Assembly: GCF_003853705.1 (NCBI RefSeq)
Contig: NZ_QTQI01000017.1
Location: 1-64,000 of the forward strand
Length of the DNA stretch: 64,000 bases
Reading direction: 5' to 3'
Source of the DNA: Burkholderia sp. Bp8992
Lineage (GTDB): Bacteria; Pseudomonadota; Gammaproteobacteria; Burkholderiales; Burkholderiaceae
Made by a program: the position numbers and the translations under genes
The notes under the pieces: generated by a model
Seen by the model: the letters and a program-made list of their open reading frames with translations, nothing else
Database searches by the model: none
What the model was told of the DNA's origin: nothing
Part shown: in pieces, positions 1-64,000 of the stretch
How the letters are laid out: each line of letters starts with the position of its first letter
Numbering within the stretch: position 1 is the first letter of the stretch

Positions 1-100
1 AGCTCGCTTCCATCAAGCGCCCACACTTATCGGCTGTTAATTTTTAAAGAGCATTTCTGCGAGAAACTCCGTGTTTCCCAGCAGCGCTGCGTTTTCAGCA
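1..100 (-). promoter_or_regulatory. rRNA operon leader with boxA antiterminator
   Basis: Read on the minus strand, positions 53-44 give TGCTCTTTAA, the boxA antitermination motif of rRNA operons. It is followed by the conserved leader text ending in the GATAAGTGTGGGCG segment near the left edge. The 16S gene itself must lie left of the window and is transcribed leftwards. The same text can also occur before a 23S gene, but the two strong promoters directly upstream argue for the leader. Confidence 0.85.
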
Positions 101-113
101 GCAGAGAAGCGAG

Positions 114-142
114 ATTATCAACCGTTTTTTGAAACTCGTCAA
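114..142 (-). promoter_or_regulatory. Proximal rRNA operon promoter (P2)
   Basis: The minus strand has -35 TTGACG (142-137), a 17-base spacer and -10 GATAAT (119-114). An AT-rich run of T/A tracts lies just upstream, as in an UP element. Transcription would enter the boxA leader at 100-1. Confidence 0.85.
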
Positions 143-277
143 CAACTTTTTTAACTACTTCGTTGCGACGACTGCGGTTTAATTTCGTGTGCACTGGAAT
201 CGATAAAACCGACTTCAACAGCACCGCTTCCCTCTTCTTCCCCCGCGCTGCGTTTCCGTTAGCGCGAAAGAGGCGTG

Positions 278-306
278 ATTCTATGCATCCGCCCCGGTCT
301 CCGCAA
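278..306 (-). promoter_or_regulatory. Distal rRNA operon promoter (P1)
   Basis: The minus strand has -35 TTGCGG (306-301), a 17-base spacer and -10 TAGAAT (283-278). AT-rich sequence lies upstream at about 307-340. Together with the promoter at 114-142 it forms a tandem pair facing the leader; which one dominates cannot be judged from sequence. Confidence 0.65.
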
Positions 307-445
307 CCCCTTTTGTGAAATATTTTTGACATGCTATGGCGGGGGCCGCCGAGCACTTCCCAGTGCTCATATATAGGCGACACGGCAGGCGCAGCCTCGG
401 TCGCCCGTGAACAGCCCCGCCGCATCGAACGCAACCTTCCGTCGA

Positions 446-979
446 TTACCGCCCCACCATCGCCCTCACCACGCCGTCCCGCCGAATCAGCCCGTGATAC
501 AGCGCCGCCGCAAAGTGCGCGAGGAACGTCAGGAAGAACAGATAAGCCAGCACGCGATGCGCGACCCTGAGCCAGGCGAACGTCACCGGATCAGCCGAAA
601 CGATCGCCGGCAGCTGCACGCCACCGCCCAGCGTCACCGGATACCCGCCGGCTGACAGCATCGCCCAGCCGATCAGCGGCATCGCAACCATCAGCGCGTA
701 CAGCACCAGATGCGAGCCATGCGCGGCAACCCGCTGCCACCACGGCAGATCCTCGGGCAATGCCGGCGGCTTCGACAGCACCCGCACCACGATCCGCACG
801 CACACCAGCACCAGCACGGCCACGCCCAGCGGCTTGTGAATCGCCACCAGGATCTCGTGCCGCCCGGAAACGGACGCCACCATCCCCACCCCGATGAACA
901 GCATCGCGAGGATCATCGCGGCCATCACCCAGTGCAGCACCCGCGCCGGCAAACTGAACGTCGTCGAAGCCTTCATCAT
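446..979 (-). CDS. Cytochrome b561 (di-heme inner-membrane electron carrier)
   Basis: This 177-residue protein has four predicted membrane helices and is the length of CybB-type cytochrome b561. Candidate heme ligands are His16, His48, His141 and His155, in the usual helix pattern. In this family the protein passes electrons from the quinone pool across the membrane. The start ATG-ATG at 979 overlaps the stop of the catalase-like gene upstream and follows a GGGGAGGG Shine-Dalgarno, so the two genes are translationally coupled. It probably supplies electrons to, or acts beside, the exported peroxidase; that link is inferred from the operon. Confidence 0.9.
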   Translation of the reverse strand: MMKASTTFSLPARVLHWVMAAMILAMLFIGVGMVASVSGRHEILVAIHKPLGVAVLVLVCVRIVVRVLSKPPALPEDLPWWQRVAAHGSHLVLYALMVAMPLIGWAMLSAGGYPVTLGGGVQLPAIVSADPVTFAWLRVAHRVLAYLFFLTFLAHFAAALYHGLIRRDGVVRAMVGR

Positions 980-2064
980 CGTCCCTCCCCACTCACTCGC
1001 GCCACGCCGGCCACCCCGGCCTCTTCACTCGTGCGCCGCAAATACGAATCCGCATACGCGGCCGACCGCGCCGCCAGCAACGGATCGCCCGACACCTGAA
1101 TCCCCTGCGGCAGCACCGTCGGGTCGTAGTTCACGTCGCGGCACGGCCCGCTGTCCTGCGCCTCCACGCGGTCGAGCACGAGCGTGCCCGCGTCGATCGT
1201 CGTCCGCTGCGCGGGCCAGACCTTCGTCGCGTCGTCCACCGGATCGCCAGGCTCCGCCAGCGTGACCAGCAGCTTCCACTTCTGCGCCCCGGCCGCGATG
1301 CGCTGCGTCACGTCCTGCTGCAGCACGTTCGGATCCCCGGCCGTCGCGACATCGCCGGCGCCGGCCGTCTGCTCCGGCACGACGCGCCACCGCACGGCCT
1401 GGCGCTTGCCGGCCTCGTCGACGAAGTAGAACGCGTTCAACCCGTAATAGCTTTCGGTGACGTAGCTCGCGCTCGGCTTCGCACCCTTCACCCATTGCAG
1501 GAACGCGCCCGCCTCAGGGTGCGCGCCAAAGAACGCCTTCACCTTCGCAGGATCGGGCTTGCCCGTCTTCGGATCGGGCCGCGTCGCCAGCGTCTGCTGG
1601 TAGAACGCCTGCGGCGTCGCCACCGGAAACACCGGCATCGCGTTCATCCCGGTTCGCCATTGCTGGCCGTCCGGCGCGGTGAGCCTCAGTGCGAGGCTGC
1701 GGATCGGCACGCTGCTGTCCGGCGCATAAGGATTCCCGCCCGGCAACGCGAAGCGCCCGACCACCGGCGTGCGTACCGCCTTGAAGAACGGCGCGACCGA
1801 ATACGCGCTCGCGGCGCCGTTGCCTTCGAAGTAACCGGTCACGCACACGCCCTTCGCATGATTGCGCCGGAAGCCGGGATGGACGCCGCTGTTGGTCTGC
1901 AGCGCGTCGACGAGCCGGTGCGGGGTCAGACGTGCCGGCGCCAGCCAGCCGCCCGCATAACCAAACGCGACGGCCATGCCGGCCACCGCGCCGCCGATCA
2001 CGGCCCAGCGCCACCACCCGCGCCCAGGCTCGCGCTGCGGCGAAGAAGAAGAAGGTTGCTTCAT
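976..2064 (-). CDS. Catalase-family (SrpA-like) heme peroxidase, membrane-anchored
   Basis: The 362-residue product resembles the small catalase-fold peroxidases such as SrpA. An N-terminal hydrophobic segment at about residues 18-42 would act as a signal or anchor, placing the enzyme in the periplasm. A distal-type His lies in the RRNHAKG motif (about His69). An R-x3-Y heme-ligand motif lies near the C terminus (about Arg333 and Tyr337). I chose the ATG at 2064 because GGGAGC precedes it at good spacing; an ATG six codons upstream has no ribosome site. It is first in an operon with cytochrome b561 and faces the ECF sigma gene. Its promoter carries the same ECF motif as the sigma gene, so it is probably a target of that sigma factor. 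Confidence 0.88.
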   Translation of the reverse strand: MKQPSSSSPQREPGRGWWRWAVIGGAVAGMAVAFGYAGGWLAPARLTPHRLVDALQTNSGVHPGFRRNHAKGVCVTGYFEGNGAASAYSVAPFFKAVRTPVVGRFALPGGNPYAPDSSVPIRSLALRLTAPDGQQWRTGMNAMPVFPVATPQAFYQQTLATRPDPKTGKPDPAKVKAFFGAHPEAGAFLQWVKGAKPSASYVTESYYGLNAFYFVDEAGKRQAVRWRVVPEQTAGAGDVATAGDPNVLQQDVTQRIAAGAQKWKLLVTLAEPGDPVDDATKVWPAQRTTIDAGTLVLDRVEAQDSGPCRDVNYDPTVLPQGIQVSGDPLLAARSAAYADSYLRRTSEEAGVAGVARVSGEGR

Positions 2065-2101
2065 GAATGCGCTCCCGATCATCAGATCATTGTCGAACGC
2101 G

Positions 2102-2131
2102 CGTAGGACGCCGCCCGCGTCGCTTTATTCC
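2102..2131 (-). promoter_or_regulatory. ECF-type promoter for the peroxidase / cytochrome b561 operon
   Basis: The minus strand reads GGAATAA (2131-2125), 14 bases, then CGTCCTACG (2110-2102). The same two blocks at the same spacing occur on the plus strand at 2158-2187, in front of the sigma factor. GGAATAA is a typical ECF -35 element. The identical pair is direct evidence for a shared regulator. Confidence 0.85.
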
Positions 2132-2157
2132 ACAGAAAATTTTTTCGTATGCTGGAG

Positions 2158-2187
2158 GGAATAATCGATGCCGTCCGGCGTCCTACG
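2158..2187 (+). promoter_or_regulatory. ECF-type promoter of the sigma / anti-sigma operon (autoregulatory)
   Basis: The plus strand reads GGAATAA (2158-2164), 14 bases, then CGTCCTACG (2179-2187). This mirrors the promoter at 2102-2131, with 26 bases between the two -35 blocks. The sigma ATG follows 36 bases after the -10 block, so the untranslated leader would be short. Confidence 0.85.
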
Positions 2188-2222
2188 CGGCATCCACGAC
2201 CCTTTCGGCAACCGGCCCGGCC

Positions 2223-2744
2223 ATGCCCTCCACCGCCCTCGACGACGACGCATTGCGCGAACTCATCCCCAGGCTGCGACGCTTCGCGCTCTGGCTGGCG
2301 CGCGACGTCCACGCGGCCGACGATCTCGTCCAGTCGACGCTCGAGCGCGCACTGTCGCGCTGGACGAGCCGTCGCGACGACGCGTCGCTGCGCAGCTGGC
2401 TCTTCACGATCCTGTACCGGCAGTTTCTCGACGGGAAACGCAGCGCGAAGCGCTATTCGTGGCTGCTCGGCCGCATTCGTGACGACGACGAAGCGCACTG
2501 GCCGTCCGCCGAACGCGAATTCACGGCGCGCGCGACGCTCGAAGCGTTCGGCCGGCTCTCGGACGAGCAGCGCAGCCTGCTGCTGCTCGTCGCGGTCGAG
2601 GGCTTCACCTATCAGGAAGTCGCCGACCTGCTCGAAGTGCCGATCGGCACCGTGATGTCGCGACTCTCCCGCGCGCGCCAGGCGCTGCGCCAGCTCAGTG
2701 ATGGCGAGCTTCCCGCTCCTTCTTTGCGATTGATGAAGAAATGA
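2223..2744 (+). CDS. ECF (extracytoplasmic function) RNA polymerase sigma factor
   Basis: This 173-residue protein has the two-domain ECF layout. Region 2 spans about residues 11-75, with the conserved AADDLVQ segment. Region 4 spans about 107-160, with a helix-turn-helix around YQEVADLLEVPIGTVMSRL. No region 1.1 or 3 is present. The ATG at 2223 is the only start that gives a normal ECF N terminus; the open frame upstream crosses the promoter. The stop overlaps the anti-sigma start (ATGA), so the pair is coupled. The matching promoters on both sides suggest it transcribes its own operon and the divergent peroxidase operon. A stress or oxidant signal is likely, by analogy with its target, but is not shown. 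Confidence 0.92.
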   Translation: MPSTALDDDALRELIPRLRRFALWLARDVHAADDLVQSTLERALSRWTSRRDDASLRSWLFTILYRQFLDGKRSAKRYSWLLGRIRDDDEAHWPSAEREFTARATLEAFGRLSDEQRSLLLLVAVEGFTYQEVADLLEVPIGTVMSRLSRARQALRQLSDGELPAPSLRLMKK

Positions 2745-3499
2745 ACACGCCTCCGAACGAACATGACCTTCAGGCCTATGTCGACGGCCAGCTCGACGAC
2801 GATGCGCGTGCCGCGGTCGATCGCTATCTCGCGCTGCATCCGGCGCGCGCGGAACAGGTGAAGCAATGGCAGCAGGACGCGCAGCGGTTGCGGGCAGCGC
2901 TGGAGAGCGTGCGGATGCCGGCCGATAACCCCGCGCTCGATCCGGCGGCGATTCGCGGCCGGCGGGCGGAGCGCTCGCGGATGCGGTTCGCGATGGCGGC
3001 CTCGTTCGTGTTCTGCGTCGGGTTGGGGACGTTCGGCGGATGGCAGGCGCGCGGGTGGAACGCGGCGCCGCCGATCGCGCCGATGAGCGATGCGGTCAAG
3101 GCTTACCAGATGATGGTGGTCGATCGGACGGCCAAGGTCGATTACCGGCCGACCGGTGCGGGCGATTTGCAGGGATGGCTCACCAAAGGCGTCGGCGCAT
3201 CGGCGAAGCTGCCGGATTTGAGCGCGGCGGGGTTCAGGCCGGTCGGTGGGCGGTTGTTCACAACCGACAGCGGCGCTACTGCTGCGATGGTGCTCTATGA
3301 GGATGATGCGGGGCGAACGCTGAGCTTCTATCTCCGGCCGGCGGAATCGAAACATCGGCTGCTGCCGAACGGGCAACGCGTGGATGGCGCGTTGCTCGCG
3401 CGGTATGGATCGGTGAACGGGCTCAATTATGCGGTGGTCGGGCCGGCGGGGAGTCTTGGGGAAAAGGCGGTCGTGCAGGCGCTCGATCAGCAGACTTGA
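2741..3499 (+). CDS. Transmembrane anti-sigma factor for the adjacent ECF sigma
   Basis: The product is 252 residues. A short cytoplasmic N-terminal domain (about 1-78) begins with the HDLQAYVDGQLD helix typical of anti-sigma domains. One membrane helix follows at about 82-104, then a periplasmic C-terminal domain of about 145 residues. The zinc-binding HxxxCxxC motif of ZAS anti-sigma factors is absent. The start overlaps the sigma stop by four bases. In this arrangement the protein holds the sigma factor at the membrane and releases it on a periplasmic signal. The signal is unknown. Confidence 0.85.
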   Translation: MNTPPNEHDLQAYVDGQLDDDARAAVDRYLALHPARAEQVKQWQQDAQRLRAALESVRMPADNPALDPAAIRGRRAERSRMRFAMAASFVFCVGLGTFGGWQARGWNAAPPIAPMSDAVKAYQMMVVDRTAKVDYRPTGAGDLQGWLTKGVGASAKLPDLSAAGFRPVGGRLFTTDSGATAAMVLYEDDAGRTLSFYLRPAESKHRLLPNGQRVDGALLARYGSVNGLNYAVVGPAGSLGEKAVVQALDQQT

Positions 3500-3584
3500 G
3501 TGATACGATGCGCGCCCGGCTGGAGGTCGGTGGTGGCCGGCAGGGCCTTATGCGGTATGACTCGGCGGACTTGAGTACGCTTGC

Positions 3585-4285
3585 GCTCATCGGTCGATTG
3601 CACAGCGTTCCGACTGACTTTGCCGGCTGGTTTTCCACATCGGTGGAGCGTGTTCGGTACCCTCACCTTTAGAATCACAGGGTTTCGAGTCGCTGCGGAG
3701 CAGGATGTCCACATCGATCATAGTGGTGCTGCATACGGACATCGGTCGGTTCGATCACCTTGGGTCGGCACAGCGTTTCGGGTTGTTTCGGCGCGCGATA
3801 TCCACACCCCCGTGAGATAACGCGAACATCCGCACCGAATTCGCTTACCCTCACCCGTTGACTGCACAGGATTTCGAGTGTCTTGGCTTCTCGATATCCA
3901 CAAGGCATTCAATCACGGCGGATCGCGCGAGCACTCTCCATATCACCCGCTCTATTTCGGCAAAGCCTTGTCAGAAAAGGCGTTCTGGCCGATTCGCGTA
4001 GCCGAATGCAAGGCGCTCACCGGTTCGATGCACAGCAATTCGACTGGTCGGGTGTGTGAGTTGTCCACATACGGGCCGCCGACAAGCGTACGAGACACGA
4101 CGCACATTCCGCATGCGTCCACGTCGTCGAGTCAGCCGTCTCCATCCAGTTGTGCGCTCGCGCATTCGGTTCGGCTCTTCACGGTCAGAATTCATCGGAA
4201 TCCACGCCTGGCCTGCGATCCGGCTGCGCGCTCACCTTCTGCCTTCACAGCGTTTCGCATCGTTTTGTGCCTTGGTTATCCACAT
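3585..4285 (+). repeat. Six-copy degenerate repeat array with DnaA-box-like cores
   Basis: No gene is credible between 3500 and 4317. Instead six units of about 55 bases can be aligned: 3585-3640, 3662-3714, 3753-3807, 3850-3903, 4015-4070 and 4231-4285. Each runs (G/C/A)-TCA(C/T)(C)-about 10 bases-CACAG-NN-TTTCG (slightly varied)-about 20 bases-TNTCCACA. The distance from CACAG to the last block is 29 or 30 bases in every copy. The last block is close to the DnaA box TTATCCACA; copy 6 matches it exactly. Spacing between units grows from about 20 to 160 bases. The spacers are unrelated in sequence as far as I can see. Confidence 0.75.
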
Positions 4286-4317
4286 GCGAAGGCCGATCAC
4301 CTCCACCGTCTCCGAAG

Positions 4318-4683
4318 TCACTTGGTCAAATAAGTCCCTAGAATCTCGCCCGTCTCCGGCGAAACTACGTAATGGATCGACTTCCCGAGCCGGTTTGCGT
4401 TGCCGAGCCCCCGCATGCCGGGAATCAGTTTCGCCATGAACGTAATCCCGATGACGTGATCCTCCGGCTTGGGATCGGCCCTCGCGGCACCTTTGTCCTC
4501 GATGTAGATCTCGAAGTTGCGCAGGTCCTGTCCGGTCTTCGCAAAGTCTTCATAGGCGGCCTTCAGGCCGAGCAGCGTCGCGGTATTGAGCTGGACGGAA
4601 CAGCGATGGACCCTGCCAAAATTCAATTTGATCATCGTGCTCTTGAAAATATCGGCCCCAGATCCGGCGAACGTACCGGTCAA
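4318..4683 (-). CDS. Hypothetical small protein, paralogue of the exported protein at 5402-5767; signal peptide apparently lost
   Basis: The frame encodes 121 residues from a TTG start. Its C-terminal half matches the protein at 5402-5767 closely: both share LNTAT, KLIPGM, LGNANRLGKSI and a SPE-GEIL ending. The paralogue begins with a signal peptide, but here the frame upstream of the TTG has no ATG before a stop. An ATG lies upstream in another frame, so a frameshift may have cut off the N terminus. The true start is therefore uncertain. No known family is recognised. The fold looks like one helix followed by a beta sheet, which is inference only. Confidence 0.5.
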   Translation of the reverse strand: MTGTFAGSGADIFKSTMIKLNFGRVHRCSVQLNTATLLGLKAAYEDFAKTGQDLRNFEIYIEDKGAARADPKPEDHVIGITFMAKLIPGMRGLGNANRLGKSIHYVVSPETGEILGTYLTK

Positions 4684-4753
4684 AGAGCGCGCAGGTGCTT
4701 GGTTGTTGCTGGGTATCTGCGCCGCGCGAGCACATGTCGCGCGCTGGCATCAC

Positions 4754-5077
4754 TTATCCCGTCTCGGACAGCGCCCTAAATTCACGAAGGCAAGCACTGC
4801 AGGTCGTTGTCAATAAACCGATCGCCGCCTCCATCGATTCGTCGTCGCTGAAGCGATAAACATCACCAGCCTCGTACGTCCCGCCCAAATCGACGATATT
4901 CCCTCTCTCCGATTCGAGCATGAAACCTGGATATTCGATCTCGTCGCGAACAAGCGTCAAAGGCACGACGCCACCATCGCCCCTCCAGTTCTGACGATCA
5001 TTGATGAGATGGCGCACGGCTTGCGTAACAAGCTCGCCGCCGCAGTATCCGTGATACGAGCAATGCACTAACGGCAT
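4754..5077 (-). CDS. Hypothetical small protein with two Cys pairs
   Basis: The gene encodes 107 residues. I chose the ATG at 5077 because CGGAGG stands five bases before it; the open frame continues to 5368 but looks non-coding there. Cysteines lie at 6 and 12 (C-x5-C) and at 93 and 96 (C-x2-C), which could form a metal site or disulfides. No family is recognised. It lies between the two paralogous small proteins and shares their strand. The gap to the gene at 4318-4683 is about 70 bases, so co-transcription is plausible. Confidence 0.6.
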   Translation of the reverse strand: MPLVHCSYHGYCGGELVTQAVRHLINDRQNWRGDGGVVPLTLVRDEIEYPGFMLESERGNIVDLGGTYEAGDVYRFSDDESMEAAIGLLTTTCSACLREFRALSETG

Positions 5078-5401
5078 GAAGCCTCCGTTGTTCTCACACC
5101 GGGTCTCGCGAATACAACTCGTATCGATGGCGAAGAAAAGCCATGTCGAACCACGCCCGCCCCTCTTTGTGCTACTGGCCGACCTTCGCTCAACTCGACT
5201 CGCGACCAGAACGCCGCAGGCGATCGTCGATTCGACAGGCAAGCTGATGACCGGGTGCGCTTCCGGCTGCTTCTGCAGCGGAAGCCCACTTGCTGGCCTC
5301 GTTCGGCTCTGCCGCCTGCGCATCCTCCAACGCGGCAGCGAGAAACGCACTCCGCTGGTTCCCGCCACTCGTCGGCCGCATAAAGCCGATTGCGTGATCG
5401 A
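5078..5401. other. Intergenic stretch, no supported gene
   Basis: Open frames exist on both strands but none has a ribosome site or a protein-like composition that I trust. One minus-strand frame (5381-5190) has an alanine-rich stretch and might be a remnant of a deleted gene. I see no promoter or terminator that I would call. Confidence 0.5.
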
Positions 5402-5767
5402 CTACCTCGCCAGATAGATCGCAAGGATCTCTCCGTTCTCTGGCGAGATGACGTAGTTGATCGATTTCCCGAGCCGGTTTGCGTTGCCGAGGCCCTTCAT
5501 TCCCGGGATGAGCTTTGCGGTAAACGATACGCCAATGACGTCCTTTCCATCGACACCTTCGCCGTTGGATGCCTTTCGTTCGTAGATGGACACTTCGAAA
5601 TTATTGATGTCCTGCTCGCTCTTTTCGAAGTCGGCATAGGCCGAGCGCAGCCCGATGGTTGTTGCAGTATTGAGGGTGACGTGATCGTTGTCCGCATCAC
5701 CAAAAATTGTTTTACTCATGGCAAGTACTGGAATCGTCAATAGAAGAAGCGGGGCGATATGCTTCAT
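5402..5767 (-). CDS. Hypothetical small exported protein, paralogue of 4318-4683
   Basis: The product is 121 residues from the ATG at 5767; a GTG three codons upstream is an alternative with GGGA before it. A signal peptide is clear: Lys at position 2, a Leu/Ile-rich core and a likely cleavage near residues 17-19. The mature part of about 100 residues has helix- and strand-like stretches, ending in KLIPGM, LGNANRLGKSI and a SPE-GEIL tail shared with the gene at 4318-4683. It is probably periplasmic. No family is recognised. Duplicated small exported proteins among unrelated small genes are common in immunity-gene clusters, but no toxin gene is present here, so that role is only a guess. Confidence 0.65.
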   Translation of the reverse strand: MKHIAPLLLLTIPVLAMSKTIFGDADNDHVTLNTATTIGLRSAYADFEKSEQDINNFEVSIYERKASNGEGVDGKDVIGVSFTAKLIPGMKGLGNANRLGKSINYVISPENGEILAIYLAR

Positions 5768-5842
5768 CGATGGCACATGATCGGTCCCATTACCAGTTCC
5801 GGTTGCGGGCGGTACCCGTGTCGCTCGCCGTCATCGATTGAT

Positions 5843-6181
5843 TCAGTCATGCCGTTCGATGACGTATTGTGCCGGCCCGCTCCATGCAACCGAACGGTAC
5901 GCGCCTCGAACGACACCGATCTCCCGGTAATACTCGACGAGTGCCTGCGGACTCCAGTCGCGGCCCGCGGAAAACAACGCATCGAGATCGATGAGCGCGG
6001 CTACGAGCGCCTGCCGGTCGTTGTCGTCTGCGATAGCACGTTCCCAACGATCGGAATGCCGAGCGAAACCCAACCGGATCAGTCCATCGGCCACAGCCAC
6101 CACGTCCGTGACGACAACCGCAACGTGGCCGGCAATCTCCGTCACCAGCAACTCATCAACGGGTGCGTTCATCGATCGCAT
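5843..6181 (-). CDS. Hypothetical small acidic protein
   Basis: The frame encodes 112 residues from the ATG at 6181, with a GCGGAAG site about ten bases upstream; an ATG three codons later is possible. The protein is mostly helical and rich in Val, Ala and Asp, with a YYREIGVVRGAYRSV stretch near the end. No signal peptide or membrane segment is visible. It starts 22 bases after the gene at 6204-6464, so the two are probably one transcript. I do not recognise a family. Confidence 0.55.
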   Translation of the reverse strand: MRSMNAPVDELLVTEIAGHVAVVVTDVVAVADGLIRLGFARHSDRWERAIADDNDRQALVAALIDLDALFSAGRDWSPQALVEYYREIGVVRGAYRSVAWSGPAQYVIERHD

Positions 6182-6203
6182 CGTCCAGTGTCTTCCGCTG
6201 TGA

Positions 6204-6464
6204 TCACCCTGCCTCCTTCGCGAGCCATCTAACGATTTCCGCGATGTCTTCGTCGGAGAGTTTCCCGACACGCTCGACACACACGCCGTAGTCGAGATCG
6301 AACTTCACGTTGAATCGCTCGCCCTTGTAGCGGCAACACAGGACCTCGGCTTCCGGTATCGACACGCGCTGCTCGAACACGATGTCGCCTGGATCTTGCT
6401 GCATCCGATGTACGACTGTGTCGATATCGAGCGCGTCGAGCCGGGTCAACGAAGAATCGGTCAT
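6204..6464 (-). CDS. Hypothetical small protein
   Basis: The product is 86 residues from the ATG at 6464. The frame stays open 23 codons further, but that part reads as intergenic. The sequence suggests a compact alpha/beta cytoplasmic protein: an amphipathic helix, several beta strands (VLCCRYKGERFNVKFD) and a final helix DEDIAEIVRWLAKE. No strong Shine-Dalgarno is visible, so the start is uncertain. It is the first gene of the small leftward block that ends at 4318. No family is recognised. Confidence 0.55.
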   Translation of the reverse strand: MTDSSLTRLDALDIDTVVHRMQQDPGDIVFEQRVSIPEAEVLCCRYKGERFNVKFDLDYGVCVERVGKLSDEDIAEIVRWLAKEAG

Positions 6465-6631
6465 GTGCCGTGAGCCCGTTCGCAGGGCCTTTGCATCCTG
6501 GATGCCCGCGATTCTACAGACATGACGGCTCACCTATCCCCCAAGCGCTTCACAGCCTCCTGATTCGTTCCTCTGCTCGCCGCACGCAGTGCATATCCCG
6601 GGCGGATCACAGTCGACGGACTGTGCTTATC

Positions 6632-6713
6632 CAAAGGTGTTAACAGGGTTCGTATATATACGTAGTGATAGTTAACAAGCGCTGTGCCCCACAGTGGATA
6701 ACCTCCGTAACGC
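6632..6713 (+). repeat. Conserved intergenic element, copy A
   Basis: The core is TATATATACGTAGT (6653-6666), 4 bases, GTTAACAA (6671-6678), 15 bases, GTGGATAAC (6694-6702). The same three blocks with the same spacers (4 and 15) occur inverted at 54731-54780. Similarity extends to an AAAGGT block on the left and to TACGC/AACGC on the right. The GTGGATAA block resembles a DnaA box. More such boxes lie nearby: TTATCCAAA at 6627 and TGTGGATAA at 6877-6885. The whole gap 6465-7010 holds no gene that I can support. Confidence 0.8.
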
Positions 6714-7010
6714 ACTGAATTTTCAGCGCGAAGCGGGATGCATAACCATGGGTGTGGCACGTGAACAGTGCCGCGCAGCACAGAACAACTTTTCGTCGAT
6801 TCGCAGCGTCGCCGACATATCCTCAATCGTTCCACTGTGAATCCAGAGGCTTGCAGGACGGTTATCCAGAGGGGAATGTGGATAACACCACAGCGCATCG
6901 ACGCGTTTTGCTGTGATGCGAACAGGTGAAGCCAACGCTCCCGGCATCGCCACGCACCATCGATCGTCAGCATCCACACGCGTCGATTCAAAAAATTTTC
7001 ACGAAGGGGC

Positions 7011-7039
7011 TTGTGCTCCTCCAAAACCCTCTCTATAAT
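7011..7039 (+). promoter_or_regulatory. Promoter of tRNA-Val
   Basis: The -35 is TTGTGC (7011-7016), then a 17-base spacer and a perfect -10 TATAAT (7034-7039). The mature tRNA begins 12 bases after the -10. Confidence 0.85.
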
Positions 7040-7051
7040 TCGCGGCTTCTT

Positions 7052-7128
7052 AGGCTCGTAGCTCAGTTGGTTAGAGCACCACCTTGACATGGTGGGGGTC
7101 GTTGGTTCGAATCCAATCGAGCCTACCA
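7052..7128 (+). tRNA. tRNA-Val, anticodon GAC
   Basis: The 77-base gene folds as a standard cloverleaf. The acceptor stem pairs AGGCTCG (7052-7058) with CGAGCCT before the encoded ACCA end (7125-7128). The anticodon stem is CCACC/GGTGG around loop TTGACAT, giving anticodon GAC, which reads GUC valine codons. The T-arm contains GGTTCGAATCC. No integrase or duplicated 3' end is visible nearby, so there is no sign that this tRNA is used as an attachment site here. Confidence 0.97.
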
Positions 7129-7194
7129 ACGAACAAAATGAAGGGGTCTGGCAGCACAACTTGCCTACAGGCAATGCGGCTCGCCAACATACAA

Positions 7195-7230
7195 ACGCCA
7201 CGCGGCAACATCGCGTGGCGTTTTTCTTTT
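7195..7230 (+). terminator. Rho-independent terminator after tRNA-Val
   Basis: A ten-base-pair stem ACGCCACGCG / CGCGTGGCGT (7195-7204 with 7212-7221) encloses a 7-base loop and is followed by TTTTTCTTTT. Confidence 0.9.
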
Positions 7231-7424
7231 CCGGTCCGAAACAACGCGTGAAGCCCCGATGCGTTGTGCGATACACGGCCCGGTATCGCATCGTCTCCGA
7301 CAATCCGTTCCATCACACAACTGCCGCTGCACGGCGCGTAGAATCGTGTGCGCATCGACGCGGCTGTTCCGACCGTCGCTCGATCTTCACCGCATCAAAA
7401 CAACAACGCCGAGAGCACACGATC

Positions 7425-7940
7425 ATGTCCGAGGTCACGACCGCCGCACCGTCCGCAAGCAACGACGAAATCGCCGCTTACGTCGGCAAGAAAGCCGCCT
7501 GGTTCGAGCACAAATGGGCGATCGCCGAATCGCGCAAGAACCGGCTGTCGTGGAATTGGGCTGCGTGCTTCCTCGGCCCGGTCTGGCTGGCATACCGATG
7601 CATGTACTGGCAGGCGGCCGCCGTGCTGGGTGCCACGCTCGGCATCACGCTGGTCGAGTTGCTGTTTTTCCCCACATACTTCGAATCGAGCACGGTCGAC
7701 CCGGTCACCATCGGGATCGCGGTCTCGCTCGGCTGGTGCGGGAACAGCCTCTACAAGCGGCACGTCGAACGCGGGATCGAAAAACTCCGCCCGAGCGCGA
7801 CGTCTCGCGAATCGCTTCTCGCGCTGCTCGAGGCGCAAGGCGGCACGAACTGGCTGGCGGCGGCCGGCTTCGCCGTCGCGACGCCGCTGCTCGGCGTACT
7901 GCTGTACATGATCGGCAACGCCGGAGGCGCGATGTACTGA
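7425..7940 (+). CDS. DUF2628 domain membrane protein
   Basis: The 171-residue product starts at the ATG at 7425. A hydrophilic N terminus (about 1-40) with a WFEHKWAIAES segment is followed by WNWAACFLGPVWLAYRCMYW, the aromatic motif of the DUF2628 family. Three or more membrane helices follow, with a last one at about 145-165. The family has no known function; members sit in the inner membrane. The gene stands alone after the tRNA-Val terminator, with its own unassigned promoter in 7231-7424. Confidence 0.8.
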   Translation: MSEVTTAAPSASNDEIAAYVGKKAAWFEHKWAIAESRKNRLSWNWAACFLGPVWLAYRCMYWQAAAVLGATLGITLVELLFFPTYFESSTVDPVTIGIAVSLGWCGNSLYKRHVERGIEKLRPSATSRESLLALLEAQGGTNWLAAAGFAVATPLLGVLLYMIGNAGGAMY

Positions 7941-8034
7941 TCACGGTCGCCGCGATCAGCGAAGCAGAAAGAAGAGGGCGGACGGCGCCGTCGCCATGCA
8001 TCCGCATGGCATGCGGTGCAGGCTCGCGCCACCT

Positions 8035-8916
8035 TCAATGCAGATGCTTCAACTTGTCAGGATTCCGCACGACATAGATCGCGACGATCTTCCCGTCGTC
8101 GATCTCGAGCGCGGTGGTCTGCAGCTCGCCATCGGCTTCCAGCGTGACGAAGCCCGGCAGCCCGTTGATGAACCCGGCCCGCACGAGTTTCGACGCATGC
8201 GTCGCGAACAGCCCGGCCAGGTACTCGTGCACCTTCATCACCGGCTCGAAGCCGAACACCGGCTTGCCTGCGGCCGTGCGCTTGCCGCCGCCGTCGGAAT
8301 GCAGGCTCACATCCTCGGCGAGCATCGCGCCGAGCGTGCGCATGTCGCCGCTGCGTGACGCCGCGAAAAACGCCTCGGCCAACTCGATTCCGCGCTGCTT
8401 CTCGACATGAAACCGCGGCCGCGCCTCGCGCACGTGCGTACGTGCCCGCGCGGCGAGCTGCCGGCACGCGGCCGCATCGCGCTGGATCGTCGTGGCCACT
8501 TCGTCGAACTCGAGGCCGAACACGTCGTGCAGCAGGAACGCCGCGCGTTCGAGCGGCGAGAGCCGTTCAAGCGCGAGCAGCAGCGGCAGCGTAACGTCTT
8601 CCTGTTCATCTTCCTCGACGATCGGCTCGGGCAGCCAGGGGCCGATATAGGTCTCGCGCTGGTGCCGTGCAGACTTCAGCTGGTCGAGGCACATGCGCAT
8701 CACCATGCGGCGCAGGAACGCCTCGGGCACGCGCACCTCGGTGCGGTCGACGTCCATCCAGCGGATGAACGCGTCCTGCACCATGTCCTCGGCATCCGCG
8801 ACGGAACCGAGCATCCGGTACGCGACGCGGATCAGCGTGCGACGCAGCGGATCGAAGCTCGCCGCCGCGTCGGCCCGTGCTTCGGTGTTGCCCTTGGCCG
8901 GGTCGAGGTTCGTCAT
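8035..8916 (-). CDS. ECF41-family RNA polymerase sigma factor with SnoaL-like C-terminal domain
   Basis: The product is 293 residues, longer than an ordinary ECF factor. Regions 2 and 4 occupy about residues 20-180, and a SnoaL/NTF2-like domain fills the remainder. Three signatures of the ECF41 group are present: WLPEP in the linker, DGGGK in the C-terminal domain and NPDKL near the end. In this group the C-terminal extension tunes sigma activity in place of a separate anti-sigma factor. The ATG at 8916 overlaps the stop of the upstream decarboxylase-like gene (ATGA). A matching ECF41 promoter lies upstream of that partner at 9428-9454, so autoregulation of the pair is very likely. Confidence 0.93.
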   Translation of the reverse strand: MTNLDPAKGNTEARADAAASFDPLRRTLIRVAYRMLGSVADAEDMVQDAFIRWMDVDRTEVRVPEAFLRRMVMRMCLDQLKSARHQRETYIGPWLPEPIVEEDEQEDVTLPLLLALERLSPLERAAFLLHDVFGLEFDEVATTIQRDAAACRQLAARARTHVREARPRFHVEKQRGIELAEAFFAASRSGDMRTLGAMLAEDVSLHSDGGGKRTAAGKPVFGFEPVMKVHEYLAGLFATHASKLVRAGFINGLPGFVTLEADGELQTTALEIDDGKIVAIYVVRNPDKLKHLH

Positions 8917-9392
8917 CAGGCCACCATCTTCGCGGCGGCGGCCTTCGCGTCGGCCGGCTCGATCCACAGCCCGAAGCCGACGGCGAGCCGGTTCCAGCCG
9001 TTGATCACGTTGATCATCAGCGTGAGTTTCACCTGTTCCTCCTGGCTGAAGTGGTCGTTCAGCGCCGCGTAGGCCGCTTCGTGCGCCGCGTGGCCCTCCG
9101 ACAGCCGCGTGAGCGCTTCGGTCCAGCCGAGCGCCGCGCGTTCGCGGTCGGTGTAGCAGGGCGCCTCGCGCCACGCGGACAGCAGGTAGATGCGCCGCTC
9201 GGTCTCGCCTTGCTCGCGTGCCTCGGCGGTGTGCATGTTAATGCAGTTCGCGCACGCGTTGATCTGCGATGCGCGGATCTTGACCAGCTCGATCAACGTC
9301 GGCTCGAGGCTGCCGGCAACGGCGACCGATACGGTCATCCAGTTCTTCATCAGCGCGGGGGCGGCGGCAAACGGATTCAGTTTCGCAGTCAT
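8916..9392 (-). CDS. Carboxymuconolactone decarboxylase / AhpD-like protein (ECF41 partner)
   Basis: The 158-residue product carries the AhpD-type active-site motif: a Glu about 12 residues before C-x2-C-x3-H, here CANCINMH. Proteins of this fold either reduce peroxide-type substrates with the CxxC pair or decarboxylate lactones. The start at 9392 follows AAGGAGAAGG. Genes of the carboxymuconolactone decarboxylase, oxidoreductase or epimerase classes are the standard neighbours of ECF41 sigma factors, and here the two genes overlap by one base pair of start and stop. The substrate is unknown; an oxidative or electrophile stress role is inference. Confidence 0.9.
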   Translation of the reverse strand: MTAKLNPFAAAPALMKNWMTVSVAVAGSLEPTLIELVKIRASQINACANCINMHTAEAREQGETERRIYLLSAWREAPCYTDRERAALGWTEALTRLSEGHAAHEAAYAALNDHFSQEEQVKLTLMINVINGWNRLAVGFGLWIEPADAKAAAAKMVA

Positions 9393-9427
9393 GGTTCCTT
9401 CTCCTTTCGTGTGGGTTCCGGTGATAT

Positions 9428-9454
9428 GACGAGCGAGCCCCCGCGCGTGTGACA
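9428..9454 (-). promoter_or_regulatory. ECF41-type promoter
   Basis: The minus strand reads TGTCACA (9454-9448), exactly 16 bases, then CGTC (9431-9428). This is the consensus described for ECF41 promoters. It lies 36 bases before the start of the decarboxylase-like gene, whose operon encodes the ECF41 factor. Confidence 0.9.
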
Positions 9455-9964
9455 TCGACACAAAAAATTTTTGCAGCCGGAGAAGCAAGCAAAGAGCAGG
9501 GCGCCGAAGGTCGCGGCGCCCGCACGCGGACAGCAGGCGAATCGGCTGCACGACGCCGTTCCTCCGACGAAACCGTGCACGCCCGCTACCTTTCATGCGC
9601 GCCGCGCGGCTGTCACCGGACGTCAGTAGCGCGCAGGTGCAGGCATGCGTATTGTTCTCTTCGCAGAGCCCCCGCCATGGCGGGGACGGGCCGGATGTCA
9701 CGCCGGCGGCTGGCATGCGGCGAATGCTTTCATTTTTCTTTCGCGTTCGTTTCACCGGAAATCCGATGCGCGACGTTCACATTTCTGGCCCATACTGTTC
9801 TGCACGGGCAGATGAAGTGACGCCGCACCTGCGGCCCGGCGCGCGCGCCGGCTGCCCGACGACGCAGCAGCAGCAGGTCGCACGTCAGCCGCGCGCATCC
9901 GAGCGCAAGGCTTTCCCTTTTCCGGCAACGCAACGCAGCGAATCGCGACGTGGACGGTAAACCG
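9455..9964. other. Intergenic stretch, no supported gene
   Basis: About 500 bases separate the ECF41 promoter from egtB. Open frames are present but lack ribosome sites and plausible composition. A GC-rich hairpin GGGCGCC...GGCGCCC lies near 9499-9521 without a T-run. The egtB promoter must lie here but I cannot name it. Confidence 0.5.
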
Positions 9965-11191
9965 ATGAGCCTTCTTGCATCACAGCTTCAGCGCCGTTAC
10001 CAGGACGTGCGCACCCATAGCGTCGCACTGACCGCGACGCTGTCCGCCGAAGACCAGGCCGTGCAGTCGATGCCCGACGCGAGTCCGACGAAATGGCACC
10101 TCGCGCATACGACCTGGTTCTTCGAAACCGTCGTGCTGATGCGCCGCGTGCCCGGCTACGCGCCGTTCGACGACGCCTTCCAGTTCCTCTTCAATTCCTA
10201 TTACGAAGCGCTCGGCCCGCGCCATCCGCGGCCGCAGCGCGGGCTGCTCACACGTCCGTCGCTCGACGAGGTGCACGCGTACCGGCAATACGTCGACGAC
10301 GCGATGCTGCGCGCGCTGGCCGGCGCCGATGCGGCGCTGCTCGACGCGATCGCGCCCGAGCTCGTGCTCGGCCTGCATCACGAGCAGCAGCACCAGGAGC
10401 TGATCGTCACCGACATGCTGCACGCGTTCTCGTGCAACCCGCTGAAGCCGGCGTTCCGGCCGCGCGACGGCGCCGACGCGGAACGCGCGCTCGCCGCGGG
10501 TGACGCCGGGCCATTGCGCTGGCTGCATCAGCCGGGCGGGCTGGTCGAGATCGGCCATGACGGCGACGCGTTCTCGTTCGACAACGAACGGCCGCGCCAC
10601 ACGGCGCTCGTGCGGCCGTACGAGATCGCGAGCCGCCTCGTGACGAACGCGGAATTCGCGACGTTCGTCGCCGACGGCGGCTATGTACGGCCCGAGTTCT
10701 GGCTGTCGGACGGCTGGGCGACGGTGCAGCGGGAAGGGTGGCAAGGGCCCGCGTACTGGATGCCCGACGACGACGATGCGGCCGGCACGCGCGTGCGGCG
10801 CACGTTCGGCCTGCACGGCGTCGAGCCGCTCGCGCCCGATGCGCCGGTGTGCCACGTGAGCTTCTACGAAGCGGCCGCGTATGCGGAATGGGCCGGTGCG
10901 CGGCTGCCGACCGAATTCGAATGGGAGACCGCGTTCCCTGCTGAAGGCATCCAGCAGATGCTCGGGCACGTCTGGCAGTGGACGCGTTCGTCCTACGAGC
11001 CGTATCCGGGCTTTCGGCCGCTCGCCGGGGTAGCAGCCGAATACAACGGCAAGTTCATGGTCGGCCAGCAGGTCCTGCGCGGCAGCAGCATCGCGACGCC
11101 GCCCGGGCACGAACGGCCGACGTACCGAAATTTCTTTCCGCCGGCGGCACGCTGGCAATTCACGGGAGTGCGACTTGCGCGAGACGTCTGA
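9965..11191 (+). CDS. egtB: Ergothioneine biosynthesis sulfoxide synthase EgtB homologue
   Basis: EgtB joins a thiol donor to hercynine (trimethyl-histidine) in an iron- and oxygen-dependent reaction. The 408-residue product has the expected two domains: a DinB-like N-terminal domain (about 1-155) and a formylglycine-generating-enzyme-like domain (about 165-405). Likely iron ligands are His48 in HLAHTTW and His139/His143 in LHHEQQHQE, the three-His pattern of the family. I chose the ATG at 9965; a GTG five codons upstream is open. The stop lies inside the start of egtD (17-base overlap), so the two are coupled. egtA, egtC and egtE are not adjacent, so the thiol donor cannot be told from context. 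Confidence 0.93.
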   Translation: MSLLASQLQRRYQDVRTHSVALTATLSAEDQAVQSMPDASPTKWHLAHTTWFFETVVLMRRVPGYAPFDDAFQFLFNSYYEALGPRHPRPQRGLLTRPSLDEVHAYRQYVDDAMLRALAGADAALLDAIAPELVLGLHHEQQHQELIVTDMLHAFSCNPLKPAFRPRDGADAERALAAGDAGPLRWLHQPGGLVEIGHDGDAFSFDNERPRHTALVRPYEIASRLVTNAEFATFVADGGYVRPEFWLSDGWATVQREGWQGPAYWMPDDDDAAGTRVRRTFGLHGVEPLAPDAPVCHVSFYEAAAYAEWAGARLPTEFEWETAFPAEGIQQMLGHVWQWTRSSYEPYPGFRPLAGVAAEYNGKFMVGQQVLRGSSIATPPGHERPTYRNFFPPAARWQFTGVRLARDV

Positions 11192-12188
11192 GCAGACGGC
11201 CACGAGCGGTGGCCAGCAACCCGCCCGCGATTCGCGGCCGAGCGCGTTCGCGCGCGACCTGATCGACGGACTGTCGCGCATGCCGCGCAGCATTCCGCCG
11301 AAATACTTCTACGATGCGGCCGGCTCCGAACTGTTCGACCGCATCTGCGAACTGCCCGAGTACTACCCGACGCGCACCGAGCTCGGCATCCTGCGCGATC
11401 GCGCCGCCGAGATCGTGCAGCGCGTCGGCCCGCATGCGGAACTCGTCGAATTCGGCGCGGGCTCGCTCGAGAAGATCCGCGTGCTGCTCGACGCGTTCGC
11501 GGGCAACTATGCGAACGCGCCGGCGCGCTACGTGCCGGTCGACATCTCGGCCGACTACCTGCAAGTTGCCGCCGCGCGGCTGCGGTCGGCCTATCCGTGG
11601 CTCGACGTCGCGCCGCTCGCGGCCGACTACACGAAGGCCGAGCAGATGGCCGTGCTGACCGAGACGCCGCGGCGGCGCATCGGCTTCTTTCCCGGCTCGA
11701 CGATCGGCAATTTCTCGCCGGAAGAAGCCGACACGTTCCTGCGCGACGCCGCACGGCTGCTGCGCGGCGGCGGCCTGCTGGTCGGCGCCGATCTCGTGAA
11801 GGACGAGCGCACGCTGCATCACGCGTACAACGATGCGCAGGGCGTGACCGCGCAGTTCAACCTGAACCTGCTGGTGCACGCGAACGCGGAGCTCGGTGCG
11901 GATTTCGATGTCGACGCGTTCTCGCATTGCGCGTTCTACGACCGCGAGCGGCAGCGCATCGAGATGCACCTCGTCAGCGACGTCGCGCAGACGGTGCACG
12001 TGCGCGGCCACGCATTCCGCTTCGAAGCCGGCGAGCACATCCACACGGAGAACTCGCACAAGTTCACGATCGACGGCTTCCATGCGATCGCGCGCCGCGC
12101 AGGTTTCGAGCCCGACACCGTGTGGACCGACTCGGACAACCTGTTCAGCGTGCACTGGCTGCGCAGCGTCGACGATATCCGCGCGTAA
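11175..12188 (+). CDS. egtD: L-histidine N-alpha-methyltransferase EgtD
   Basis: EgtD trimethylates the alpha-amino group of histidine with S-adenosylmethionine to give hercynine, the substrate of EgtB. The 337-residue length is typical. The SAM-binding motif ELVEFGAGSLEK lies at about residues 90-101 and the family motif GSTIGNF at about 175-181. The start is a TTG at 11175 with GGGAG upstream, overlapping the end of egtB by 17 bases; no better start exists before the conserved IPPKYFYD segment. The gene order egtB-egtD is compact and probably one transcript. A GC-rich hairpin without a T-run follows near 12200-12236. Confidence 0.93.
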   Translation: MRETSEQTATSGGQQPARDSRPSAFARDLIDGLSRMPRSIPPKYFYDAAGSELFDRICELPEYYPTRTELGILRDRAAEIVQRVGPHAELVEFGAGSLEKIRVLLDAFAGNYANAPARYVPVDISADYLQVAAARLRSAYPWLDVAPLAADYTKAEQMAVLTETPRRRIGFFPGSTIGNFSPEEADTFLRDAARLLRGGGLLVGADLVKDERTLHHAYNDAQGVTAQFNLNLLVHANAELGADFDVDAFSHCAFYDRERQRIEMHLVSDVAQTVHVRGHAFRFEAGEHIHTENSHKFTIDGFHAIARRAGFEPDTVWTDSDNLFSVHWLRSVDDIRA

Positions 12189-12460
12189 CGACCGCTGTTG
12201 CGAACCGTTCGCACCGCACGGTGCGGGCGGTTCACCTCCCGCGCACGCCGGCGATTGCCATCGAAACGCCCGTTTTACCGGCCCGATGCACCGCTGCAAC
12301 GGTGTTTCGAGTGCGGCCTCTCCCTTGTCCGGCAAGGCTTTGCGGGCATCCGTAAACGTCCGTTACCTGTCTCGCATACCCGTTTCACCTGTGTCTGTGT
12401 CCGGTGCCTAGACTTCGAACCGTATTCACATGAAGCACGACACGTGCAGGGAGTCGCGAG

Positions 12461-12766
12461 ATGAGCAAGAAACTTATTCTCGGTGCAGTTCTCGGTGTAG
12501 CGGCGCTGGCAGCCTCGGGCGTCGCGTCGGCTCACGTCGACCTGTCGGTCGGCATCGGCGTGCCGGGCGTCTACGCGGCGCCCGCACCGGTCTACGTCGC
12601 GCCGCCGCCGCCCGTCATGTACGCGCCGGTCGGCTATCGCGATGACGGCTGGCGTGACGACGACTGGCGTCGGCGCGAATGGCGCGAACACGAGTGGCGC
12701 CGCCGTGAATGGCGCGAGCACGAGTGGCGCGACCGCGGCGGCTGGCGCGGCGGCCGCTGGGATTGA
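12461..12766 (+). CDS. Small exported protein with PxPV-like and Arg/Trp/Glu repeats
   Basis: The product has 101 residues. A signal peptide ends at about residue 24 (ASGVASA-H). A proline-rich part with repeated APxPV/YVAPPPPV units follows (about 38-60). The C terminus is a run of WR(R/E)(R/H)EWRE units, repeated about five times, then WRGGRW. Proteins with PxPV repeats of this kind are frequent in Burkholderia and have no assigned function. The alternating Arg/Glu/Trp tail suggests binding to an envelope polymer or nucleic acid, but that is a guess. The gene is followed by another small exported protein 38 bases downstream. Confidence 0.75.
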   Translation: MSKKLILGAVLGVAALAASGVASAHVDLSVGIGVPGVYAAPAPVYVAPPPPVMYAPVGYRDDGWRDDDWRRREWREHEWRRREWREHEWRDRGGWRGGRWD

Positions 12767-12803
12767 GCGGCCCGGCTGATCACCACGAGAGGAGAGTGAC
12801 AAC

Positions 12804-13058
12804 ATGATGCCCACTCGGTACATCAGGCTGTGCGCCGCCGCCACGGTCGTTGCGTTCGCAACGATCGGCAGCGCGCACGCGGCGGGCTGCATGAAGGGTG
12901 CGGTGGTCGGCGGGGTCGCCGGCCACTATGCGGGGCACCACGCGGTCGTCGGGGCGGTCGGCGGCTGTATCGTCGGCCATCACATGGCGAAGAAGCAGGC
13001 GCAGGAGCAGGCCGCGCAGCACAAGGCCGCCGCGCAGGGCATGCAGCCGGCGCAGTAA
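12804..13058 (+). CDS. Small exported glycine-zipper protein
   Basis: The 84-residue product starts at ATG-ATG (12804/12807) after a GGAGAG ribosome site. A signal peptide ends near ASA-HAA (about residue 27). The next 40 residues form two Gly/Ala/Val/His repeats (GGVAGHYAGHHAVVGAVGG and a second GHH unit), like a glycine-zipper membrane-inserting segment. A Gln/Ala/Lys-rich tail follows. Two cysteines (about 29 and 55) could form a disulfide. It probably shares a transcript with the PxPV-like gene upstream. The role is unknown. Confidence 0.7.
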   Translation: MMPTRYIRLCAAATVVAFATIGSAHAAGCMKGAVVGGVAGHYAGHHAVVGAVGGCIVGHHMAKKQAQEQAAQHKAAAQGMQPAQ

Positions 13059-13245
13059 GCACTTCATCACCGGGGCGGCGCCGAAGCGCCGCCACCGCCT
13101 GCTTCGTTCCCCGTTCTTGCACGAGCCGCATTGATCCGACGAATGCGCGCTGCGCGCATCGTTACGATCATTTACAACGTCGTGTGGCGCGAATTTCGCG
13201 CGTTCATAGAATGCAGTCATACGAACGCGCTCAAGGGAGCACAAG

Positions 13246-13620
13246 ATGAAACAGCAACGATACCTGTCCGTATTGACGGCCGCGCTGCTCGCGCTCGGCT
13301 CGGTGTCCGCCTACGCGGCGGCCGGCGGCAATGGCGGTGGCAACGGCGGCGGTCACGGCGCAGGCGGCTTGGGCGGCAACGCGGGCGGCATGTCCGGCGG
13401 CCACATGAGCGGCCAGGCACTGAGCAACTCGAACGGCATGCACGCGGGCGACCGCGACAAGGGCCTGTCGCGCGCGGCCGACCGCTCCGATACGATCGCC
13501 GATCGCGCCGGCGTGCAGCCGGGTCACGGCCACACGCAAGGGCATGCGCATGGCCACACCGCGCATGCGTCGACGTCCACGCATCGTTCGCATCACAACG
13601 CATTCGGCCGCACGCTGTAA
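13246..13620 (+). CDS. Small exported glycine/histidine-rich protein
   Basis: The 124-residue product starts at 13246 after AAGGGAGCACAAG. A signal peptide ends near SAYAA (about residue 25). The mature N-terminal part is Gly/Asn-rich (GGNGGGNGGGHG). The C-terminal third is rich in His (GHGHTQGHAHGH and repeated TH/HH), which could bind metal ions. No family is recognised. It has its own terminator at 13642-13668. Confidence 0.7.
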   Translation: MKQQRYLSVLTAALLALGSVSAYAAAGGNGGGNGGGHGAGGLGGNAGGMSGGHMSGQALSNSNGMHAGDRDKGLSRAADRSDTIADRAGVQPGHGHTQGHAHGHTAHASTSTHRSHHNAFGRTL

Positions 13621-13641
13621 GCACGGCGCACGCATGCGATG

Positions 13642-13668
13642 AAAGGGCGCTTCGGCGCCCTTTTTTCA
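13642..13668 (+). terminator. Rho-independent terminator of the Gly/His-rich gene
   Basis: The stem AAAGGGCGC / GCGCCCTTT (13642-13650 with 13655-13663) closes a TTCG tetraloop and runs into T residues. Confidence 0.92.
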
Positions 13669-13771
13669 TGGCGGAAACGCAACGCCGCCGTCGCGCGGAA
13701 ACGTCGTGCCGACCCGATTTGCAACCAGCCGTAACCGCGTCGCTGAGATCCGCGGCACGATCGATCGACGC

Positions 13772-13800
13772 AGAAAAAAGGGCGGCTCATCGCCGCCCTT
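13772..13800 (-). terminator. Rho-independent terminator of the res gene
   Basis: On the minus strand the stem AAGGGCGGC / GCCGCCCTT (13800-13792 with 13786-13778) has a 5-base loop and is followed by TTTTCTG. It lies just after the res stop codon. Confidence 0.9.
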
Positions 13801-13804
13801 CGTA

Positions 13805-16800
13805 TCACCGCCCGGTGCCCGCCAGCGGCACCGGCGGCTCGAACAACGCATCGGCCTGCCTGACGCGCACGAAGCGCGCGGCGCCGTCGCCGTCCACCAG
13901 CGCACGGAAATGCGCTTCGCCGCATGCGAGCTTCGCACGCTCGTGCTCGCTCGGCACGGGGCCGTCCGTGTTCGGCGTATCGACGACGAAGTACAGCCGC
14001 TCGTCGCCGTCCTGTTCCGCGAGCACGGCCCAGTCCGGGTGGTAGCTGCCGAGCGGCGTCTGCACGCGGAACCACGCGGGCAGCTTCGCGTACAGCTTCA
14101 CGCCGTCGTGCGCTTCGAGCGCATCGGCGAACGCGCGCTCCGCGTCGGTCTCGCACACGACCGCTTCGTGGATCGACTTCTGTGCATCGGGCCGCAGGTT
14201 GCGCAGGTAACCGGTCAGCGCTTCGCTCTCGAACGATTCGAGCGCATGCACGTGGCGCTCGCCGAGCTTGCGGTACGCGATGCCCGCGACCAGCGCGTGG
14301 CGCTTGCAGCGGTTGATCGCATCGGCCGCGACCGCGATGAACTGCTGCGGATTCACGCGGAAGTCGTCGAGCCGGCCGCTGTCGGCCAGGATCGTCGCGA
14401 GCGAACGGCGCGTGAGCTGCGTGCGGTCCTGCAGCTCGGTGAGCAGGTCGGGCAGCGGCAGCTCGCCTTCGTCGAGCAGCACGGTGCCGGCACCGGCCAC
14501 CTCGATCGCCTCGATGCCGGCCTTGCCGATGTCGATCTCGGCCTTGCGCCACTGCAGCCGCGCACGCGCGATGTCCGGCGCGTCGTGCAGCGCGGCCGTG
14601 CAGTCGCGCACGAGCTTCGCGTTGTCGAACTCGACGCTGTACACGGTGCGATGCCGGATGCGATCCCACAACGCGCGGAAATCGTCGCCGAACACGACGG
14701 CCTTGCCCGACGCATCGCGCCGCAACGCGATCGCGCGGCGCTCGTCGGCGTTGCGCACCGCGAAGCGGCCCGACAGCTTGCGCAGCGTCGCGACGATCGG
14801 CGCACGCAGCATCTCGAACGCGTCAGGCAGCACCAGCGCGCTCTGGCGCAGCGCATCCTTCAGCCGGTCGAGCACCTTGCCCTGCGCGTCGACATAGCCT
14901 TGCTCGTGCAGGTGATTCCACAGCACGCGCGACAGCTCGATGCCGAGCGCATGCGCGGGGCCGTCGTCTTCCTGCACGGGCAGCGCCGCGAACTGGTGTT
15001 CCTCGACGATCCCGAACCGGATGCCGGTATCGGCCTCGATTTCCTTCTGCAGGTTCTCCGCGAACGACTCGTAGCGTTCGGTCGCGATCACGGTGAGCGT
15101 GTTCACGCCCGGGTCGCGCACGCGTTCGCCGTCCTGGTCGACAGCGAGGCGCAGCCCACGGCCGAGCGTCTGGCGGCGCTCGCGCTCGGTCTGGATGTCG
15201 CGCAGCGTGCAGATCTGGAATACGTTCGGGTTGTCCCAGCCTTCCTTCAGCGCCGAGTGCGAGAAGATGAACTTCAGCGGCGTGTCGAACGACAGCAGCG
15301 CTTCCTTCTCGCGCATGATCAGGCCGTACGCGCGCTCGGCGTTCTCGCGGGCCGCCGCGCTGCTTTCGCTCGTGTCGGTCCAGCCGCCCTTGCGGTCGAT
15401 CGAGAAGTAGCCGTTGTGCGCTCGCCCGACTTCGAGCGCGACGTCGACGCCGTCGAACAGCGCACGGTACGCCGGCACGCGCGCCGCGCGTGCATATTCC
15501 TCTTCGAAGATCAGCGCGTAGTCGCCCTTCACGGGCATCCCGTTCTCGTCGTAGCGGCGATAGCGTTCGACCGAATCGACGAAGAACAGCGACAGCACCT
15601 TCACGCCGCGCTCGGCGAGGCGCAGTTCCTTGTCGAGATGCTCGCGGATCGTGCGGCGGATCATCTCGCGCTGCACGGCGAGCGTGTCGATGTCGCCGAA
15701 CGCCTCGCCGAGCGACAGGAACGCCTCGCCTTCCGGATGACGCAGCTCGACGTACTCGGCACCCTTCACCGCATGCACTTCGCCGATCCGCAGCCCCGCG
15801 TACAGCGCGCGCTTGGTCAGGCGCTCGAGATCGTCGCCATCGGTGGCCGTCACGATCTGGCGCTTCACGCCGGCCGCCGTCGCGACGTCGAGCTCGACGC
15901 GCGCGCTGATCGCGCCGCGCCGGTTCGACACGCCGACGAGCCGCACGTACGGCTTGTTGTGCGCATCCTCGACAATCGCCGACGCGATCTCGATCTGCTT
16001 GACGAGCTTGCGCTCGTACGCGTCGACCGCGTCGAGCCGGTACACCATGTGGTGACGGTCGACGTGCGTGGCCGAATAGCGCAGCGTGCAGAGCGGCGCC
16101 ATCGCGGCGAGCGCTTCGCGCCCGCGGCCCTCGAGGCCGCCGTCGACGCTTTGCGGCTCGTCGACGATCACGATCGGCCGCGTGGCGCGGATCAGGTCGA
16201 TCGGCTTCTCGCCGCCGGTCTTCTCGCTGTCCTTGTAGAGGTTGTTGATTTCCTTCTTGTTGATCGCGGCAACCGTCATCACCATGATCTGGATCGCCGC
16301 GCTCGCCGCGAAGTGGCGCACCTGGCCGAGCTTCGCGGAGTCGTACAGGAAGTAGTCGTACGGCACGCCCGCGTACAGCGCGCGGAAGTGATCCTCGGTG
16401 ATCGCGAGCGTCTTGTGCACGCCTTCCTTGATCGCGATCGACGGCACGACGATCACGAACTTCGTGAAGCCGTAGCGGCGGTTCAGCTCGAAGATCGTGC
16501 GCAGGTACACGTAGGTCTTGCCGGTGCCGGTCTCCATCTCGACGGTGAAGTCGCGCGAGCCGGGCAGGCCGGACGGCGGCAGCCCGCCGCGCAGCTGCAC
16601 GTCGGCGAGATTGCGCGCGAGCGCGTCGTCGGTCAGCGACAGCCGGTTGCCGACGCCCTGTTCCGACACCGCGAAGCCGAGCGAGCCTTGCGCGGCGGCC
16701 GTCGTGCCGGGCGCCGCGTTCGCGAGCACGCTGAAGTCGCCGCGATACGATTCCTGCCCGCGAAACAGGTCGCAGACGGCGTCGATCGCCTCGCGCTGGT

Positions 16801-16831
16801 AGTCGAGATCCGCTTCGAAATGCAGCCGCAT
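13805..16831 (-). CDS. Type III restriction enzyme Res subunit; nuclease motif altered
   Basis: Res subunits couple a DEAD/DEAH-type ATPase motor to a C-terminal PD-(D/E)xK nuclease and need the Mod subunit to find their site. The 1008-residue product has Walker A METGTGKT (about 99-106), Walker B variant VDEPQ (223-227) and motif VI QTLGRGLRL. The C-terminal nuclease region keeps HPDWAV (931-936), but where family members have VVETKG the sequence reads VVDTPNTDG (949-957). Thus Glu is Asp951 and the catalytic Lys position is Pro953. Cutting activity may be lost. The ATG at 16831 overlaps the mod stop (TGATG); a longer upstream open frame lies inside mod and is a shadow. Confidence 0.93.
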   Translation of the reverse strand: MRLHFEADLDYQREAIDAVCDLFRGQESYRGDFSVLANAAPGTTAAAQGSLGFAVSEQGVGNRLSLTDDALARNLADVQLRGGLPPSGLPGSRDFTVEMETGTGKTYVYLRTIFELNRRYGFTKFVIVVPSIAIKEGVHKTLAITEDHFRALYAGVPYDYFLYDSAKLGQVRHFAASAAIQIMVMTVAAINKKEINNLYKDSEKTGGEKPIDLIRATRPIVIVDEPQSVDGGLEGRGREALAAMAPLCTLRYSATHVDRHHMVYRLDAVDAYERKLVKQIEIASAIVEDAHNKPYVRLVGVSNRRGAISARVELDVATAAGVKRQIVTATDGDDLERLTKRALYAGLRIGEVHAVKGAEYVELRHPEGEAFLSLGEAFGDIDTLAVQREMIRRTIREHLDKELRLAERGVKVLSLFFVDSVERYRRYDENGMPVKGDYALIFEEEYARAARVPAYRALFDGVDVALEVGRAHNGYFSIDRKGGWTDTSESSAAARENAERAYGLIMREKEALLSFDTPLKFIFSHSALKEGWDNPNVFQICTLRDIQTERERRQTLGRGLRLAVDQDGERVRDPGVNTLTVIATERYESFAENLQKEIEADTGIRFGIVEEHQFAALPVQEDDGPAHALGIELSRVLWNHLHEQGYVDAQGKVLDRLKDALRQSALVLPDAFEMLRAPIVATLRKLSGRFAVRNADERRAIALRRDASGKAVVFGDDFRALWDRIRHRTVYSVEFDNAKLVRDCTAALHDAPDIARARLQWRKAEIDIGKAGIEAIEVAGAGTVLLDEGELPLPDLLTELQDRTQLTRRSLATILADSGRLDDFRVNPQQFIAVAADAINRCKRHALVAGIAYRKLGERHVHALESFESEALTGYLRNLRPDAQKSIHEAVVCETDAERAFADALEAHDGVKLYAKLPAWFRVQTPLGSYHPDWAVLAEQDGDERLYFVVDTPNTDGPVPSEHERAKLACGEAHFRALVDGDGAARFVRVRQADALFEPPVPLAGTGR

Positions 16832-18849
16832 CACAGGCTCCGCACGCGCTTCACGCCGTGCTGCTCGAGCAGCGCGGCGAGATTGAGCTTCGCGACGTCG
16901 TCGACGAAGCCGCTGTCGCGGAACAGGCAGGTGACGTCGCGCGACGCGCCGGTCGCATCCAGCAGGTCGACGATGCCGTCGGCGAGCGGGCCCGCGTCGT
17001 CGCGCGAAATGCGCGCATCGAAGCACGCGACGATCGAGCGGCCGATCAGGTGCACGGTCTTGCCGGCCACCTGGTGATGCTCGACCGGCGTGCACAGGTC
17101 GAGGCCGAGCTTCAGCGTCAGCTCGGCGAGCAGGTCGTCCTCGGTGCGGCCGGTCTTCACGTGCTCGACGGATGCGAACAGCGCGTGGTCGAAGTCGTCG
17201 CGGCGCGGGTCCCACTCGATCACGTTGGTCGTGTCGAGCCGGTACACGCGGAAACCGAGGTCGCCATAGCTTTCCGGATAGTCGCGTGCGACCTGCTGCG
17301 CGGCACGGCGCAGGCGTTCCTTGGTCACTTCGGCGAGCGTCAGCGGCTTTTTCAGCTTCGCGCAGAAATCGGCGGCCGCCAGTTGCGTCTTGTCGCGGCG
17401 GTCGAGCGCCTCGGGCAGCTGCACGAGGATGTAGCGCCGCGCGCCGCCGTCGGTCGCGTTCACCTGCATCACCGCGTGGCCGGTCGAGCCGGAGCCCGCG
17501 AAGCAGTCGAGCACGATGTCGTCGCCGCGCGTGCACCAGCCGATCACGGCCGCCGCGAAGTCGACCGGCTTCGGCAGGTCGAACGGAATGCCGAGCGTCT
17601 TCAGCAGCGCGTCGTCGGAGCCGGCGAACGGCAGCACCGACGGCACGTTCTCGTACATGTTCTCGTCGAGGTAGTAGATCCGCTGCGGCTGCGTGGTTTC
17701 ATCCGCGCCGAATTCGATCTGGCCGCGCTCGATCAGCGCCTGCATCGTCGCGGGCGGGTTGCGCCAGCCGCGCGCCGGCATCGCGCACGGCTTGCCGGTG
17801 ACGGGGTGGATCAGCGGCGTGAAATACTCTTCCGGCGCCTTCTTCTTGTTCGGCCAGGCCATCGACACGAGGCGGTACACGCGGCCTTCTTCCGACAGCC
17901 GGTCGTACATCACCTCGCCGCCGGACAGGTTGGTCTGCGCCTTCATCCATGCGCGGTATGCCTTCTGCGCGTCCTTCGCGTTGCCGCTGCGGTACACGGC
18001 GTCGTGCGCGGCGTCGAGCATGCGCTGCGCATTGCGCTTCGGGCGCTTGAGCGGCGCCTGTTCGAGCAGCGTCTCGGCGTTGCGCGCGAACAGCACCAGC
18101 GATTCGTGCTGGTACGCGACGCCGCGCGCGTCGCCCTTCGGGTTGCGCTTGTCCCACACGGCCACGCCCAGCTCGTTCTCCTCGCCGAAGATCTCGCGCA
18201 GCATCAGCACGAGCGCATGCACTTCGTGCTCGTCGATGTGCACGGCGATCAGCCCTTCGTCGGACAGCAGCGCGTGCGCGAGCTTCAGGCGCGGATACAT
18301 CATGTTCAGCCAGTCGGTGTGGAACCGGCCGTTCGCCTCGGTGTTGGTGCTGCGCTTCACGCCGCCCTGGGTCTGCCCGGTCATCGCCAGGTAGTGGCGG
18401 ATGCTGTCGCTGAAATCGTCCGGATAGACGAAATCGCTGCCGGTGTTGTACGGCGGGTCGATGTAGACGAGCTTCACCTTGCCGGCGTAGCTCTTGTGCA
18501 GCAGCTTCATCACGTCGAGGTTGTCGCCCTCGATCACGAGATGGCGCGTGTCGTCCCACGCGACGCTGTCGTCGGGGCAGGGTCGCAGCGTGCCCGTCGA
18601 CGGCGTGAGCGCAGCCTGGCGCGCGCTGCGCTTGCCGTGCCAGTGGAAGCCGTAGCGCTCGTCGGCGTCGCCGACCGTGCGGTCGCCGATCAGCGCCTTC
18701 AGCACGTCGACGTCGACCGACGCGCCGTTCGGGCCTTCGGTCACGAGTTCGGGGAACAGCGCCTTCAGGCGCGCGACGTTGTCGGCGGTGAAATCCGTCG
18801 ACATCGCCTGCGGGCTGGCCGCATCGAGTTTCTGCATCGTCTTTTCCAT
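16831..18849 (-). CDS. Type III DNA adenine-N6 methyltransferase Mod subunit
   Basis: The Mod subunit recognises the target site and methylates an adenine using S-adenosylmethionine. The 672-residue product is beta-class in motif order: catalytic motif IV DPPYNTG comes first (131-137), the variable recognition region follows, and the SAM-binding FAGSGSTGHAV motif lies near residue 460. The start at 18849 gives the N terminus MEKTMQKLD. No simple-sequence repeat is present in the 5' part, so phase variation by slippage is unlikely. It overlaps res by one base. Even if Res no longer cuts, this gene can still mark the genome. The 5' gap to the porin terminator (18850-19080) shows no gene. Confidence 0.93.
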   Translation of the reverse strand: MEKTMQKLDAASPQAMSTDFTADNVARLKALFPELVTEGPNGASVDVDVLKALIGDRTVGDADERYGFHWHGKRSARQAALTPSTGTLRPCPDDSVAWDDTRHLVIEGDNLDVMKLLHKSYAGKVKLVYIDPPYNTGSDFVYPDDFSDSIRHYLAMTGQTQGGVKRSTNTEANGRFHTDWLNMMYPRLKLAHALLSDEGLIAVHIDEHEVHALVLMLREIFGEENELGVAVWDKRNPKGDARGVAYQHESLVLFARNAETLLEQAPLKRPKRNAQRMLDAAHDAVYRSGNAKDAQKAYRAWMKAQTNLSGGEVMYDRLSEEGRVYRLVSMAWPNKKKAPEEYFTPLIHPVTGKPCAMPARGWRNPPATMQALIERGQIEFGADETTQPQRIYYLDENMYENVPSVLPFAGSDDALLKTLGIPFDLPKPVDFAAAVIGWCTRGDDIVLDCFAGSGSTGHAVMQVNATDGGARRYILVQLPEALDRRDKTQLAAADFCAKLKKPLTLAEVTKERLRRAAQQVARDYPESYGDLGFRVYRLDTTNVIEWDPRRDDFDHALFASVEHVKTGRTEDDLLAELTLKLGLDLCTPVEHHQVAGKTVHLIGRSIVACFDARISRDDAGPLADGIVDLLDATGASRDVTCLFRDSGFVDDVAKLNLAALLEQHGVKRVRSL

Positions 18850-19080
18850 CGGAGCCCGGCCGCGCGCGCCAGGACGTCGGGCGCGCTCACGGCACCGGCG
18901 GCAATGGCCGCCCGGGCAAACCCGAAACGCTAGCGAGTCGGTCGGCGCAGGTCAAGCGCCGATGTGGGCCGCGCATGCGTGCATCGGCCGCGATCGCCCG
19001 CCGGACGGGCCGCAAGCGGTGTCGGGCCGGTTGTCGCACGGGCCGGCCGGCGGCACCGGGAGCAGGGCGAAAAAGGACGA

Positions 19081-19118
19081 AAAAAAGGGCACGGTCGGCG
19101 CCAAGCGCCGGCGTGCCC
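19081..19118 (-). terminator. Rho-independent terminator of the porin gene
   Basis: On the minus strand a GGGCAC...GTGCCC stem (19118-19113 with 19092-19087) with inner GGCGC/GCGCC pairing runs into a stretch of six T residues (complement of 19086-19081). Confidence 0.88.
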
Positions 19119-19150
19119 GCATGGAGAATCCCGGATTGACCGCCCCGAGG

Positions 19151-20281
19151 TCAGAAGCGCGTACGGATGCCCGAGGTCAGTTCGAGCTGGTTCTTCGCGC
19201 CGAACGTCGACGACACCGTGTAGCCGCCGTGCAGCTTCATGTAGTCGCCGGCCAGGTACACCTCGGTGCGCTTGCTCAGGTGATAGAACACCGACCCGTA
19301 GATCGTCTCCTTGAAGCCGTTGGCGACGCCGTTGGTCAGGCTGAACGCGCCGAGGTTGGCATTCGGCGTAAAGCCGTCCGCGTTGTTCGCGGCGTTCTTG
19401 ATGCGCATCTGCTGGTAGCCGAGCTCGTAGTCGAGCGCGCCCTTCGGCGCGATCTTCATCGACACCGTCCACGAATCGTCGTGACGCTGGCCGAGCGCGC
19501 CCTGGTCGCCGTTGTAGCGGAAGTAGCCGGCATTCAGGCGCACGATGTCGAACGTGTAGTTGCCGCCGACCGAGAACGTCTGGTTCCGGTAGCCGTTGTG
19601 GTTCACGTGGTTGTAGAAGCCCGACACGTTGAACGGCCCGCCGTTGTAGCCGAGCGCGGCCTGATACGCGGAGCCGGTCGCGAACGAGGTCGAGTTGCTG
19701 AACTGGTAGCCGGCGCTTGCGAAGATGCCGTTGCTGAACAGCTTCTTCCACGCGACGCCGTTGTTGTAGCGCGTGCCGGTCGGGCCGGCCGCGTAGAAGA
19801 TCATCTGCTTGAAGTTGTTCGAGTTGGTCCAGCCGCCTTCCTCGGTCGACAGCCTCGCGGTGCCGTACGCGTCGCCGTAGATCGTCGATGCGTCGCGCGC
19901 GATCGTGTTCTGGAAGCCGGCCGTCAGCTTGCCGAAGCGCTCGTCCTCGACGCCCACCCACGCGTCGCGGTCGAAGATCTGGCCTTCATCTTCCATCTGG
20001 CCGTTCGCGACCACGAATTCGCTTTCGAGGCGGAAGATGATCTTCGTGCCGCCGCCGATGTCTTCGGCACCTTTCAGGCCCCAGCGGCTGCCGCTGAACC
20101 ACGGTTCGCCTTCGTTGCCCATCCCGATCACGTGTTTGCCGTTCGCGTCGGCGTGGGTCCGGTAGGTCGGAAAGCTCAGGTCCATCAGGCCGTAGAGCTG
20201 CACGCTCGATTGCGCATGCGCCTGGGTGCCGGCGCACAGGCCAGCCGCCGCGATGGAAAGGGCAAGGGTTTTTCGTTTCAA
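19151..20281 (-). CDS. Outer-membrane porin, Gram-negative trimeric type (Burkholderia OpcP/OmpC family)
   Basis: The 376-residue product has a signal peptide of about 23 residues (cleavage after AHA) and begins SSVQLYGLMD, the first beta strand of this porin family. It ends in Phe, as required for outer-membrane insertion. Conserved GxxxSRWGLKG and GLRTRF-like ends are present. The start is a TTG at 20281: GGAGGAGA stands just before it and no ATG is available near the signal peptide. It lies next to a two-component system and an ABC importer on the same strand, so a specific-uptake role regulated by that system is plausible but not shown. Confidence 0.93.
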   Translation of the reverse strand: MKRKTLALSIAAAGLCAGTQAHAQSSVQLYGLMDLSFPTYRTHADANGKHVIGMGNEGEPWFSGSRWGLKGAEDIGGGTKIIFRLESEFVVANGQMEDEGQIFDRDAWVGVEDERFGKLTAGFQNTIARDASTIYGDAYGTARLSTEEGGWTNSNNFKQMIFYAAGPTGTRYNNGVAWKKLFSNGIFASAGYQFSNSTSFATGSAYQAALGYNGGPFNVSGFYNHVNHNGYRNQTFSVGGNYTFDIVRLNAGYFRYNGDQGALGQRHDDSWTVSMKIAPKGALDYELGYQQMRIKNAANNADGFTPNANLGAFSLTNGVANGFKETIYGSVFYHLSKRTEVYLAGDYMKLHGGYTVSSTFGAKNQLELTSGIRTRF

Positions 20282-20562
20282 GATCGTCTCCTCCGAGCTG
20301 CCGCATTGAAATCTTGTCGTTTGCAGTACGTAATGTATGCCGACTCTTGCCGGCCACAGCGAGAGGGCCGACGCATAGCATCGTAGAGCGTGCAATCCTT
20401 CACGACGCTTTCCCGGACGCAAGAATCGGATCGGTGAAAACACCGAACGCGCAACGATCACGAATCGGGCAGGCGTGCGCAAGCGAGCCTGCCGGGCATC
20501 CGGCTGGCCTGAACGACTTTTCGTGCTACGAATCGATGTTCCCGGCGCCGGGGGCGTACCCG

Positions 20563-21240
20563 TCAGTCCTGCGTGCTCTTCATGCGCAGGATGTAACCGA
20601 GCCCGCGCAGCGTGATGATTTCGGCCGTGCTGCCCGCGAGATGCTTGCGCAGCCGGTGGATGTAGATGTCGATCGCGTCGGCGCTCGGCTCGTCGTCGAG
20701 CGCGAACACGCTGTCCATCAGCCGCGCCTTCGATACCGTCTTGTTCTGCTGCAGCATCAGCGTTTCGAGGATCGCATGCTCGCGGCGCCGCAGCGCGAGC
20801 ACCGTTTCGCCGCAGCGGAATTCGCGCGTGCCGAATGCATAGACGAGGTCGCCGCACACGAGCTGCGTCGTGCCGACGCCGGCCTGCCGGCGGATCAGCG
20901 CGCGGATTCGCGCGACCAGTTCGCGCGATTCGAACGGCTTCACGACGTAGTCGTCGGCGCCCGCGCCGAAGCAGTCGACCTTGTCGTCGACCGAACCGTG
21001 CGCGGTCAGCATCAGCACCGGCACGTTGTCGTTGCGGCGCCGCAACCGGGCGAGCACCTCCTTGCCGCTGATGCCGGGCAGGCGCATGTCGAGCAGCACG
21101 GCGTCGTAGCGTTCGGTCTTCAGCACGGTGTCCGCGCGTTCGCCGTCGCCGACGCAGTCGACCGCGAAATCCTCGCCGCGCAGCAGGTTCACGATCCAGT
21201 GCGCGAGCTCGGCGTTGTCTTCGACCAGCAAAAGTTTCAT
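20563..21240 (-). CDS. OmpR-family response regulator (TctD-like)
   Basis: The 225-residue protein has a receiver domain with acidic pocket ED (7-8), phosphorylation site Asp51 in LLDMRLPG and the conserved Lys in YVVKPF. A winged-helix DNA-binding domain follows (about 125-220), ending in LRGLGYILR. It begins 13 bases after the kinase stop, so both are in one operon. TctD-type regulators control tricarboxylate uptake genes; here the neighbours are an ABC importer and a porin, which are its likely targets. Confidence 0.93.
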   Translation of the reverse strand: MKLLLVEDNAELAHWIVNLLRGEDFAVDCVGDGERADTVLKTERYDAVLLDMRLPGISGKEVLARLRRRNDNVPVLMLTAHGSVDDKVDCFGAGADDYVVKPFESRELVARIRALIRRQAGVGTTQLVCGDLVYAFGTREFRCGETVLALRRREHAILETLMLQQNKTVSKARLMDSVFALDDEPSADAIDIYIHRLRKHLAGSTAEIITLRGLGYILRMKSTQD

Positions 21241-21253
21241 GACGGCGTTCTCT

Positions 21254-22687
21254 TCAATCGAAAGCGGGCAACCGCACGGTCACGACGATACCGCGATTGC
21301 CGGCTCCCGGCGCGAGCGATGCGCTGCCGCCGTGCGCCTGCGCGATCTCGCGGACGATCGCCAGCCCGAGGCCCGACCCTTCGGTGTCGGCCGACACGCG
21401 GTAGAACCGCTTGAACACGTGCGGGCGCGCTTCGGCCGGGATGCCGGGGCCGTTGTCGACCACGTCGAGCACGACCGCGTCGCCGTCGCGCCGCGCGCAG
21501 ACGGTCACGCAGCCGCCCGGCTGCGTGTAGCGCACCGCGTTGTCGACGAGGTTCATCACCAGCGCGGTCAGCAGGCTGTCGCTGCCCGCGACGTCGAGCC
21601 GCTCGCCGAGATCGGCGCCGAGGTCGATGTCGCGCCGCTGCGCGAGCACGATCGTCTCCTCCAGCACGCTCGACACCACGGCGGCAAGATCGACGCGATG
21701 GGTCAGCAGCGTCGACGGCGTCGCTTCCGCATGCGCGAGCAGCAGCAGCTTGTCGGTCACGTCGGCCATCTTGCGGCTGCTGCGCTGCATGCTGTCGAGC
21801 ACCGTCGCAAGTTCCGGATCGTCCTGCCCGCGCCGCTGCGCATACTGGATCTGCGTGTCGAGCACCGCGATCGGCGTGCGCAGCTGGTGCGCGGCATCCG
21901 CGATGAAGCGGCGCTGCGTGGCCGTGTGCGTGTTGAGCCGCGCGATGCACTGGTTGATCGCGTCGACGATCGGCCGCAGTTCGTGCTGCAGCCGCTCGGG
22001 GCGGATCGGCTCGAGTTCCATCGGCCCGCGGTCGGCCACATCGTCCTTCAGCTTCATCAGCGGGCGCAACTCGAAGGTGAGCCCGAGGTAGACGAGCACC
22101 ACCGCGAGCACCAGCATCAGCGACAGGCGCACGAGTTGCGGCCGCCAGATCGTTGCGACCATCGCGCCGTGCGAGCGCGTCGTCTTCGCGACGACCACCG
22201 TGACGGTTTCGACCTGTCCTTCGTCGTACAGCTGGCGGTCGTAGGCCACCGCGCGCAGCGGCACGTTGTCGAGCGACGTGTCGTACAGCGTCGGCTCGAC
22301 GCCATGCCGCGCGGGCAGGTCGAGCGCCGGATTGCCGGCGAGCAGGCGGCCGTGGCCGTCGATCACCTTGTAGAACACCGAATCGCCCGACGGCGACTCG
22401 AAGATCTCCAGCGCGGCCGGCGGCACGTCGGCCGCCGGCCGCCCGTTGCGCCATTCGACGTCCTCGCCGATCGTGCGAGCGGACGCGACGAGCGCGCTGT
22501 CCTGCACGAGCGCGGCCGTGGTCCGCGCGGTGTCGTACGACATCGCGCCCGCGATCAGCACGAACACCGCGAGCGGCAGCAGCAGCCACCACAGCAGCCG
22601 CCCGCGCAGGCTGTGCGCCATCCCGTTGCGCTCCTTCTCCGAAATGCCGAACCGCGCCGGGGTCGCCGGCGCGGTCGGGTGTGTCAT
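21254..22687 (-). CDS. Sensor histidine kinase (TctE-like, 2CSK_N sensor)
   Basis: The 477-residue kinase has two membrane helices (about 33-53 and 185-205) that flank a periplasmic sensor region of about 130 residues of the 2CSK_N type. The phosphoacceptor box is ADAAHQLRTP (His about 272). An ATP-binding domain follows with N box MNLVDNAVRY, G1 VDNGPGIP and G2 GSGLGLAI. It starts 22 bases after the stop of the ABC permease and is followed at once by its regulator. This suggests that the importer and the sensor are one transcription unit, as in systems where the transporter contributes to sensing. Confidence 0.93.
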   Translation of the reverse strand: MTHPTAPATPARFGISEKERNGMAHSLRGRLLWWLLLPLAVFVLIAGAMSYDTARTTAALVQDSALVASARTIGEDVEWRNGRPAADVPPAALEIFESPSGDSVFYKVIDGHGRLLAGNPALDLPARHGVEPTLYDTSLDNVPLRAVAYDRQLYDEGQVETVTVVVAKTTRSHGAMVATIWRPQLVRLSLMLVLAVVLVYLGLTFELRPLMKLKDDVADRGPMELEPIRPERLQHELRPIVDAINQCIARLNTHTATQRRFIADAAHQLRTPIAVLDTQIQYAQRRGQDDPELATVLDSMQRSSRKMADVTDKLLLLAHAEATPSTLLTHRVDLAAVVSSVLEETIVLAQRRDIDLGADLGERLDVAGSDSLLTALVMNLVDNAVRYTQPGGCVTVCARRDGDAVVLDVVDNGPGIPAEARPHVFKRFYRVSADTEGSGLGLAIVREIAQAHGGSASLAPGAGNRGIVVTVRLPAFD

Positions 22688-22709
22688 GTCAGGCGTGCGC
22701 CGGCGGCGT

Positions 22710-23567
22710 TCAGAACGCCGCGGGCCGCCACTTCAACAGCCGCTTCTCGAGCCAGGTCAGCAGGTAGTCGGCGGCCAGCGCGACCACGGCCAGCACGATC
22801 ATCGCCGCGAACACGCCGCTCGCGTTGAACGCACCCTGGGCGGTGGAGATTAGCAGCCCGATGCCCTGTTTGGAACCCAGGAATTCGCCGACGACCGCAC
22901 CGACCAGCGCGAAGCCGAAGCTCACGTGCAGGCTGGCGAGAATCCAGCTCAGCGCGGACGGGATCACGACGGACGTGGTGATCTGCCGGCGCGACGCGCC
23001 GAGGATCTGCGCGTTCGCGATCAGGTAGCGGTCGGCTTCGCGCACACCCTGGAACGCGTTGCCGAACACGACGAAGAACACCATCACGACGGCCAGCGCG
23101 ATCTTCGACGCCATCCCGAGGCCGAGCGCGATCACGAAGATCGAGCCGAGCACGACGCGCGGGATCGAGTTCGCGATCTGGATGTAGAGGCCGAACACGT
23201 CGGCCATCAGCTTGTTGCGGCCGAGCACGATCCCGCAGATCACGCCGGCGACCGAGCCGATCACGAAACCGATCCCGGTTTCCTCGAGCGTGACCCACAC
23301 CTGCGTGAGCAGCGGGCCCTGCGACGTGCCGTTCGCGAACCAGTCCTGGAGCTGCGCGAAGATCAGCGTCGGCTGCGAGAAGAAGAACGGGTCGATCCAC
23401 TTGAGCCGCGCGGCGAGTTCCCAGCCGCCGAGCGCGACGACGAGCACGGCGATCCGCAGGCCGATGATCAGTTGCCGGCGGCGGCGCAGCCGGGTTTGAG
23501 CGGCGCGCGACTCGTCCTCGAGCGTCGTCGCCGGAATGGCGGTGGGGGGAAGCGTCATGTCGGTCAT
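22710..23567 (-). CDS. ABC importer permease (NitT/TauT, SsuC/TauC-like)
   Basis: The 285-residue protein has six predicted membrane helices, and the EAA-type loop around GASRRQITTSVVIPSALSWI at about residues 190-210 contacts the ATPase. The start at 23567 has AGGAGC close by; an ATG three codons on is also usable. It follows the ATPase gene in the same direction with a 38-base gap. Members of this subfamily import sulfonates, taurine, nitrate, pyrimidine precursors or related anions; the substrate here is not known. Confidence 0.93.
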   Translation of the reverse strand: MTDMTLPPTAIPATTLEDESRAAQTRLRRRRQLIIGLRIAVLVVALGGWELAARLKWIDPFFFSQPTLIFAQLQDWFANGTSQGPLLTQVWVTLEETGIGFVIGSVAGVICGIVLGRNKLMADVFGLYIQIANSIPRVVLGSIFVIALGLGMASKIALAVVMVFFVVFGNAFQGVREADRYLIANAQILGASRRQITTSVVIPSALSWILASLHVSFGFALVGAVVGEFLGSKQGIGLLISTAQGAFNASGVFAAMIVLAVVALAADYLLTWLEKRLLKWRPAAF

Positions 23568-23605
23568 GCTCCTGTCCTTGCTGTCCTTGCCGTGCGGCGT
23601 ATGCG

Positions 23606-24403
23606 TCAGCCGATCTGCACTTCTTCGCGCAGGTCGTGCCAGATGTCCTTGGAAATTTCGATGAAGCGCGTGTCGTAGCGGATCTCCGACGTGACGCGCG
23701 GGCGCGGCAGGTCGATCTCGTACACGCGCTTGAGCGTCGCGGGGCGCGCGGTCAGCACGAACACGCGGTCGGCGAGCGCGATCGCCTCTTCGAGATCGTG
23801 CGTGACGAACACGACCGAGCCCTTGTTCGCGGACCAGAGCTGCAGCAGCTCGTCCTGCATCAGCGTGCGCGTCTGCATGTCGAGCGCGGAGAACGGCTCG
23901 TCCATCAGCAGGATTTCGGGCTGGTTGATGAAGGTCTGCGCGAGCGCGACGCGCTTGCGCATCCCGCCCGACAGCTGGTGCGGGTAGTGCTTCGTGAACT
24001 TGTCGAGGCCGACCTTGCGGATCCATTCCTCGGCCTGCGCATACGCGACGTCCTTCGAGCGGCCGCGAAACAACGGGCCCGCCGCGACGTTGTCGATCAC
24101 GTTGCGCCACGGAAACACCGCGTCGGCCTGGAACACGAAGCCGATGCGCGGGTCGATCCCGTCGACCGGGCGGCCCATCACGCGGACTTCGCCCGACGCG
24201 GGCTTGAGCAGCCCGGTGATCAGGTTCAGCGTCGTCGACTTGCCGCAGCCGGTCGGCCCGACGATCGCGATGAACTCGCCGCGCGCGACGCTCATGCTGA
24301 AGTCGCGCAACGCGACGGTGGCCTTGCCTTCCGGCGAAATGAAGCGGCACGACACGTTGCGAAACTCGATCGCCGGTGTGCTCGGGGAGACTGCCTGGTT
24401 CAT
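23606..24403 (-). CDS. ABC importer ATP-binding protein (NitT/TauT, SsuB/TauB-like)
   Basis: The 265-residue protein has Walker A GPTGCGKST (49-57), Q-loop VFQAD, signature LSGGM (about 150-154), Walker B EILLMDEPFSALD and the switch His in VTHDLEEA. It is the length of SsuB/TauB-type ATPases. The start at 24403 gives MNQAVSPSTP; a longer open frame upstream is a shadow of the binding-protein gene. It lies between the solute-binding protein and permease genes. Confidence 0.95.
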   Translation of the reverse strand: MNQAVSPSTPAIEFRNVSCRFISPEGKATVALRDFSMSVARGEFIAIVGPTGCGKSTTLNLITGLLKPASGEVRVMGRPVDGIDPRIGFVFQADAVFPWRNVIDNVAAGPLFRGRSKDVAYAQAEEWIRKVGLDKFTKHYPHQLSGGMRKRVALAQTFINQPEILLMDEPFSALDMQTRTLMQDELLQLWSANKGSVVFVTHDLEEAIALADRVFVLTARPATLKRVYEIDLPRPRVTSEIRYDTRFIEISKDIWHDLREEVQIG

Positions 24404-24516
24404 CGCATGAATCCTGCGGGTGAAGAGGGCATCGCATCGTGGCGACGCCGGGCCGGCCAGCCGGACCGGAACGGGGGAGCGCACGGCGGCGGGATCGCCG
24501 CCGCCGGCGCCGCTGC

Positions 24517-25521
24517 TTACTTCGCGTTCACGAAATCGTTCGTGAAGGTGCGCGCGAGGTCGATGTGCTTGCCCTTCACCGACGGGTTGAACGCCGACAG
24601 CACCTTCAGCACGGTCGCCGGGCCGTCGGCCGGCATCTTCGCGTCGGCCGTGTACATCGGCAGCGACGCCTTCAGCGCGGACACGTACAGCGCCTTGTCC
24701 TTCTGGTAGTCGGCCGGCATCTTCGCGGCGATTTCGTCGGCGCTGTGCGTGTGGATGAACTGCATCGTCTTCGCGAACGCGTGCGCGAGCTTGGTCGCTT
24801 CCGCCTTGTGCGAATCGGCCCAGGCCGACTGCACGTACAGGCTCGCGGCCGGGTAGGTGCCGCCGAGCGCGGCGCGCGTGCCTTCCAGCGTGCGCAGGTC
24901 GACCAGCACCTTCGCGTCGCCCATCTTCTCGAGCGCGGACACCGTCGGCTCGGTCGTCATCCCGGCGTCGATCCGGCCCTGCTTGATCGCGGCGATGAAG
25001 CTCGCGTCGGCACCGACCGGCAGCATCGTGTACTGCGTCGACTGCACGCCATGCTGCAGCGCGAGGAATTGCGTGAGGAAGCTCGTCGACGAGCCGAGGC
25101 CCGTCACGCCGAGCGTCTTGCCTTTCGCGTCGGCCATCGACTTGAACGTCGGCGCGGCCTTGGTCGACACCATCTCGACTTCGCCCGGCACCTGGCACAA
25201 CACGGCGATCGCCTTTACGTCCTTGCCCTTGCTCTGCAGATCGACCGTGTGGTCGTAGAAGCCGACGACGCCCTGCACGGCGCCCGCGAGCAGCTCGTTC
25301 TCGGCGTCGACGCCGGCCGGCTGCGACAGCAGCTCGACATCGAGCCCTTCTGCCTTGAAGTAGCCGAGTTCCTGCGTGAGCCGCGCGGGCAGGTAGATCA
25401 GCTTCGCGATCCCGCCGACCATGATCGTGATCTTGCCGCCGTCGTCGGCGAGGGCGGGGTGAGCGGCAAGCGCGCAGCTCAGGCTGGCTGCCACGGCGAG
25501 GGTGCGCAGGATGGGTCGCAT
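24517..25521 (-). CDS. ABC importer periplasmic substrate-binding protein (NMT1/SsuA-like)
   Basis: The 334-residue product starts at 25521 with GGAGACGACCCG upstream. A signal peptide of about 25 residues ends in HPALA-DD. The mature part has the features of NMT1/SsuA-type binding proteins: an N-terminal strand KITIMVGGI, a GxGSSTSFLTQFLAL motif (about 150) and a hinge near the middle. It is the first gene of the leftward importer-kinase-regulator run. The ligand is not deducible; sulfonate, aromatic or other anionic compounds are typical of this family. Confidence 0.92.
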   Translation of the reverse strand: MRPILRTLAVAASLSCALAAHPALADDGGKITIMVGGIAKLIYLPARLTQELGYFKAEGLDVELLSQPAGVDAENELLAGAVQGVVGFYDHTVDLQSKGKDVKAIAVLCQVPGEVEMVSTKAAPTFKSMADAKGKTLGVTGLGSSTSFLTQFLALQHGVQSTQYTMLPVGADASFIAAIKQGRIDAGMTTEPTVSALEKMGDAKVLVDLRTLEGTRAALGGTYPAASLYVQSAWADSHKAEATKLAHAFAKTMQFIHTHSADEIAAKMPADYQKDKALYVSALKASLPMYTADAKMPADGPATVLKVLSAFNPSVKGKHIDLARTFTNDFVNAK

Positions 25522-25705
25522 CGGGTCGTCTCCGTTCGTTGTATTCGTCTGGCGCGATGCTTGCTGCATCGTCACGACGAGTATAGGGACGCGAAACCTT
25601 CCGCTACCTTTCGCGGGCCGGCGATTCTTTTAGGGGTTTTCCAGCAACGGGGGGCGGAACGGGAGCGACATGCGCCGAAGCGGGGCGACGGCGGCCTGCC
25701 GGGCG

Positions 25706-26488
25706 TCACCGCCAGCCGATCAGCACCCGCCCCATCGCATCGAGCCCCATGTCGAACAGGTGCGACACGAACGGCACGAGGTTCGGGATCATCAGTTGCA
25801 CGAGCAGCAGCCCGACGATCAACGTGACGGGAAAGCCGATCTGGTACATGCCGATCTGCGGCGCCGCGCGGTTCAGGATGCCGAGCGCGAGGTTCGCGAT
25901 CAGCAGCGCCACGACCACCGGCAGCGACAGCAGCAGCCCCATCTCGAACACGGTTGCGCCGAACGCGGCAAGCGTGCGCCAGCCCGGCGCGTGCAGCAGG
26001 TCGGCCGACACCGGCAGCGACTGGAACGACGCGGCGAGCGCGGCGAATACCTGCAGGTGGCCGTCCACGGCCAGGAACGCGAGCATCGCGACCGCGTTCA
26101 GGAACCGGCCCATCGCGGGCGTCGCGCCGCTCGAATGCGGATCGAAGAAGGTCGCGAAGCCGAGCCCCATCGACAGCCCGATGAAGTCGCCGGCCGCCTC
26201 GACGGCCGCGAACACGAGCTGCATCGTGAAGCCCATCGCGACGCCGATCAGGAACTGCGTGACGACGATCCAGATGCCCTGCGCGGAGAACACGGTGACG
26301 TCCGGCATCGCGCCGAGCGTCGGCGCGACGACGAGCGCCATGAACGCGGCGGCACCGATCTTCACGCGCACCGGCACGGCCGCGTGGCCGACCATGGGCG
26401 CGGTCGCGACGAGCGCGAGCATCCGCACGAACGGCCACAGGAAGGCCGTCAGCCAGCCGTTGAGCTGCGCGTAGGTGACCGAGAACAT
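25706..26488 (-). CDS. fliR: Flagellar export apparatus protein FliR
   Basis: FliR is one of the core membrane proteins of the flagellar type III export gate, with FliP and FliQ. The 260-residue product is the usual length and has six hydrophobic segments. The conserved FFDPHSSG-like stretch lies near residue 114. It follows fliQ by 28 bases and is the last gene of the fliLMNOPQR run. No T-run terminator is visible after it; 25522-25705 is a short gap before the ABC genes. Confidence 0.96.
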   Translation of the reverse strand: MFSVTYAQLNGWLTAFLWPFVRMLALVATAPMVGHAAVPVRVKIGAAAFMALVVAPTLGAMPDVTVFSAQGIWIVVTQFLIGVAMGFTMQLVFAAVEAAGDFIGLSMGLGFATFFDPHSSGATPAMGRFLNAVAMLAFLAVDGHLQVFAALAASFQSLPVSADLLHAPGWRTLAAFGATVFEMGLLLSLPVVVALLIANLALGILNRAAPQIGMYQIGFPVTLIVGLLLVQLMIPNLVPFVSHLFDMGLDAMGRVLIGWR

Positions 26489-26516
26489 CGTCGTGGAACG
26501 GAGCCGGACGCGCGGC

Positions 26517-26789
26517 TCAGCCGACGCCGAGCGTCGCGACGTGCAGCAGCGTCTGCCGCAGGTAGTCGAGCATCGTCGTCAGCATCCACGGGCCGGCGAT
26601 CACGAGCGTCGCGGCGACCGCGAGCAGCTTCGGGATGAACGACAGCGTCGGTTCGTTGATCTGCGTCGCGGCCTGGAACAGGCTCACGACGAGGCCGACC
26701 GCGAGCGCGACCAGCAGCAGCGGGGCCGCGAGCAGCAGGCCGATCATCATCGCCTGGTGCGCCAGCGTCATCACTTGTTCGGGCGTCAT
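26517..26789 (-). CDS. fliQ: Flagellar export apparatus protein FliQ
   Basis: The 90-residue product has two membrane helices and the family start TPEQVMTLAHQAM, followed by a polar ATQINEPTLSFIPK loop. FliQ forms part of the export gate with FliP and FliR. It lies 19 bases after fliP and 28 bases before fliR, in the invariant order fliP-fliQ-fliR. Confidence 0.96.
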   Translation of the reverse strand: MTPEQVMTLAHQAMMIGLLLAAPLLLVALAVGLVVSLFQAATQINEPTLSFIPKLLAVAATLVIAGPWMLTTMLDYLRQTLLHVATLGVG

Positions 26790-26808
26790 CGCGCGAATCC
26801 TCCGCCGC

Positions 26809-27570
26809 TTAGGTGAAGCTCTGCGCGAGCGAGCCGATCAGCAGCTGCCAGCCGTCGACCAGCACGAACAGCATCAGCTTGAACGGCAGCGACACGGTGG
26901 ACGGCGACACCATCATCATCCCCATCGACATCAGCACGCTCGCGACGACCATGTCGATGATCAGGAACGGGATGAACACCGTGAAGCCGATCTGGAAGCC
27001 GGTCTTCAGTTCGCTCGTGACGAACGCGGGCACCAGCAGCGACAGCGGCACGTCCTCGGGGCCCTGCATCGGCGCAGCCTTCGAGATCTTCGCGAACAGC
27101 GCGAGATCGGTCTCGCGGGTCTGCTTCAGCATGAAGGTCTTGAACGGCGCTATGCCGCGCTGCACGGCCTGCTCCATCGGCAGCGAGCCGTCGGAGAACG
27201 GCTTGTAGCCGTCGTTGTACGCACGGTCGAGCACCGGCGACATCACGAAGAAGGTGAGGAACATCGCGAGGCCGACGAGCACCTGGTTCGGCGGCGTCGT
27301 CGCGGTGCCGAGCGCCTGGCGCAGCAGCGACAGCACGATGATGATGCGCGTGAAGCTCGTCATCATCAGCAGCATCGCCGGCAGGAACGACAGCATCGTG
27401 AGCAGCAGCATCGTCTGCACGCTCAGCGAATAGGTGGTGCCGCCGTGCGGGCCCGGGCTCGTGTTGAACGCGGGCAGGCCGTTCGCCTGCGCATACGCGA
27501 ACGCGGGGGCGAGGCAGAGGATCAGCACGGGCGCGACGCGCGCCGCGTGATGCAGGAATGCGTGTTTCAT
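26809..27570 (-). CDS. fliP: Flagellar export apparatus protein FliP
   Basis: The 253-residue protein starts with a signal peptide of about 27 residues (ending AYAQA), which is cleaved in FliP. Conserved FliP segments follow: [19 protein letters not shown] (about 55-75), [11 protein letters not shown] and a C-terminal [20 protein letters not shown]. It forms the central ring of the export gate. It follows fliO by 36 bases. Confidence 0.96.
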
Positions 27571-27606
27571 CGGAATGCGGAGACGGAAAGAGGGCGCGGC
27601 GCCATG

Positions 27607-28173
27607 TCAGCGGTCCTTGCCGCGACCGAGGCGTTTCGCGGCTTCGCCCGCGAGCGCGTCGCGAAACCGCGAGCCGAACGTGCCGGGCAGGGCGCCGTCG
27701 GACGGGTTGCCGCCGGCGGGTGCGTCGGCCGACGTGGAAGCCGTTGCCGCCGCCGGGCCGGCCGGCAGCGTATGCAGCAGGCGCACGTTGCCCGGCGCGA
27801 CGCCGAGCACGAGCCAGGTGTCGCCGATCTCGACGATCGTCGCGCTTTCCTTCGCGCCGACCGCGACGCTCGACACGACCTTCAGCGGGCCGCCGCGCCG
27901 CGCGGGCTGGAACCCGAAGCGGCGCGCGAGCCACGCGCATGCGAACACGAGGCCGATCACGACCGCGAGCCCGACGAGCGTCTGCAGTACTGCGCCGATG
28001 CCGAGCGACGGCGCGGCCGAGCCGACCATCACGCTCGACGCGATCGAACCGGCGTGGTTCACCGCGTTCATGTCGGCGGCGCCGGCCGGCGCGCACGCGA
28101 GCGATGCGGCAGCGGCGAGCGCCGCCGCTGCGATCGTGCGGCGCACGCGGTGGCCAGGCTTCACGACATTCAC
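27607..28173 (-). CDS. fliO: Flagellar biosynthesis protein FliO
   Basis: The 188-residue protein has a signal-like hydrophobic start, one membrane helix (about 60-85) and a FliO-type beta domain with GAKESATIVEIGDTWLVLGVAPG. FliO helps assemble the FliP ring. The start is GTG at 28173, overlapping the fliN stop (GTGA). A Gly/Ala/Pro-rich C-terminal tail of about 45 residues extends past the domain. Confidence 0.93.
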   Translation of the reverse strand: MNVVKPGHRVRRTIAAAALAAAASLACAPAGAADMNAVNHAGSIASSVMVGSAAPSLGIGAVLQTLVGLAVVIGLVFACAWLARRFGFQPARRGGPLKVVSSVAVGAKESATIVEIGDTWLVLGVAPGNVRLLHTLPAGPAAATASTSADAPAGGNPSDGALPGTFGSRFRDALAGEAAKRLGRGKDR

Positions 28174-28661
28174 CGGTTCAGCTTCCGGATGCGTTCGGCC
28201 GGCGTGATGATGTCGGTCAGGCGGATGCCGAACTTGTCGTTGACGACCACGACCTCGCCCTGCGCGATCAGGCAGCCGTTCACGAGCACGTCCATCGGCT
28301 CGCCGGCGAGGCCGTCCAGCTCGACGACCGACCCCTGCGCGAGCTGCAGCAGGTTGCGGATCGCGATCTTCGTGCGGCCGAGCTCCACGGTCATCTTGAC
28401 CGGGATGTCGAGGATCATCTCGATGTCGTTGTGCGTCGAGCTCGGCGCGGCCTTCGACAGCGGCTGGAACACGCCGGCGCCCGTCGCGCCCGCCTGCACC
28501 GGCTGCTCGTTCTGTTCGGCGAGCGCGGCCGCCCAGTCGTCCATGCCAGGATCTTCCTCCGCCGCGGCCGGGGCAGCGTGCGTGTCGGCGGCCGAAGCCG
28601 CGAGGGCCGCGTCGGCCATCGCCTGGATGTCGTCGTCGGGCGTCTGGTTCAGCTCACTCAT
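28170..28661 (-). CDS. fliN: Flagellar motor switch protein FliN
   Basis: The 163-residue product has an acidic, Ala-rich N-terminal linker (about 1-75) and a C-terminal SpoA domain (about 85-160) with VELGRTKIAIRNLLQLAQGSV and the family ending in DIITPAERIRKL. FliN forms the lower ring of the C-ring and helps reverse rotation. I chose the ATG at 28661 because AGGTGG precedes it; a GTG two codons upstream is open. It overlaps the end of fliM. Confidence 0.95.
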   Translation of the reverse strand: MSELNQTPDDDIQAMADAALAASAADTHAAPAAAEEDPGMDDWAAALAEQNEQPVQAGATGAGVFQPLSKAAPSSTHNDIEMILDIPVKMTVELGRTKIAIRNLLQLAQGSVVELDGLAGEPMDVLVNGCLIAQGEVVVVNDKFGIRLTDIITPAERIRKLNR

Positions 28662-29652
28662 ATCCACCTTCCTTCATCGTATCGCCCGCGCTGATCATCT
28701 TCTGCACGCGCAACGCATATTGACCATTGAAAATTCCGTAGCCGCATTCCATCACCGGCACGCCGTCGACCTTCGCGGTGATCGTGTCCTCGATCTCCAG
28801 CGGCAGCACGTCGCCCGCGCGCAGGTTCAGGATCTTCTCGAAGGTCGACGAGATCTCGGCGAGATTCGCGCTCAGCTCGACCTCGGCGGCCTGCACCTGC
28901 TGCGACAGCACGCGCACCCAGCGGCGGTCGACTTCAAGCGCCTCGCCCTGGATCGGCGACGCGAGCACGTCGCGGATCGGCTCGACCATCGAGTACGGCA
29001 TGCAGATGTGCAGCGTGCCGCCCGTCGGCCCGAACTCGATCGAGAACTGCGTGACGATCACGATCTCGTTCGGCGTCGCGACGTTCGCGAACTGCGTGTG
29101 CATCTCCGAGCGCACGAATTCGAACTGCAGCGGCCGCACGCTCTTCCACGCGGTCGTGTAGTGCTCGAACACGAGGTTCAGCAGCTTGCCGATGATCCGC
29201 TGCTCGGTGGCCGTGAAGTCGCGGCCTTCGACGCGCGTGTGAAAGCGCCCGTCGCCGCCGAACAGGTTGTCGACGACGAAGAACACGAGGTTCGGGTCGA
29301 ACACGAACAGCGACGTGCCGCGCAGCGGCTTCACGTGCACCAGGTTCAGGTTCGTCGGGATCGGCAGGTTGCGGGTGAACTCGCTGTACTTCTGCACCTT
29401 CACCTGGCTGACGGAGATTTCAGCCGTGCGCCGCATGAAGTTGAAGATGCCGATCCGCAAGAGGCGCGCAAAACGGTCGTTGATGATCTCGAGGCCGGGC
29501 ATCCGGCCGCGGACGATCCGCTCCTGCGTCGCGATGTTGTAGGGGCGGACGCCCGAATTGTCGCGCTGCTCGTCGACAGAATCGGTTTCGCCCGTGACGC
29601 CCTTGAGGAGGGCATCGACCTCCTCCTGGGACATGAACTCCTGGTGACCCAT
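28654..29652 (-). CDS. fliM: Flagellar motor switch protein FliM
   Basis: The 332-residue protein begins with the CheY-binding peptide SQEEVDALLKGV (about 8-19). A CheC-like middle domain and a C-terminal SpoA domain follow. The start at 29652 has AAAGGAG in front. It lies between fliL and fliN, overlapping fliN by a few bases. It senses phospho-CheY and switches motor direction. Confidence 0.96.
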   Translation of the reverse strand: MGHQEFMSQEEVDALLKGVTGETDSVDEQRDNSGVRPYNIATQERIVRGRMPGLEIINDRFARLLRIGIFNFMRRTAEISVSQVKVQKYSEFTRNLPIPTNLNLVHVKPLRGTSLFVFDPNLVFFVVDNLFGGDGRFHTRVEGRDFTATEQRIIGKLLNLVFEHYTTAWKSVRPLQFEFVRSEMHTQFANVATPNEIVIVTQFSIEFGPTGGTLHICMPYSMVEPIRDVLASPIQGEALEVDRRWVRVLSQQVQAAEVELSANLAEISSTFEKILNLRAGDVLPLEIEDTITAKVDGVPVMECGYGIFNGQYALRVQKMISAGDTMKEGGYE

Positions 29653-29674
29653 ACGCGCTCCTTTCTCGGCCGCG

Positions 29675-30178
29675 TTACTGGACGACGAACTCGGTGAACA
29701 GCACGTCGTCGACCTTCGCGCGCTGGTTGCCCGGCTGCGTCGGCTGCTCGATCAGGGCCCGCAGTTCCTTCGCGAGCGAATGTTTGCCCTCCGGCGTCGC
29801 GAGTTCCTCGGGATGCTTGTTCGACAGCGCGAGCAGGATCCGGCTGCGGATCTCCGGCATCCGCGCGGTCAGTTGCTCCTGCGCCTTCGGGTCGGTGAGC
29901 TTCAGCGACAGGCCGACGCGCAGGTAGTGCTGCGCGCCGTCGTCCGACTGCAGGTTCACGGTCAGCGGGTCGAGCGGGAAGAACACCGGCGCGGCCAGCG
30001 GCGGCGGTTCTGCGGGCGCGCTCGCATGGCCGACGCCTGCCTTGCTCAGGAACACGTACATGCCGCCGGCGGCGGCAGCGGCTGCGCCCAGCGCGACGAT
30101 GGCGATGAGTGCGATGCGCTTGAACTTGCCGGACGAAGCCGGCTTGTCGGCGGTCGGGTTTGCGGTCGTGGAGGCCAT
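29675..30178 (-). CDS. fliL: Flagellar basal-body-associated protein FliL
   Basis: The 167-residue protein has a short cytoplasmic start, one membrane helix (about 20-45) and a periplasmic FliL domain with FFPLDPLTVNLQ (about 70-81) and the family C terminus VLFTEFVVQ. FliL stabilises stators under load. I chose the ATG at 30178; the open frame begins 11 codons earlier without support. It is the first gene of the run, so the promoter should lie in 30179-30373, where I see no clear match. Confidence 0.93.
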   Translation of the reverse strand: MASTTANPTADKPASSGKFKRIALIAIVALGAAAAAAGGMYVFLSKAGVGHASAPAEPPPLAAPVFFPLDPLTVNLQSDDGAQHYLRVGLSLKLTDPKAQEQLTARMPEIRSRILLALSNKHPEELATPEGKHSLAKELRALIEQPTQPGNQRAKVDDVLFTEFVVQ

Positions 30179-30373
30179 GTGAATGCGTGCGTGATGTCTC
30201 GTAGCATGCATTGTTCGGCATCCGGGCCGAGCCCGATGGGCGGAACAGAGGGGGGATTTGCGGCTATCTCAGCCGATTGTCGGCCGGGTGTCGGCCGGAT
30301 GCAGGGTAGCGGGGCCGGCGAAACGCGGCGGGACGGCACGCGGGGCGGGCGTCGGCCGCCCGGTGCGCGGGTG

Positions 30374-31096
30374 TCAGATCGGCAGCAGCGTCAGCAGCGG
30401 CGCGATCAGCACCATCGCGACGCCCGCGATCATCATCGTGAGGCTCGACACGACGCCTTCCTCGCTGCCGATCTCGCGTGCCTTCGCGGTACCCACGCCG
30501 TGGGCGGCCGCGCCGAACAGCGCGCCGCGCGCGAGCCGCGTGCGCATCGGCACGAGTGCGAGCACGAGTTCGCCGAGCAGCATCCCGCAGATGCCGGTCG
30601 CGATCACGAACAGCGCCGTGAGGTCTTTCGGCGCGTGGATCCTGTCCGACACGGCGAGCGCGAACGGCGTCGACACCGAGCGCGTCATCAGCGAGCGCTG
30701 CAGCTCCGGCGACAGGTGCAGCAGCTTCGCGAGCAGCAGCGACCCGCACACGCCCGCGCCGATTCCGACCGCGACGCCGACCGACAGCGACAGCCAGTGG
30801 CGGCGGATCAGGTCGCGATACTCGTAGATCGGCACCGCGAACGCGATCGTCGCCGGGCCGAGCAGCCACATCAGCCAGCGCGTGTCGCGGAAGTAGACCG
30901 AATACGGGATGCCCGTCACCAGCACGAGCAACACCAGCACGCCCGGCACGAACACGAGCGGCGAGAACAGCAGCGTCTTCTTGTACGCGTAGAGCCGCTT
31001 CGACAGGAAATACAGCACGACCGTCAGCACGAAGCAGCCGACGGAGATCGCGGTGTTCACGCGGTCGGCGGACAGGTTCGATAGCGCGGCAAGCAT
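30374..31096 (-). CDS. lrgB: LrgB/CidB-family membrane protein
   Basis: The 240-residue protein has about seven membrane segments and the LrgB signatures LLGPATIAFAVPIYE (about 80) and RSVSTPFALAVSD (about 138-150). With LrgA it belongs to the holin-like CidAB/LrgAB systems linked to murein hydrolase control and small organic acid transport. It follows lrgA by 12 bases in the same transcript and is followed by fliL on the same strand. Confidence 0.92.
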   Translation of the reverse strand: MLAALSNLSADRVNTAISVGCFVLTVVLYFLSKRLYAYKKTLLFSPLVFVPGVLVLLVLVTGIPYSVYFRDTRWLMWLLGPATIAFAVPIYEYRDLIRRHWLSLSVGVAVGIGAGVCGSLLLAKLLHLSPELQRSLMTRSVSTPFALAVSDRIHAPKDLTALFVIATGICGMLLGELVLALVPMRTRLARGALFGAAAHGVGTAKAREIGSEEGVVSSLTMMIAGVAMVLIAPLLTLLPI

Positions 31097-31108
31097 GGCG
31101 GCTCCGGC

Positions 31109-31579
31109 TCAGTGCGCGGACACGGCGCTCAGGCGCGTGCGGCGGCGTTCGGCGAACACGCGCTGCGCGGCGAGCCGGCGTTCGAGCTTCGCGGCGAGAT
31201 CGACCGCGACGGCGACCGCGACCATCACGAACGCGGTGCCGGCGAGCATCACCAGCGCGATGCGCCAGCCGTCCTCGCGGAACAGCCCGCCGTACTGCAC
31301 GGCCGCGACGGCGGCCGGCACGAAGAACAGCAGCATGTCGGACAGCAGCCAGTTCGCGCCGTCCTTCACCCACGCGGGCGCGACACGGCCCGAGAACAGC
31401 AGCGCGAGGAGCACCGCGAGGCCGATCACGCCGGAAGGGATCGGCAGCCCGACCTTGCGCACGGCCCAGTCGACGGCCATCCACAACACGCCGAGCGCGG
31501 CGGCCTGCAGCACGATCCGGCCCGTATGCGCGAGGCTGCCCGAAGCGGCAGGGCGGGCGGCGGTGGTCGGCTTGGTCAT
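31109..31579 (-). CDS. lrgA: LrgA/CidA-family holin-like protein
   Basis: The 156-residue product has four membrane segments and the conserved LPIPSGVIGLAVLLALL segment with a nearby WLLSDMLLFFVPAAVA. I chose the ATG at 31579 (MTKP); an ATG four codons upstream is possible. An Arg-rich cytoplasmic tail of about 25 residues follows the last helix. It is divergent from a LysR regulator, the arrangement seen for CidR with cidAB. Confidence 0.92.
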   Translation of the reverse strand: MTKPTTAARPAASGSLAHTGRIVLQAAALGVLWMAVDWAVRKVGLPIPSGVIGLAVLLALLFSGRVAPAWVKDGANWLLSDMLLFFVPAAVAAVQYGGLFREDGWRIALVMLAGTAFVMVAVAVAVDLAAKLERRLAAQRVFAERRRTRLSAVSAH

Positions 31580-31614
31580 GGCGGGCTCCATACAGATCGT
31601 GCGTTGATGGTGTG

Positions 31615-31668
31615 AGTATAGGGTTTCCCCTAACCATAAATAAAATGACTTGTCTCTATCCTTGTCAT
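31615..31668. promoter_or_regulatory. Divergent lrgAB / LysR control region
   Basis: On the minus strand the -10 TATACT (31620-31615) faces lrgA. An inverted repeat ATGAC-N14-GTCAT (31645-31649 and 31664-31668) lies between the genes. A dyad of this kind in a LysR-flanked gap is the usual place for the regulator to bind. Confidence 0.6.
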
Positions 31669-31719
31669 TCCAATTCGGAATTCAGCTTGGGATCGCCGCA
31701 CCAATTTGGGGAGATATCG

Positions 31720-32646
31720 ATGGAATTGCGCGCACTGCGGTACTTCGTCGAGGTGGTCCGCCAGCAGAGCTTCACGGCGGCCGCCGACAAGCTGTTCGTG
31801 ACGCAGCCGACCATCAGCAAGATGGTGAAGGCGCTCGAGGACGAGATCGGTTCGCCGCTGCTACTGCGCGACGGCCGGCAGATGGTGCTGACCGATGCGG
31901 GGCGGATCGTGTTCCAGCGCGGCCAGGACGTGCTCGCCGCGCAGGCGCAGCTGCAGTCGGAGCTGAAGGATCTCGGTACGCTCGGCCGCGGCGAGCTGAC
32001 GATCGGCATCCCGCCGCTCGGCGGTTCGCTGTTCACGCCGATCATCGCCGCGTACAAGCAGCGCTACCCGAACATCGAGCTGAAGCTGTTCGAGCAGGGC
32101 GCGCGGATGATCGAGGCCGCGCTGACGTCGGGCGAGCTGGAGCTCGGCGGGTTGCTGGAGCCGGTCGATCCCGGCACCTTCGAGCGGCTGCCGATGGTGC
32201 GCGCGCCGCTGTGGCTCGTCGCGCCGCGCGAGTCGCGCTGGGAGGATCACGCGGCCGTGCCGCTCGCCGATCTCGCGCGCGAGTCGTTCGTGTTCTATGC
32301 GGAAAGCCTCGCACTGCACGACGCGGTGCTCGATGCGTGCCGGCAGGTCGGCTTCACGCCGTCGATCGTGAGCCGCAGCGGCCACTGGGATTTCATGGCC
32401 GCGCTCGTGCATGCGGGCGTCGGCATCGCGCTGCTGCCCGAGCCGTATTGCCGGCGGCTCGACGCCGGCCAGTTCACGTGCCGGCCGATCGTCGAGCCGG
32501 AAATCACGTGGGCGATCGCGCTCGGCTGGCTGAAGAAGGGCTACCTGTCGCACGCGGCGCGCGCGTGGCTCGACGTCGCGCGGGCGACGCTGCCGCTCGC
32601 GCCGGCCGACGATCTGGCGTTCGGGGGATTGCGGGCGAGGGAGTGA
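31720..32646 (+). CDS. LysR-family transcriptional regulator (CidR-like)
   Basis: The 308-residue protein starts at the ATG at 31720 with GGGGAG six bases upstream; longer frames lack a site. The N-terminal helix-turn-helix (about 18-37) reads SFTAAADKLFVTQPTISKMV. The rest is the type 2 periplasmic-binding-like effector domain. It is divergent from lrgAB, with the dyad at 31645-31668 between them, so it probably activates lrgAB in response to a small molecule. In related systems overflow metabolites such as acetate act as the signal; here that is inference. Confidence 0.9.
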   Translation: MELRALRYFVEVVRQQSFTAAADKLFVTQPTISKMVKALEDEIGSPLLLRDGRQMVLTDAGRIVFQRGQDVLAAQAQLQSELKDLGTLGRGELTIGIPPLGGSLFTPIIAAYKQRYPNIELKLFEQGARMIEAALTSGELELGGLLEPVDPGTFERLPMVRAPLWLVAPRESRWEDHAAVPLADLARESFVFYAESLALHDAVLDACRQVGFTPSIVSRSGHWDFMAALVHAGVGIALLPEPYCRRLDAGQFTCRPIVEPEITWAIALGWLKKGYLSHAARAWLDVARATLPLAPADDLAFGGLRARE

Positions 32647-32682
32647 GGTCGGACCACCGGGCGATGAAGCGAACGGTGAAAC

Positions 32683-32708
32683 AAAAAGGGCGGCCATGAT
32701 GGCCGCCC
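32683..32708 (-). terminator. Rho-independent terminator of the DHA2 efflux gene
   Basis: The stem GGGCGGCC / GGCCGCCC (32688-32695 with 32701-32708) has a 5-base loop. On the minus strand it is followed by five T residues (complement of 32687-32683). Confidence 0.88.
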
Positions 32709-32717
32709 GTCGGGTCC

Positions 32718-34280
32718 TCAATGCCCCATCGCGGGCCCCGCCCCCTTCTTCGGCTTCGTGATCCACACGAGCGCCGCGAGCGCGATGAACATCACCGCCG
32801 ACAGGTGGAAGAAGTCGTTCGTCGCCATCATGAAGCCCTGCTGGGTGACGAGCTGGTTGAGCTGCGCATTGGCCGTCTGCCCGACGATGCCGAGCTGCGC
32901 GAGCGCGCCCTGGTAGTCGGTCGTGTTCTGCGCGTAGATGCTCACCGATTCCGACAGCCGCGCATGGTGGTAGATCGCGTCGTTCTCCCAGAACGTCGAA
33001 CTGGCCGCGGTGCCGATCGCGCCGGACAGCGTGCGCAGGAAGTTCGACAGCCCCGACGCACTCGCGAGCCGCTCGTCGGAGATGCTCGACAGCGTGATCG
33101 TCGTCATCGGCACGAAGAAGCACGCGACGCCGATCCCCTGCACGAGCCGCGGCAGGATCACGTGGTTGAACGGCACGTCGAGCGTGAACGTCGCGTTCCA
33201 CAGCGACACGCCCGCGAACACGATGAACGCGAAGCTCGCGACCATCCGCAGGTCGAGCCGGTGCATGTTGCGGCCGATCAGCGGCGACAGCACGAGCGCG
33301 AGCAGCCCGACCGGCGCGGTCGCGAGGCCGGCCTTGCCGGCCGTGTAGCCCATCACCGTCTGCAGCCACAGCGGGAAGATCACGACCGAGCCGAAGAACG
33401 CCATGAAGCCGAACGAGATGATCAGCGCGCCGAGCGCGAAGTTGCGGTCCTTGAAGAGCGTGAGGTCGACCACCGGCTCCTTCTCCGTCGCCTCCCATAC
33501 GAGCATGAACGCGATCGACACGACCGCGATCAGCGCCAGCGCGACGATGAACGACGAGTTGAACCAGTCGCGGTCCTTGCCGAGGTCGAGCATCATCTGC
33601 AGGCACGACACGCCGATCACGAGCAGCGCGAGGCCGATCGCGTCGATCCGCTGCTTCGACGTCTTCGTCTCGCGGCCGCGCAGCAGGAAATACGCGCAGG
33701 CCGCGGAGAAGATGCCGATCGGCAGGTTGATGTAGAAGATCCACGGCCATGTGTAGTTGTCGCTGATCCAGCCGCCCAGCAACGGACCGAAGATCGGCGC
33801 GACGATCACCGTCATCGCCCATAGCCCGAGCGCGAGCCCGCGCTTCGCGGGCGGATAGCTGCGCATCAGGATCGTCTGCGACAGCGGCACCATCGGCCCC
33901 GACACGAGGCCCTGCAGCAGCCGGAACGCGATCAGCGTCTCGAAGTTGGTCGCGAAGCCGCATAGGGCGGACGCGATCGTGAACGCGAGCACCGACAGCG
34001 TGAACAGCCGCACCTCGCCGACCCGCCGCGCGAGCCAGCCGGTGAGCGGCACCGCGATCGCGGATGCGACCGAATACGACGAGATCACCCAGGTGCCTTC
34101 GCTGGTCGCGACGCCGAGGCTGCCCGAGATGGTCGGCACCGCGACGTTCGCGATTGACGTGTCGAGCACCTCCATGAAGGTGCCGAGCGCGAGCCCGACG
34201 GTGAGCAGCGCGAGCGTTCCGCCGGACAGCGGCGCGGGTTCGGCGGCGGGGGAGGCGGCGGATGCCGTGGTGGCGGACAT
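32718..34280 (-). CDS. DHA2-family (EmrB-like) drug efflux permease
   Basis: The 520-residue protein has 14 predicted membrane segments, as in the DHA2 group of the major facilitator superfamily. It carries LDTSIANVAVPTI (motif D1) in helix 1 and a motif C-like GPLLGGWI in helix 5. It exports hydrophobic compounds with protons. EmrB-type pumps normally work with a membrane-fusion protein (EmrA), but none is encoded beside it. An outer-membrane factor and a MarR regulator are close by. The gene follows marR by 177 bases and may share its control. Confidence 0.92.
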   Translation of the reverse strand: MSATTASAASPAAEPAPLSGGTLALLTVGLALGTFMEVLDTSIANVAVPTISGSLGVATSEGTWVISSYSVASAIAVPLTGWLARRVGEVRLFTLSVLAFTIASALCGFATNFETLIAFRLLQGLVSGPMVPLSQTILMRSYPPAKRGLALGLWAMTVIVAPIFGPLLGGWISDNYTWPWIFYINLPIGIFSAACAYFLLRGRETKTSKQRIDAIGLALLVIGVSCLQMMLDLGKDRDWFNSSFIVALALIAVVSIAFMLVWEATEKEPVVDLTLFKDRNFALGALIISFGFMAFFGSVVIFPLWLQTVMGYTAGKAGLATAPVGLLALVLSPLIGRNMHRLDLRMVASFAFIVFAGVSLWNATFTLDVPFNHVILPRLVQGIGVACFFVPMTTITLSSISDERLASASGLSNFLRTLSGAIGTAASSTFWENDAIYHHARLSESVSIYAQNTTDYQGALAQLGIVGQTANAQLNQLVTQQGFMMATNDFFHLSAVMFIALAALVWITKPKKGAGPAMGH

Positions 34281-34417
34281 CGGAATCTCCTAGACGCGGC
34301 GCACACGAGGCGCCGGCACAACGCACGGGCGCGCGACGCAGCGCGGCCCGGCCGGGTGGAACGAAAAAGGGAAAAAGCGGAGCGCGTGTCCTGTCATCTT
34401 CTGCCCAGACAGAGAAA

Positions 34418-34431
34418 TAAGCGAATGCTTA
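34418..34431. promoter_or_regulatory. Inverted repeat upstream of the efflux permease
   Basis: TAAGC-GAAT-GCTTA is a perfect inverted repeat in the gap between marR and the permease. The site at 35006-35019 in front of marR also contains GCTTA and is partly symmetrical. Both could be MarR operators; spacing and number of sites are not enough to be sure. Confidence 0.45.
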
Positions 34432-34457
34432 ACCTAGACATGGGGCCTCCGCGCGCA

Positions 34458-34943
34458 TCAGGCGTCTTCGTCGGGCTTCGGACAACCGGGCGTGCCGAGC
34501 CCGTTGGCGATGAAGCGCTGCAGCAGGCCGGTGAGCGTCGCGAGTTCGTCGGCCGAGAAGCCTTCGAGCTGCGCGTTGAGCACGGTCGCGACCAGCGACG
34601 GCAGCGCGCGGGCGGCATCGGCACCGCGCTCGGTCAGCGTCAGCTCGATCATCCGGCGGTCCTGCTCGCTGCGCGAGCGTGCGATCAACCCCTTGCGTTC
34701 GAGCCGGTCGAGCATCCGCGTCATCGAACCGCTGTCGTACGACATCTTGCGCGACAGCTCGAACGGCGTGCGCGCATAACCGCGCGACAGCAGCAGGATC
34801 ACGCCGATCTGCTGCGCGGTGAGATCGAGCGGCTCGAGCGCGCGATCCATCCGCTCGACGAGCGCCTGCTTCGCCTTCGACAGGTAATAGCCGAGGCTCG
34901 TTTCAAGCGCGATGTTCTCGGGATCGTAGAGGCCGCCGGTCAT
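34458..34943 (-). CDS. MarR-family regulator of the efflux genes
   Basis: The 161-residue product has the MarR winged helix: LTAQQIGVILLLSRG (about 42-56), recognition helix in SYDSGSMTRMLDRLERKGL (about 68-86) and wing with RSRSEQDRRMIELTLTERG. It lies upstream of the DHA2 permease and divergent from a small membrane protein and the NodT-type factor. It probably represses these genes until it binds a phenolic or drug-like ligand, as other MarR-type factors do. Confidence 0.9.
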   Translation of the reverse strand: MTGGLYDPENIALETSLGYYLSKAKQALVERMDRALEPLDLTAQQIGVILLLSRGYARTPFELSRKMSYDSGSMTRMLDRLERKGLIARSRSEQDRRMIELTLTERGADAARALPSLVATVLNAQLEGFSADELATLTGLLQRFIANGLGTPGCPKPDEDA

Positions 34944-35005
34944 ACGATTGCGCGCGCAGCAATAGTGCGTTTCAGGTTAAAACGCGCCCAGTATCTTGAA
35001 AAATG

Positions 35006-35019
35006 ATTGCTTAGTCAAT
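35006..35019. promoter_or_regulatory. Likely MarR operator in the divergent gap
   Basis: ATTG-CTTAGT-CAAT is a partial inverted repeat in an AT-rich promoter-like stretch 63 bases upstream of the MarR start. It could cover the promoters of both divergent genes. Confidence 0.45.
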
Positions 35020-35118
35020 ATTATTTCAGTCAACCAGTTACGACGTGCATGCTGCACTGCCGGAGACGATGTTCTGACCGATGCGCCCGCGCTGCCGGGC
35101 ACCCCGAGGATGTTCGCG

Positions 35119-35403
35119 ATGCTGTTCCTGAAAAATGCCGCCGGCGCGCTGCGCCGCAACCTGACCGATACCGCTCATCATGTGTTTTCCGGGCCGCACC
35201 GCGGCTGGAAGATCGCGCTGTACGTGACGATGCTGGTCGTGCCGGGCGGCTCGCTCGCGGCGCTCGGGTTCGCGTGGTTCGATCATCGCCGGCAGCGCAA
35301 CGCGAAGGACGGCGCCCGCCGCACGAGCCAGCCGGCCGCCACGGAGCCGTCGCCATGGCGGTCCGCCGCCGAGCCCGTCGCGGTGCCGGTGCGCTGCCAC
35401 TGA
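35119..35403 (+). CDS. Small hypothetical membrane protein
   Basis: The product is 94 residues from the ATG at 35119, which has GAGG nine bases upstream; an ATG three codons earlier is less well placed. One membrane helix is clear (about 32-57, ALYVTMLVVPGGSLAALGF), flanked by a basic N terminus and a basic, Ser/Pro-rich cytoplasmic tail with HRRQR. No family is recognised. It lies 278 bases before the outer-membrane factor gene on the same strand. Confidence 0.6.
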   Translation: MLFLKNAAGALRRNLTDTAHHVFSGPHRGWKIALYVTMLVVPGGSLAALGFAWFDHRRQRNAKDGARRTSQPAATEPSPWRSAAEPVAVPVRCH

Positions 35404-35680
35404 CCCTTCACCCGCTGACTTCACCCACTGTCCCGCCTGATCCGGCCCGGCGCCTGCTGCGTCCCGCGCGGCAGGCGTCGCACGCCCGTTTTCCCGCAAG
35501 CGATCCGTAATGGCCGGTAAACCGGCCAGCCGCGCCGGTAACACAATCCGGCCTTCACGCACCGTACCCTTAGGGCTGCGCAGCTTCTCCGCCGTCAGTT
35601 ACCATTTGTCCGCCAGCGGCATGACGACCGCATCGCGCGACGCCGCTCGCCGGCCGTCACGCCCAGACAGGAAAACCACC

Positions 35681-37219
35681 ATGCCGTACGCCTCCCTCCC
35701 GCGCGCCCTTCGCCCGCTGAGCGCCGCCGTCGCCGTTGCGACGGCCGTGCTGCTCGCCGGCTGCGCCGTCGGGCCCGACTATCACCGGCCCGACACGTCG
35801 ATCCCCGCCGCCTTCAAGGAAGCGCCGGCCGGCTGGAAGGTCGCGCAACCGGCCGACCGCGGCGACCGCGGCCCGTGGTGGACGGTCTACAACGATCCGC
35901 AGCTCGATACGCTGATCGGCAAGCTCAACGCGTCGAACCAGACCATCGCGCAATCGGCGGCCGCCTATCGGCAGGCGCGCGCGCTCGTCACCGAAGCGCG
36001 CGCCGCGTATTTCCCGACCGTCGGGCTGACCGCGTCGGGCTCGCGTGCCCGCACGCCGCGCACGTCGGTGTCGTCGGGCTCGTCGTCGAGTTTCGGCAGC
36101 GGATCGACCGGGTCGATCAACAACAGCTACAGCGTCGGCCTCGACGCCAGCTGGGAACCCGACCTGTGGGGCAAGGTGAGCCGCACCGTCAGCGCGCAGC
36201 GCGCCGGCGAAGCGGCGGCCGCGGCCGACCTCGCGAATGCACGGCTGTCGCAGCAGGCGCTGCTCGCGCAGACCTATTTCCAGCTGCGCACGTCCGATGC
36301 GCTGCAAAAGCTGCTCGACGACACCGTGAAGTCGTACGAACAGTCGCTGAAGCTCACGCAGAACCAGTACGCGCAGGGCGTCGCCGCACGCGCCGACGTG
36401 ATCCAGGCGCAGACGCAGCTGCAGAGCGCGCAGGCCGCGCAGATCGACAACGGCGTCGCGCGTGCGCAGTACGAGCATGCGATCGCGACGCTGATCGGCG
36501 AACCGGCGTCGACCTTCTCGCTGCCGCCGAACCCGCTCGCGTCCGAGCCGCCGATCACGCCGGTCGACGTGCCGTCCGCGATCCTCGAACGCCGGCCCGA
36601 CATCGCGGCGGCCGAGCGCCGCGCGGCGGCCGCGAACGAGCAGATCGGCGTCGCGATCGCCGCGTTCTTCCCCACGCTGACGCTGTCGGCCACCGGCGGC
36701 TTCCAGAGCTCGGTGTGGTCGCAGCTGTTCACGCTGCCGGCGCGTTTCTGGACGGTCGGCCCGCAGCTCGCGGCCACGCTGTTCGACGCAGGGCTGCGCG
36801 CCGCGCAGACCGATGCCGCGCGCGCGACCTACGACCAGGACGTCGCCGCGTATCGCCTCGCGGTGCTCACCGCGTTCCAGGACGTCGAGGACAACCTCGC
36901 GTCGCAGCGCATCCTCGCGCAGGAAATCGACGTGCAGCGACAGGCCGTCGACAGCGCCGAGCATTCGCTCGCGATCGTCACGAACCAGTACAAGGCCGGC
37001 ACGGTCGCGTACCTGAACGTGCTGACCGCGCAGACCACCGCATTCACCGCGCAGCAGAAGCTCGCGACGATCGCCGGCCAGCGGATGGTGTCGTCGGTCG
37101 GGCTCGTGAAGGCGCTCGGCGGCGGCTGGGACGTGGCGGACATGACGCGCGAGAACGGCGGCATGGCGGCGCCGGTGCCCGCGAGCGGCGCAGCGGCCAC
37201 GCCGGTCGCTCAGAAATAA
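35681..37219 (+). CDS. NodT-family outer-membrane efflux lipoprotein (RND/MFS channel)
   Basis: The 512-residue protein starts at 35681 (AGGAAAA upstream). A lipoprotein signal ends in LLAGC, with the lipidated Cys at 28, followed by the family motif VGPDYHRP. Two TolC-type repeats follow with coiled-coil helices and beta strands (about 60-260 and 270-480). The protein forms the outer-membrane duct of a tripartite efflux pump. The fusion protein is missing nearby, so the DHA2 permease at 32718-34280 is only a possible partner. The tail is Ala/Pro-rich. Confidence 0.92.
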   Translation: MPYASLPRALRPLSAAVAVATAVLLAGCAVGPDYHRPDTSIPAAFKEAPAGWKVAQPADRGDRGPWWTVYNDPQLDTLIGKLNASNQTIAQSAAAYRQARALVTEARAAYFPTVGLTASGSRARTPRTSVSSGSSSSFGSGSTGSINNSYSVGLDASWEPDLWGKVSRTVSAQRAGEAAAAADLANARLSQQALLAQTYFQLRTSDALQKLLDDTVKSYEQSLKLTQNQYAQGVAARADVIQAQTQLQSAQAAQIDNGVARAQYEHAIATLIGEPASTFSLPPNPLASEPPITPVDVPSAILERRPDIAAAERRAAAANEQIGVAIAAFFPTLTLSATGGFQSSVWSQLFTLPARFWTVGPQLAATLFDAGLRAAQTDAARATYDQDVAAYRLAVLTAFQDVEDNLASQRILAQEIDVQRQAVDSAEHSLAIVTNQYKAGTVAYLNVLTAQTTAFTAQQKLATIAGQRMVSSVGLVKALGGGWDVADMTRENGGMAAPVPASGAAATPVAQK

Positions 37220-37461
37220 AAGTCACGCTCGGTCGAACGACTGCATGCCATATCGCTTTGCAAAGAGAATGGTGAAAATGGCATCTTTCGTTCACGTCCT
37301 AAAAATCGATAATTAAATTCGACAGGCGATAGATAAAAGTTGATTTTTTCGCCTTCCAATTATCTCAAAATAAAATCGTTGAACTTATTAACGTCTCAGC
37401 TTACGAATTCACTGCATCAACGCCATGATGCGAATTCAACATTAATAAGGAAACGACTAAA

Positions 37462-37620
37462 ATGACCGCAAATATCGGAGAAAAATGCCCGCAGGGTGGT
37501 ACGTGGCATCCCGTTGGAAATCCGAGTGACACACGCTCCATCGGTATCGGCAATATCATGCCGCCCACGCCTAACGGCGAACGGCACTGGGTTCTGAAAA
37601 CGCCGACGGGCGACAAGTAA
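37462..37620 (+). CDS. Very small YjzC-like protein (52 residues)
   Basis: A short frame, ATG at 37462 with AAGGAAA upstream, encodes 52 residues. It starts with a GEKCP motif, followed by a Gly/Thr-Trp-His turn, a central IGNIMPPTPNGE stretch and an ending in HWVLKTP. That pattern resembles the YjzC family of small proteins of unknown function. The composition is far less GC-rich than its surroundings, and the 5' flank (37300-37460) is AT-rich. A clean terminator follows. All of this supports a real, probably acquired gene. Confidence 0.7.
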   Translation: MTANIGEKCPQGGTWHPVGNPSDTRSIGIGNIMPPTPNGERHWVLKTPTGDK

Positions 37621-37626
37621 GTTGCG

Positions 37627-37655
37627 AGGGCCGGCTTTGCCGGCCCTTCGTTTCG
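37627..37655 (+). terminator. Rho-independent terminator of the YjzC-like gene
   Basis: The stem AGGGCCGGC / GCCGGCCCT (37627-37635 with 37639-37647) has a 3-base loop and is followed by TCGTTTCGTT. Confidence 0.85.
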
Positions 37656-37781
37656 TTGCCCGGCGTCTTGATATCTGAATCGATAGACGCGCCGGTGTAT
37701 TGCAACCCTGCCGGCGGCGATTTCAGTAAAAATAATCCCCGTTGATCGCACATTAGTGTGCGCATGTGCGCACCGCGCGCG

Positions 37782-38570
37782 TCAGCGTTGCGCGTCGCCG
37801 AAGATCAGCGATACCTCGTTGTTCCCGATCGGATGGCCGAGCAGGTTCAGCAGCCCGGCGAGGTTCGCCTGCTGTTCGGGCGCCGCATGCGCGGTGCCGC
37901 GGAACGATCCCTGGCCGGGACCGAAGTTGCCGTGCCCGTCGAGGAACAGCGGGCCCTGCGTCGTCGACAGGTCGAGATCGGCGCCCACCCCCTTCGCCTG
38001 CAGCACAGCGCGGTACGAACCGAGCGGCTTCACGCGCGACACGCGCGAACTCATCGAGTCGATCGTCACCGTCAGCTGGCCGAACGCGTTGTTGCCGAAC
38101 AGGCGCCAGTCGCTCCAGCCGACCCGCACGTCGCCCTGCAGGTCGAGCGTGTTGAACGGTGTGCCGAGCCCCGCGAGCAGCGACGCAGGCACGGCCATCG
38201 TGCCTGCCGACAGCACCGCGCCGCGCCACGTCGCATCGAGCGTGACGGCATCGGGCATCGCCTCGGTCTGCCGCATGCGCATCTGCACGCGCCCGGTCAG
38301 CAGCGGCCAGAAGCGCGTGGTCCATTCGACCCGGCCCGGCAGCAGCGTCGCCGCGCTCTGGTCGGCGCCCGGCGCGAGCATCAGCGTGCCCGAACCGTGC
38401 CACAGCGACCCGTCCGGGTCGACGAGATTCACGTGCCCGCCGGTCGCGCGTGCGAATTGCGGCGCGATCCACGCGGCCGGCGCGAGCGCGACGAGCGTCA
38501 CCGCCGTCGCCAACCCGCCCGCCAGCACCCACGGCAATACGGCGGCGAGCCGTTTCATCCCCGGCCTCAT
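37782..38570 (-). CDS. gspN: Type II secretion system protein GspN
   Basis: The 262-residue protein has one N-terminal membrane helix (about 7-32) and a periplasmic GspN domain with DPDGSLWHGSGTL and a C-terminal LFLDGHGNFGPG. GspN is an accessory subunit of some type II systems. ATG codons at 38570 and 38558 are both possible; neither has a strong ribosome site. It is the last gene of the gspGHIJKLMN run. Confidence 0.88.
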   Translation of the reverse strand: MRPGMKRLAAVLPWVLAGGLATAVTLVALAPAAWIAPQFARATGGHVNLVDPDGSLWHGSGTLMLAPGADQSAATLLPGRVEWTTRFWPLLTGRVQMRMRQTEAMPDAVTLDATWRGAVLSAGTMAVPASLLAGLGTPFNTLDLQGDVRVGWSDWRLFGNNAFGQLTVTIDSMSSRVSRVKPLGSYRAVLQAKGVGADLDLSTTQGPLFLDGHGNFGPGQGSFRGTAHAAPEQQANLAGLLNLLGHPIGNNEVSLIFGDAQR

Positions 38571-38605
38571 CGGCCGACCGTCGCTTGCGTCGTCCACTGC
38601 GTCAT

Positions 38606-39112
38606 CTATTTCTGTACGGAAGGTTGCATCACGGCCGTCAGGTCGACCTGGCCGTCGTCCTTCAGCGCGGTCGCGTGCGCCTCGCCGACCTGCACCTTGA
38701 ACTGCCGGCGCGCATCGTCGAGCCACTGCGTCCACGCCGGGAACGACACGTTCTTCATCTGAATCTGCACGCCGTTGCCGACGATCTGCACCTGCGCGCC
38801 CTGCAGCCCGTGATCGGACAGCGACGCGGTCAGCGCGTCCTTCAGCGCGAGGCCGGTCGGCGCGACGCCCTGCGCGGCGGCCGTCAGCGACTTCGCCTCG
38901 TTCGCCTGCGCGGTCATCTGCGCGAGTTCCTGGCGCATCGTCGGCAGCTCGCGCTGGATCCGGGCGCGGCCTTCCTGCGCGGGCGACCACAGCACCGAAT
39001 ACGCGATCGCGACGGCCAGCACGGCGCCGCCCCAGCCGAGCAGCGTCTTCTCGCGCGGCGAGCGCTCCCCCCAGAACTGGGCCAGCGTCTGGTTCAGTTG
39101 TTCGGTTTTCAT
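38606..39112 (-). CDS. gspM: Type II secretion system protein GspM
   Basis: The 168-residue protein has a short cytoplasmic part, a membrane helix (about 27-45) and a periplasmic coiled segment followed by a ferredoxin-like domain. GspM binds GspL in the inner-membrane platform. The start at 39112 overlaps the gspL stop (ATGA). The length is typical. Confidence 0.92.
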   Translation of the reverse strand: MKTEQLNQTLAQFWGERSPREKTLLGWGGAVLAVAIAYSVLWSPAQEGRARIQRELPTMRQELAQMTAQANEAKSLTAAAQGVAPTGLALKDALTASLSDHGLQGAQVQIVGNGVQIQMKNVSFPAWTQWLDDARRQFKVQVGEAHATALKDDGQVDLTAVMQPSVQK

Positions 39113-40479
39113 GAGCGGCTCCGGATCGTCCATTTGCCCGTGTTGCTGTCGACTTCGCCGGACAGTCCGTTACGTGCGAGGCGCTGCGTGAAATCGGGAT
39201 CGACCTTGACCTCCGGCTTGAAGCCGACGTCGAGCCGCCGGTCGTGATAGTCGAGCGACGCGATGCCGTTCAGCGGCAGCGCGCCCATCGAGCGCGACAG
39301 CCCGCTCGACAGCGCGAGGAAATCGTTCGGCGACAGCTCGCCGGCCGCGAGGCGCAGCTGGTCGAGCTGGCGCTGCATCTGCGCGGGCGGATCGAGCACC
39401 GTCGTCGTCTTCGGGAACGCGGACAGCAGCGTCTCGGTGATCTGCGCAGACAGCGCATCGCGCTCGCGCGACAGCTTCCACCAGTGCAGGTTCATCCCGA
39501 TCACCGCGACGCCGAGCGTCGCCGCGGCGAGCGCGAGCGGCACGCGCAGGCGCTTCACCGTCGCGCGGTCGAAGCGCCACGGCTGCGACTCGAATTCGAA
39601 CTGGCACAGATCGAACTTCTCGGTGAGCGCGCGGCGCGCGAACGTGTCGAACGGCAGCGGGGCGGCGCCCGGCAACAGCGCCGAATCAGGTCGGCCGACC
39701 GATGCGAGCCGCGGCTCCGCGCCCGGTTCGCCGAGTTCGTACAGTTCGACGTCGCCGCCGCGTGCGAGCGCGGCCAGCGTGCCGGCCGCGCGCGCCGCAG
39801 GCGCCGCGAAGCCTTCGCCGAGCGCGCCGCGCGCCACGGCGAGTTCAAGGCGCGGCGCACCGGCTGCGGCCGGCTGCGCGCCGGCCTCGACGAGCACCGG
39901 TTCGACCGACGTCGCGAGCCCGAGCACCGCGGCGACTGTCGCCGGACGGGCGGCCGGCTCGACGGCATCCGTGGCGAGCGCGGAGACGGTGCTCTCGCCG
40001 TCGGCCGGCGCGTCCGCTGCCGCTTCGGCCGACGCGCGCGGCGCCGGCAGGCAGCGGGTGGCGGGCACCGCGCTCAGGTGCCGGTGGCCGGCGGCCGTGA
40101 ACGCGTCGAAGATCGTGCGGAACCACGCGCGATCGACGACGGCCAGCACGCGGCGCCCGTCGGGCAGCGCGGTGGGATCGAGTGCGATGTGGCAGCCGAG
40201 CGGATCCTGGATCAGCTGATCCTCGACGATGTTGGGCAGCGCCTGGCGCAGCTTCGGCCCCTTCAGCGGCGGCACGGTCGCGGCCAGCAGCAGCACGTCG
40301 CGCGCGGCGACGATCAGCACCGTCGCGTTCGCGCGCGGCAGCAGCGCGAGCGCGGCGCGCCCCGCACGCTGCACCTGGCCGGCCTTGTCGACGAGCGTGA
40401 ACGGCAGCTCGGGCCACTGCCATTCCTGCAACGGCACGGCAGGCTCGCGCGGCGGCAAAGAAACAATCAACGTGCTCAC
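39109..40479 (-). CDS. gspL: Type II secretion system protein GspL
   Basis: The 456-residue protein has a large cytoplasmic actin-like domain (about 1-300) that docks the GspE ATPase, one membrane helix at about 315-335 and a periplasmic ferredoxin-like domain. The start is GTG at 40479 with GAGGAG upstream, which makes it the best start despite the rarer codon. Ala-rich insertions in the cytoplasmic domain are usual for Burkholderia. It overlaps gspM. Confidence 0.92.
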   Translation of the reverse strand: MSTLIVSLPPREPAVPLQEWQWPELPFTLVDKAGQVQRAGRAALALLPRANATVLIVAARDVLLLAATVPPLKGPKLRQALPNIVEDQLIQDPLGCHIALDPTALPDGRRVLAVVDRAWFRTIFDAFTAAGHRHLSAVPATRCLPAPRASAEAAADAPADGESTVSALATDAVEPAARPATVAAVLGLATSVEPVLVEAGAQPAAAGAPRLELAVARGALGEGFAAPAARAAGTLAALARGGDVELYELGEPGAEPRLASVGRPDSALLPGAAPLPFDTFARRALTEKFDLCQFEFESQPWRFDRATVKRLRVPLALAAATLGVAVIGMNLHWWKLSRERDALSAQITETLLSAFPKTTTVLDPPAQMQRQLDQLRLAAGELSPNDFLALSSGLSRSMGALPLNGIASLDYHDRRLDVGFKPEVKVDPDFTQRLARNGLSGEVDSNTGKWTIRSRS

Positions 40480-40505
40480 AAGAGCTCCTCTCCCGATTGG
40501 CGTCG

Positions 40506-41651
40506 TTATAGCTGGTCGCGGATACGCACGACCCGCGTCGAGTGCGTGGTCGGATCACGATACACGAGCGAGGTGCGGTCGACCTCCGCGCGATCGTGCT
40601 GGATCCGGCCGTGCACGATGAAATAACTCGAATTGACGTCGACGAGGCTCGAGTCGATCGTCACGTTCGGCGGCGCGCCGGCGCCGCGCAGCGCGAGCTG
40701 CACGTCGCCGACGTTCCGGAAAAACACGGTCTCGCGCCGCGACACGAGCGCCTGCGCGGACGACACGCTCATCCCCGGTATCAGCGCGGCGATCACTTCG
40801 GCCGGCGCGGTATTCATGTTCACGGGCGTCGTGGTCGGCAGCACGGTAACGAACGGGCGCAGCCGCGCGACCATCTCGGGCGTCACGCCGTCGACGTCGA
40901 GCAGGCTGTCGACGCTCGTCATCATCAGCGGCGCGGGCCCGCGATCGCCGCCGGAAAGCCCGGGATCGTCGGTGAAGCCGCTGCCCTGCAGGTCGCCGCT
41001 CGTCACCGGCGCAGTCGCGGCGTTCGCCGCGGTGCCGCCGCCGCCGGGCAGGTTCGGCATCTGGAAGCGCGTCGCCGAATGCAGCAGGCCCGCGCGCACC
41101 TGCAGCGCGATGCGCTTCGCGAACGCGCCGTCGTAGCCGAGCGTCGTCAGCAGGCGCTGGAATGCCTGGAGCTGCGTGACGTTCAACTGCAGCACGCCGG
41201 GCGCCGGCGACGACACGAGGTTGCGCAGGTTGAACTTCGCCTGCGCGTCCTCGATCGAGCCGGAGATATAGGTGTCTTCGCCGCCGCTGTCGTTGGGTGC
41301 GCCGATCCGGCCGAGAAAATCCGACAACTTCGTCTTCGCGATCGGCACGCCCCAGATCCCGCCGAGATAGGTGATGCCGGGCGCCGTATCGCCTTCGGAG
41401 CGCAGGATCATCCGCGTCCAGTCGAGCGCGCCGCGCGCGACCCACTGCGCCTGCGCGATCACGCGCTGGTTCTCGATGCGGCGGATTTGCACCTGCTGGC
41501 GCCACAGCATCCCCGAGACGAGGATCGCGGACAGCGCGACGACCAGCAGCGCGGTGATGATCGCGGCGCCGCGCTGGCGGCCGCGTGCCTGCATGCGTGC
41601 GGCAGCACGGTTGAACGAGGAGCGACGGGAAGGGCGCGCGCGCATCGTCAT
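40506..41651 (-). CDS. gspK: Type II secretion minor pseudopilin GspK
   Basis: The 381-residue protein has a prepilin leader ending RQRG, followed by AAIITALLVVAL. It lacks the Glu at position 5 that other pseudopilins have, which is the hallmark of GspK and marks it as the tip subunit. A large alpha-helical domain follows. The start at 41651 overlaps gspJ. It is much longer than the other pseudopilins, as expected. Confidence 0.94.
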   Translation of the reverse strand: MTMRARPSRRSSFNRAAARMQARGRQRGAAIITALLVVALSAILVSGMLWRQQVQIRRIENQRVIAQAQWVARGALDWTRMILRSEGDTAPGITYLGGIWGVPIAKTKLSDFLGRIGAPNDSGGEDTYISGSIEDAQAKFNLRNLVSSPAPGVLQLNVTQLQAFQRLLTTLGYDGAFAKRIALQVRAGLLHSATRFQMPNLPGGGGTAANAATAPVTSGDLQGSGFTDDPGLSGGDRGPAPLMMTSVDSLLDVDGVTPEMVARLRPFVTVLPTTTPVNMNTAPAEVIAALIPGMSVSSAQALVSRRETVFFRNVGDVQLALRGAGAPPNVTIDSSLVDVNSSYFIVHGRIQHDRAEVDRTSLVYRDPTTHSTRVVRIRDQL

Positions 41652-42337
41652 TCCCCGACGAGGAAGATGCGCGTGACCGGCACGCGCAGCGACGTCGCGC
41701 CGATGCTGACCTGCAGCCCCGTCACCGCGCGCGCCGGCGGCGCGTTGCCGATCTGCGGCACCTTGAGCGCATCGTTGTTCTGCGCGAGCGCGTCGTCGGC
41801 CGTCTGCAGGTTGGTGGTCCAGCCCACGCGCGGCACGTACAGCTTCGCGTCGATCGCGCCGACGCCGCCCATCAGCGCGACCCAGCTCCAGCCTTCGACG
41901 CTGCTGTCCTTCAGCACGGTGCGCAGCCGGTTCGCGTCGTCGATCGGCGGCGATGCATAGCGCACGACGCGCCCGCCGGCGATCCGGTAGCGGACCACCT
42001 GCAGCCGCGGCGCGGCGCCCGGCACCTCGAGTTCGCGCACGATCTGCAGCGTATTGCCGGCGACGCCGATCGCCGGCTGGCCGGCCTCGTCGTCGGTCGC
42101 GGCGAGCCGCGCGTCGATGCGCATCTGGTCGAACATCTGCGCGAACACGCGTTCGTCTTCCATCGCGGCCGCCACCTTGTCGCGGCCGCGCATGATCTGG
42201 TCGAGCCCGCGCCACGCGAGGATCGCGACCACTGCGAGGATCGCGATCGCGATCATCAGCTCGATCAGCGTGAAGCCGCGGGCGCGGCGGGCGGACGGGC
42301 GGCGCATCGGCGCGTCAGAGCGGACGGCTGGTTTCAT
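41648..42337 (-). CDS. gspJ: Type II secretion minor pseudopilin GspJ
   Basis: The 229-residue protein has a basic leader ending RRARG and the prepilin motif FTLIELMIAIAI, with Glu5. The rest is the beta-rich GspJ domain. GspJ joins GspI and GspK in the pilus tip complex. It overlaps both gspI and gspK by a few bases. Confidence 0.94.
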   Translation of the reverse strand: MKPAVRSDAPMRRPSARRARGFTLIELMIAIAILAVVAILAWRGLDQIMRGRDKVAAAMEDERVFAQMFDQMRIDARLAATDDEAGQPAIGVAGNTLQIVRELEVPGAAPRLQVVRYRIAGGRVVRYASPPIDDANRLRTVLKDSSVEGWSWVALMGGVGAIDAKLYVPRVGWTTNLQTADDALAQNNDALKVPQIGNAPPARAVTGLQVSIGATSLRVPVTRIFLVGE

Positions 42338-42722
42338 TCGCGACCACCGTCACCATCTGCGCGAGCACGCCGGACTGGCCGGGCATGCTCACCGAAATCC
42401 GCACGCGCCGGAACACCGGGTTCGGCGTCGTGCTCACACGCTGCGTGCAGACGAGCTGCACGTTGCCTTGCGAGCAGTCGAAGCTTTGCTCGCCGACCTC
42501 CGGCCACGCATGCGTGAGCCGCAACTGCGCGAGCGCGTTGTCGGCGCTCCAGCCGGCCAGCAGCCGGCGATGCAGGTCGGACGCGTTGTTCGCCATCGTG
42601 CCGACCGCACGGATCGACGCGGCGAGCGCGACCGCGATGATCGCGAGTGCGACGAGCACCTCGATCATCGTGAAACCGCGCGATGAAGAAAGGGAGGAGG
42701 GCAGGCGACGACGCATCGTCAT
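42315..42722 (-). CDS. gspI: Type II secretion minor pseudopilin GspI
   Basis: The 135-residue protein has a leader ending SSRG and the prepilin motif FTMIEVLVALAI, with Glu5. Cysteines lie in the mature domain (about 82 and 91) and may form a disulfide. The start at 42722 overlaps the gspH stop. It acts with GspJ and GspK at the pseudopilus tip. Confidence 0.93.
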   Translation of the reverse strand: MTMRRRLPSSLSSSRGFTMIEVLVALAIIAVALAASIRAVGTMANNASDLHRRLLAGWSADNALAQLRLTHAWPEVGEQSFDCSQGNVQLVCTQRVSTTPNPVFRRVRISVSMPGQSGVLAQMVTVVANETSRPL

Positions 42723-43192
42723 TGCACCTCGTAGCGGCCGTTGCCGGTGCCGACGATCGTCGCGCTGCCGGCGACCGAATGCAGCGTCACGCGCACCGGC
42801 GTGTCGATGCTTTCGGTACCGAACACGACGCGATTCGCATGCGTGTCGGAACCCGGGTAGTCGATGTCGGCGCCCGTGACGCCGCCGTCCCAGTCGCGCG
42901 GGCGCAGCAGGTCGTCGCGCAGCGTGCGCCAGCCGTCGGGCGAGCTCACGTCGAACCGGAAACCGTGCTCGGTCGGCTGCCATGCGATCGGCCGCGCGCG
43001 CACCTGCGCTTCGTCGCCGGCCGTCTCGAACAGCAGCGCGACGCGCTGCGCCTCTTCACGCAGGTCGGTACGCGGATTGCGTGTCAGCGATAGCGACGCG
43101 AGTGACACAAGCAGCCCCGCAATCACCAGCACGACCAGCATTTCGAGCAGCGTGAAGCCACGCGCGCGACGCCGCGGCGCGCCGTGCTTCAT
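42719..43192 (-). CDS. gspH: Type II secretion minor pseudopilin GspH
   Basis: The 157-residue product starts at 43192 with a leader ending RRARG and prepilin motif FTLLEMLVVLVI with Glu5. The beta-rich C-terminal domain is standard. An upstream open frame of 32 codons has no support. It follows gspG by about 135 bases, a longer gap than the others, so a small regulatory site could lie there, though I see none. Confidence 0.92.
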   Translation of the reverse strand: MKHGAPRRRARGFTLLEMLVVLVIAGLLVSLASLSLTRNPRTDLREEAQRVALLFETAGDEAQVRARPIAWQPTEHGFRFDVSSPDGWRTLRDDLLRPRDWDGGVTGADIDYPGSDTHANRVVFGTESIDTPVRVTLHSVAGSATIVGTGNGRYEVQ

Positions 43193-43327
43193 CGGGCCGC
43201 CGTCGGCACGTGCCGGTACGGACGACAACGCGCCGCGACGCACACGGCGATCGCGACCGCAGCGGGAGGCCGTGCGAATGGCGGGCATGAAGAACGGAAA
43301 TGGAACGTCGGGTCGATCAGTGCCGGC

Positions 43328-43780
43328 TTATTGCCACGAACCGATGTCGGTATCGTTGCCTTCGCCGCCTTCCTTGCCGTCGGCGCCGTAGCTGAACACG
43401 TCGATCTCGCCGTGCACGCCCGGGTTCAGGTACTTGTACCCGTTACCCCACGGGTCGTTCGGCAGGCGTTCGAGATAGCCGCCGTCCTTCCAGTTGTTCG
43501 GGATCGGATCGGTGGTCGGCTTCTGGACCAGCGAATTCAGGCCCTGCTCCTGGGTCGGATAGCGGCCGTTGTCGAGACGGTACAGCTTGAGCGCCTGCAT
43601 GATCGTGCCGATGTCCTGCTTCGCGGCGATGCGGCGCGCCTCGTCCGGGCGGCTCATGATCTTCGGCACGATCAGCGCCGCCAGGATCCCGAGGATCGCG
43701 ACCACCACCATGATCTCGATCAGCGTGAAACCGCGCTGACGACGCACGGCCGCGTTGCGGCGAGTGATCCACGTTTGCAT
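43328..43780 (-). CDS. gspG: Type II secretion major pseudopilin GspG
   Basis: The 150-residue protein has a leader ending RRQRG and prepilin motif [18 protein letters not shown] with Glu5. The C-terminal part carries the GspG signature [14 protein letters not shown] and a [17 protein letters not shown] loop typical of the calcium-binding site. It builds the pseudopilus shaft. It is the first gene of the GHIJKLMN run and is divergent from gspC. Confidence 0.96.
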
Positions 43781-43954
43781 GACTGACTACCTCTTCCAAA
43801 AAATGTCGTCGATTGAGTGACGCACCCCGCGCACCGGACGATTGCCTGACGACAAGCTTCCGGTCCCGCGGGCGCGGAGCACGCATTGTAAGGCGCGCAT
43901 CGTCGAGGGCTTTCACCCAACGCAAATTTCATATACATCCGTACAATAGCGCGC

Positions 43955-44365
43955 ATGAACGCGCTCTCGATCCGGATCCTTTCCCTAGCCCTCTTCGCGG
44001 GTTTGTGCGCGACGGCCACCTACTGGGTCGTCACGCTGTCGGCCCGCGAAGCGCCGCTACCCGCCGCCGCCGCGCGGCTGCCGATCCGCACCGAGGACGC
44101 CGCCGCGCTCTTCGGCGGCCAGCTCGACAAGAATCCCGTCCAGGACATCCACCTGTTCGGCATTCTCGCGCTCGATCATGGCGGTGCCGCGATCGTCGGC
44201 GTCGGCGGCGAACCGCCGCGCGCCGTGTCGCTCGGCGCGGACGTCACGCCCGGCGCGAAGCTCGCCGAAGTCCGCCCGCGCTCGATCATCGTCGACCGCA
44301 ACGGCGCCCGCGCCGAAATCCAGCTCCCGGCGAACACGCCGTCCCCCGCGATCTACATGCGTTGA
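43955..44365 (+). CDS. gspC: Type II secretion inner-membrane protein GspC (short form)
   Basis: The 136-residue product has one N-terminal membrane helix (about 8-28) and a periplasmic homology-region domain with LFGGQ and VQDIHLFGILAL. No PDZ or coiled-coil domain follows, so it is much shorter than GspC of enteric bacteria (about 270). GspC connects the platform to the GspD secretin. A -10-like TACAAT is visible at 43942-43947. It lies alone on the plus strand between gspG and gspF, a rare placement. Confidence 0.9.
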   Translation: MNALSIRILSLALFAGLCATATYWVVTLSAREAPLPAAAARLPIRTEDAAALFGGQLDKNPVQDIHLFGILALDHGGAAIVGVGGEPPRAVSLGADVTPGAKLAEVRPRSIIVDRNGARAEIQLPANTPSPAIYMR

Positions 44366-44404
44366 TGCGCCGAACGGCGACGGCCCGAGACTCAGGCCGT
44401 CACG

Positions 44405-45622
44405 TCACTGCACCATGTTGTTCAGCTCGATGATCGGCAGCATTACCGCCAGCACGATCACGAGCACGATGCCGCCCATCGCCAGGATCAGCAGCGGCTC
44501 CAGCAGGCTCGTCAGGAACATGGTGCGACGCTCGAGCTCGCGCGCTTCACCTTCGGCTGCGCGATCCAGCATCGTCGTCACGTCGCCCGTCGCCTCGCCC
44601 GAACGGATCAGGTGCACGAGCACCGGCGGAAACGTCTTCACGTTGTTCAGCGCGCGCGACAGCGCGGAGCCTTCGCGCACGCGCACGATCGCATCGTCGA
44701 TGTTCGCGCGCATCGCGCGGTTCGACAGCGTCTCGCCGGCCGCCTGCAACGCGCGCAGGATCGGCACGCCGGCCGCGGTCAGGATGCCGAGCGTGCTCGC
44801 GAAGCGCACCGTGTTGTAGCCGCGCACGAGCTTGCCCGCGAGCGGCGCGGTCAGCACCCAGCGGTCGAACGCGAGCCGCGGCCCGTCGCGCGACAGCGTC
44901 GCCTTCACGAACCACACGACCAGCACGAACGCGATCAGGATCGCCCACCACCAGTGCCGCACGAAATCCGACAGCGCCATCATCACGACCGTGAGGATCG
45001 GCAACTGCTGCTTCGTGCTCGCGAACACGTTGACGACCTGCGGCACGACGTAGCTCAGCAGGAACGTGACGATGCCGAACGCGATCAGCGTGACGATCCC
45101 CGGATAGGTGAACGCCAGCAGGATCTTCTGCTTCAGCGCGTTGCTCTGCTCGATGTAGTCGGCGAGACGCGACAGCACGATGCCGAGCTTGCCGGTGTGT
45201 TCGCCGGCCGCGACCAGCGCGCGGTAGATTTCCGGAAAGTCGCGCGGATGCTGGCCCAGCGCATTCGCGAGCGAATGGCCGCCGAGCACCTCGGCACGGA
45301 TCGCGGCCATCAGTTCGCGGATGTAGTCGCGCTCGGCCTGCTCGGTCAGCACGCCGAGCGCCTCGTCGAGCGGCAGCCCGGCGATCAGCAGGCTCGCGAG
45401 CTGGCGCGTGAGGATTGCCTGTTCGCGCTGCGACAGCTTGCGGCCGAACGCGAGCCGCTGCGAACGCGCGCCGCGCGTCGCGCTGGCGGCCGGCTCGACG
45501 ACGAGCGGCGTGAGCCCCTGCGTGCGCAGCTGGCCGCGCGCGGCGCGCGCGCTGTCGGCGTCGATGACGCCCTTCTGCGCGCGTCCCGCCGAATCGATTG
45601 CTTCGAAACGGAATGCCGGCAT
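44405..45622 (-). CDS. gspF: Type II secretion platform protein GspF
   Basis: The 405-residue protein has the GspF duplication: two cytoplasmic helical domains, each followed by membrane helices, three in total (about 170-190, 220-240 and 375-400). The N-terminal FRFEAIDSAGRAQKGVIDA is diagnostic. It forms the core of the inner-membrane platform and contacts GspE. It follows gspE by four bases. Confidence 0.95.
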   Translation of the reverse strand: MPAFRFEAIDSAGRAQKGVIDADSARAARGQLRTQGLTPLVVEPAASATRGARSQRLAFGRKLSQREQAILTRQLASLLIAGLPLDEALGVLTEQAERDYIRELMAAIRAEVLGGHSLANALGQHPRDFPEIYRALVAAGEHTGKLGIVLSRLADYIEQSNALKQKILLAFTYPGIVTLIAFGIVTFLLSYVVPQVVNVFASTKQQLPILTVVMMALSDFVRHWWWAILIAFVLVVWFVKATLSRDGPRLAFDRWVLTAPLAGKLVRGYNTVRFASTLGILTAAGVPILRALQAAGETLSNRAMRANIDDAIVRVREGSALSRALNNVKTFPPVLVHLIRSGEATGDVTTMLDRAAEGEARELERRTMFLTSLLEPLLILAMGGIVLVIVLAVMLPIIELNNMVQ

Positions 45623-45626
45623 CGCG

Positions 45627-47126
45627 CTATGCGCCTCCCGTCACGCGCAACACTTCCTCGAGCGACGTCGCGCCGGACGCGAGCCAGCGCTCGGCATCGT
45701 CGCGCAGCGTGCGCATCCCTTCCGCACGGCCGGCGGCGAGAATTTCGGCATCGGCCGCGTTGCGGTGGATCAGCGTGCGGATCGATTCGTCGACCAGCAG
45801 CAATTCGTACACGCCGCGCCGGCCCGCATAACCCGAATGCCCGCACTTATCGCAGCCGACCGGATGCCAGACGGTGCGGCCGTCCTCGTGCCGCTCTTCC
45901 TTGCAGACGGGGCAGAGCTGGCGCACGAGGCGCTGCGCGAGCACGCCGAGCAGCGACGACGCGAGCAGGTACGGCTCGACGCCCATGTCGGTCAGGCGCG
46001 TGACGGCGGACGCCGCGTCGTTCGTGTGCAGCGTCGCGAGCACCAGGTGGCCCGTGAGCGACGCCTGCACCGCGATCTGCGCGGTTTCGAGGTCGCGGAT
46101 TTCACCGATCATGATCACGTCCGGATCCTGGCGCAGGATCGAGCGCAGCGCACGGGCAAAGGTCATCCCGATCCGCTCGTTCACCTGCGTCTGGCCGATG
46201 CCGCCGAGGTCGTATTCGATCGGGTCCTCGACGGTCATGATGTTGGTCGTCGCGGTTTCGAGCCGCGACATCGACGCATACAGCGTGGTCGTCTTGCCCG
46301 AACCGGTCGGGCCCGTGACGAGCACGATGCCGTGCGGGCGGGCGATCAGCTTGTCGAACTGGACGAGCGTGTCGCGGCCCATCCCGAGCGCCTCGAGATT
46401 CAGGCGCTGCGCGTCCTTTTCCAGCAGACGCAGCACCGCGCGCTCGCCATGCCCGGTCGGCAGCGTCGACACGCGCACGTCGACCGGCCGGCCGCCGACG
46501 CGCAGCGTGATGCGGCCGTCCTGCGGCAGGCGTTTCTCCGCGATGTCGAGCTGCGCCATGATCTTGATCCGCGAGATCAGCGCGCCGTGCAGCGCCTTCT
46601 TCGGACGCACGACGTCGCGCAGCGTGCCGTCGACGCGAAAACGCACGACCGACGCATTCTCGAACGGCTCGATGTGGATGTCCGACGCCTGCTCGCGCGC
46701 GGCTTGCGTGAGCAGCGCGTTGATCATCCGGATGATCGGCGCGTCGTCTTCCGACTCGAGCAGATCCTCGACTTCCGGGATGTCCTGCATCAGCCGCGAC
46801 AGGTCGACTTCGCCCTCGACCTCGCCGACCACCTGCGCGGCACTGCCGTCCTGGCGCGCGTACGCCTGGTTGATCGCCTGCGCGAGCTCGTCGGCCGGCA
46901 CGTGGTGCACGGCGATCGAGCCGAAGTTGCGCGCGATTTCCGCGAGCGCGGCATCGCTCGTGCGTTCGCTGATCCACACCTCGAGCGTGTCGTCGAGCTG
47001 GTGCGCGATCAGCACCTGGCCGCTCTTCGCGAAGCCGTACGGCAGCATCCGCGCGGCGAGCGGCGACGGCGGCTGGCGTTCGCCCGGCGCGCCGTCGTGG
47101 GTGGAAGACGCGTGCACGTCGCTCAC
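45627..47126 (-). CDS. gspE: Type II secretion ATPase GspE
   Basis: The 499-residue ATPase has an N-terminal domain (N1E-like), then Walker A GPTGSGKTTTLY (about 250), Asp box, Walker B region IGEIRDLETAQIAV, His box and a four-cysteine zinc motif CPVC ... CDKC near residue 405. I chose the GTG at 47126 because it overlaps the gspD stop (GTGA). A longer open frame upstream covers gspD sequence and is a shadow. It powers pseudopilus assembly. Confidence 0.95.
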   Translation of the reverse strand: MSDVHASSTHDGAPGERQPPSPLAARMLPYGFAKSGQVLIAHQLDDTLEVWISERTSDAALAEIARNFGSIAVHHVPADELAQAINQAYARQDGSAAQVVGEVEGEVDLSRLMQDIPEVEDLLESEDDAPIIRMINALLTQAAREQASDIHIEPFENASVVRFRVDGTLRDVVRPKKALHGALISRIKIMAQLDIAEKRLPQDGRITLRVGGRPVDVRVSTLPTGHGERAVLRLLEKDAQRLNLEALGMGRDTLVQFDKLIARPHGIVLVTGPTGSGKTTTLYASMSRLETATTNIMTVEDPIEYDLGGIGQTQVNERIGMTFARALRSILRQDPDVIMIGEIRDLETAQIAVQASLTGHLVLATLHTNDAASAVTRLTDMGVEPYLLASSLLGVLAQRLVRQLCPVCKEERHEDGRTVWHPVGCDKCGHSGYAGRRGVYELLLVDESIRTLIHRNAADAEILAAGRAEGMRTLRDDAERWLASGATSLEEVLRVTGGA

Positions 47127-49468
47127 TGCGACGCTCCCGGCGTGGCCGTCAGCGGCTGTTGCGGCACGGCCTGCTGCGGCACGCTCTGCGGCTGCGCGGG
47201 CGTCGCTTCCGGCAACGGTTGAGCCGGCACCGGCACGACCTGGCGCTGCAGCTGCTGGCGACGCATCTTGTCGAGATCGAACAGGTTGCCGGCCGGCGTA
47301 CCGCCCTGGCTCGGACCCAGCGGCATCGGCGGGACGACCGGATCGTCCTTGTCGCGGATCACGTTGTTGTCCGACTTGTACGCACCCGTCACGCCCTGGA
47401 TGTAGTCGTAGCGGTTGGACGTGACTTCCTGCGCGGTATTGCGATCGGAAATGATCACCGGGCGCAGGAACACCATCAGGTTGGTTTTCGCGCGCACCTT
47501 CGATTCGGAACGGAACAGCTGGCCGATCCACGGGATGTCGCCGAGCAGCGGCACCTTGCTGTTCGATACCTGGTAGTTGTCCTGCATCAGGCCGCCAAGC
47601 ACGATGATCTCGCCGTTGTCCGCGAGGATCGTCGACTGGATCGAGCGCTTCGTGAAGGTCGGGCCGGTCTGCGCGTTCGTGGTACCGCTGACGACCGCCG
47701 AATCCTCGGTATAGAGCTGCAGCTTCAGGATCCCGCCGTCGGTGATCTGCGGCTTCACGTGCAGCGTCAGGCCGACGTCGCGGCGGTCGTAGGTATTGAA
47801 TGCGTTGCTCGTCGTGCCGCTCGTCAGGTTCGAATACGAGCCGGTCGCGATCGGCACGTTCTGGCCGACGACGATCTTCGCTTCCTCGTTATCGAGCGTG
47901 ATCAGGTTCGGCGTCGACAGCACGTTCGCGTCGCTCACGCCCGCGAAGTATTGCAGCAGCGCGCCGAGCCCCTGCACGCCGAACATGTTGTGCAGCCAGC
48001 CGATATTGAGCCCCTGGGACAACTGCCCGAGATTGGAGGCCAGCCCGCCGCCGGTGACCCCGCCAGCTGCGTTGGTCAAGCCGCCCGCCGTCAGGTTGAT
48101 GATGCTGTTGCCGAGGCCCAGCCCGGGGTTCAGGTTCGTGCCGCCGAGAAACTGGCCGCTCGCGACCTGCCACTGGATGCCGAGGTTGCCCTGCGACGTC
48201 GAGTTCAGCTCGACGATCAGCGCCTCGATATAGACCTGCGCACGCCGCGCGTCGAGTTGGTCGATCACCGAGCGCAGGTTGCGGTAAACCGGATCGGACG
48301 CGGTGATGATCAGCGAGTTGGTCGCCGAGTCTGCCTGGATCATCCCGCCCGGCTGGTTGTCGTCGCCGCTCTTGTCCTTGTCGCCGCCGAGCAGGCCGCC
48401 GGTACCGAGGCCACCGCCGGACGAGCCGCTGCCATACCCGGACGAGGACGACGAGCCGCCGAGGCCGCCCGACGGCAGCGGCGGCGTGCCGGACGTGCCG
48501 GTCGAGAAGTTGCCGCTCGACGACGAGCCGCCGTTCTGGTTGAAGCTGTTCGCGTCGTTGGACGATGCCGACGAACCGCTGTCGTTGCCGCCGCCCTTGC
48601 CGAGCATCCCGCGCAGCGTTTTCGCGAGCTTCACCGCATCGGCGTTGCGCAGCGGCACGACGTGCATGTTGCCGGGCACCGCGCTCGGCGCATCGAGCTG
48701 CTGCACGAGGCGCTTCGCGGCCGCGAGGCGCGACGCGCTCGACGCGCGCAGCATCAGCGAGTTGGTGCGCGGGTCGGCCGTGACCGACACCTTCAGCGTC
48801 GCGTCGCTGTTGCCGATCGCGCCCGGATCGAGCATTTTCTGCAGCTGCGCGGCGAGGTCGATCGCGTTCGCGTTGCGCAGCGGCACGACCTGCACCTGCG
48901 CGCCCGCGGCGCTGTCGACGCCCGAGATGATCTGCGCGATGCGGCGCACGTTGTCCGCATAGTCGGTCACGACGATCGTGTTGTTCGCCGGGTAGGCCGT
49001 CACCGTGTTGTTCGGCGAGATCAGCGGCCGCAGCACGGGCAGCAGGTTGTTCGCCGATTCGTTGTGCAGCTCGAACACCTGCGTGATCACCTGGTCGCCG
49101 CGGGCCTGCGGTGCATTGCCGACATAGGTCGGCACGCCCTGCAGCTTCGCATCGGCTTCCGGCACGACCTTCAGCACGCCGTGATCCTGCACGAGTGCGA
49201 AGCCCTGCATGCGCAGGGCCGACTGCAGCGTCTTCAGCGCCTGGTCTTCCGGCACCGGGCGTTCGGCCACGAGGTTGAGCTGCCCCTTCACGCGGGGGTC
49301 GACGATGATGGTCTTGCCGGTTGCGGCGCCGATCGCTTTCGCGACCTGGTCGATGTCCGCATTCACGAAATTGAGCGTGACCTGAGCGTAGGCGGCCTGC
49401 GAGGCGATGATGCCGGCGACGAGGAGGGTCGTGGCAACGCGCCGCATAACGAAGCGATTTCTTGTCAT
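47123..49468 (-). CDS. gspD: Type II secretion outer-membrane secretin GspD
   Basis: The 781-residue protein has a signal peptide of about 28 residues, N0-N3 domains (about 30-330), the secretin domain (about 380-690) with VPLLGDIPWIGQLF near residue 650 and an S-domain-like tail. A Gly/Ser-rich insertion (about 290-375) sits inside the N3 domain; it is much longer than usual. The C-terminal 50 residues are Pro/Gln-rich. gspD is the first gene of the gspDEF run; its promoter lies in 49469-49836. Confidence 0.95.
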   Translation of the reverse strand: MTRNRFVMRRVATTLLVAGIIASQAAYAQVTLNFVNADIDQVAKAIGAATGKTIIVDPRVKGQLNLVAERPVPEDQALKTLQSALRMQGFALVQDHGVLKVVPEADAKLQGVPTYVGNAPQARGDQVITQVFELHNESANNLLPVLRPLISPNNTVTAYPANNTIVVTDYADNVRRIAQIISGVDSAAGAQVQVVPLRNANAIDLAAQLQKMLDPGAIGNSDATLKVSVTADPRTNSLMLRASSASRLAAAKRLVQQLDAPSAVPGNMHVVPLRNADAVKLAKTLRGMLGKGGGNDSGSSASSNDANSFNQNGGSSSSGNFSTGTSGTPPLPSGGLGGSSSSSGYGSGSSGGGLGTGGLLGGDKDKSGDDNQPGGMIQADSATNSLIITASDPVYRNLRSVIDQLDARRAQVYIEALIVELNSTSQGNLGIQWQVASGQFLGGTNLNPGLGLGNSIINLTAGGLTNAAGGVTGGGLASNLGQLSQGLNIGWLHNMFGVQGLGALLQYFAGVSDANVLSTPNLITLDNEEAKIVVGQNVPIATGSYSNLTSGTTSNAFNTYDRRDVGLTLHVKPQITDGGILKLQLYTEDSAVVSGTTNAQTGPTFTKRSIQSTILADNGEIIVLGGLMQDNYQVSNSKVPLLGDIPWIGQLFRSESKVRAKTNLMVFLRPVIISDRNTAQEVTSNRYDYIQGVTGAYKSDNNVIRDKDDPVVPPMPLGPSQGGTPAGNLFDLDKMRRQQLQRQVVPVPAQPLPEATPAQPQSVPQQAVPQQPLTATPGASQ

Positions 49469-49836
49469 GGATGAATGGGTCGATGCCGGCTCAGGCCACT
49501 TCCGGCGGTAGTGCTGGGATCCAAGTCCGAAAGAGGCGACATTAGCAGTTTTTCATGTCCGAAATATCACATTGATCCGAGGACTGTCTCACATACGACA
49601 TGTATCCGGCGAATCGTATGCAATATGTAAGAATAGGCGCGGCTCTCCGCATGCCGGCCATCGGCCCCCGATTCGCGATGAACCGACATGGAAATGCGGT
49701 ATAACCGGTCTGCCGTATTCCTGCCTGTCGCAATCTGACGGTCTGCCGGTATGATACGGGCGGCGCGTTTCTCGTCGCACGAATAACAGGCACGGGTTTT
49801 CCCGACCTTCGCGCAATTCCTTTTCGTTTCCGCACG
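49469..49836. other. Intergenic region between gspD and the transglycosylase
   Basis: No gene is supported. The stretch is less GC-rich than its flanks near 49560-49640. It must contain the leftward gspD promoter and the rightward promoter of the transglycosylase, but I cannot name motifs with confidence. Confidence 0.5.
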
Positions 49837-50289
49837 ATGAACAGACGACGGTTCGCTTCGATCGCGTTGATCGCCACTGGCGCGTGGTTCGCCAGCGCAA
49901 ACGCTCGTGCGGATTGTTTCGACGAAGCCGCTAAATATCAGCAGGTCAATCCGCTGATCCTGCGCGCGATCGCGTGGCAGGAATCGCGCAACCGGCCCGG
50001 CGCGCTGAACAAGAATACGAACGGCTCGGTCGACTACGGCCTGATGCAGATCAATTCGATTCACCTGCCCGCGCTGTCGCGCTACGGCATCGGCCGCGAC
50101 ACGCTGATGGAACCGTGCAAGAACGTCTACATCGCCGCGTGGCATCTGAAACAGAAGATGAACCGCTACGGCAACACGTGGCAGGCCGTCGGCGCCTATC
50201 ATTCCGAAACGCCGTCGCTGCGCGACAAGTATGCGCGGCAGATCGCCGGCATCCTGTCGCAGTGGAAGCTGCTGCCGCCCGTGCAGTGA
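49837..50289 (+). CDS. Lytic transglycosylase, SLT/IagB-like
   Basis: The 150-residue enzyme has a signal peptide of about 25 residues. Its SLT fold has catalytic Glu49 in WQESRN and the motif GLMQIN (about 69-74), followed by the family segment NVYIAAWHLKQKMNRYG and the AVGAYHSETP loop. Small enzymes of this kind (IagB, PilT-like) open peptidoglycan for envelope-spanning machines. It lies divergent from the gspD cluster, so a role in making room for the secretion system is plausible. Confidence 0.9.
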   Translation: MNRRRFASIALIATGAWFASANARADCFDEAAKYQQVNPLILRAIAWQESRNRPGALNKNTNGSVDYGLMQINSIHLPALSRYGIGRDTLMEPCKNVYIAAWHLKQKMNRYGNTWQAVGAYHSETPSLRDKYARQIAGILSQWKLLPPVQ

Positions 50290-50448
50290 CGTCGCGCCGC
50301 ATCGCGGCCCGACGCGGTGCCGGCCGGCCGGCGCGCGTTTGATGCACAATGCGGATCTCACGCCGCAACTTCGCCCGTCCGCGGGCCGATCGCGCCCCGG
50401 AAGGGCGCCGCGGCCGCTTTTTCATCTTCTCCGTTGGTGCATATCATC

Positions 50449-51762
50449 ATGAATCCGGCAATGACCCAGCCGTTGCCCGTCACCGTGCTGTCCGGCTTCC
50501 TCGGTGCCGGCAAGACCACGCTGCTCAACCACGTCCTCGCGAACCGCGCGGGCCTGAAAGTCGCCGTGATCGTCAACGATCTCGCGGCGGTCAACATCGA
50601 CGCCTCGCTCGTGCGCGATGCGCAGGCGCTGTCGCATGTCGAGGAACGCCTCGTCGAGATGTCGAACGGCTGCATCTGTTGCACGCTGCGCGACGACCTG
50701 CTCGTCGAGATCCGCAACCTCGCATCCGAAGGCCGTTTCGACGCGATCATGATCGAATCGACCGGTATCGCGGAGCCGATGCCGATCGCCGAAACGTTCA
50801 CGTTCGTCGACGACGACGGCACGTCGCTGTCGACCGTCGCGCGGCTCGATACGCTCGTTACCGTGGTCGACGCGTACAACTTCCTGCGCGACTACGGCTC
50901 CGACGACGCGCTCGCGACGCGCGGCATCGCCGCGTCGGAAGACGACGACCGCACGCTCGTCGAGCTGCTGATCGAGCAGATCGAATTCTGCGACGTGCTG
51001 GTGATCAACAAGGCCGACCTCGTCAGCGCCGACGATCTCGCACGCCTGCAGCACATCCTCGCGCGGCTCAACCCGCGTGCGCACCAGGTCGTGTCGACGT
51101 TCGGCAACGTGCCGCTCGATGAAGTGCTGAACACCGGCCGCTTCGATTTCGACGAAGCCGCGAACGCACCGGGCTGGCTCGCGTCGCTCGATCACGATCA
51201 CACGCATTGCGACGATCCCGACTGCCATGACGAACATCATGCGCACGTGCATGGCGAAGCCGACGAATTCGGCATCGGCAATTTTGTTTACCGCGCGCGC
51301 CGGCCGTTTCACCCGGCACGGCTCTGGGCGCTGCTGCATCAGGAGTGGCTGGGCGTGCTGCGCAGCAAGGGCTTCTTCTGGCTCGCGACGCGCAACGACA
51401 TCGCGGGTTCGCTGTCGCAGGCGGGCGGCGTGTGCCGGCACGGTCCGGCCGGTCTCTGGTGGGCCGCGCAGGACCGCGCGGAATGGCCGGACGATGACGA
51501 GCTGCTCGGTGAAATCCGCGCCGAATGGCTTGGCGATCTCGACGATCGCACGGTCGGCGATCGCCGTCAGGAACTCGTGCTGATCGGTATCGCACTCGAC
51601 GCCGATGCATGGCGCGCGAAGCTCGACGGGTGCCTGCTGACCGATGCGGAATTCGCACTCGGCGCGGCGCAATGGGCGGCGTTCGACGATCCGTTCCCGG
51701 CGTGGGACGTCGATTCTCACGACGACGACGATCACGGCGACACGCAGATCGTGCACCCTTGA
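50449..51762 (+). CDS. CobW/COG0523-family metal GTPase (zinc chaperone type)
   Basis: The 437-residue protein has Walker [12 protein letters not shown] (about 15-25), the metal-binding CxCC motif NGCICCTLR (about 77-80) and NKAD (about 190). A His/Asp/Cys cluster follows (about 250-275). The C-terminal CobW_C domain covers about 285-405. COG0523 proteins deliver metal ions, often zinc, to other proteins. No Zur-like box is evident upstream. The start ATG at 50449 and the ATG at 50461 are both possible. Confidence 0.92.
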
Positions 51763-51771
51763 GCGCGTCGT

Positions 51772-51798
51772 AACGGTTTGTAAAAGTAACCGTTAACT
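51772..51798 (+). terminator. Possible terminator of the CobW-family gene
   Basis: AACGGTT / AACCGTT (51772-51778 with 51788-51794) forms a short stem with a 9-base loop, followed by AACTTTTGC. The stem is AT-rich for this genome and the T-run is short, so the call is weak. Confidence 0.4.
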
Positions 51799-51846
51799 TT
51801 TGCAAGAGCGGCGCGGACTGTGGCAAAAATGCCGCGCGCGCCCAAC

Positions 51847-51875
51847 AAAAAACCCGCCGAAAGGCGGGTTTTTCT
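51847..51875. terminator. Bidirectional rho-independent terminator between CobW-family gene and hupB
   Basis: AACCCGCC / GGCGGGTT (51851-51858 with 51863-51870) with a GAAA loop has A-runs on the left and T-runs on the right, so it can end transcripts from both directions. It lies just downstream of hupB on the minus strand. Confidence 0.9.
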
Positions 51876-51891
51876 TGGAACAGGCGCTGGT

Positions 51892-52170
51892 TTAACGCTT
51901 GTTGACGGCGTCCTTGAACGCCTTGCCAGCCGTGAACTTGACCGTCTTGGCTGCCGGGATCTTGATGGTTTCGCCCGTCTTCGGGTTGCGGCCCGTACGT
52001 GCTGCGCGCTTGCCCGAACCGAAGCTGCCGAAGCCGATCAGCTGAACCGCATCACCCTTCGACACGGCCTTCTTGATGACTTCGAGCAGCGTGTCCAGCG
52101 TTTCGCCGGTTTGAGCCTTGCTGGCGCCCGTTTGGGCGGCGACGGCGTCGATCAGTTCCTGTTTGTTCAT
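51892..52170 (-). CDS. hupB: DNA-binding protein HU-beta
   Basis: The 92-residue protein is a standard [13 protein letters not shown] start, VQLIGFGSF, then the DNA-contact arm with [15 protein letters not shown] (about 60-75) and ending VNKR. HU bends and compacts DNA. A strong ribosome site AAGGA stands before the ATG at 52170. The promoter at 52220-52247 is clear. Confidence 0.97.
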
Positions 52171-52219
52171 TAAGGTTCCTTTATCAGGTTAGGTTGACAC
52201 GAACAGCGCGAACGCGCCG

Positions 52220-52247
52220 ATTATACGTGCGCGAACCGTGCCGTCGA
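52220..52247 (-). promoter_or_regulatory. hupB promoter
   Basis: On the minus strand the -35 TCGACG (52247-52242), a 16-base spacer and -10 TATAAT (52225-52220) lie about 50 bases upstream of the hupB start. Confidence 0.75.
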
Positions 52248-52558
52248 GAGTCAGACTCCGACGGCACAGCGCCGAATCCTGGCCCGCGCGACGCGCCCTC
52301 CGGCTTGCCGGCGGCCACCCCGCGGTACGGCGTTGCTATGATAGCGCAGCGCAAACCCAATAACGACAAGGGTTTCAAAGATTTTCATCGGTATTTCGCC
52401 GAATGAATCGTCGATTGCCCGTTTTTTGACCTGCGCCAACCGGACAGGATACGCAGCGCGGTCCGACCGTGCGCCGCCCCGTTGCCCTTTTCCAACGGCC
52501 GGTCGGACGGCTCCGCGCAATCCCTTGCCAGGCTTGGCTGCCACGTTTTTTGTTTCGC

Positions 52559-54490
52559 ATGCCCGACCGACTTGTACCCGCCACGCTCGCGCTTCGCGAC
52601 GACGGCACGCTCGTCTCGCCCGAGTTCGGCGAGCTCCATCGCAGTGCATCAGGCACGCTCGCGCATCACGCGTTCGTCGCGGCAAACGGGCTGCCGGCAC
52701 GCTGGCGGCAGCGCCGCACGTTCACGATCGTCGCGACGGAATTCGGCGCGGGCGCCGGCTTCCTCGCGACCTGGGCCGCATGGCGCGACGATCCCGCGCG
52801 CTGCGACCGACTGCATTTCGTCGCGGTCGAACCGCATCCGTTCTCGCGCGACGACCTCCATCGCGCGGTTTCAAAACTGGTTGCGGATACAACAATCTCG
52901 GCGAAAGCGGATGCCGATGCATTGATCAACGCATGGCCGATGCTCGTGCCGGGCCTGCACCGGCTCGAATTCGACGAAGGGCGCGTGGTGCTCACGCTCG
53001 CGTTCGGCGATGCGATCGACATGTTGAAGAAGCTCGTCGTGCGCGCCGATGCGTTTTTTCTCGATGGCGCCGCGGCATCGGGCGACGGGATCCGTGCACT
53101 CGCAAAACTCGCCGGCGAACACGCGACGTTTGCGACGCATGCAACCTCCGACGACGTAAAACACACGCTCGGCGAAACAGGTTTCACGTATCGCGAAGTC
53201 GACGATCGGCTCGTCGGCGAATATGCGCCGCGCTGGCGCTCGCGCCGGCACGAGCCGCCGCGCGCACTGCCTGTCGCGACGCGTCGCGCGATCGTGATCG
53301 GTGCGGGCCTCGCCGGCTGCGCGGTCGTCGAACGCCTGGCCGCGCGCGGCTGGGACGTCACGCTGATCGAGCGGCACGAACGGATCGCAAGCGAAGCGTC
53401 GGGCAATCCGGCCGGCGTGTTTCATCCGCTGATGACACGCGACGACAACGTCGCGAGCCGGCTCACGCGCAGCGGCTTCCTGCACGCGATCGCACGCTGG
53501 CGCACACTCGAACGCGCGGGGCATGCGTTCGCGCGCAGCACGCACGGCATGATTCATCTCGCCGAATCGGCCGACGACTTCGCACGGATGCGCGACGCAT
53601 TCGATGCGTTCGGCGCACCGCCCGACTATGTGACGCTGCTCGATACCGACGCCGCACGTGCGCACCTGAACCTGCCGGTCGCGCATGGCGGCCTGCTGTT
53701 TCCGCACGGTGGCGCCGTCTGGCCGGCCGCGCTGTGCGCCGCGCAATACGCGGCGGCCGGCGAGCGCGTGCGCCTGCTTGCGTCCACCGGCGTCGCGCGG
53801 CTCGAGCGGCGCGGCGATGCATGGCATGCACTCGACGATACGGACACGACGCTCGCCGAAGCGCCCGTCGTCGTGCTCGCGAACGCGGGCGACGCCGCGC
53901 GTCTCGCCGGGTTGCGGCATGTCGCGCTGCAACCGGTACGCGGGCAGCTGACGCTGTTGCCGCCGGGCACCACGGCGCCGCTGCCGTGCCCGACGATCGG
54001 CGACGGTTACGCGGTGCCGCTCGACGACGGCACGCTGCTGATCGGCGCCACGTTCGAACCCGACGACGTCGATCGCGCGATGCGCACGGCCGGCCATGTC
54101 GAGAATCTCGATCGTGTACGACACCTGCTGCCGGGCCTGATCGGCGACCTGCCGGACCCCGCGACACTGCGCGGCCGCGTCGCGTTCCGCTGGGTCGTCG
54201 GCGATCGCCTGCCGCTATTCGGTCCGCTTGCCGACGAAGCGCAGGCCCTCGCGAACGCGCGCGCGCTGGGCGGCGCGCAGGCGCGCGACCTGCCGCGCAC
54301 GCCCGGCCTCTACGGCGCATTCGGCTTCGGCTCGCGCGGCCTCGTATGGGCGGCGCTCGGCGCCGAACTGATCGCATCGCAACTCGAAGGCGAGCCGTGG
54401 CCGCTCGAGCGCGAACTCGCCGACGCCGTCGACCCCGCACGCTTCCTGATCCGTGCCCTGCGCGCGCGCCGCGCCGGTTCCGCTGGCTGA
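52559..54490 (+). CDS. mnmC: Bifunctional tRNA modification enzyme MnmC
   Basis: MnmC completes the mnm5s2U modification of wobble uridines in tRNA: an FAD domain removes a carboxymethyl group and a methyltransferase domain adds a methyl group. The 643-residue protein has the SAM-dependent domain first (about 1-245, with FGAGAGFLATW) and the FAD oxidoreductase domain second (about 255-640), starting with the dinucleotide motif VIGAGLAGCAV. The ATG at 52559 is preferred over an earlier in-frame start because it begins the normal N terminus. The 5' gap (52248-52558) holds no gene. Confidence 0.93.
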   Translation: MPDRLVPATLALRDDGTLVSPEFGELHRSASGTLAHHAFVAANGLPARWRQRRTFTIVATEFGAGAGFLATWAAWRDDPARCDRLHFVAVEPHPFSRDDLHRAVSKLVADTTISAKADADALINAWPMLVPGLHRLEFDEGRVVLTLAFGDAIDMLKKLVVRADAFFLDGAAASGDGIRALAKLAGEHATFATHATSDDVKHTLGETGFTYREVDDRLVGEYAPRWRSRRHEPPRALPVATRRAIVIGAGLAGCAVVERLAARGWDVTLIERHERIASEASGNPAGVFHPLMTRDDNVASRLTRSGFLHAIARWRTLERAGHAFARSTHGMIHLAESADDFARMRDAFDAFGAPPDYVTLLDTDAARAHLNLPVAHGGLLFPHGGAVWPAALCAAQYAAAGERVRLLASTGVARLERRGDAWHALDDTDTTLAEAPVVVLANAGDAARLAGLRHVALQPVRGQLTLLPPGTTAPLPCPTIGDGYAVPLDDGTLLIGATFEPDDVDRAMRTAGHVENLDRVRHLLPGLIGDLPDPATLRGRVAFRWVVGDRLPLFGPLADEAQALANARALGGAQARDLPRTPGLYGAFGFGSRGLVWAALGAELIASQLEGEPWPLERELADAVDPARFLIRALRARRAGSAG

Positions 54491-57507
<3,017 letters not shown>

Positions 57508-58014
57508 AAAAATGTTTTGCAGATTGCAGGCTCGACCGCGTCGCGATTCGCTGAATGACGGCCGGCATCATTTCGGGCCGAAATCGTTGCCAGTCGTCCT
57601 GAAAATCTGTGGATAACCCAATATTCCGCTGCAAAGTCAACGATCTGTGCACGGGATAACCCGGTGGATCGATGCCATTCGACCGATGGCCGATCCGAAC
57701 AGGAAAATGCCGGCGCGCCCCCTTCGGCGGGCGCGCGGCATTGCAGGCACAACGAAAAATTTCAGTTATCCAGCGATTTTCCACAGAATGCAGGGGATAA
57801 CTTAGCTGTGCGATTTTCCGCTCTCGCTTAGAATGTCGGCTTTGCGGACACCGGAACGACGCGTGTCTCTCCGGTCGCCGCGAACGCGACCGCCGCGTGT
57901 GCCTCGCGACGGCCGTGCTGACGCACTCGAGAGAGAGCGTCTGTTTTGAGATAGACATTCGATCTCCACACTACGGCCGCTCGGCAACCCGGGCGGCGGC
58001 AAAGCGAAAAGACT
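57508..58014. other. Intergenic region with DnaA-box-like sites and a long hairpin
   Basis: About 500 bases without a gene. A TGTGGATAA site lies at 57608-57616, with TTATCCAGC at 57766 and a TTTTCCACAG at about 57777. A long GC-rich hairpin (ATGCC..GGCAT, 57707-57741) has no T-run on the plus strand. A likely promoter for the next gene is listed separately. Confidence 0.55.
57806..57834 (+). promoter_or_regulatory. Possible promoter of the MarR/Cys gene
   Basis: The -35 CTGTGC (57806-57811), a 17-base spacer and -10 TAGAAT (57829-57834) are visible; the -10 is good, the -35 is weak. Confidence 0.4.
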
Positions 58015-58653
58015 ATGAGCGAAGGCGTTTACGGGAATCAGGCTGCGGGACGTGTGACCCACAGCCTGCTGCGGTTGAGCACGGCCATGCGGAGCGAGGC
58101 ATGGGATTGGGCGGAAGGCGCTGGCCTCACGCCGACGCAAGGTGAGATTCTCGTGCTGCTGCTGCAACGCAAGGGCCCGATGCGGCTCGGCGAGATCGCG
58201 CGCGAGACGCAGCTCACCGCGGCCACCACGAGCGATGCGGTCAGCACGCTCGAGACGAAGGGGCTCGTCGAGAAGCGCCGTGCGCTGGACGACGGCCGGG
58301 CACTGGCCGTGCGCCTGTCGGCGCGTGGCCGCACGGCCGCGAAGAAGGCACTGCAATGGCCTGAATTCCTGACGAAGGCGGTCGGCAAGCTCGGCGCGGA
58401 CGAGCAGGGCACGCTGTATCGCGCGCTGCTGAAGACGCTGCGCGAGCTGCAGGTGGCCGGCGCGACGCCGCCGCAACGCATGTGCGTGACGTGCGCCCAC
58501 TTCCAGCCGGGCAAGCTGTCGAAGAAGACCGTGCATCACTGCGCGGCGCTCGACATCTCGATGACGGACAGCGATCTGCGTCTCGACTGCTCGGTGCAGG
58601 AAGAAGCCGACGCGGCGACGCAGAAGAAGACCTGGAAGATTTTCGCAGGCTGA
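58015..58653 (+). CDS. MarR-family regulator with C-terminal Cys/His cluster
   Basis: The 212-residue protein has a normal MarR winged helix (about 15-145, recognition helix around TAATTSDAVSTLETKGL). The C-terminal 60 residues are unusual: Cys157-x2-Cys160 with His162, then His174-His175-Cys176 and Cys192. This pattern could bind a metal ion or an iron-sulfur cluster and so make the regulator redox- or metal-sensitive. A glutamine amidotransferase gene follows 25 bases later, so it probably shares the transcript. Confidence 0.85.
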   Translation: MSEGVYGNQAAGRVTHSLLRLSTAMRSEAWDWAEGAGLTPTQGEILVLLLQRKGPMRLGEIARETQLTAATTSDAVSTLETKGLVEKRRALDDGRALAVRLSARGRTAAKKALQWPEFLTKAVGKLGADEQGTLYRALLKTLRELQVAGATPPQRMCVTCAHFQPGKLSKKTVHHCAALDISMTDSDLRLDCSVQEEADAATQKKTWKIFAG

Positions 58654-58678
58654 CGTCCGTCGATCGACCGGGAGGCCG

Positions 58679-59392
58679 ATGATGAACGCTGAAGTCGTGG
58701 CGATCCGCCATGTGCATTTCGAGGATCTCGGAAGCTTCGAGCAGGTGCTCGGCGAACGGGGGAGGCGGGTGCGCTATGTCGACGTCGGATCGTCGCGGGT
58801 CGAGGTGCTCGACGTGCTCGAGCCGTCGCTGCTCGTCGTGCTCGGCGGGCCGATCAGCGTGTACGACGATGCGCAGTATCCGACGATTGCGCCGCTCCTG
58901 GCGCTCGTCCGGCAGCGCATCGACGCAGGGTTGCCGATCCTCGGCATCTGCCTCGGCGCGCAGTTCGTCGCGCGGGCACTCGGTGCACGCGTCTATCCGG
59001 CCGCGCAGCATGAACTCGGCTGGGCGCCGCTGGCGCTCACCGATGCCGGCCGCGCGTCGCCGCTGCGTCATCTCGACGGCGCGCTGACGTCGATGCTCCA
59101 CTGGCACGGCGATACGTTCGACTTGCCGGGCGGGGCGATCCATCTCGCGTCGACACCGGCGTGCCGCCACCAGGCGTTCGCGTGGGGGCAGCACGTGCTG
59201 GCGCTGCAATGCCATCCGGAAATCCGCACCGACCGCTTCGAACCCTGGCTGATCGCGAACGCCGGCGAAATCGCGGCGATGCCCGGCATCGACGCACGCC
59301 AGTTGCGTGCCGATACCGCGCAGCACGGCCCCGTGCTCGAAACGGCCGCGCGACGCATGTTCGCGGAGTGGCTCGACGGCGTCGGGGTGTAG
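58679..59392 (+). CDS. Class I glutamine amidotransferase-like protein (GuaA/YfeJ type)
   Basis: The 237-residue protein has the class I amidotransferase triad: nucleophile Cys91 in GICLG and the His of QCHPE, with a nearby Glu as usual. The fold covers the whole length, so it is a stand-alone enzyme. GGGAGG precedes the ATG-ATG start. It follows the MarR/Cys gene closely. Proteins of this type (often annotated GMP synthase-like) may deglutaminate or remove gamma-glutamyl groups; the substrate is unknown. Confidence 0.88.
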   Translation: MMNAEVVAIRHVHFEDLGSFEQVLGERGRRVRYVDVGSSRVEVLDVLEPSLLVVLGGPISVYDDAQYPTIAPLLALVRQRIDAGLPILGICLGAQFVARALGARVYPAAQHELGWAPLALTDAGRASPLRHLDGALTSMLHWHGDTFDLPGGAIHLASTPACRHQAFAWGQHVLALQCHPEIRTDRFEPWLIANAGEIAAMPGIDARQLRADTAQHGPVLETAARRMFAEWLDGVGV

Positions 59393-59605
59393 CGCCGCGG
59401 GCGGCCCCGCCCGCTGCGAAGGTTGAGTCCGGCCTGCATCCGCTGCAGGCCGGCGCGCTGCTGTACGCCACGCATGTTCCGCATCGTCGGCACGTTGCCG
59501 CCGGCCGCACCTGACCATCCGCTTACGGCCGGTTGCGCCGCCTGCACGCTTCAAGCCTGCGTGCTACGCTCGTCCGCTCTTTCCCTTTCCAGGCGAGCGG
59601 CTTCC

Positions 59606-60718
59606 ATGACTGCGCTGTTTTCTCCGTTCACGCTGCGCGGCGTGACCCTTCCGAACCGGATCGTGATTTCCCCGATGTGCCAGTACTCGGCCGAACGCGG
59701 TGAAGCGACCGACTGGCACATGATTCACCTCGGCCATCTCGCGCTGTCGGGTGCGGGGCTGCTCTGCATCGAGGCGACCGCGGTGGAACCCGACGGGCGC
59801 ATCACGCATGGTGACCTCGGCCTCTGGGACGACGTGACCGAAGAAGCGCTGAAGCCCGTGCTGGCCGCGATCCGCAAGCATTCGCCGGTCCGCATCGCGA
59901 TGCAGCTGTCGCATGCGGGGCGCAAGGCGTCGAGCGCCGTGCCGTGGGAGGGCGGCCAACTGGTATCGGTGGCCGACGGCGGCTGGCTGCCGCACGGGCC
60001 GTCGGCCGTGCCGCACAAGGACGGCGAGACGCCGCCGCTTGCGCTCGATGCCGCGGGCCTGGCCCGTATCCGCGAAGCATTCGCGGCCTCGGCGAAGCGT
60101 GCCGCACGGCTCGGCATCGACGCGCTCGAAGTGCATGCCGCGCACGGCTATCTGCTGCACCAGTTCCTGTCGCCGCTCGCGAACCAGCGCACCGACGAAT
60201 ACGGCGGCTCGCTCGAAAACCGGATGCGCTTTCCGCTCGAGATCTTCGAGATCGTGCGCGCGGCGTTTCCGGAGGACCGGCCGGTCGGCGTGCGTGTGTC
60301 CGCGACCGACTGGGTCGAAGGCGGCTGGGAGCTCGACGATACGATCGCGTTCGCGCACGAGCTGAAGCGGCGCGGTTGCGACTGGATCGACGTGTCGTCC
60401 GGCGGCGTGTCGCCGCTGCAGAAGATTCCGTTGTCGCCTGGCTACCAGGTGCCGTTCGCGCAGGCCGTGAAGCGTGCGGTCGGCATGCCGACGATCGCGG
60501 TCGGCCTGATCAACGAGCCCGAGCATGCGAACCGGCTGATCGAAGCAGGCGATGCCGACTTCGTCGCGATGGCGCGCGCGATGCTGTACGACCCGCGCTG
60601 GCCGTGGCATGCGGCGGCCGAGCTCGGCGCGCAGGTGACGGCGCCGCCGCAATACTGGCGTTCGCAGCCGCGCGAGCACAAGGCGTTGTTCGGCGACATC
60701 GCCTTCGGCCAGCGTTGA
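59606..60718 (+). CDS. NADPH:flavin oxidoreductase, old yellow enzyme family, YqjM type
   Basis: The 370-residue protein matches YqjM-type ene reductases: Cys25 and Tyr27 in SPMCQYSAE, the HAAHGYLLHQF motif (about 165-175) that holds FMN and substrate, and the ending with PQYWR. These enzymes reduce the C=C bond of alpha,beta-unsaturated carbonyls and respond to electrophile stress. The start at 59606 gives a normal N terminus. It follows the amidotransferase by 213 bases. Confidence 0.92.
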   Translation: MTALFSPFTLRGVTLPNRIVISPMCQYSAERGEATDWHMIHLGHLALSGAGLLCIEATAVEPDGRITHGDLGLWDDVTEEALKPVLAAIRKHSPVRIAMQLSHAGRKASSAVPWEGGQLVSVADGGWLPHGPSAVPHKDGETPPLALDAAGLARIREAFAASAKRAARLGIDALEVHAAHGYLLHQFLSPLANQRTDEYGGSLENRMRFPLEIFEIVRAAFPEDRPVGVRVSATDWVEGGWELDDTIAFAHELKRRGCDWIDVSSGGVSPLQKIPLSPGYQVPFAQAVKRAVGMPTIAVGLINEPEHANRLIEAGDADFVAMARAMLYDPRWPWHAAAELGAQVTAPPQYWRSQPREHKALFGDIAFGQR

Positions 60719-60801
60719 GCATCCGGCGCGCAATATTGAGCGCGATGTTGAACGAAGCAATCGTGAACGTGTAGGATGCGGGTGATTCGCCGCATGCCCG
60801 A

Positions 60802-60830
60802 CGCGGCACCGACCGGTGCCGCGTTTTCGT
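60802..60830 (+). terminator. Rho-independent terminator after the YqjM-type gene
   Basis: CGCGGCACC / GGTGCCGCG (60802-60810 with 60815-60823) has a 4-base loop and is followed by TTTTCGTTT. Confidence 0.85.
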
Positions 60831-60896
60831 TTGGCGCGACGCCGGGCGGGGATCGCGGCCGCTTCCATTCAAGTCGTCTTCACAAGGATTCGTTCG

Positions 60897-61427
60897 ATGA
60901 GTTCACGCAGGATCGCGGTGCGCCGCTCGGGAGTACACGGCAAGGGCGTGTTCGCCGTGGCGCCGATCAAGGCCGGCGAGCGCGTAGTGGAATACAAGGG
61001 CGAGCGGATCTCGTGGAAGGAAGCGCTGCGCCGCCATCCGCACGACCCGAGCGAGCCGAACCATACGTTCTACTTCGCACTCGACGAAGGCGGCGTGATC
61101 GACGGCAAGATCGACGGCAACAGCGCGCGCTGGATCAACCACTCGTGCGCGCCGAACTGCGAAGCCGAGGAAGTCAAAGGCCGCGTGTTCATCCATGCGC
61201 TGCGCGACATCGGGCCGGAAGAGGAGCTGTTCTACGACTACGGCCTCGTGATCGACGCGAAGCTGACGAAGACGCTCAAGCGGGAATACGCGTGCCATTG
61301 CGGCGCGCCGTCGTGCCGCGGCACGCTGCTCGCGACGTCGGACGAAGGCGGGAAGAAGAAAAAGAAGAAGGACAAGAAGGACGGCAAGTCCGAGTCCAGG
61401 TCGAAGGACAAGAAGAGCAAGAAGTAA
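60897..61427 (+). CDS. SET-domain protein with lysine-rich tail
   Basis: The 176-residue protein is a bacterial SET protein: GVHGKGVFA (about 13-21), RWINHSCAPNC (about 78-89) and FYDYG complete the SAM- and substrate-binding core. A post-SET Cys cluster (CHCGAPSCRG, about 137-146) would bind zinc. The last 25 residues are a Lys/Ser/Asp run. SET proteins methylate lysines in proteins; the bacterial target is unknown. The start at 60897 gives a normal N terminus. Confidence 0.88.
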   Translation: MSSRRIAVRRSGVHGKGVFAVAPIKAGERVVEYKGERISWKEALRRHPHDPSEPNHTFYFALDEGGVIDGKIDGNSARWINHSCAPNCEAEEVKGRVFIHALRDIGPEEELFYDYGLVIDAKLTKTLKREYACHCGAPSCRGTLLATSDEGGKKKKKKDKKDGKSESRSKDKKSKK

Positions 61428-61560
61428 GACAGGCGGCGGCGCACCATGCGCCGCCGCTGTCGTTTGGGGCGGACGGTTGCCGCATCGCCGCCGTCCTTGC
61501 TGTTTCCCGCACCTGGCGGGTGGTCCGGCGGTCGTTCACCGCGAACCATTCAGCTCGAGC

Positions 61561-63045
61561 TCAGTGCGTCGAGGCCGCAGCCGGCGTTTCGCTTGCCGGC
61601 TTCTCCGCAGGCGCGACGAGCGGCACCCTCACCACGAAGCGCGAACCACCCTCCGACGCATCCTCGTACGACACGGTGCCGCCGTGCATCGCGATGATGT
61701 CGTGCACGATCGCCAGGCCCAGCCCGGCACCCGTCTCGACGCCGTTGCCGCTTTGCGCGTCGCCGCGGAAGAAGCGCTTGAACAGGTCGGCCTGCTGGTT
61801 CGCGGGCACGCCGGGGCCGTTGTCTTCCACGACGATCTCGGCGGCCGGCTGGCCGTCCTCGAGCGCGCCGCGCGCGACGTTCACCGTGATCCGCGCACCG
61901 TCCGGCCGCGCGAGCGGCACGTATTTCAGCGCATTGTCGAGCAGGTTCGCGATCACCTCGCGCAGCAGCACGGGGTTGCCGCGCACGGTCAGCTTTTCGT
62001 CGTCGTCCGCGCCGTCGGTGCGCTGGAAGCCGAGGTCGACATGCGACGCAAGCGCGCGCGGCACCCATTCGGCACCGGTCTCGAACGCCATCGCCGCGAG
62101 GTCGACGTCGACGAAGCGTGCGGCCTGCTCGCCCGGTTCCGCCCGGGCAAGCGACAGCAACTGGTTGGACAGCCGCACCGCGCGGTCGGCCGCCGCGCGC
62201 AGTTCGCGCACCGCGGCGAAGGTCTGGTGCGGGTCGCGCGCGACGGCAGCCTGCTCCGCGTGCAGCTTCACCGCGGTGAGCGGCGTGCGCAGCTGGTGGG
62301 CGGCATCGGCGATGAACTTGCGCTGCGCGTCGAGCGCGGTCTTCAGGCGGCCGAGCAGCGCGTTCATCGCGCTCGTCAGCGGCCGGATCTCCAGCGGCAC
62401 CTCGGTTTCGTCGACCGGTTCCAGCGACGTGTGGGTTTGCCGGTTCAGCGAATCGGCGAGATGCGTGAGCGGGCCGAGCTGCTGGTTCACGACGCGCCAC
62501 ACGATGCCCCAGCCCGCGAGCAGCAGCAGCAGCAACGGCATCATGATCGCGACGAGGAATTCGGCCGCGATCCGGTAGCGGTGCCGCACCGGCTGCGCGA
62601 CCTCGACGACCATCGGCTTGCCGCCCTCGACGTTGTCGACACGCACCTGCGCGACGCGCACCGCGCGATTGTCGTATTCGGCCTCGAACACGTACGCGTG
62701 ATGCATGCGGCGCACGTTGATGCCCTGCAGCGGCAGCTTCGGATCGCCGGCGAGTTCCTCCTCGCCGTCGCTGATCCGGTAGATCAGCGCTTCGGCCGGA
62801 TCGGAGAACATCGCCTGCGCGAGCGGCGGCACCGTGAACTGCGCGTCGGGGCCGGCGATCTGGATCTGTTTGGAGATGGCGGTGGCGAGATCGGCGAGCG
62901 AGCGGTCGATCACGTGCTGCGTGTATTGCCACGCGAGCCAGTAGGCGATCAGGCCGCTCATCAGCGCGAGCATCGACAGCGGGGCGGCGAGGCGCCGGAG
63001 CAGCGAACGGCGCAGGCTGGTGGTCACAGCCGGATCAGGAGACAT
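61561..63045 (-). CDS. Sensor histidine kinase (2CSK_N sensor, TctE/QseC-like)
   Basis: The 494-residue kinase has two membrane helices (about 22-45 and 165-185), a periplasmic 2CSK_N sensor, a HAMP-like linker, the H box ADAAHQLRTP and a catalytic domain with N box LLDNALKY and G1 VEDNGPGVP. It resembles the kinase at 21254-22687 in layout. I chose the ATG at 63045; a TTG four codons upstream is possible. It lies about 120 bases downstream of its regulator gene. Confidence 0.92.
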   Translation of the reverse strand: MSPDPAVTTSLRRSLLRRLAAPLSMLALMSGLIAYWLAWQYTQHVIDRSLADLATAISKQIQIAGPDAQFTVPPLAQAMFSDPAEALIYRISDGEEELAGDPKLPLQGINVRRMHHAYVFEAEYDNRAVRVAQVRVDNVEGGKPMVVEVAQPVRHRYRIAAEFLVAIMMPLLLLLLAGWGIVWRVVNQQLGPLTHLADSLNRQTHTSLEPVDETEVPLEIRPLTSAMNALLGRLKTALDAQRKFIADAAHQLRTPLTAVKLHAEQAAVARDPHQTFAAVRELRAAADRAVRLSNQLLSLARAEPGEQAARFVDVDLAAMAFETGAEWVPRALASHVDLGFQRTDGADDDEKLTVRGNPVLLREVIANLLDNALKYVPLARPDGARITVNVARGALEDGQPAAEIVVEDNGPGVPANQQADLFKRFFRGDAQSGNGVETGAGLGLAIVHDIIAMHGGTVSYEDASEGGSRFVVRVPLVAPAEKPASETPAAASTH

Positions 63046-63165
63046 TTCGACGGGCAAATGGATAAGCGCCGCTCACGGGGAGCGGCGCGGTCGTACGCCG
63101 GGCGGCGAAACGGAGCGGGGCGCACACGCGCCGGCGGCACGCAGCCGGCCGGCGCGCGGCGCCGC

Positions 63166-63858
63166 TCAGACGCTCGCCGTCTGGCGGATTTCCTGCAGCA
63201 GGTAGCCGAAGCCGCGCACCGTGACGATTTCGACCCGGCACTGCTCGAGTTTCTTGCGCACCCGGTGCACGTAGACTTCGATCGCGGTGTCGCCGAGATC
63301 GCCGCCGAAGTGCGTGAGGTGATCCTGCAGCTGGGCCTTGCTGACCACGCGGCCGTGACGCAGCAGCAGCATTTCGAGCACCGCGAATTCGCGCGGCGAC
63401 AATTCGAGCGGCTTGTCGTCGTTGAAGATGCGGCGGTCCACGCCCGACAGGCGGACGCCGCCGAGCGACACTTCCGGACGCGGCATGTCGCTGTGCGGGC
63501 CGCTGCGGCGCATCACCGCGCGGATCCGGGCTTCGAGCTCGGCCGGCTCGAACGGCTTGAGCATGTAGTCGTCGGCGCCCGAGTTCAGGCCCTGGATCCG
63601 GTCGTTCAGCTCGTCGCGTGCGGTCAGCACGATCACGGGCGTATGGCGGTTGGTCTGGCGGAAACGCGTGAGCAGCGTCATCCCGTCGATGCCCGGCAGG
63701 CCGAGGTCGAGGATCACGAGTTCGTGGCGGTTTTGTGCCAGCGCCTGTTCGGCAAAGATGCCGTCATGCACCATGTCGACGGTGAAGCCAGCCTGCTCGA
63801 GGCTGCTCTGGATACCGCGTGCGATGGGGCGGTCGTCTTCGATCAGAAGGAGTCGCAT
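63166..63858 (-). CDS. OmpR-family response regulator (QseB/TctD-like)
   Basis: The 230-residue protein has acidic pocket EDD (7-9), phosphorylation site Asp51 in LVILDLGLPG and Lys in YMLKPF. A winged-helix DNA-binding domain follows (about 130-222), ending VRGFGYLLQ. It precedes its kinase on the same strand. The targets are unknown. The start at 63858 is a clean N terminus. Confidence 0.92.
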   Translation of the reverse strand: MRLLLIEDDRPIARGIQSSLEQAGFTVDMVHDGIFAEQALAQNRHELVILDLGLPGIDGMTLLTRFRQTNRHTPVIVLTARDELNDRIQGLNSGADDYMLKPFEPAELEARIRAVMRRSGPHSDMPRPEVSLGGVRLSGVDRRIFNDDKPLELSPREFAVLEMLLLRHGRVVSKAQLQDHLTHFGGDLGDTAIEVYVHRVRKKLEQCRVEIVTVRGFGYLLQEIRQTASV

Positions 63859-63950
63859 GAAGTTCGCTCAAGTACAATGGGTTGGCGGTTCAGGCACGCG
63901 GACAGCACGACGCCGTTTCCACAGGGGCGCCGCATCGCCTGACATCAAGC

Positions 63951-64000
63951 ATGGCGGCCAGCGAACGATTAAATCCAATCATGTCCGATATTTCGATCCA
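63951..64000 (+). CDS. Start of a further gene, truncated by the window edge
   Basis: An open frame begins at ATG 63951 or 63981 and runs off the end. Only about 17 codons are seen (MAASERLNPIMSDISI), too few to identify a product, and no strong ribosome site is visible. It is divergent from the response regulator. It may be a real gene or chance. Confidence 0.3.
   Translation, partial: MAASERLNPIMSDISI

Follow-up and report, generated by a model that had tools for sequence, protein, structure and literature searches.

What is the function of a series of diverged repeats that keeps a fixed internal spacing in a non-coding part of a Burkholderia chromosome? The sequence studied comprises positions 1-64,000 (forward strand) of contig NZ_QTQI01000017.1 from Burkholderia sp. 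Bp8992, and this whole 64 kb stretch is referred to below as the window. At 3584-4285 on the forward strand it contains six diverged repeat units, all in the same orientation, which are flanked by a frame ending at 3499 on one side and by a small reverse gene at 4318 on the other. A sequence-only reading had taken the array for a bipartite site or a small transcript under selection, with a second block resembling a DnaA box. The locus is of wider interest in two respects: the timing of replication in bacteria with several chromosomes is understood in few systems, and two such arrays on chromosome 1, together with a different array on the second replicon, offer deletable elements for testing initiator titration and coordination between chromosomes.

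The repeat unit is approximately 57 bp in length and is composed of three blocks: CTCACC, CACAG-N-GTTTCG after 8-9 nt and TATCCACA after a further 18-19 nt. Its consensus reads CGCTCACC-N8/9-CACAGNGTTTCGAGT, followed by a variable stretch and G(A/T)TATCCACA; within the CACAG block, copy 1 deviates to TTCCG and copy 5 to ATTCG. A scan of the window that allowed up to three mismatches in the 18 fixed letters and a gap of 18 or 19 returned exactly six matches, with none on the other strand, whereas in 40 first-order Markov copies of the window such matches averaged 0.025 per copy and never exceeded 1. When the gap was relaxed to 0-60, 14 weaker pairings were added, every one of them within the array. 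The six-copy array is therefore real, its units being the only matches in the window at that spacing (Table 1). The distance between the CACAG and TCCACA blocks is constant, as the sequence-only reading had claimed, but it amounts to 30-31 bases from start to start and not to 29-30. Similarly, both blocks of the proposed bipartite unit were recovered, but its two-part layout was not, since the third block, CTCACC, had been missed.

Table 1. Positions of the features discussed. Gap denotes the number of nucleotides from CACAGNGTTTCG to TNTCCACA; positions refer to the window unless a genome is named.
Feature	Position	Strand	Remarks
Array unit 1	3584..3640	+	CACAG from 3601; box TTTTCCACA, gap 19; 47.6 bits
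Array unit 2	3660..3714	+	CACAG from 3676; box ATGTCCACA, gap 18; 44.5 bits
Array unit 3	3755..3806	+	CACAG from 3769; box ATATCCACA, gap 18; model positions 4-56 matched; 40.4 bits
Array unit 4	3848..3902	+	CACAG from 3865; box ATATCCACA, gap 18; 41.8 bits
Array unit 5	4014..4070	+	CACAG from 4031; box TTGTCCACA, gap 19; 43.6 bits
Array unit 6	4229..4285	+	CACAG from 4246; box TTATCCACA, gap 19; 46.2 bits
Origin-like patch	6627..6885		Four DnaA boxes and GTATATATACGTAGT stretch
Type III restriction subunit (Res)	13805..16831	-	Upper end estimated from how far the profile match extends
Type III DNA methyltransferase (Mod)	16834..18849	-	Probable BCAL3494 ortholog
Probable chromosome-1 origin	54536..54790		Three DnaA boxes, three TGCACAG 7-mers, AT-rich stretch
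Second origin-region DnaA-box pair	57608..57785		Boxes at 57608 and 57777; GC skew changes sign there
Second-replicon array	G041 C2:1169659-1173165 (L116:4657-8166)		Counterparts in G009, G011, G022, G023, G037, G054, G065

The CTCACC block is located 15-16 nt upstream of CACAG according to per-column counts and shows no mismatch in 160 of 187 units (four of six in the window). Units were selected by their CACAG and TCCACA blocks, and CTCACC played no role in the selection; bias is thus absent only from the gap, CTCACC and the base that follows the box. The motif TGCACAG is found within the second block in 89 of the 187 units, including three of the six in the window. The spacing is also conserved in related species: of 210 block pairs matched loosely in 31 loci and the first 10 kb of the window, with gaps of 5-44 permitted, 187 had a gap of 18 or 19, and the claim of a constant internal gap combined with variable intervals between units was borne out.

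The units are restricted in their distribution. Using a sequence-only profile (R1) on whole genomes, units were found in 52 of 65 Burkholderia genomes and were absent from 13; this count is composed of 26 of 31 genomes (E<=1e-5, stricter filters), 26 of 32 (E<=1e-6) and neither of two, G018 and G037 (E<=0.1). With the same profile, none of 218 genomes representing 24 further genera in the family gave a match (E<=1e-5, stricter filters). An exact-pattern scan of 84,980 species returned 62 stretches, of which 61 were in Burkholderia records and one was in Microbacterium; the latter is a single unit and probably a chance match. The genome-wide profile search that had been suggested as a check thus found a motif that is clustered and, among the genomes of the family scanned, limited to one genus, and not one that occurs at random.

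Ten genomes were listed site by site, and seven of these carried units, nearly all of which form two clusters on the contig that bears dnaA: a larger left array with 11-15 matches per genome and a right array, corresponding to that in the window, with 3-6. Outside the two clusters, one lone match per genome was present in six of the seven genomes, in addition to two weak matches in G009. The lone match approximately 0.9-1.0 Mb from dnaA falls within an aminotransferase coding sequence, as identified by eye in G041, G056, G009 and G010 (a four-genome inspection outside which the lone matches of G011 and G065 fall), and is probably due to chance. The left array is located 215-302 kb from dnaA in all 23 genomes tabulated, and the right array 16-61 kb from dnaA in 16 of 18; the two exceptions, at 298 kb in G010 and 635 kb in G059, are read as rearrangements. 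These distances were tabulated from rounded coordinates, for genomes other than G003, G013, G025 and G031 on the left and other than some, such as G063, on the right. In G041, GC skew and DnaA boxes place the origin near 123-127 kb and dnaA is found at 39 kb, so that both arrays lie on the same replichore there; the distance from dnaA to oriC is approximately 82-85 kb in G041, G022 and G054.

The sequence-only reading had placed the array between an ECF cassette and a block of small genes, but its relevant surroundings seem to be the replication origin. Two small reverse genes adjoining it (4318-4683 and 5402-5776) gave no Pfam or PADLOC match, and the frame at 2741-3496 gave no Pfam match. 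The two small genes resemble each other by eye. For the left array, a link to a neighbouring gene was considered and rejected: a glutathione-transferase-like gene is located downstream in six of seven contexts (names read by eye), but the upstream neighbours vary and the order is reversed in L035.

Conservation within the unit was assessed from orthologous arrays of 11 genomes in one orientation, namely the window and the ten longest matches, chosen among 31 loci. The box block had a mean pairwise identity of 0.991, the CACAG block one of 0.906 and CTCACC one of 0.893 (the label of block one being one base off in unit 2), compared with 0.63 and 0.78 in the two inter-block stretches and 0.747 in the spacers. 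The blocks are held while the intervening DNA drifts, which argues for selection on a DNA site and against decay of a tandem duplication. This part of the sequence-only reading was upheld, also by the similar place of the array relative to dnaA in 16 of the 18 genomes mentioned above.

The third block of the unit leads to the initiator protein DnaA. The window contains 17 DnaA boxes with at most one mismatch to TTATCCACA, whereas 40 Markov copies contained 2.6 on average and 6 at most, and nine of the 17 fall within 3500-7000, where 0.14 would be expected. Five of them belong to the array, in which five of the six units have a box at this threshold, four to an origin-like patch nearby and five to the probable origin, and three are found elsewhere. 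This concentration supports, by context, the proposal that the TCCACA block is DnaA-box-like. In the 7.7 Mb genome of G041, WTRTCCACA occurs 60 times (reversed control, 46); eight of these occurrences are packed within 1.2 kb in the left array, three are in the right array and 12 are in a chromosome-2 array. In both genomes inspected, a single box (<=1 mismatch) was present at the dnaA locus.

Judging by its sequence features, the origin of chromosome 1 probably lies in the window. DnaA boxes are located at 54536, 54551 and 54732 together with an AT-rich TATATATAC stretch at 54.5-54.8 kb, the GC skew passes from weakly negative values to positive ones near 57-58 kb, and G041, G022 and G054 share the box spacing of 15, 181 and 169 bp. 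A DnaA-box cluster has been noted near nt1 of B. cenocepacia chromosome 1 (Du et al., 2016, PMC4948915), and the MarR-like gene at 58015 in the window would fit BCAL0003, which is near nt1. The origin-like patch, 2.3 kb past the array, repeats the 169 and 15 bp box spacings of the origin, and the array model matches it weakly at 6876-6929 on the reverse strand (14.8 bits, E 0.0054). Between this patch and the origin at 54.5-57.8 kb the GC skew scatters about zero, as it does in the matching part of G041; the skew looks as if both the patch and the origin had once served as origins.

Given the structure, conservation and position of the arrays and their association with DnaA-box clusters, the explanation that is preferred here, by analogy and with some reserve, is that the arrays are origin-linked non-coding DnaA-binding loci that restrain initiation at chromosome 1 in the manner of datA in Escherichia coli. 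Each unit would be a composite DNA site with its last block as a candidate DnaA box, and the array would bind large numbers of DnaA molecules shortly after replication of the origin region. Arrays of DnaA boxes that are copied early after initiation are suited to titration or to datA-like inactivation; the capture of DnaA would accordingly leave less free initiator or would stimulate ATP hydrolysis, as E. coli datA does. The effect would be negative, helping to keep chromosome-1 initiation to once per cycle, and the CACAG block, which is a methyltransferase target in B. cenocepacia, may tune the binding. In E. coli, the crowding of DnaA boxes near oriC has been argued to favour titration (PMC12371093).

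Several known systems resemble the arrays in part. datA is likewise a non-coding cluster of DnaA boxes that is located away from oriC at a conserved relative distance (PMC4585315, PMC5010248), and a conserved distance from the origin region is also a property of the left array in the genomes tabulated. Unlike in datA, the Burkholderia boxes are part of a repeated three-block unit with fixed spacing, and two arrays share one replichore; the likeness is one of layout and position. In Bacillus subtilis and Streptomyces, clusters of DnaA boxes around oriC are thought to restrain initiation. The Burkholderia arrays are also origin-proximal clusters of such boxes, whereas their unit is a composite with CTCACC and CACAG and was seen here in Burkholderia only. 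The DnaA boxes and CTGTGCA 7-mers described for the origin region of B. cenocepacia chromosome 1 lie in the same chromosome region, but in the parts of the text examined the 57 bp unit goes unmentioned, as do the two arrays (Du et al., 2016, PMC4948915); its supplementary maps may show the right array as DnaA boxes. In searches of the open-licence literature, neither the unit nor any of the arrays was described in the titles and abstracts returned, which is weak evidence of novelty.

Among the observations against control of DnaA by the arrays is the absence of units from 13 of the 65 genomes. Two of the 13 genomes without units, G022 and G054, were examined and have an unchanged origin layout, and the arrays are thus dispensable. 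When stretches of the unit-less genomes G022, G054 and G017 were scanned with the model at E<=5 (the right side of G022 and G054 and the vicinity of the glutathione-transferase gene in G054 and G017, with the left side of G022 excluded), just four weak matches of 7-13 bits were obtained, all of them at origin boxes.

A serious rival, although a rather unlikely one, is that the units are recognized by another protein, such as one involved in nucleoid organization, segregation or the timing of division, which would touch the TATCCACA core, the array serving as a mark of origin-proximal chromosome 1. A plain DnaA box has no need of the first two blocks, which suggest that a second protein, or another one altogether, is involved; the three strictly spaced blocks consist mostly of sequence other than a DnaA box. 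The strict consensus TTWTNCACA fits only two of the six units in the window, the others having A at position 1, G at position 3 or both, and this is counted against DnaA. Furthermore, the array boxes, to judge from their letters, avoid the CACAG methylation motif: the base after TCCACA is G in one of 47 units (the aligned set, from 55 non-redundant units), whereas four of the five boxes of the window origin read CACAG. The arrays are also replicon-specific, as would suit another protein. However, the array boxes adjoin origin-like DnaA boxes both in the window and in G041, and the left array has no candidate gene tied to it, its upstream neighbours differing among the seven contexts.

The CACAG block can be related to a known enzyme. 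In B. cenocepacia, the type III methyltransferase BCAL3494 is reported to methylate CACAG at the fourth base, and almost every DnaA box of the origins in this species to end in CACAG (PMC7364216). The block is present in all 47 aligned units, which were selected partly by CACAG. The window encodes a candidate for the CACAG enzyme between the array and the probable origin. Its type, its partner gene and its location make this methyltransferase a probable ortholog of BCAL3494, and it is 97.9% identical to that of G041. As a determinant of array presence the enzyme was rejected: a PF01555 frame (692-778 aa) was found in all 15 genomes, eight of which are without units, and was located on the dnaA contig in 14 of the 15. 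In the B. cenocepacia methyltransferase mutant, exponential growth was unchanged and the impact on replication was called limited by the authors (PMC7364216), which weakens the methylation part of the datA-like explanation. The nucleoids of this mutant were larger relative to the cell (PMC7364216).

The second replicon carries an array of a different kind. On a contig without dnaA, TTGTCCACA and TGTTGGCAAGNNTGTGGATATCC are found about 5 nt apart, and the 40 bp unit has inverted DnaA-box-like ends around TTGGCAAGC. A search for the second half of this unit succeeded in all eight genomes searched, with 3-9 copies each and none in the reversed control; the array is present in three genomes without chromosome-1 units. 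It is located approximately 0.79-0.91 Mb from the chromosome-2 iterons in five genomes, the contig being marked by the iterons, and in G041 it flanks beta-lactamase-like and LysR-like genes (names by eye).

A connection between the two chromosomes has been considered in the form of a checkpoint resembling crtS of Vibrio cholerae, a chromosome-1 site that communicates with replication of the second chromosome. The chromosome-2 initiator RepA, through a CTCACC iteron half, and DnaA would bind the chromosome-1 units, the replication of which would license chromosome 2. This idea is speculative and is regarded as quite improbable. The RepA iteron of chromosome 2, ctCCCGAAAAacCTCACCTtt, does contain the CTCACC of the first block, and the B. 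cenocepacia origins are reported to segregate in the order chromosome 1 then chromosome 2 (PMC4948915); matches to the iteron were found in eight of eight genomes and, in the genomes listed, are clustered on one replicon. However, a 6 bp match would arise by chance with a probability of approximately 0.2-0.4 for the lengths compared (own estimate), the iteron half CCCGAAAA is missing from the units printed, and G022 and G037 have chromosome-2 iterons without units, so that the units do not accompany the second chromosome throughout. In addition, Hi-C data for B. cepacia are described as showing ori2 in contact with a large part of chromosome 1 and not with one focus (PMC13342612). The checkpoint sequence of V. 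cholerae is reported to be bound by RctB, whereas the letters shared by the Burkholderia array are limited to CTCACC. Iteron matches spaced 23 bp apart, or close to multiples of this distance, also occur in L043 (G009 C2:1498500-1503500) and L045 (G023 C2:3192000-3197000), approximately 0.19-0.21 Mb from the main chromosome-2 iteron cluster.

More improbable still is a replication-timing switch in which the unit would combine a RepA half-site (CTCACC), a site of adenine methylation on one strand (CACAG) and a DnaA box that avoids this motif, and would couple chromosomes 1 and 2 through a once-per-cycle mark. Since CACAG is not symmetrical and every unit in the window array faces the same way, one sister would be methylated and the other would not after passage of the fork.

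The small-transcript branch of the sequence-only reading was not sustained, and it is very hard to credit that the units are tandem small RNAs, one for each unit. Repeats of about 57 bp with a strand sense might suggest this, and one of eight single-strand folds was somewhat stable (z -1.47), but the other seven were no stabler than shuffles and RNAalifold gave no base pair on either strand of the 47 aligned units. No Rfam match was found within the array, and a consensus scan of it detected neither promoters nor terminators (0.3 and 0.6 expected, respectively). Equally little credence is given to the array as a neutral relic of tandem duplication, which is suggested by recent duplication with matching spacers in some left arrays (for example L029), but not by blocks that are better conserved than spacers, an internal gap that is constant although the intervals between units vary and a position that is similar across the genomes tabulated. 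In the right array of loci L012, L013, L015, L017, L019 and L024, approximately 0.4-0.75 kb of extra DNA is located between the early and the later units.
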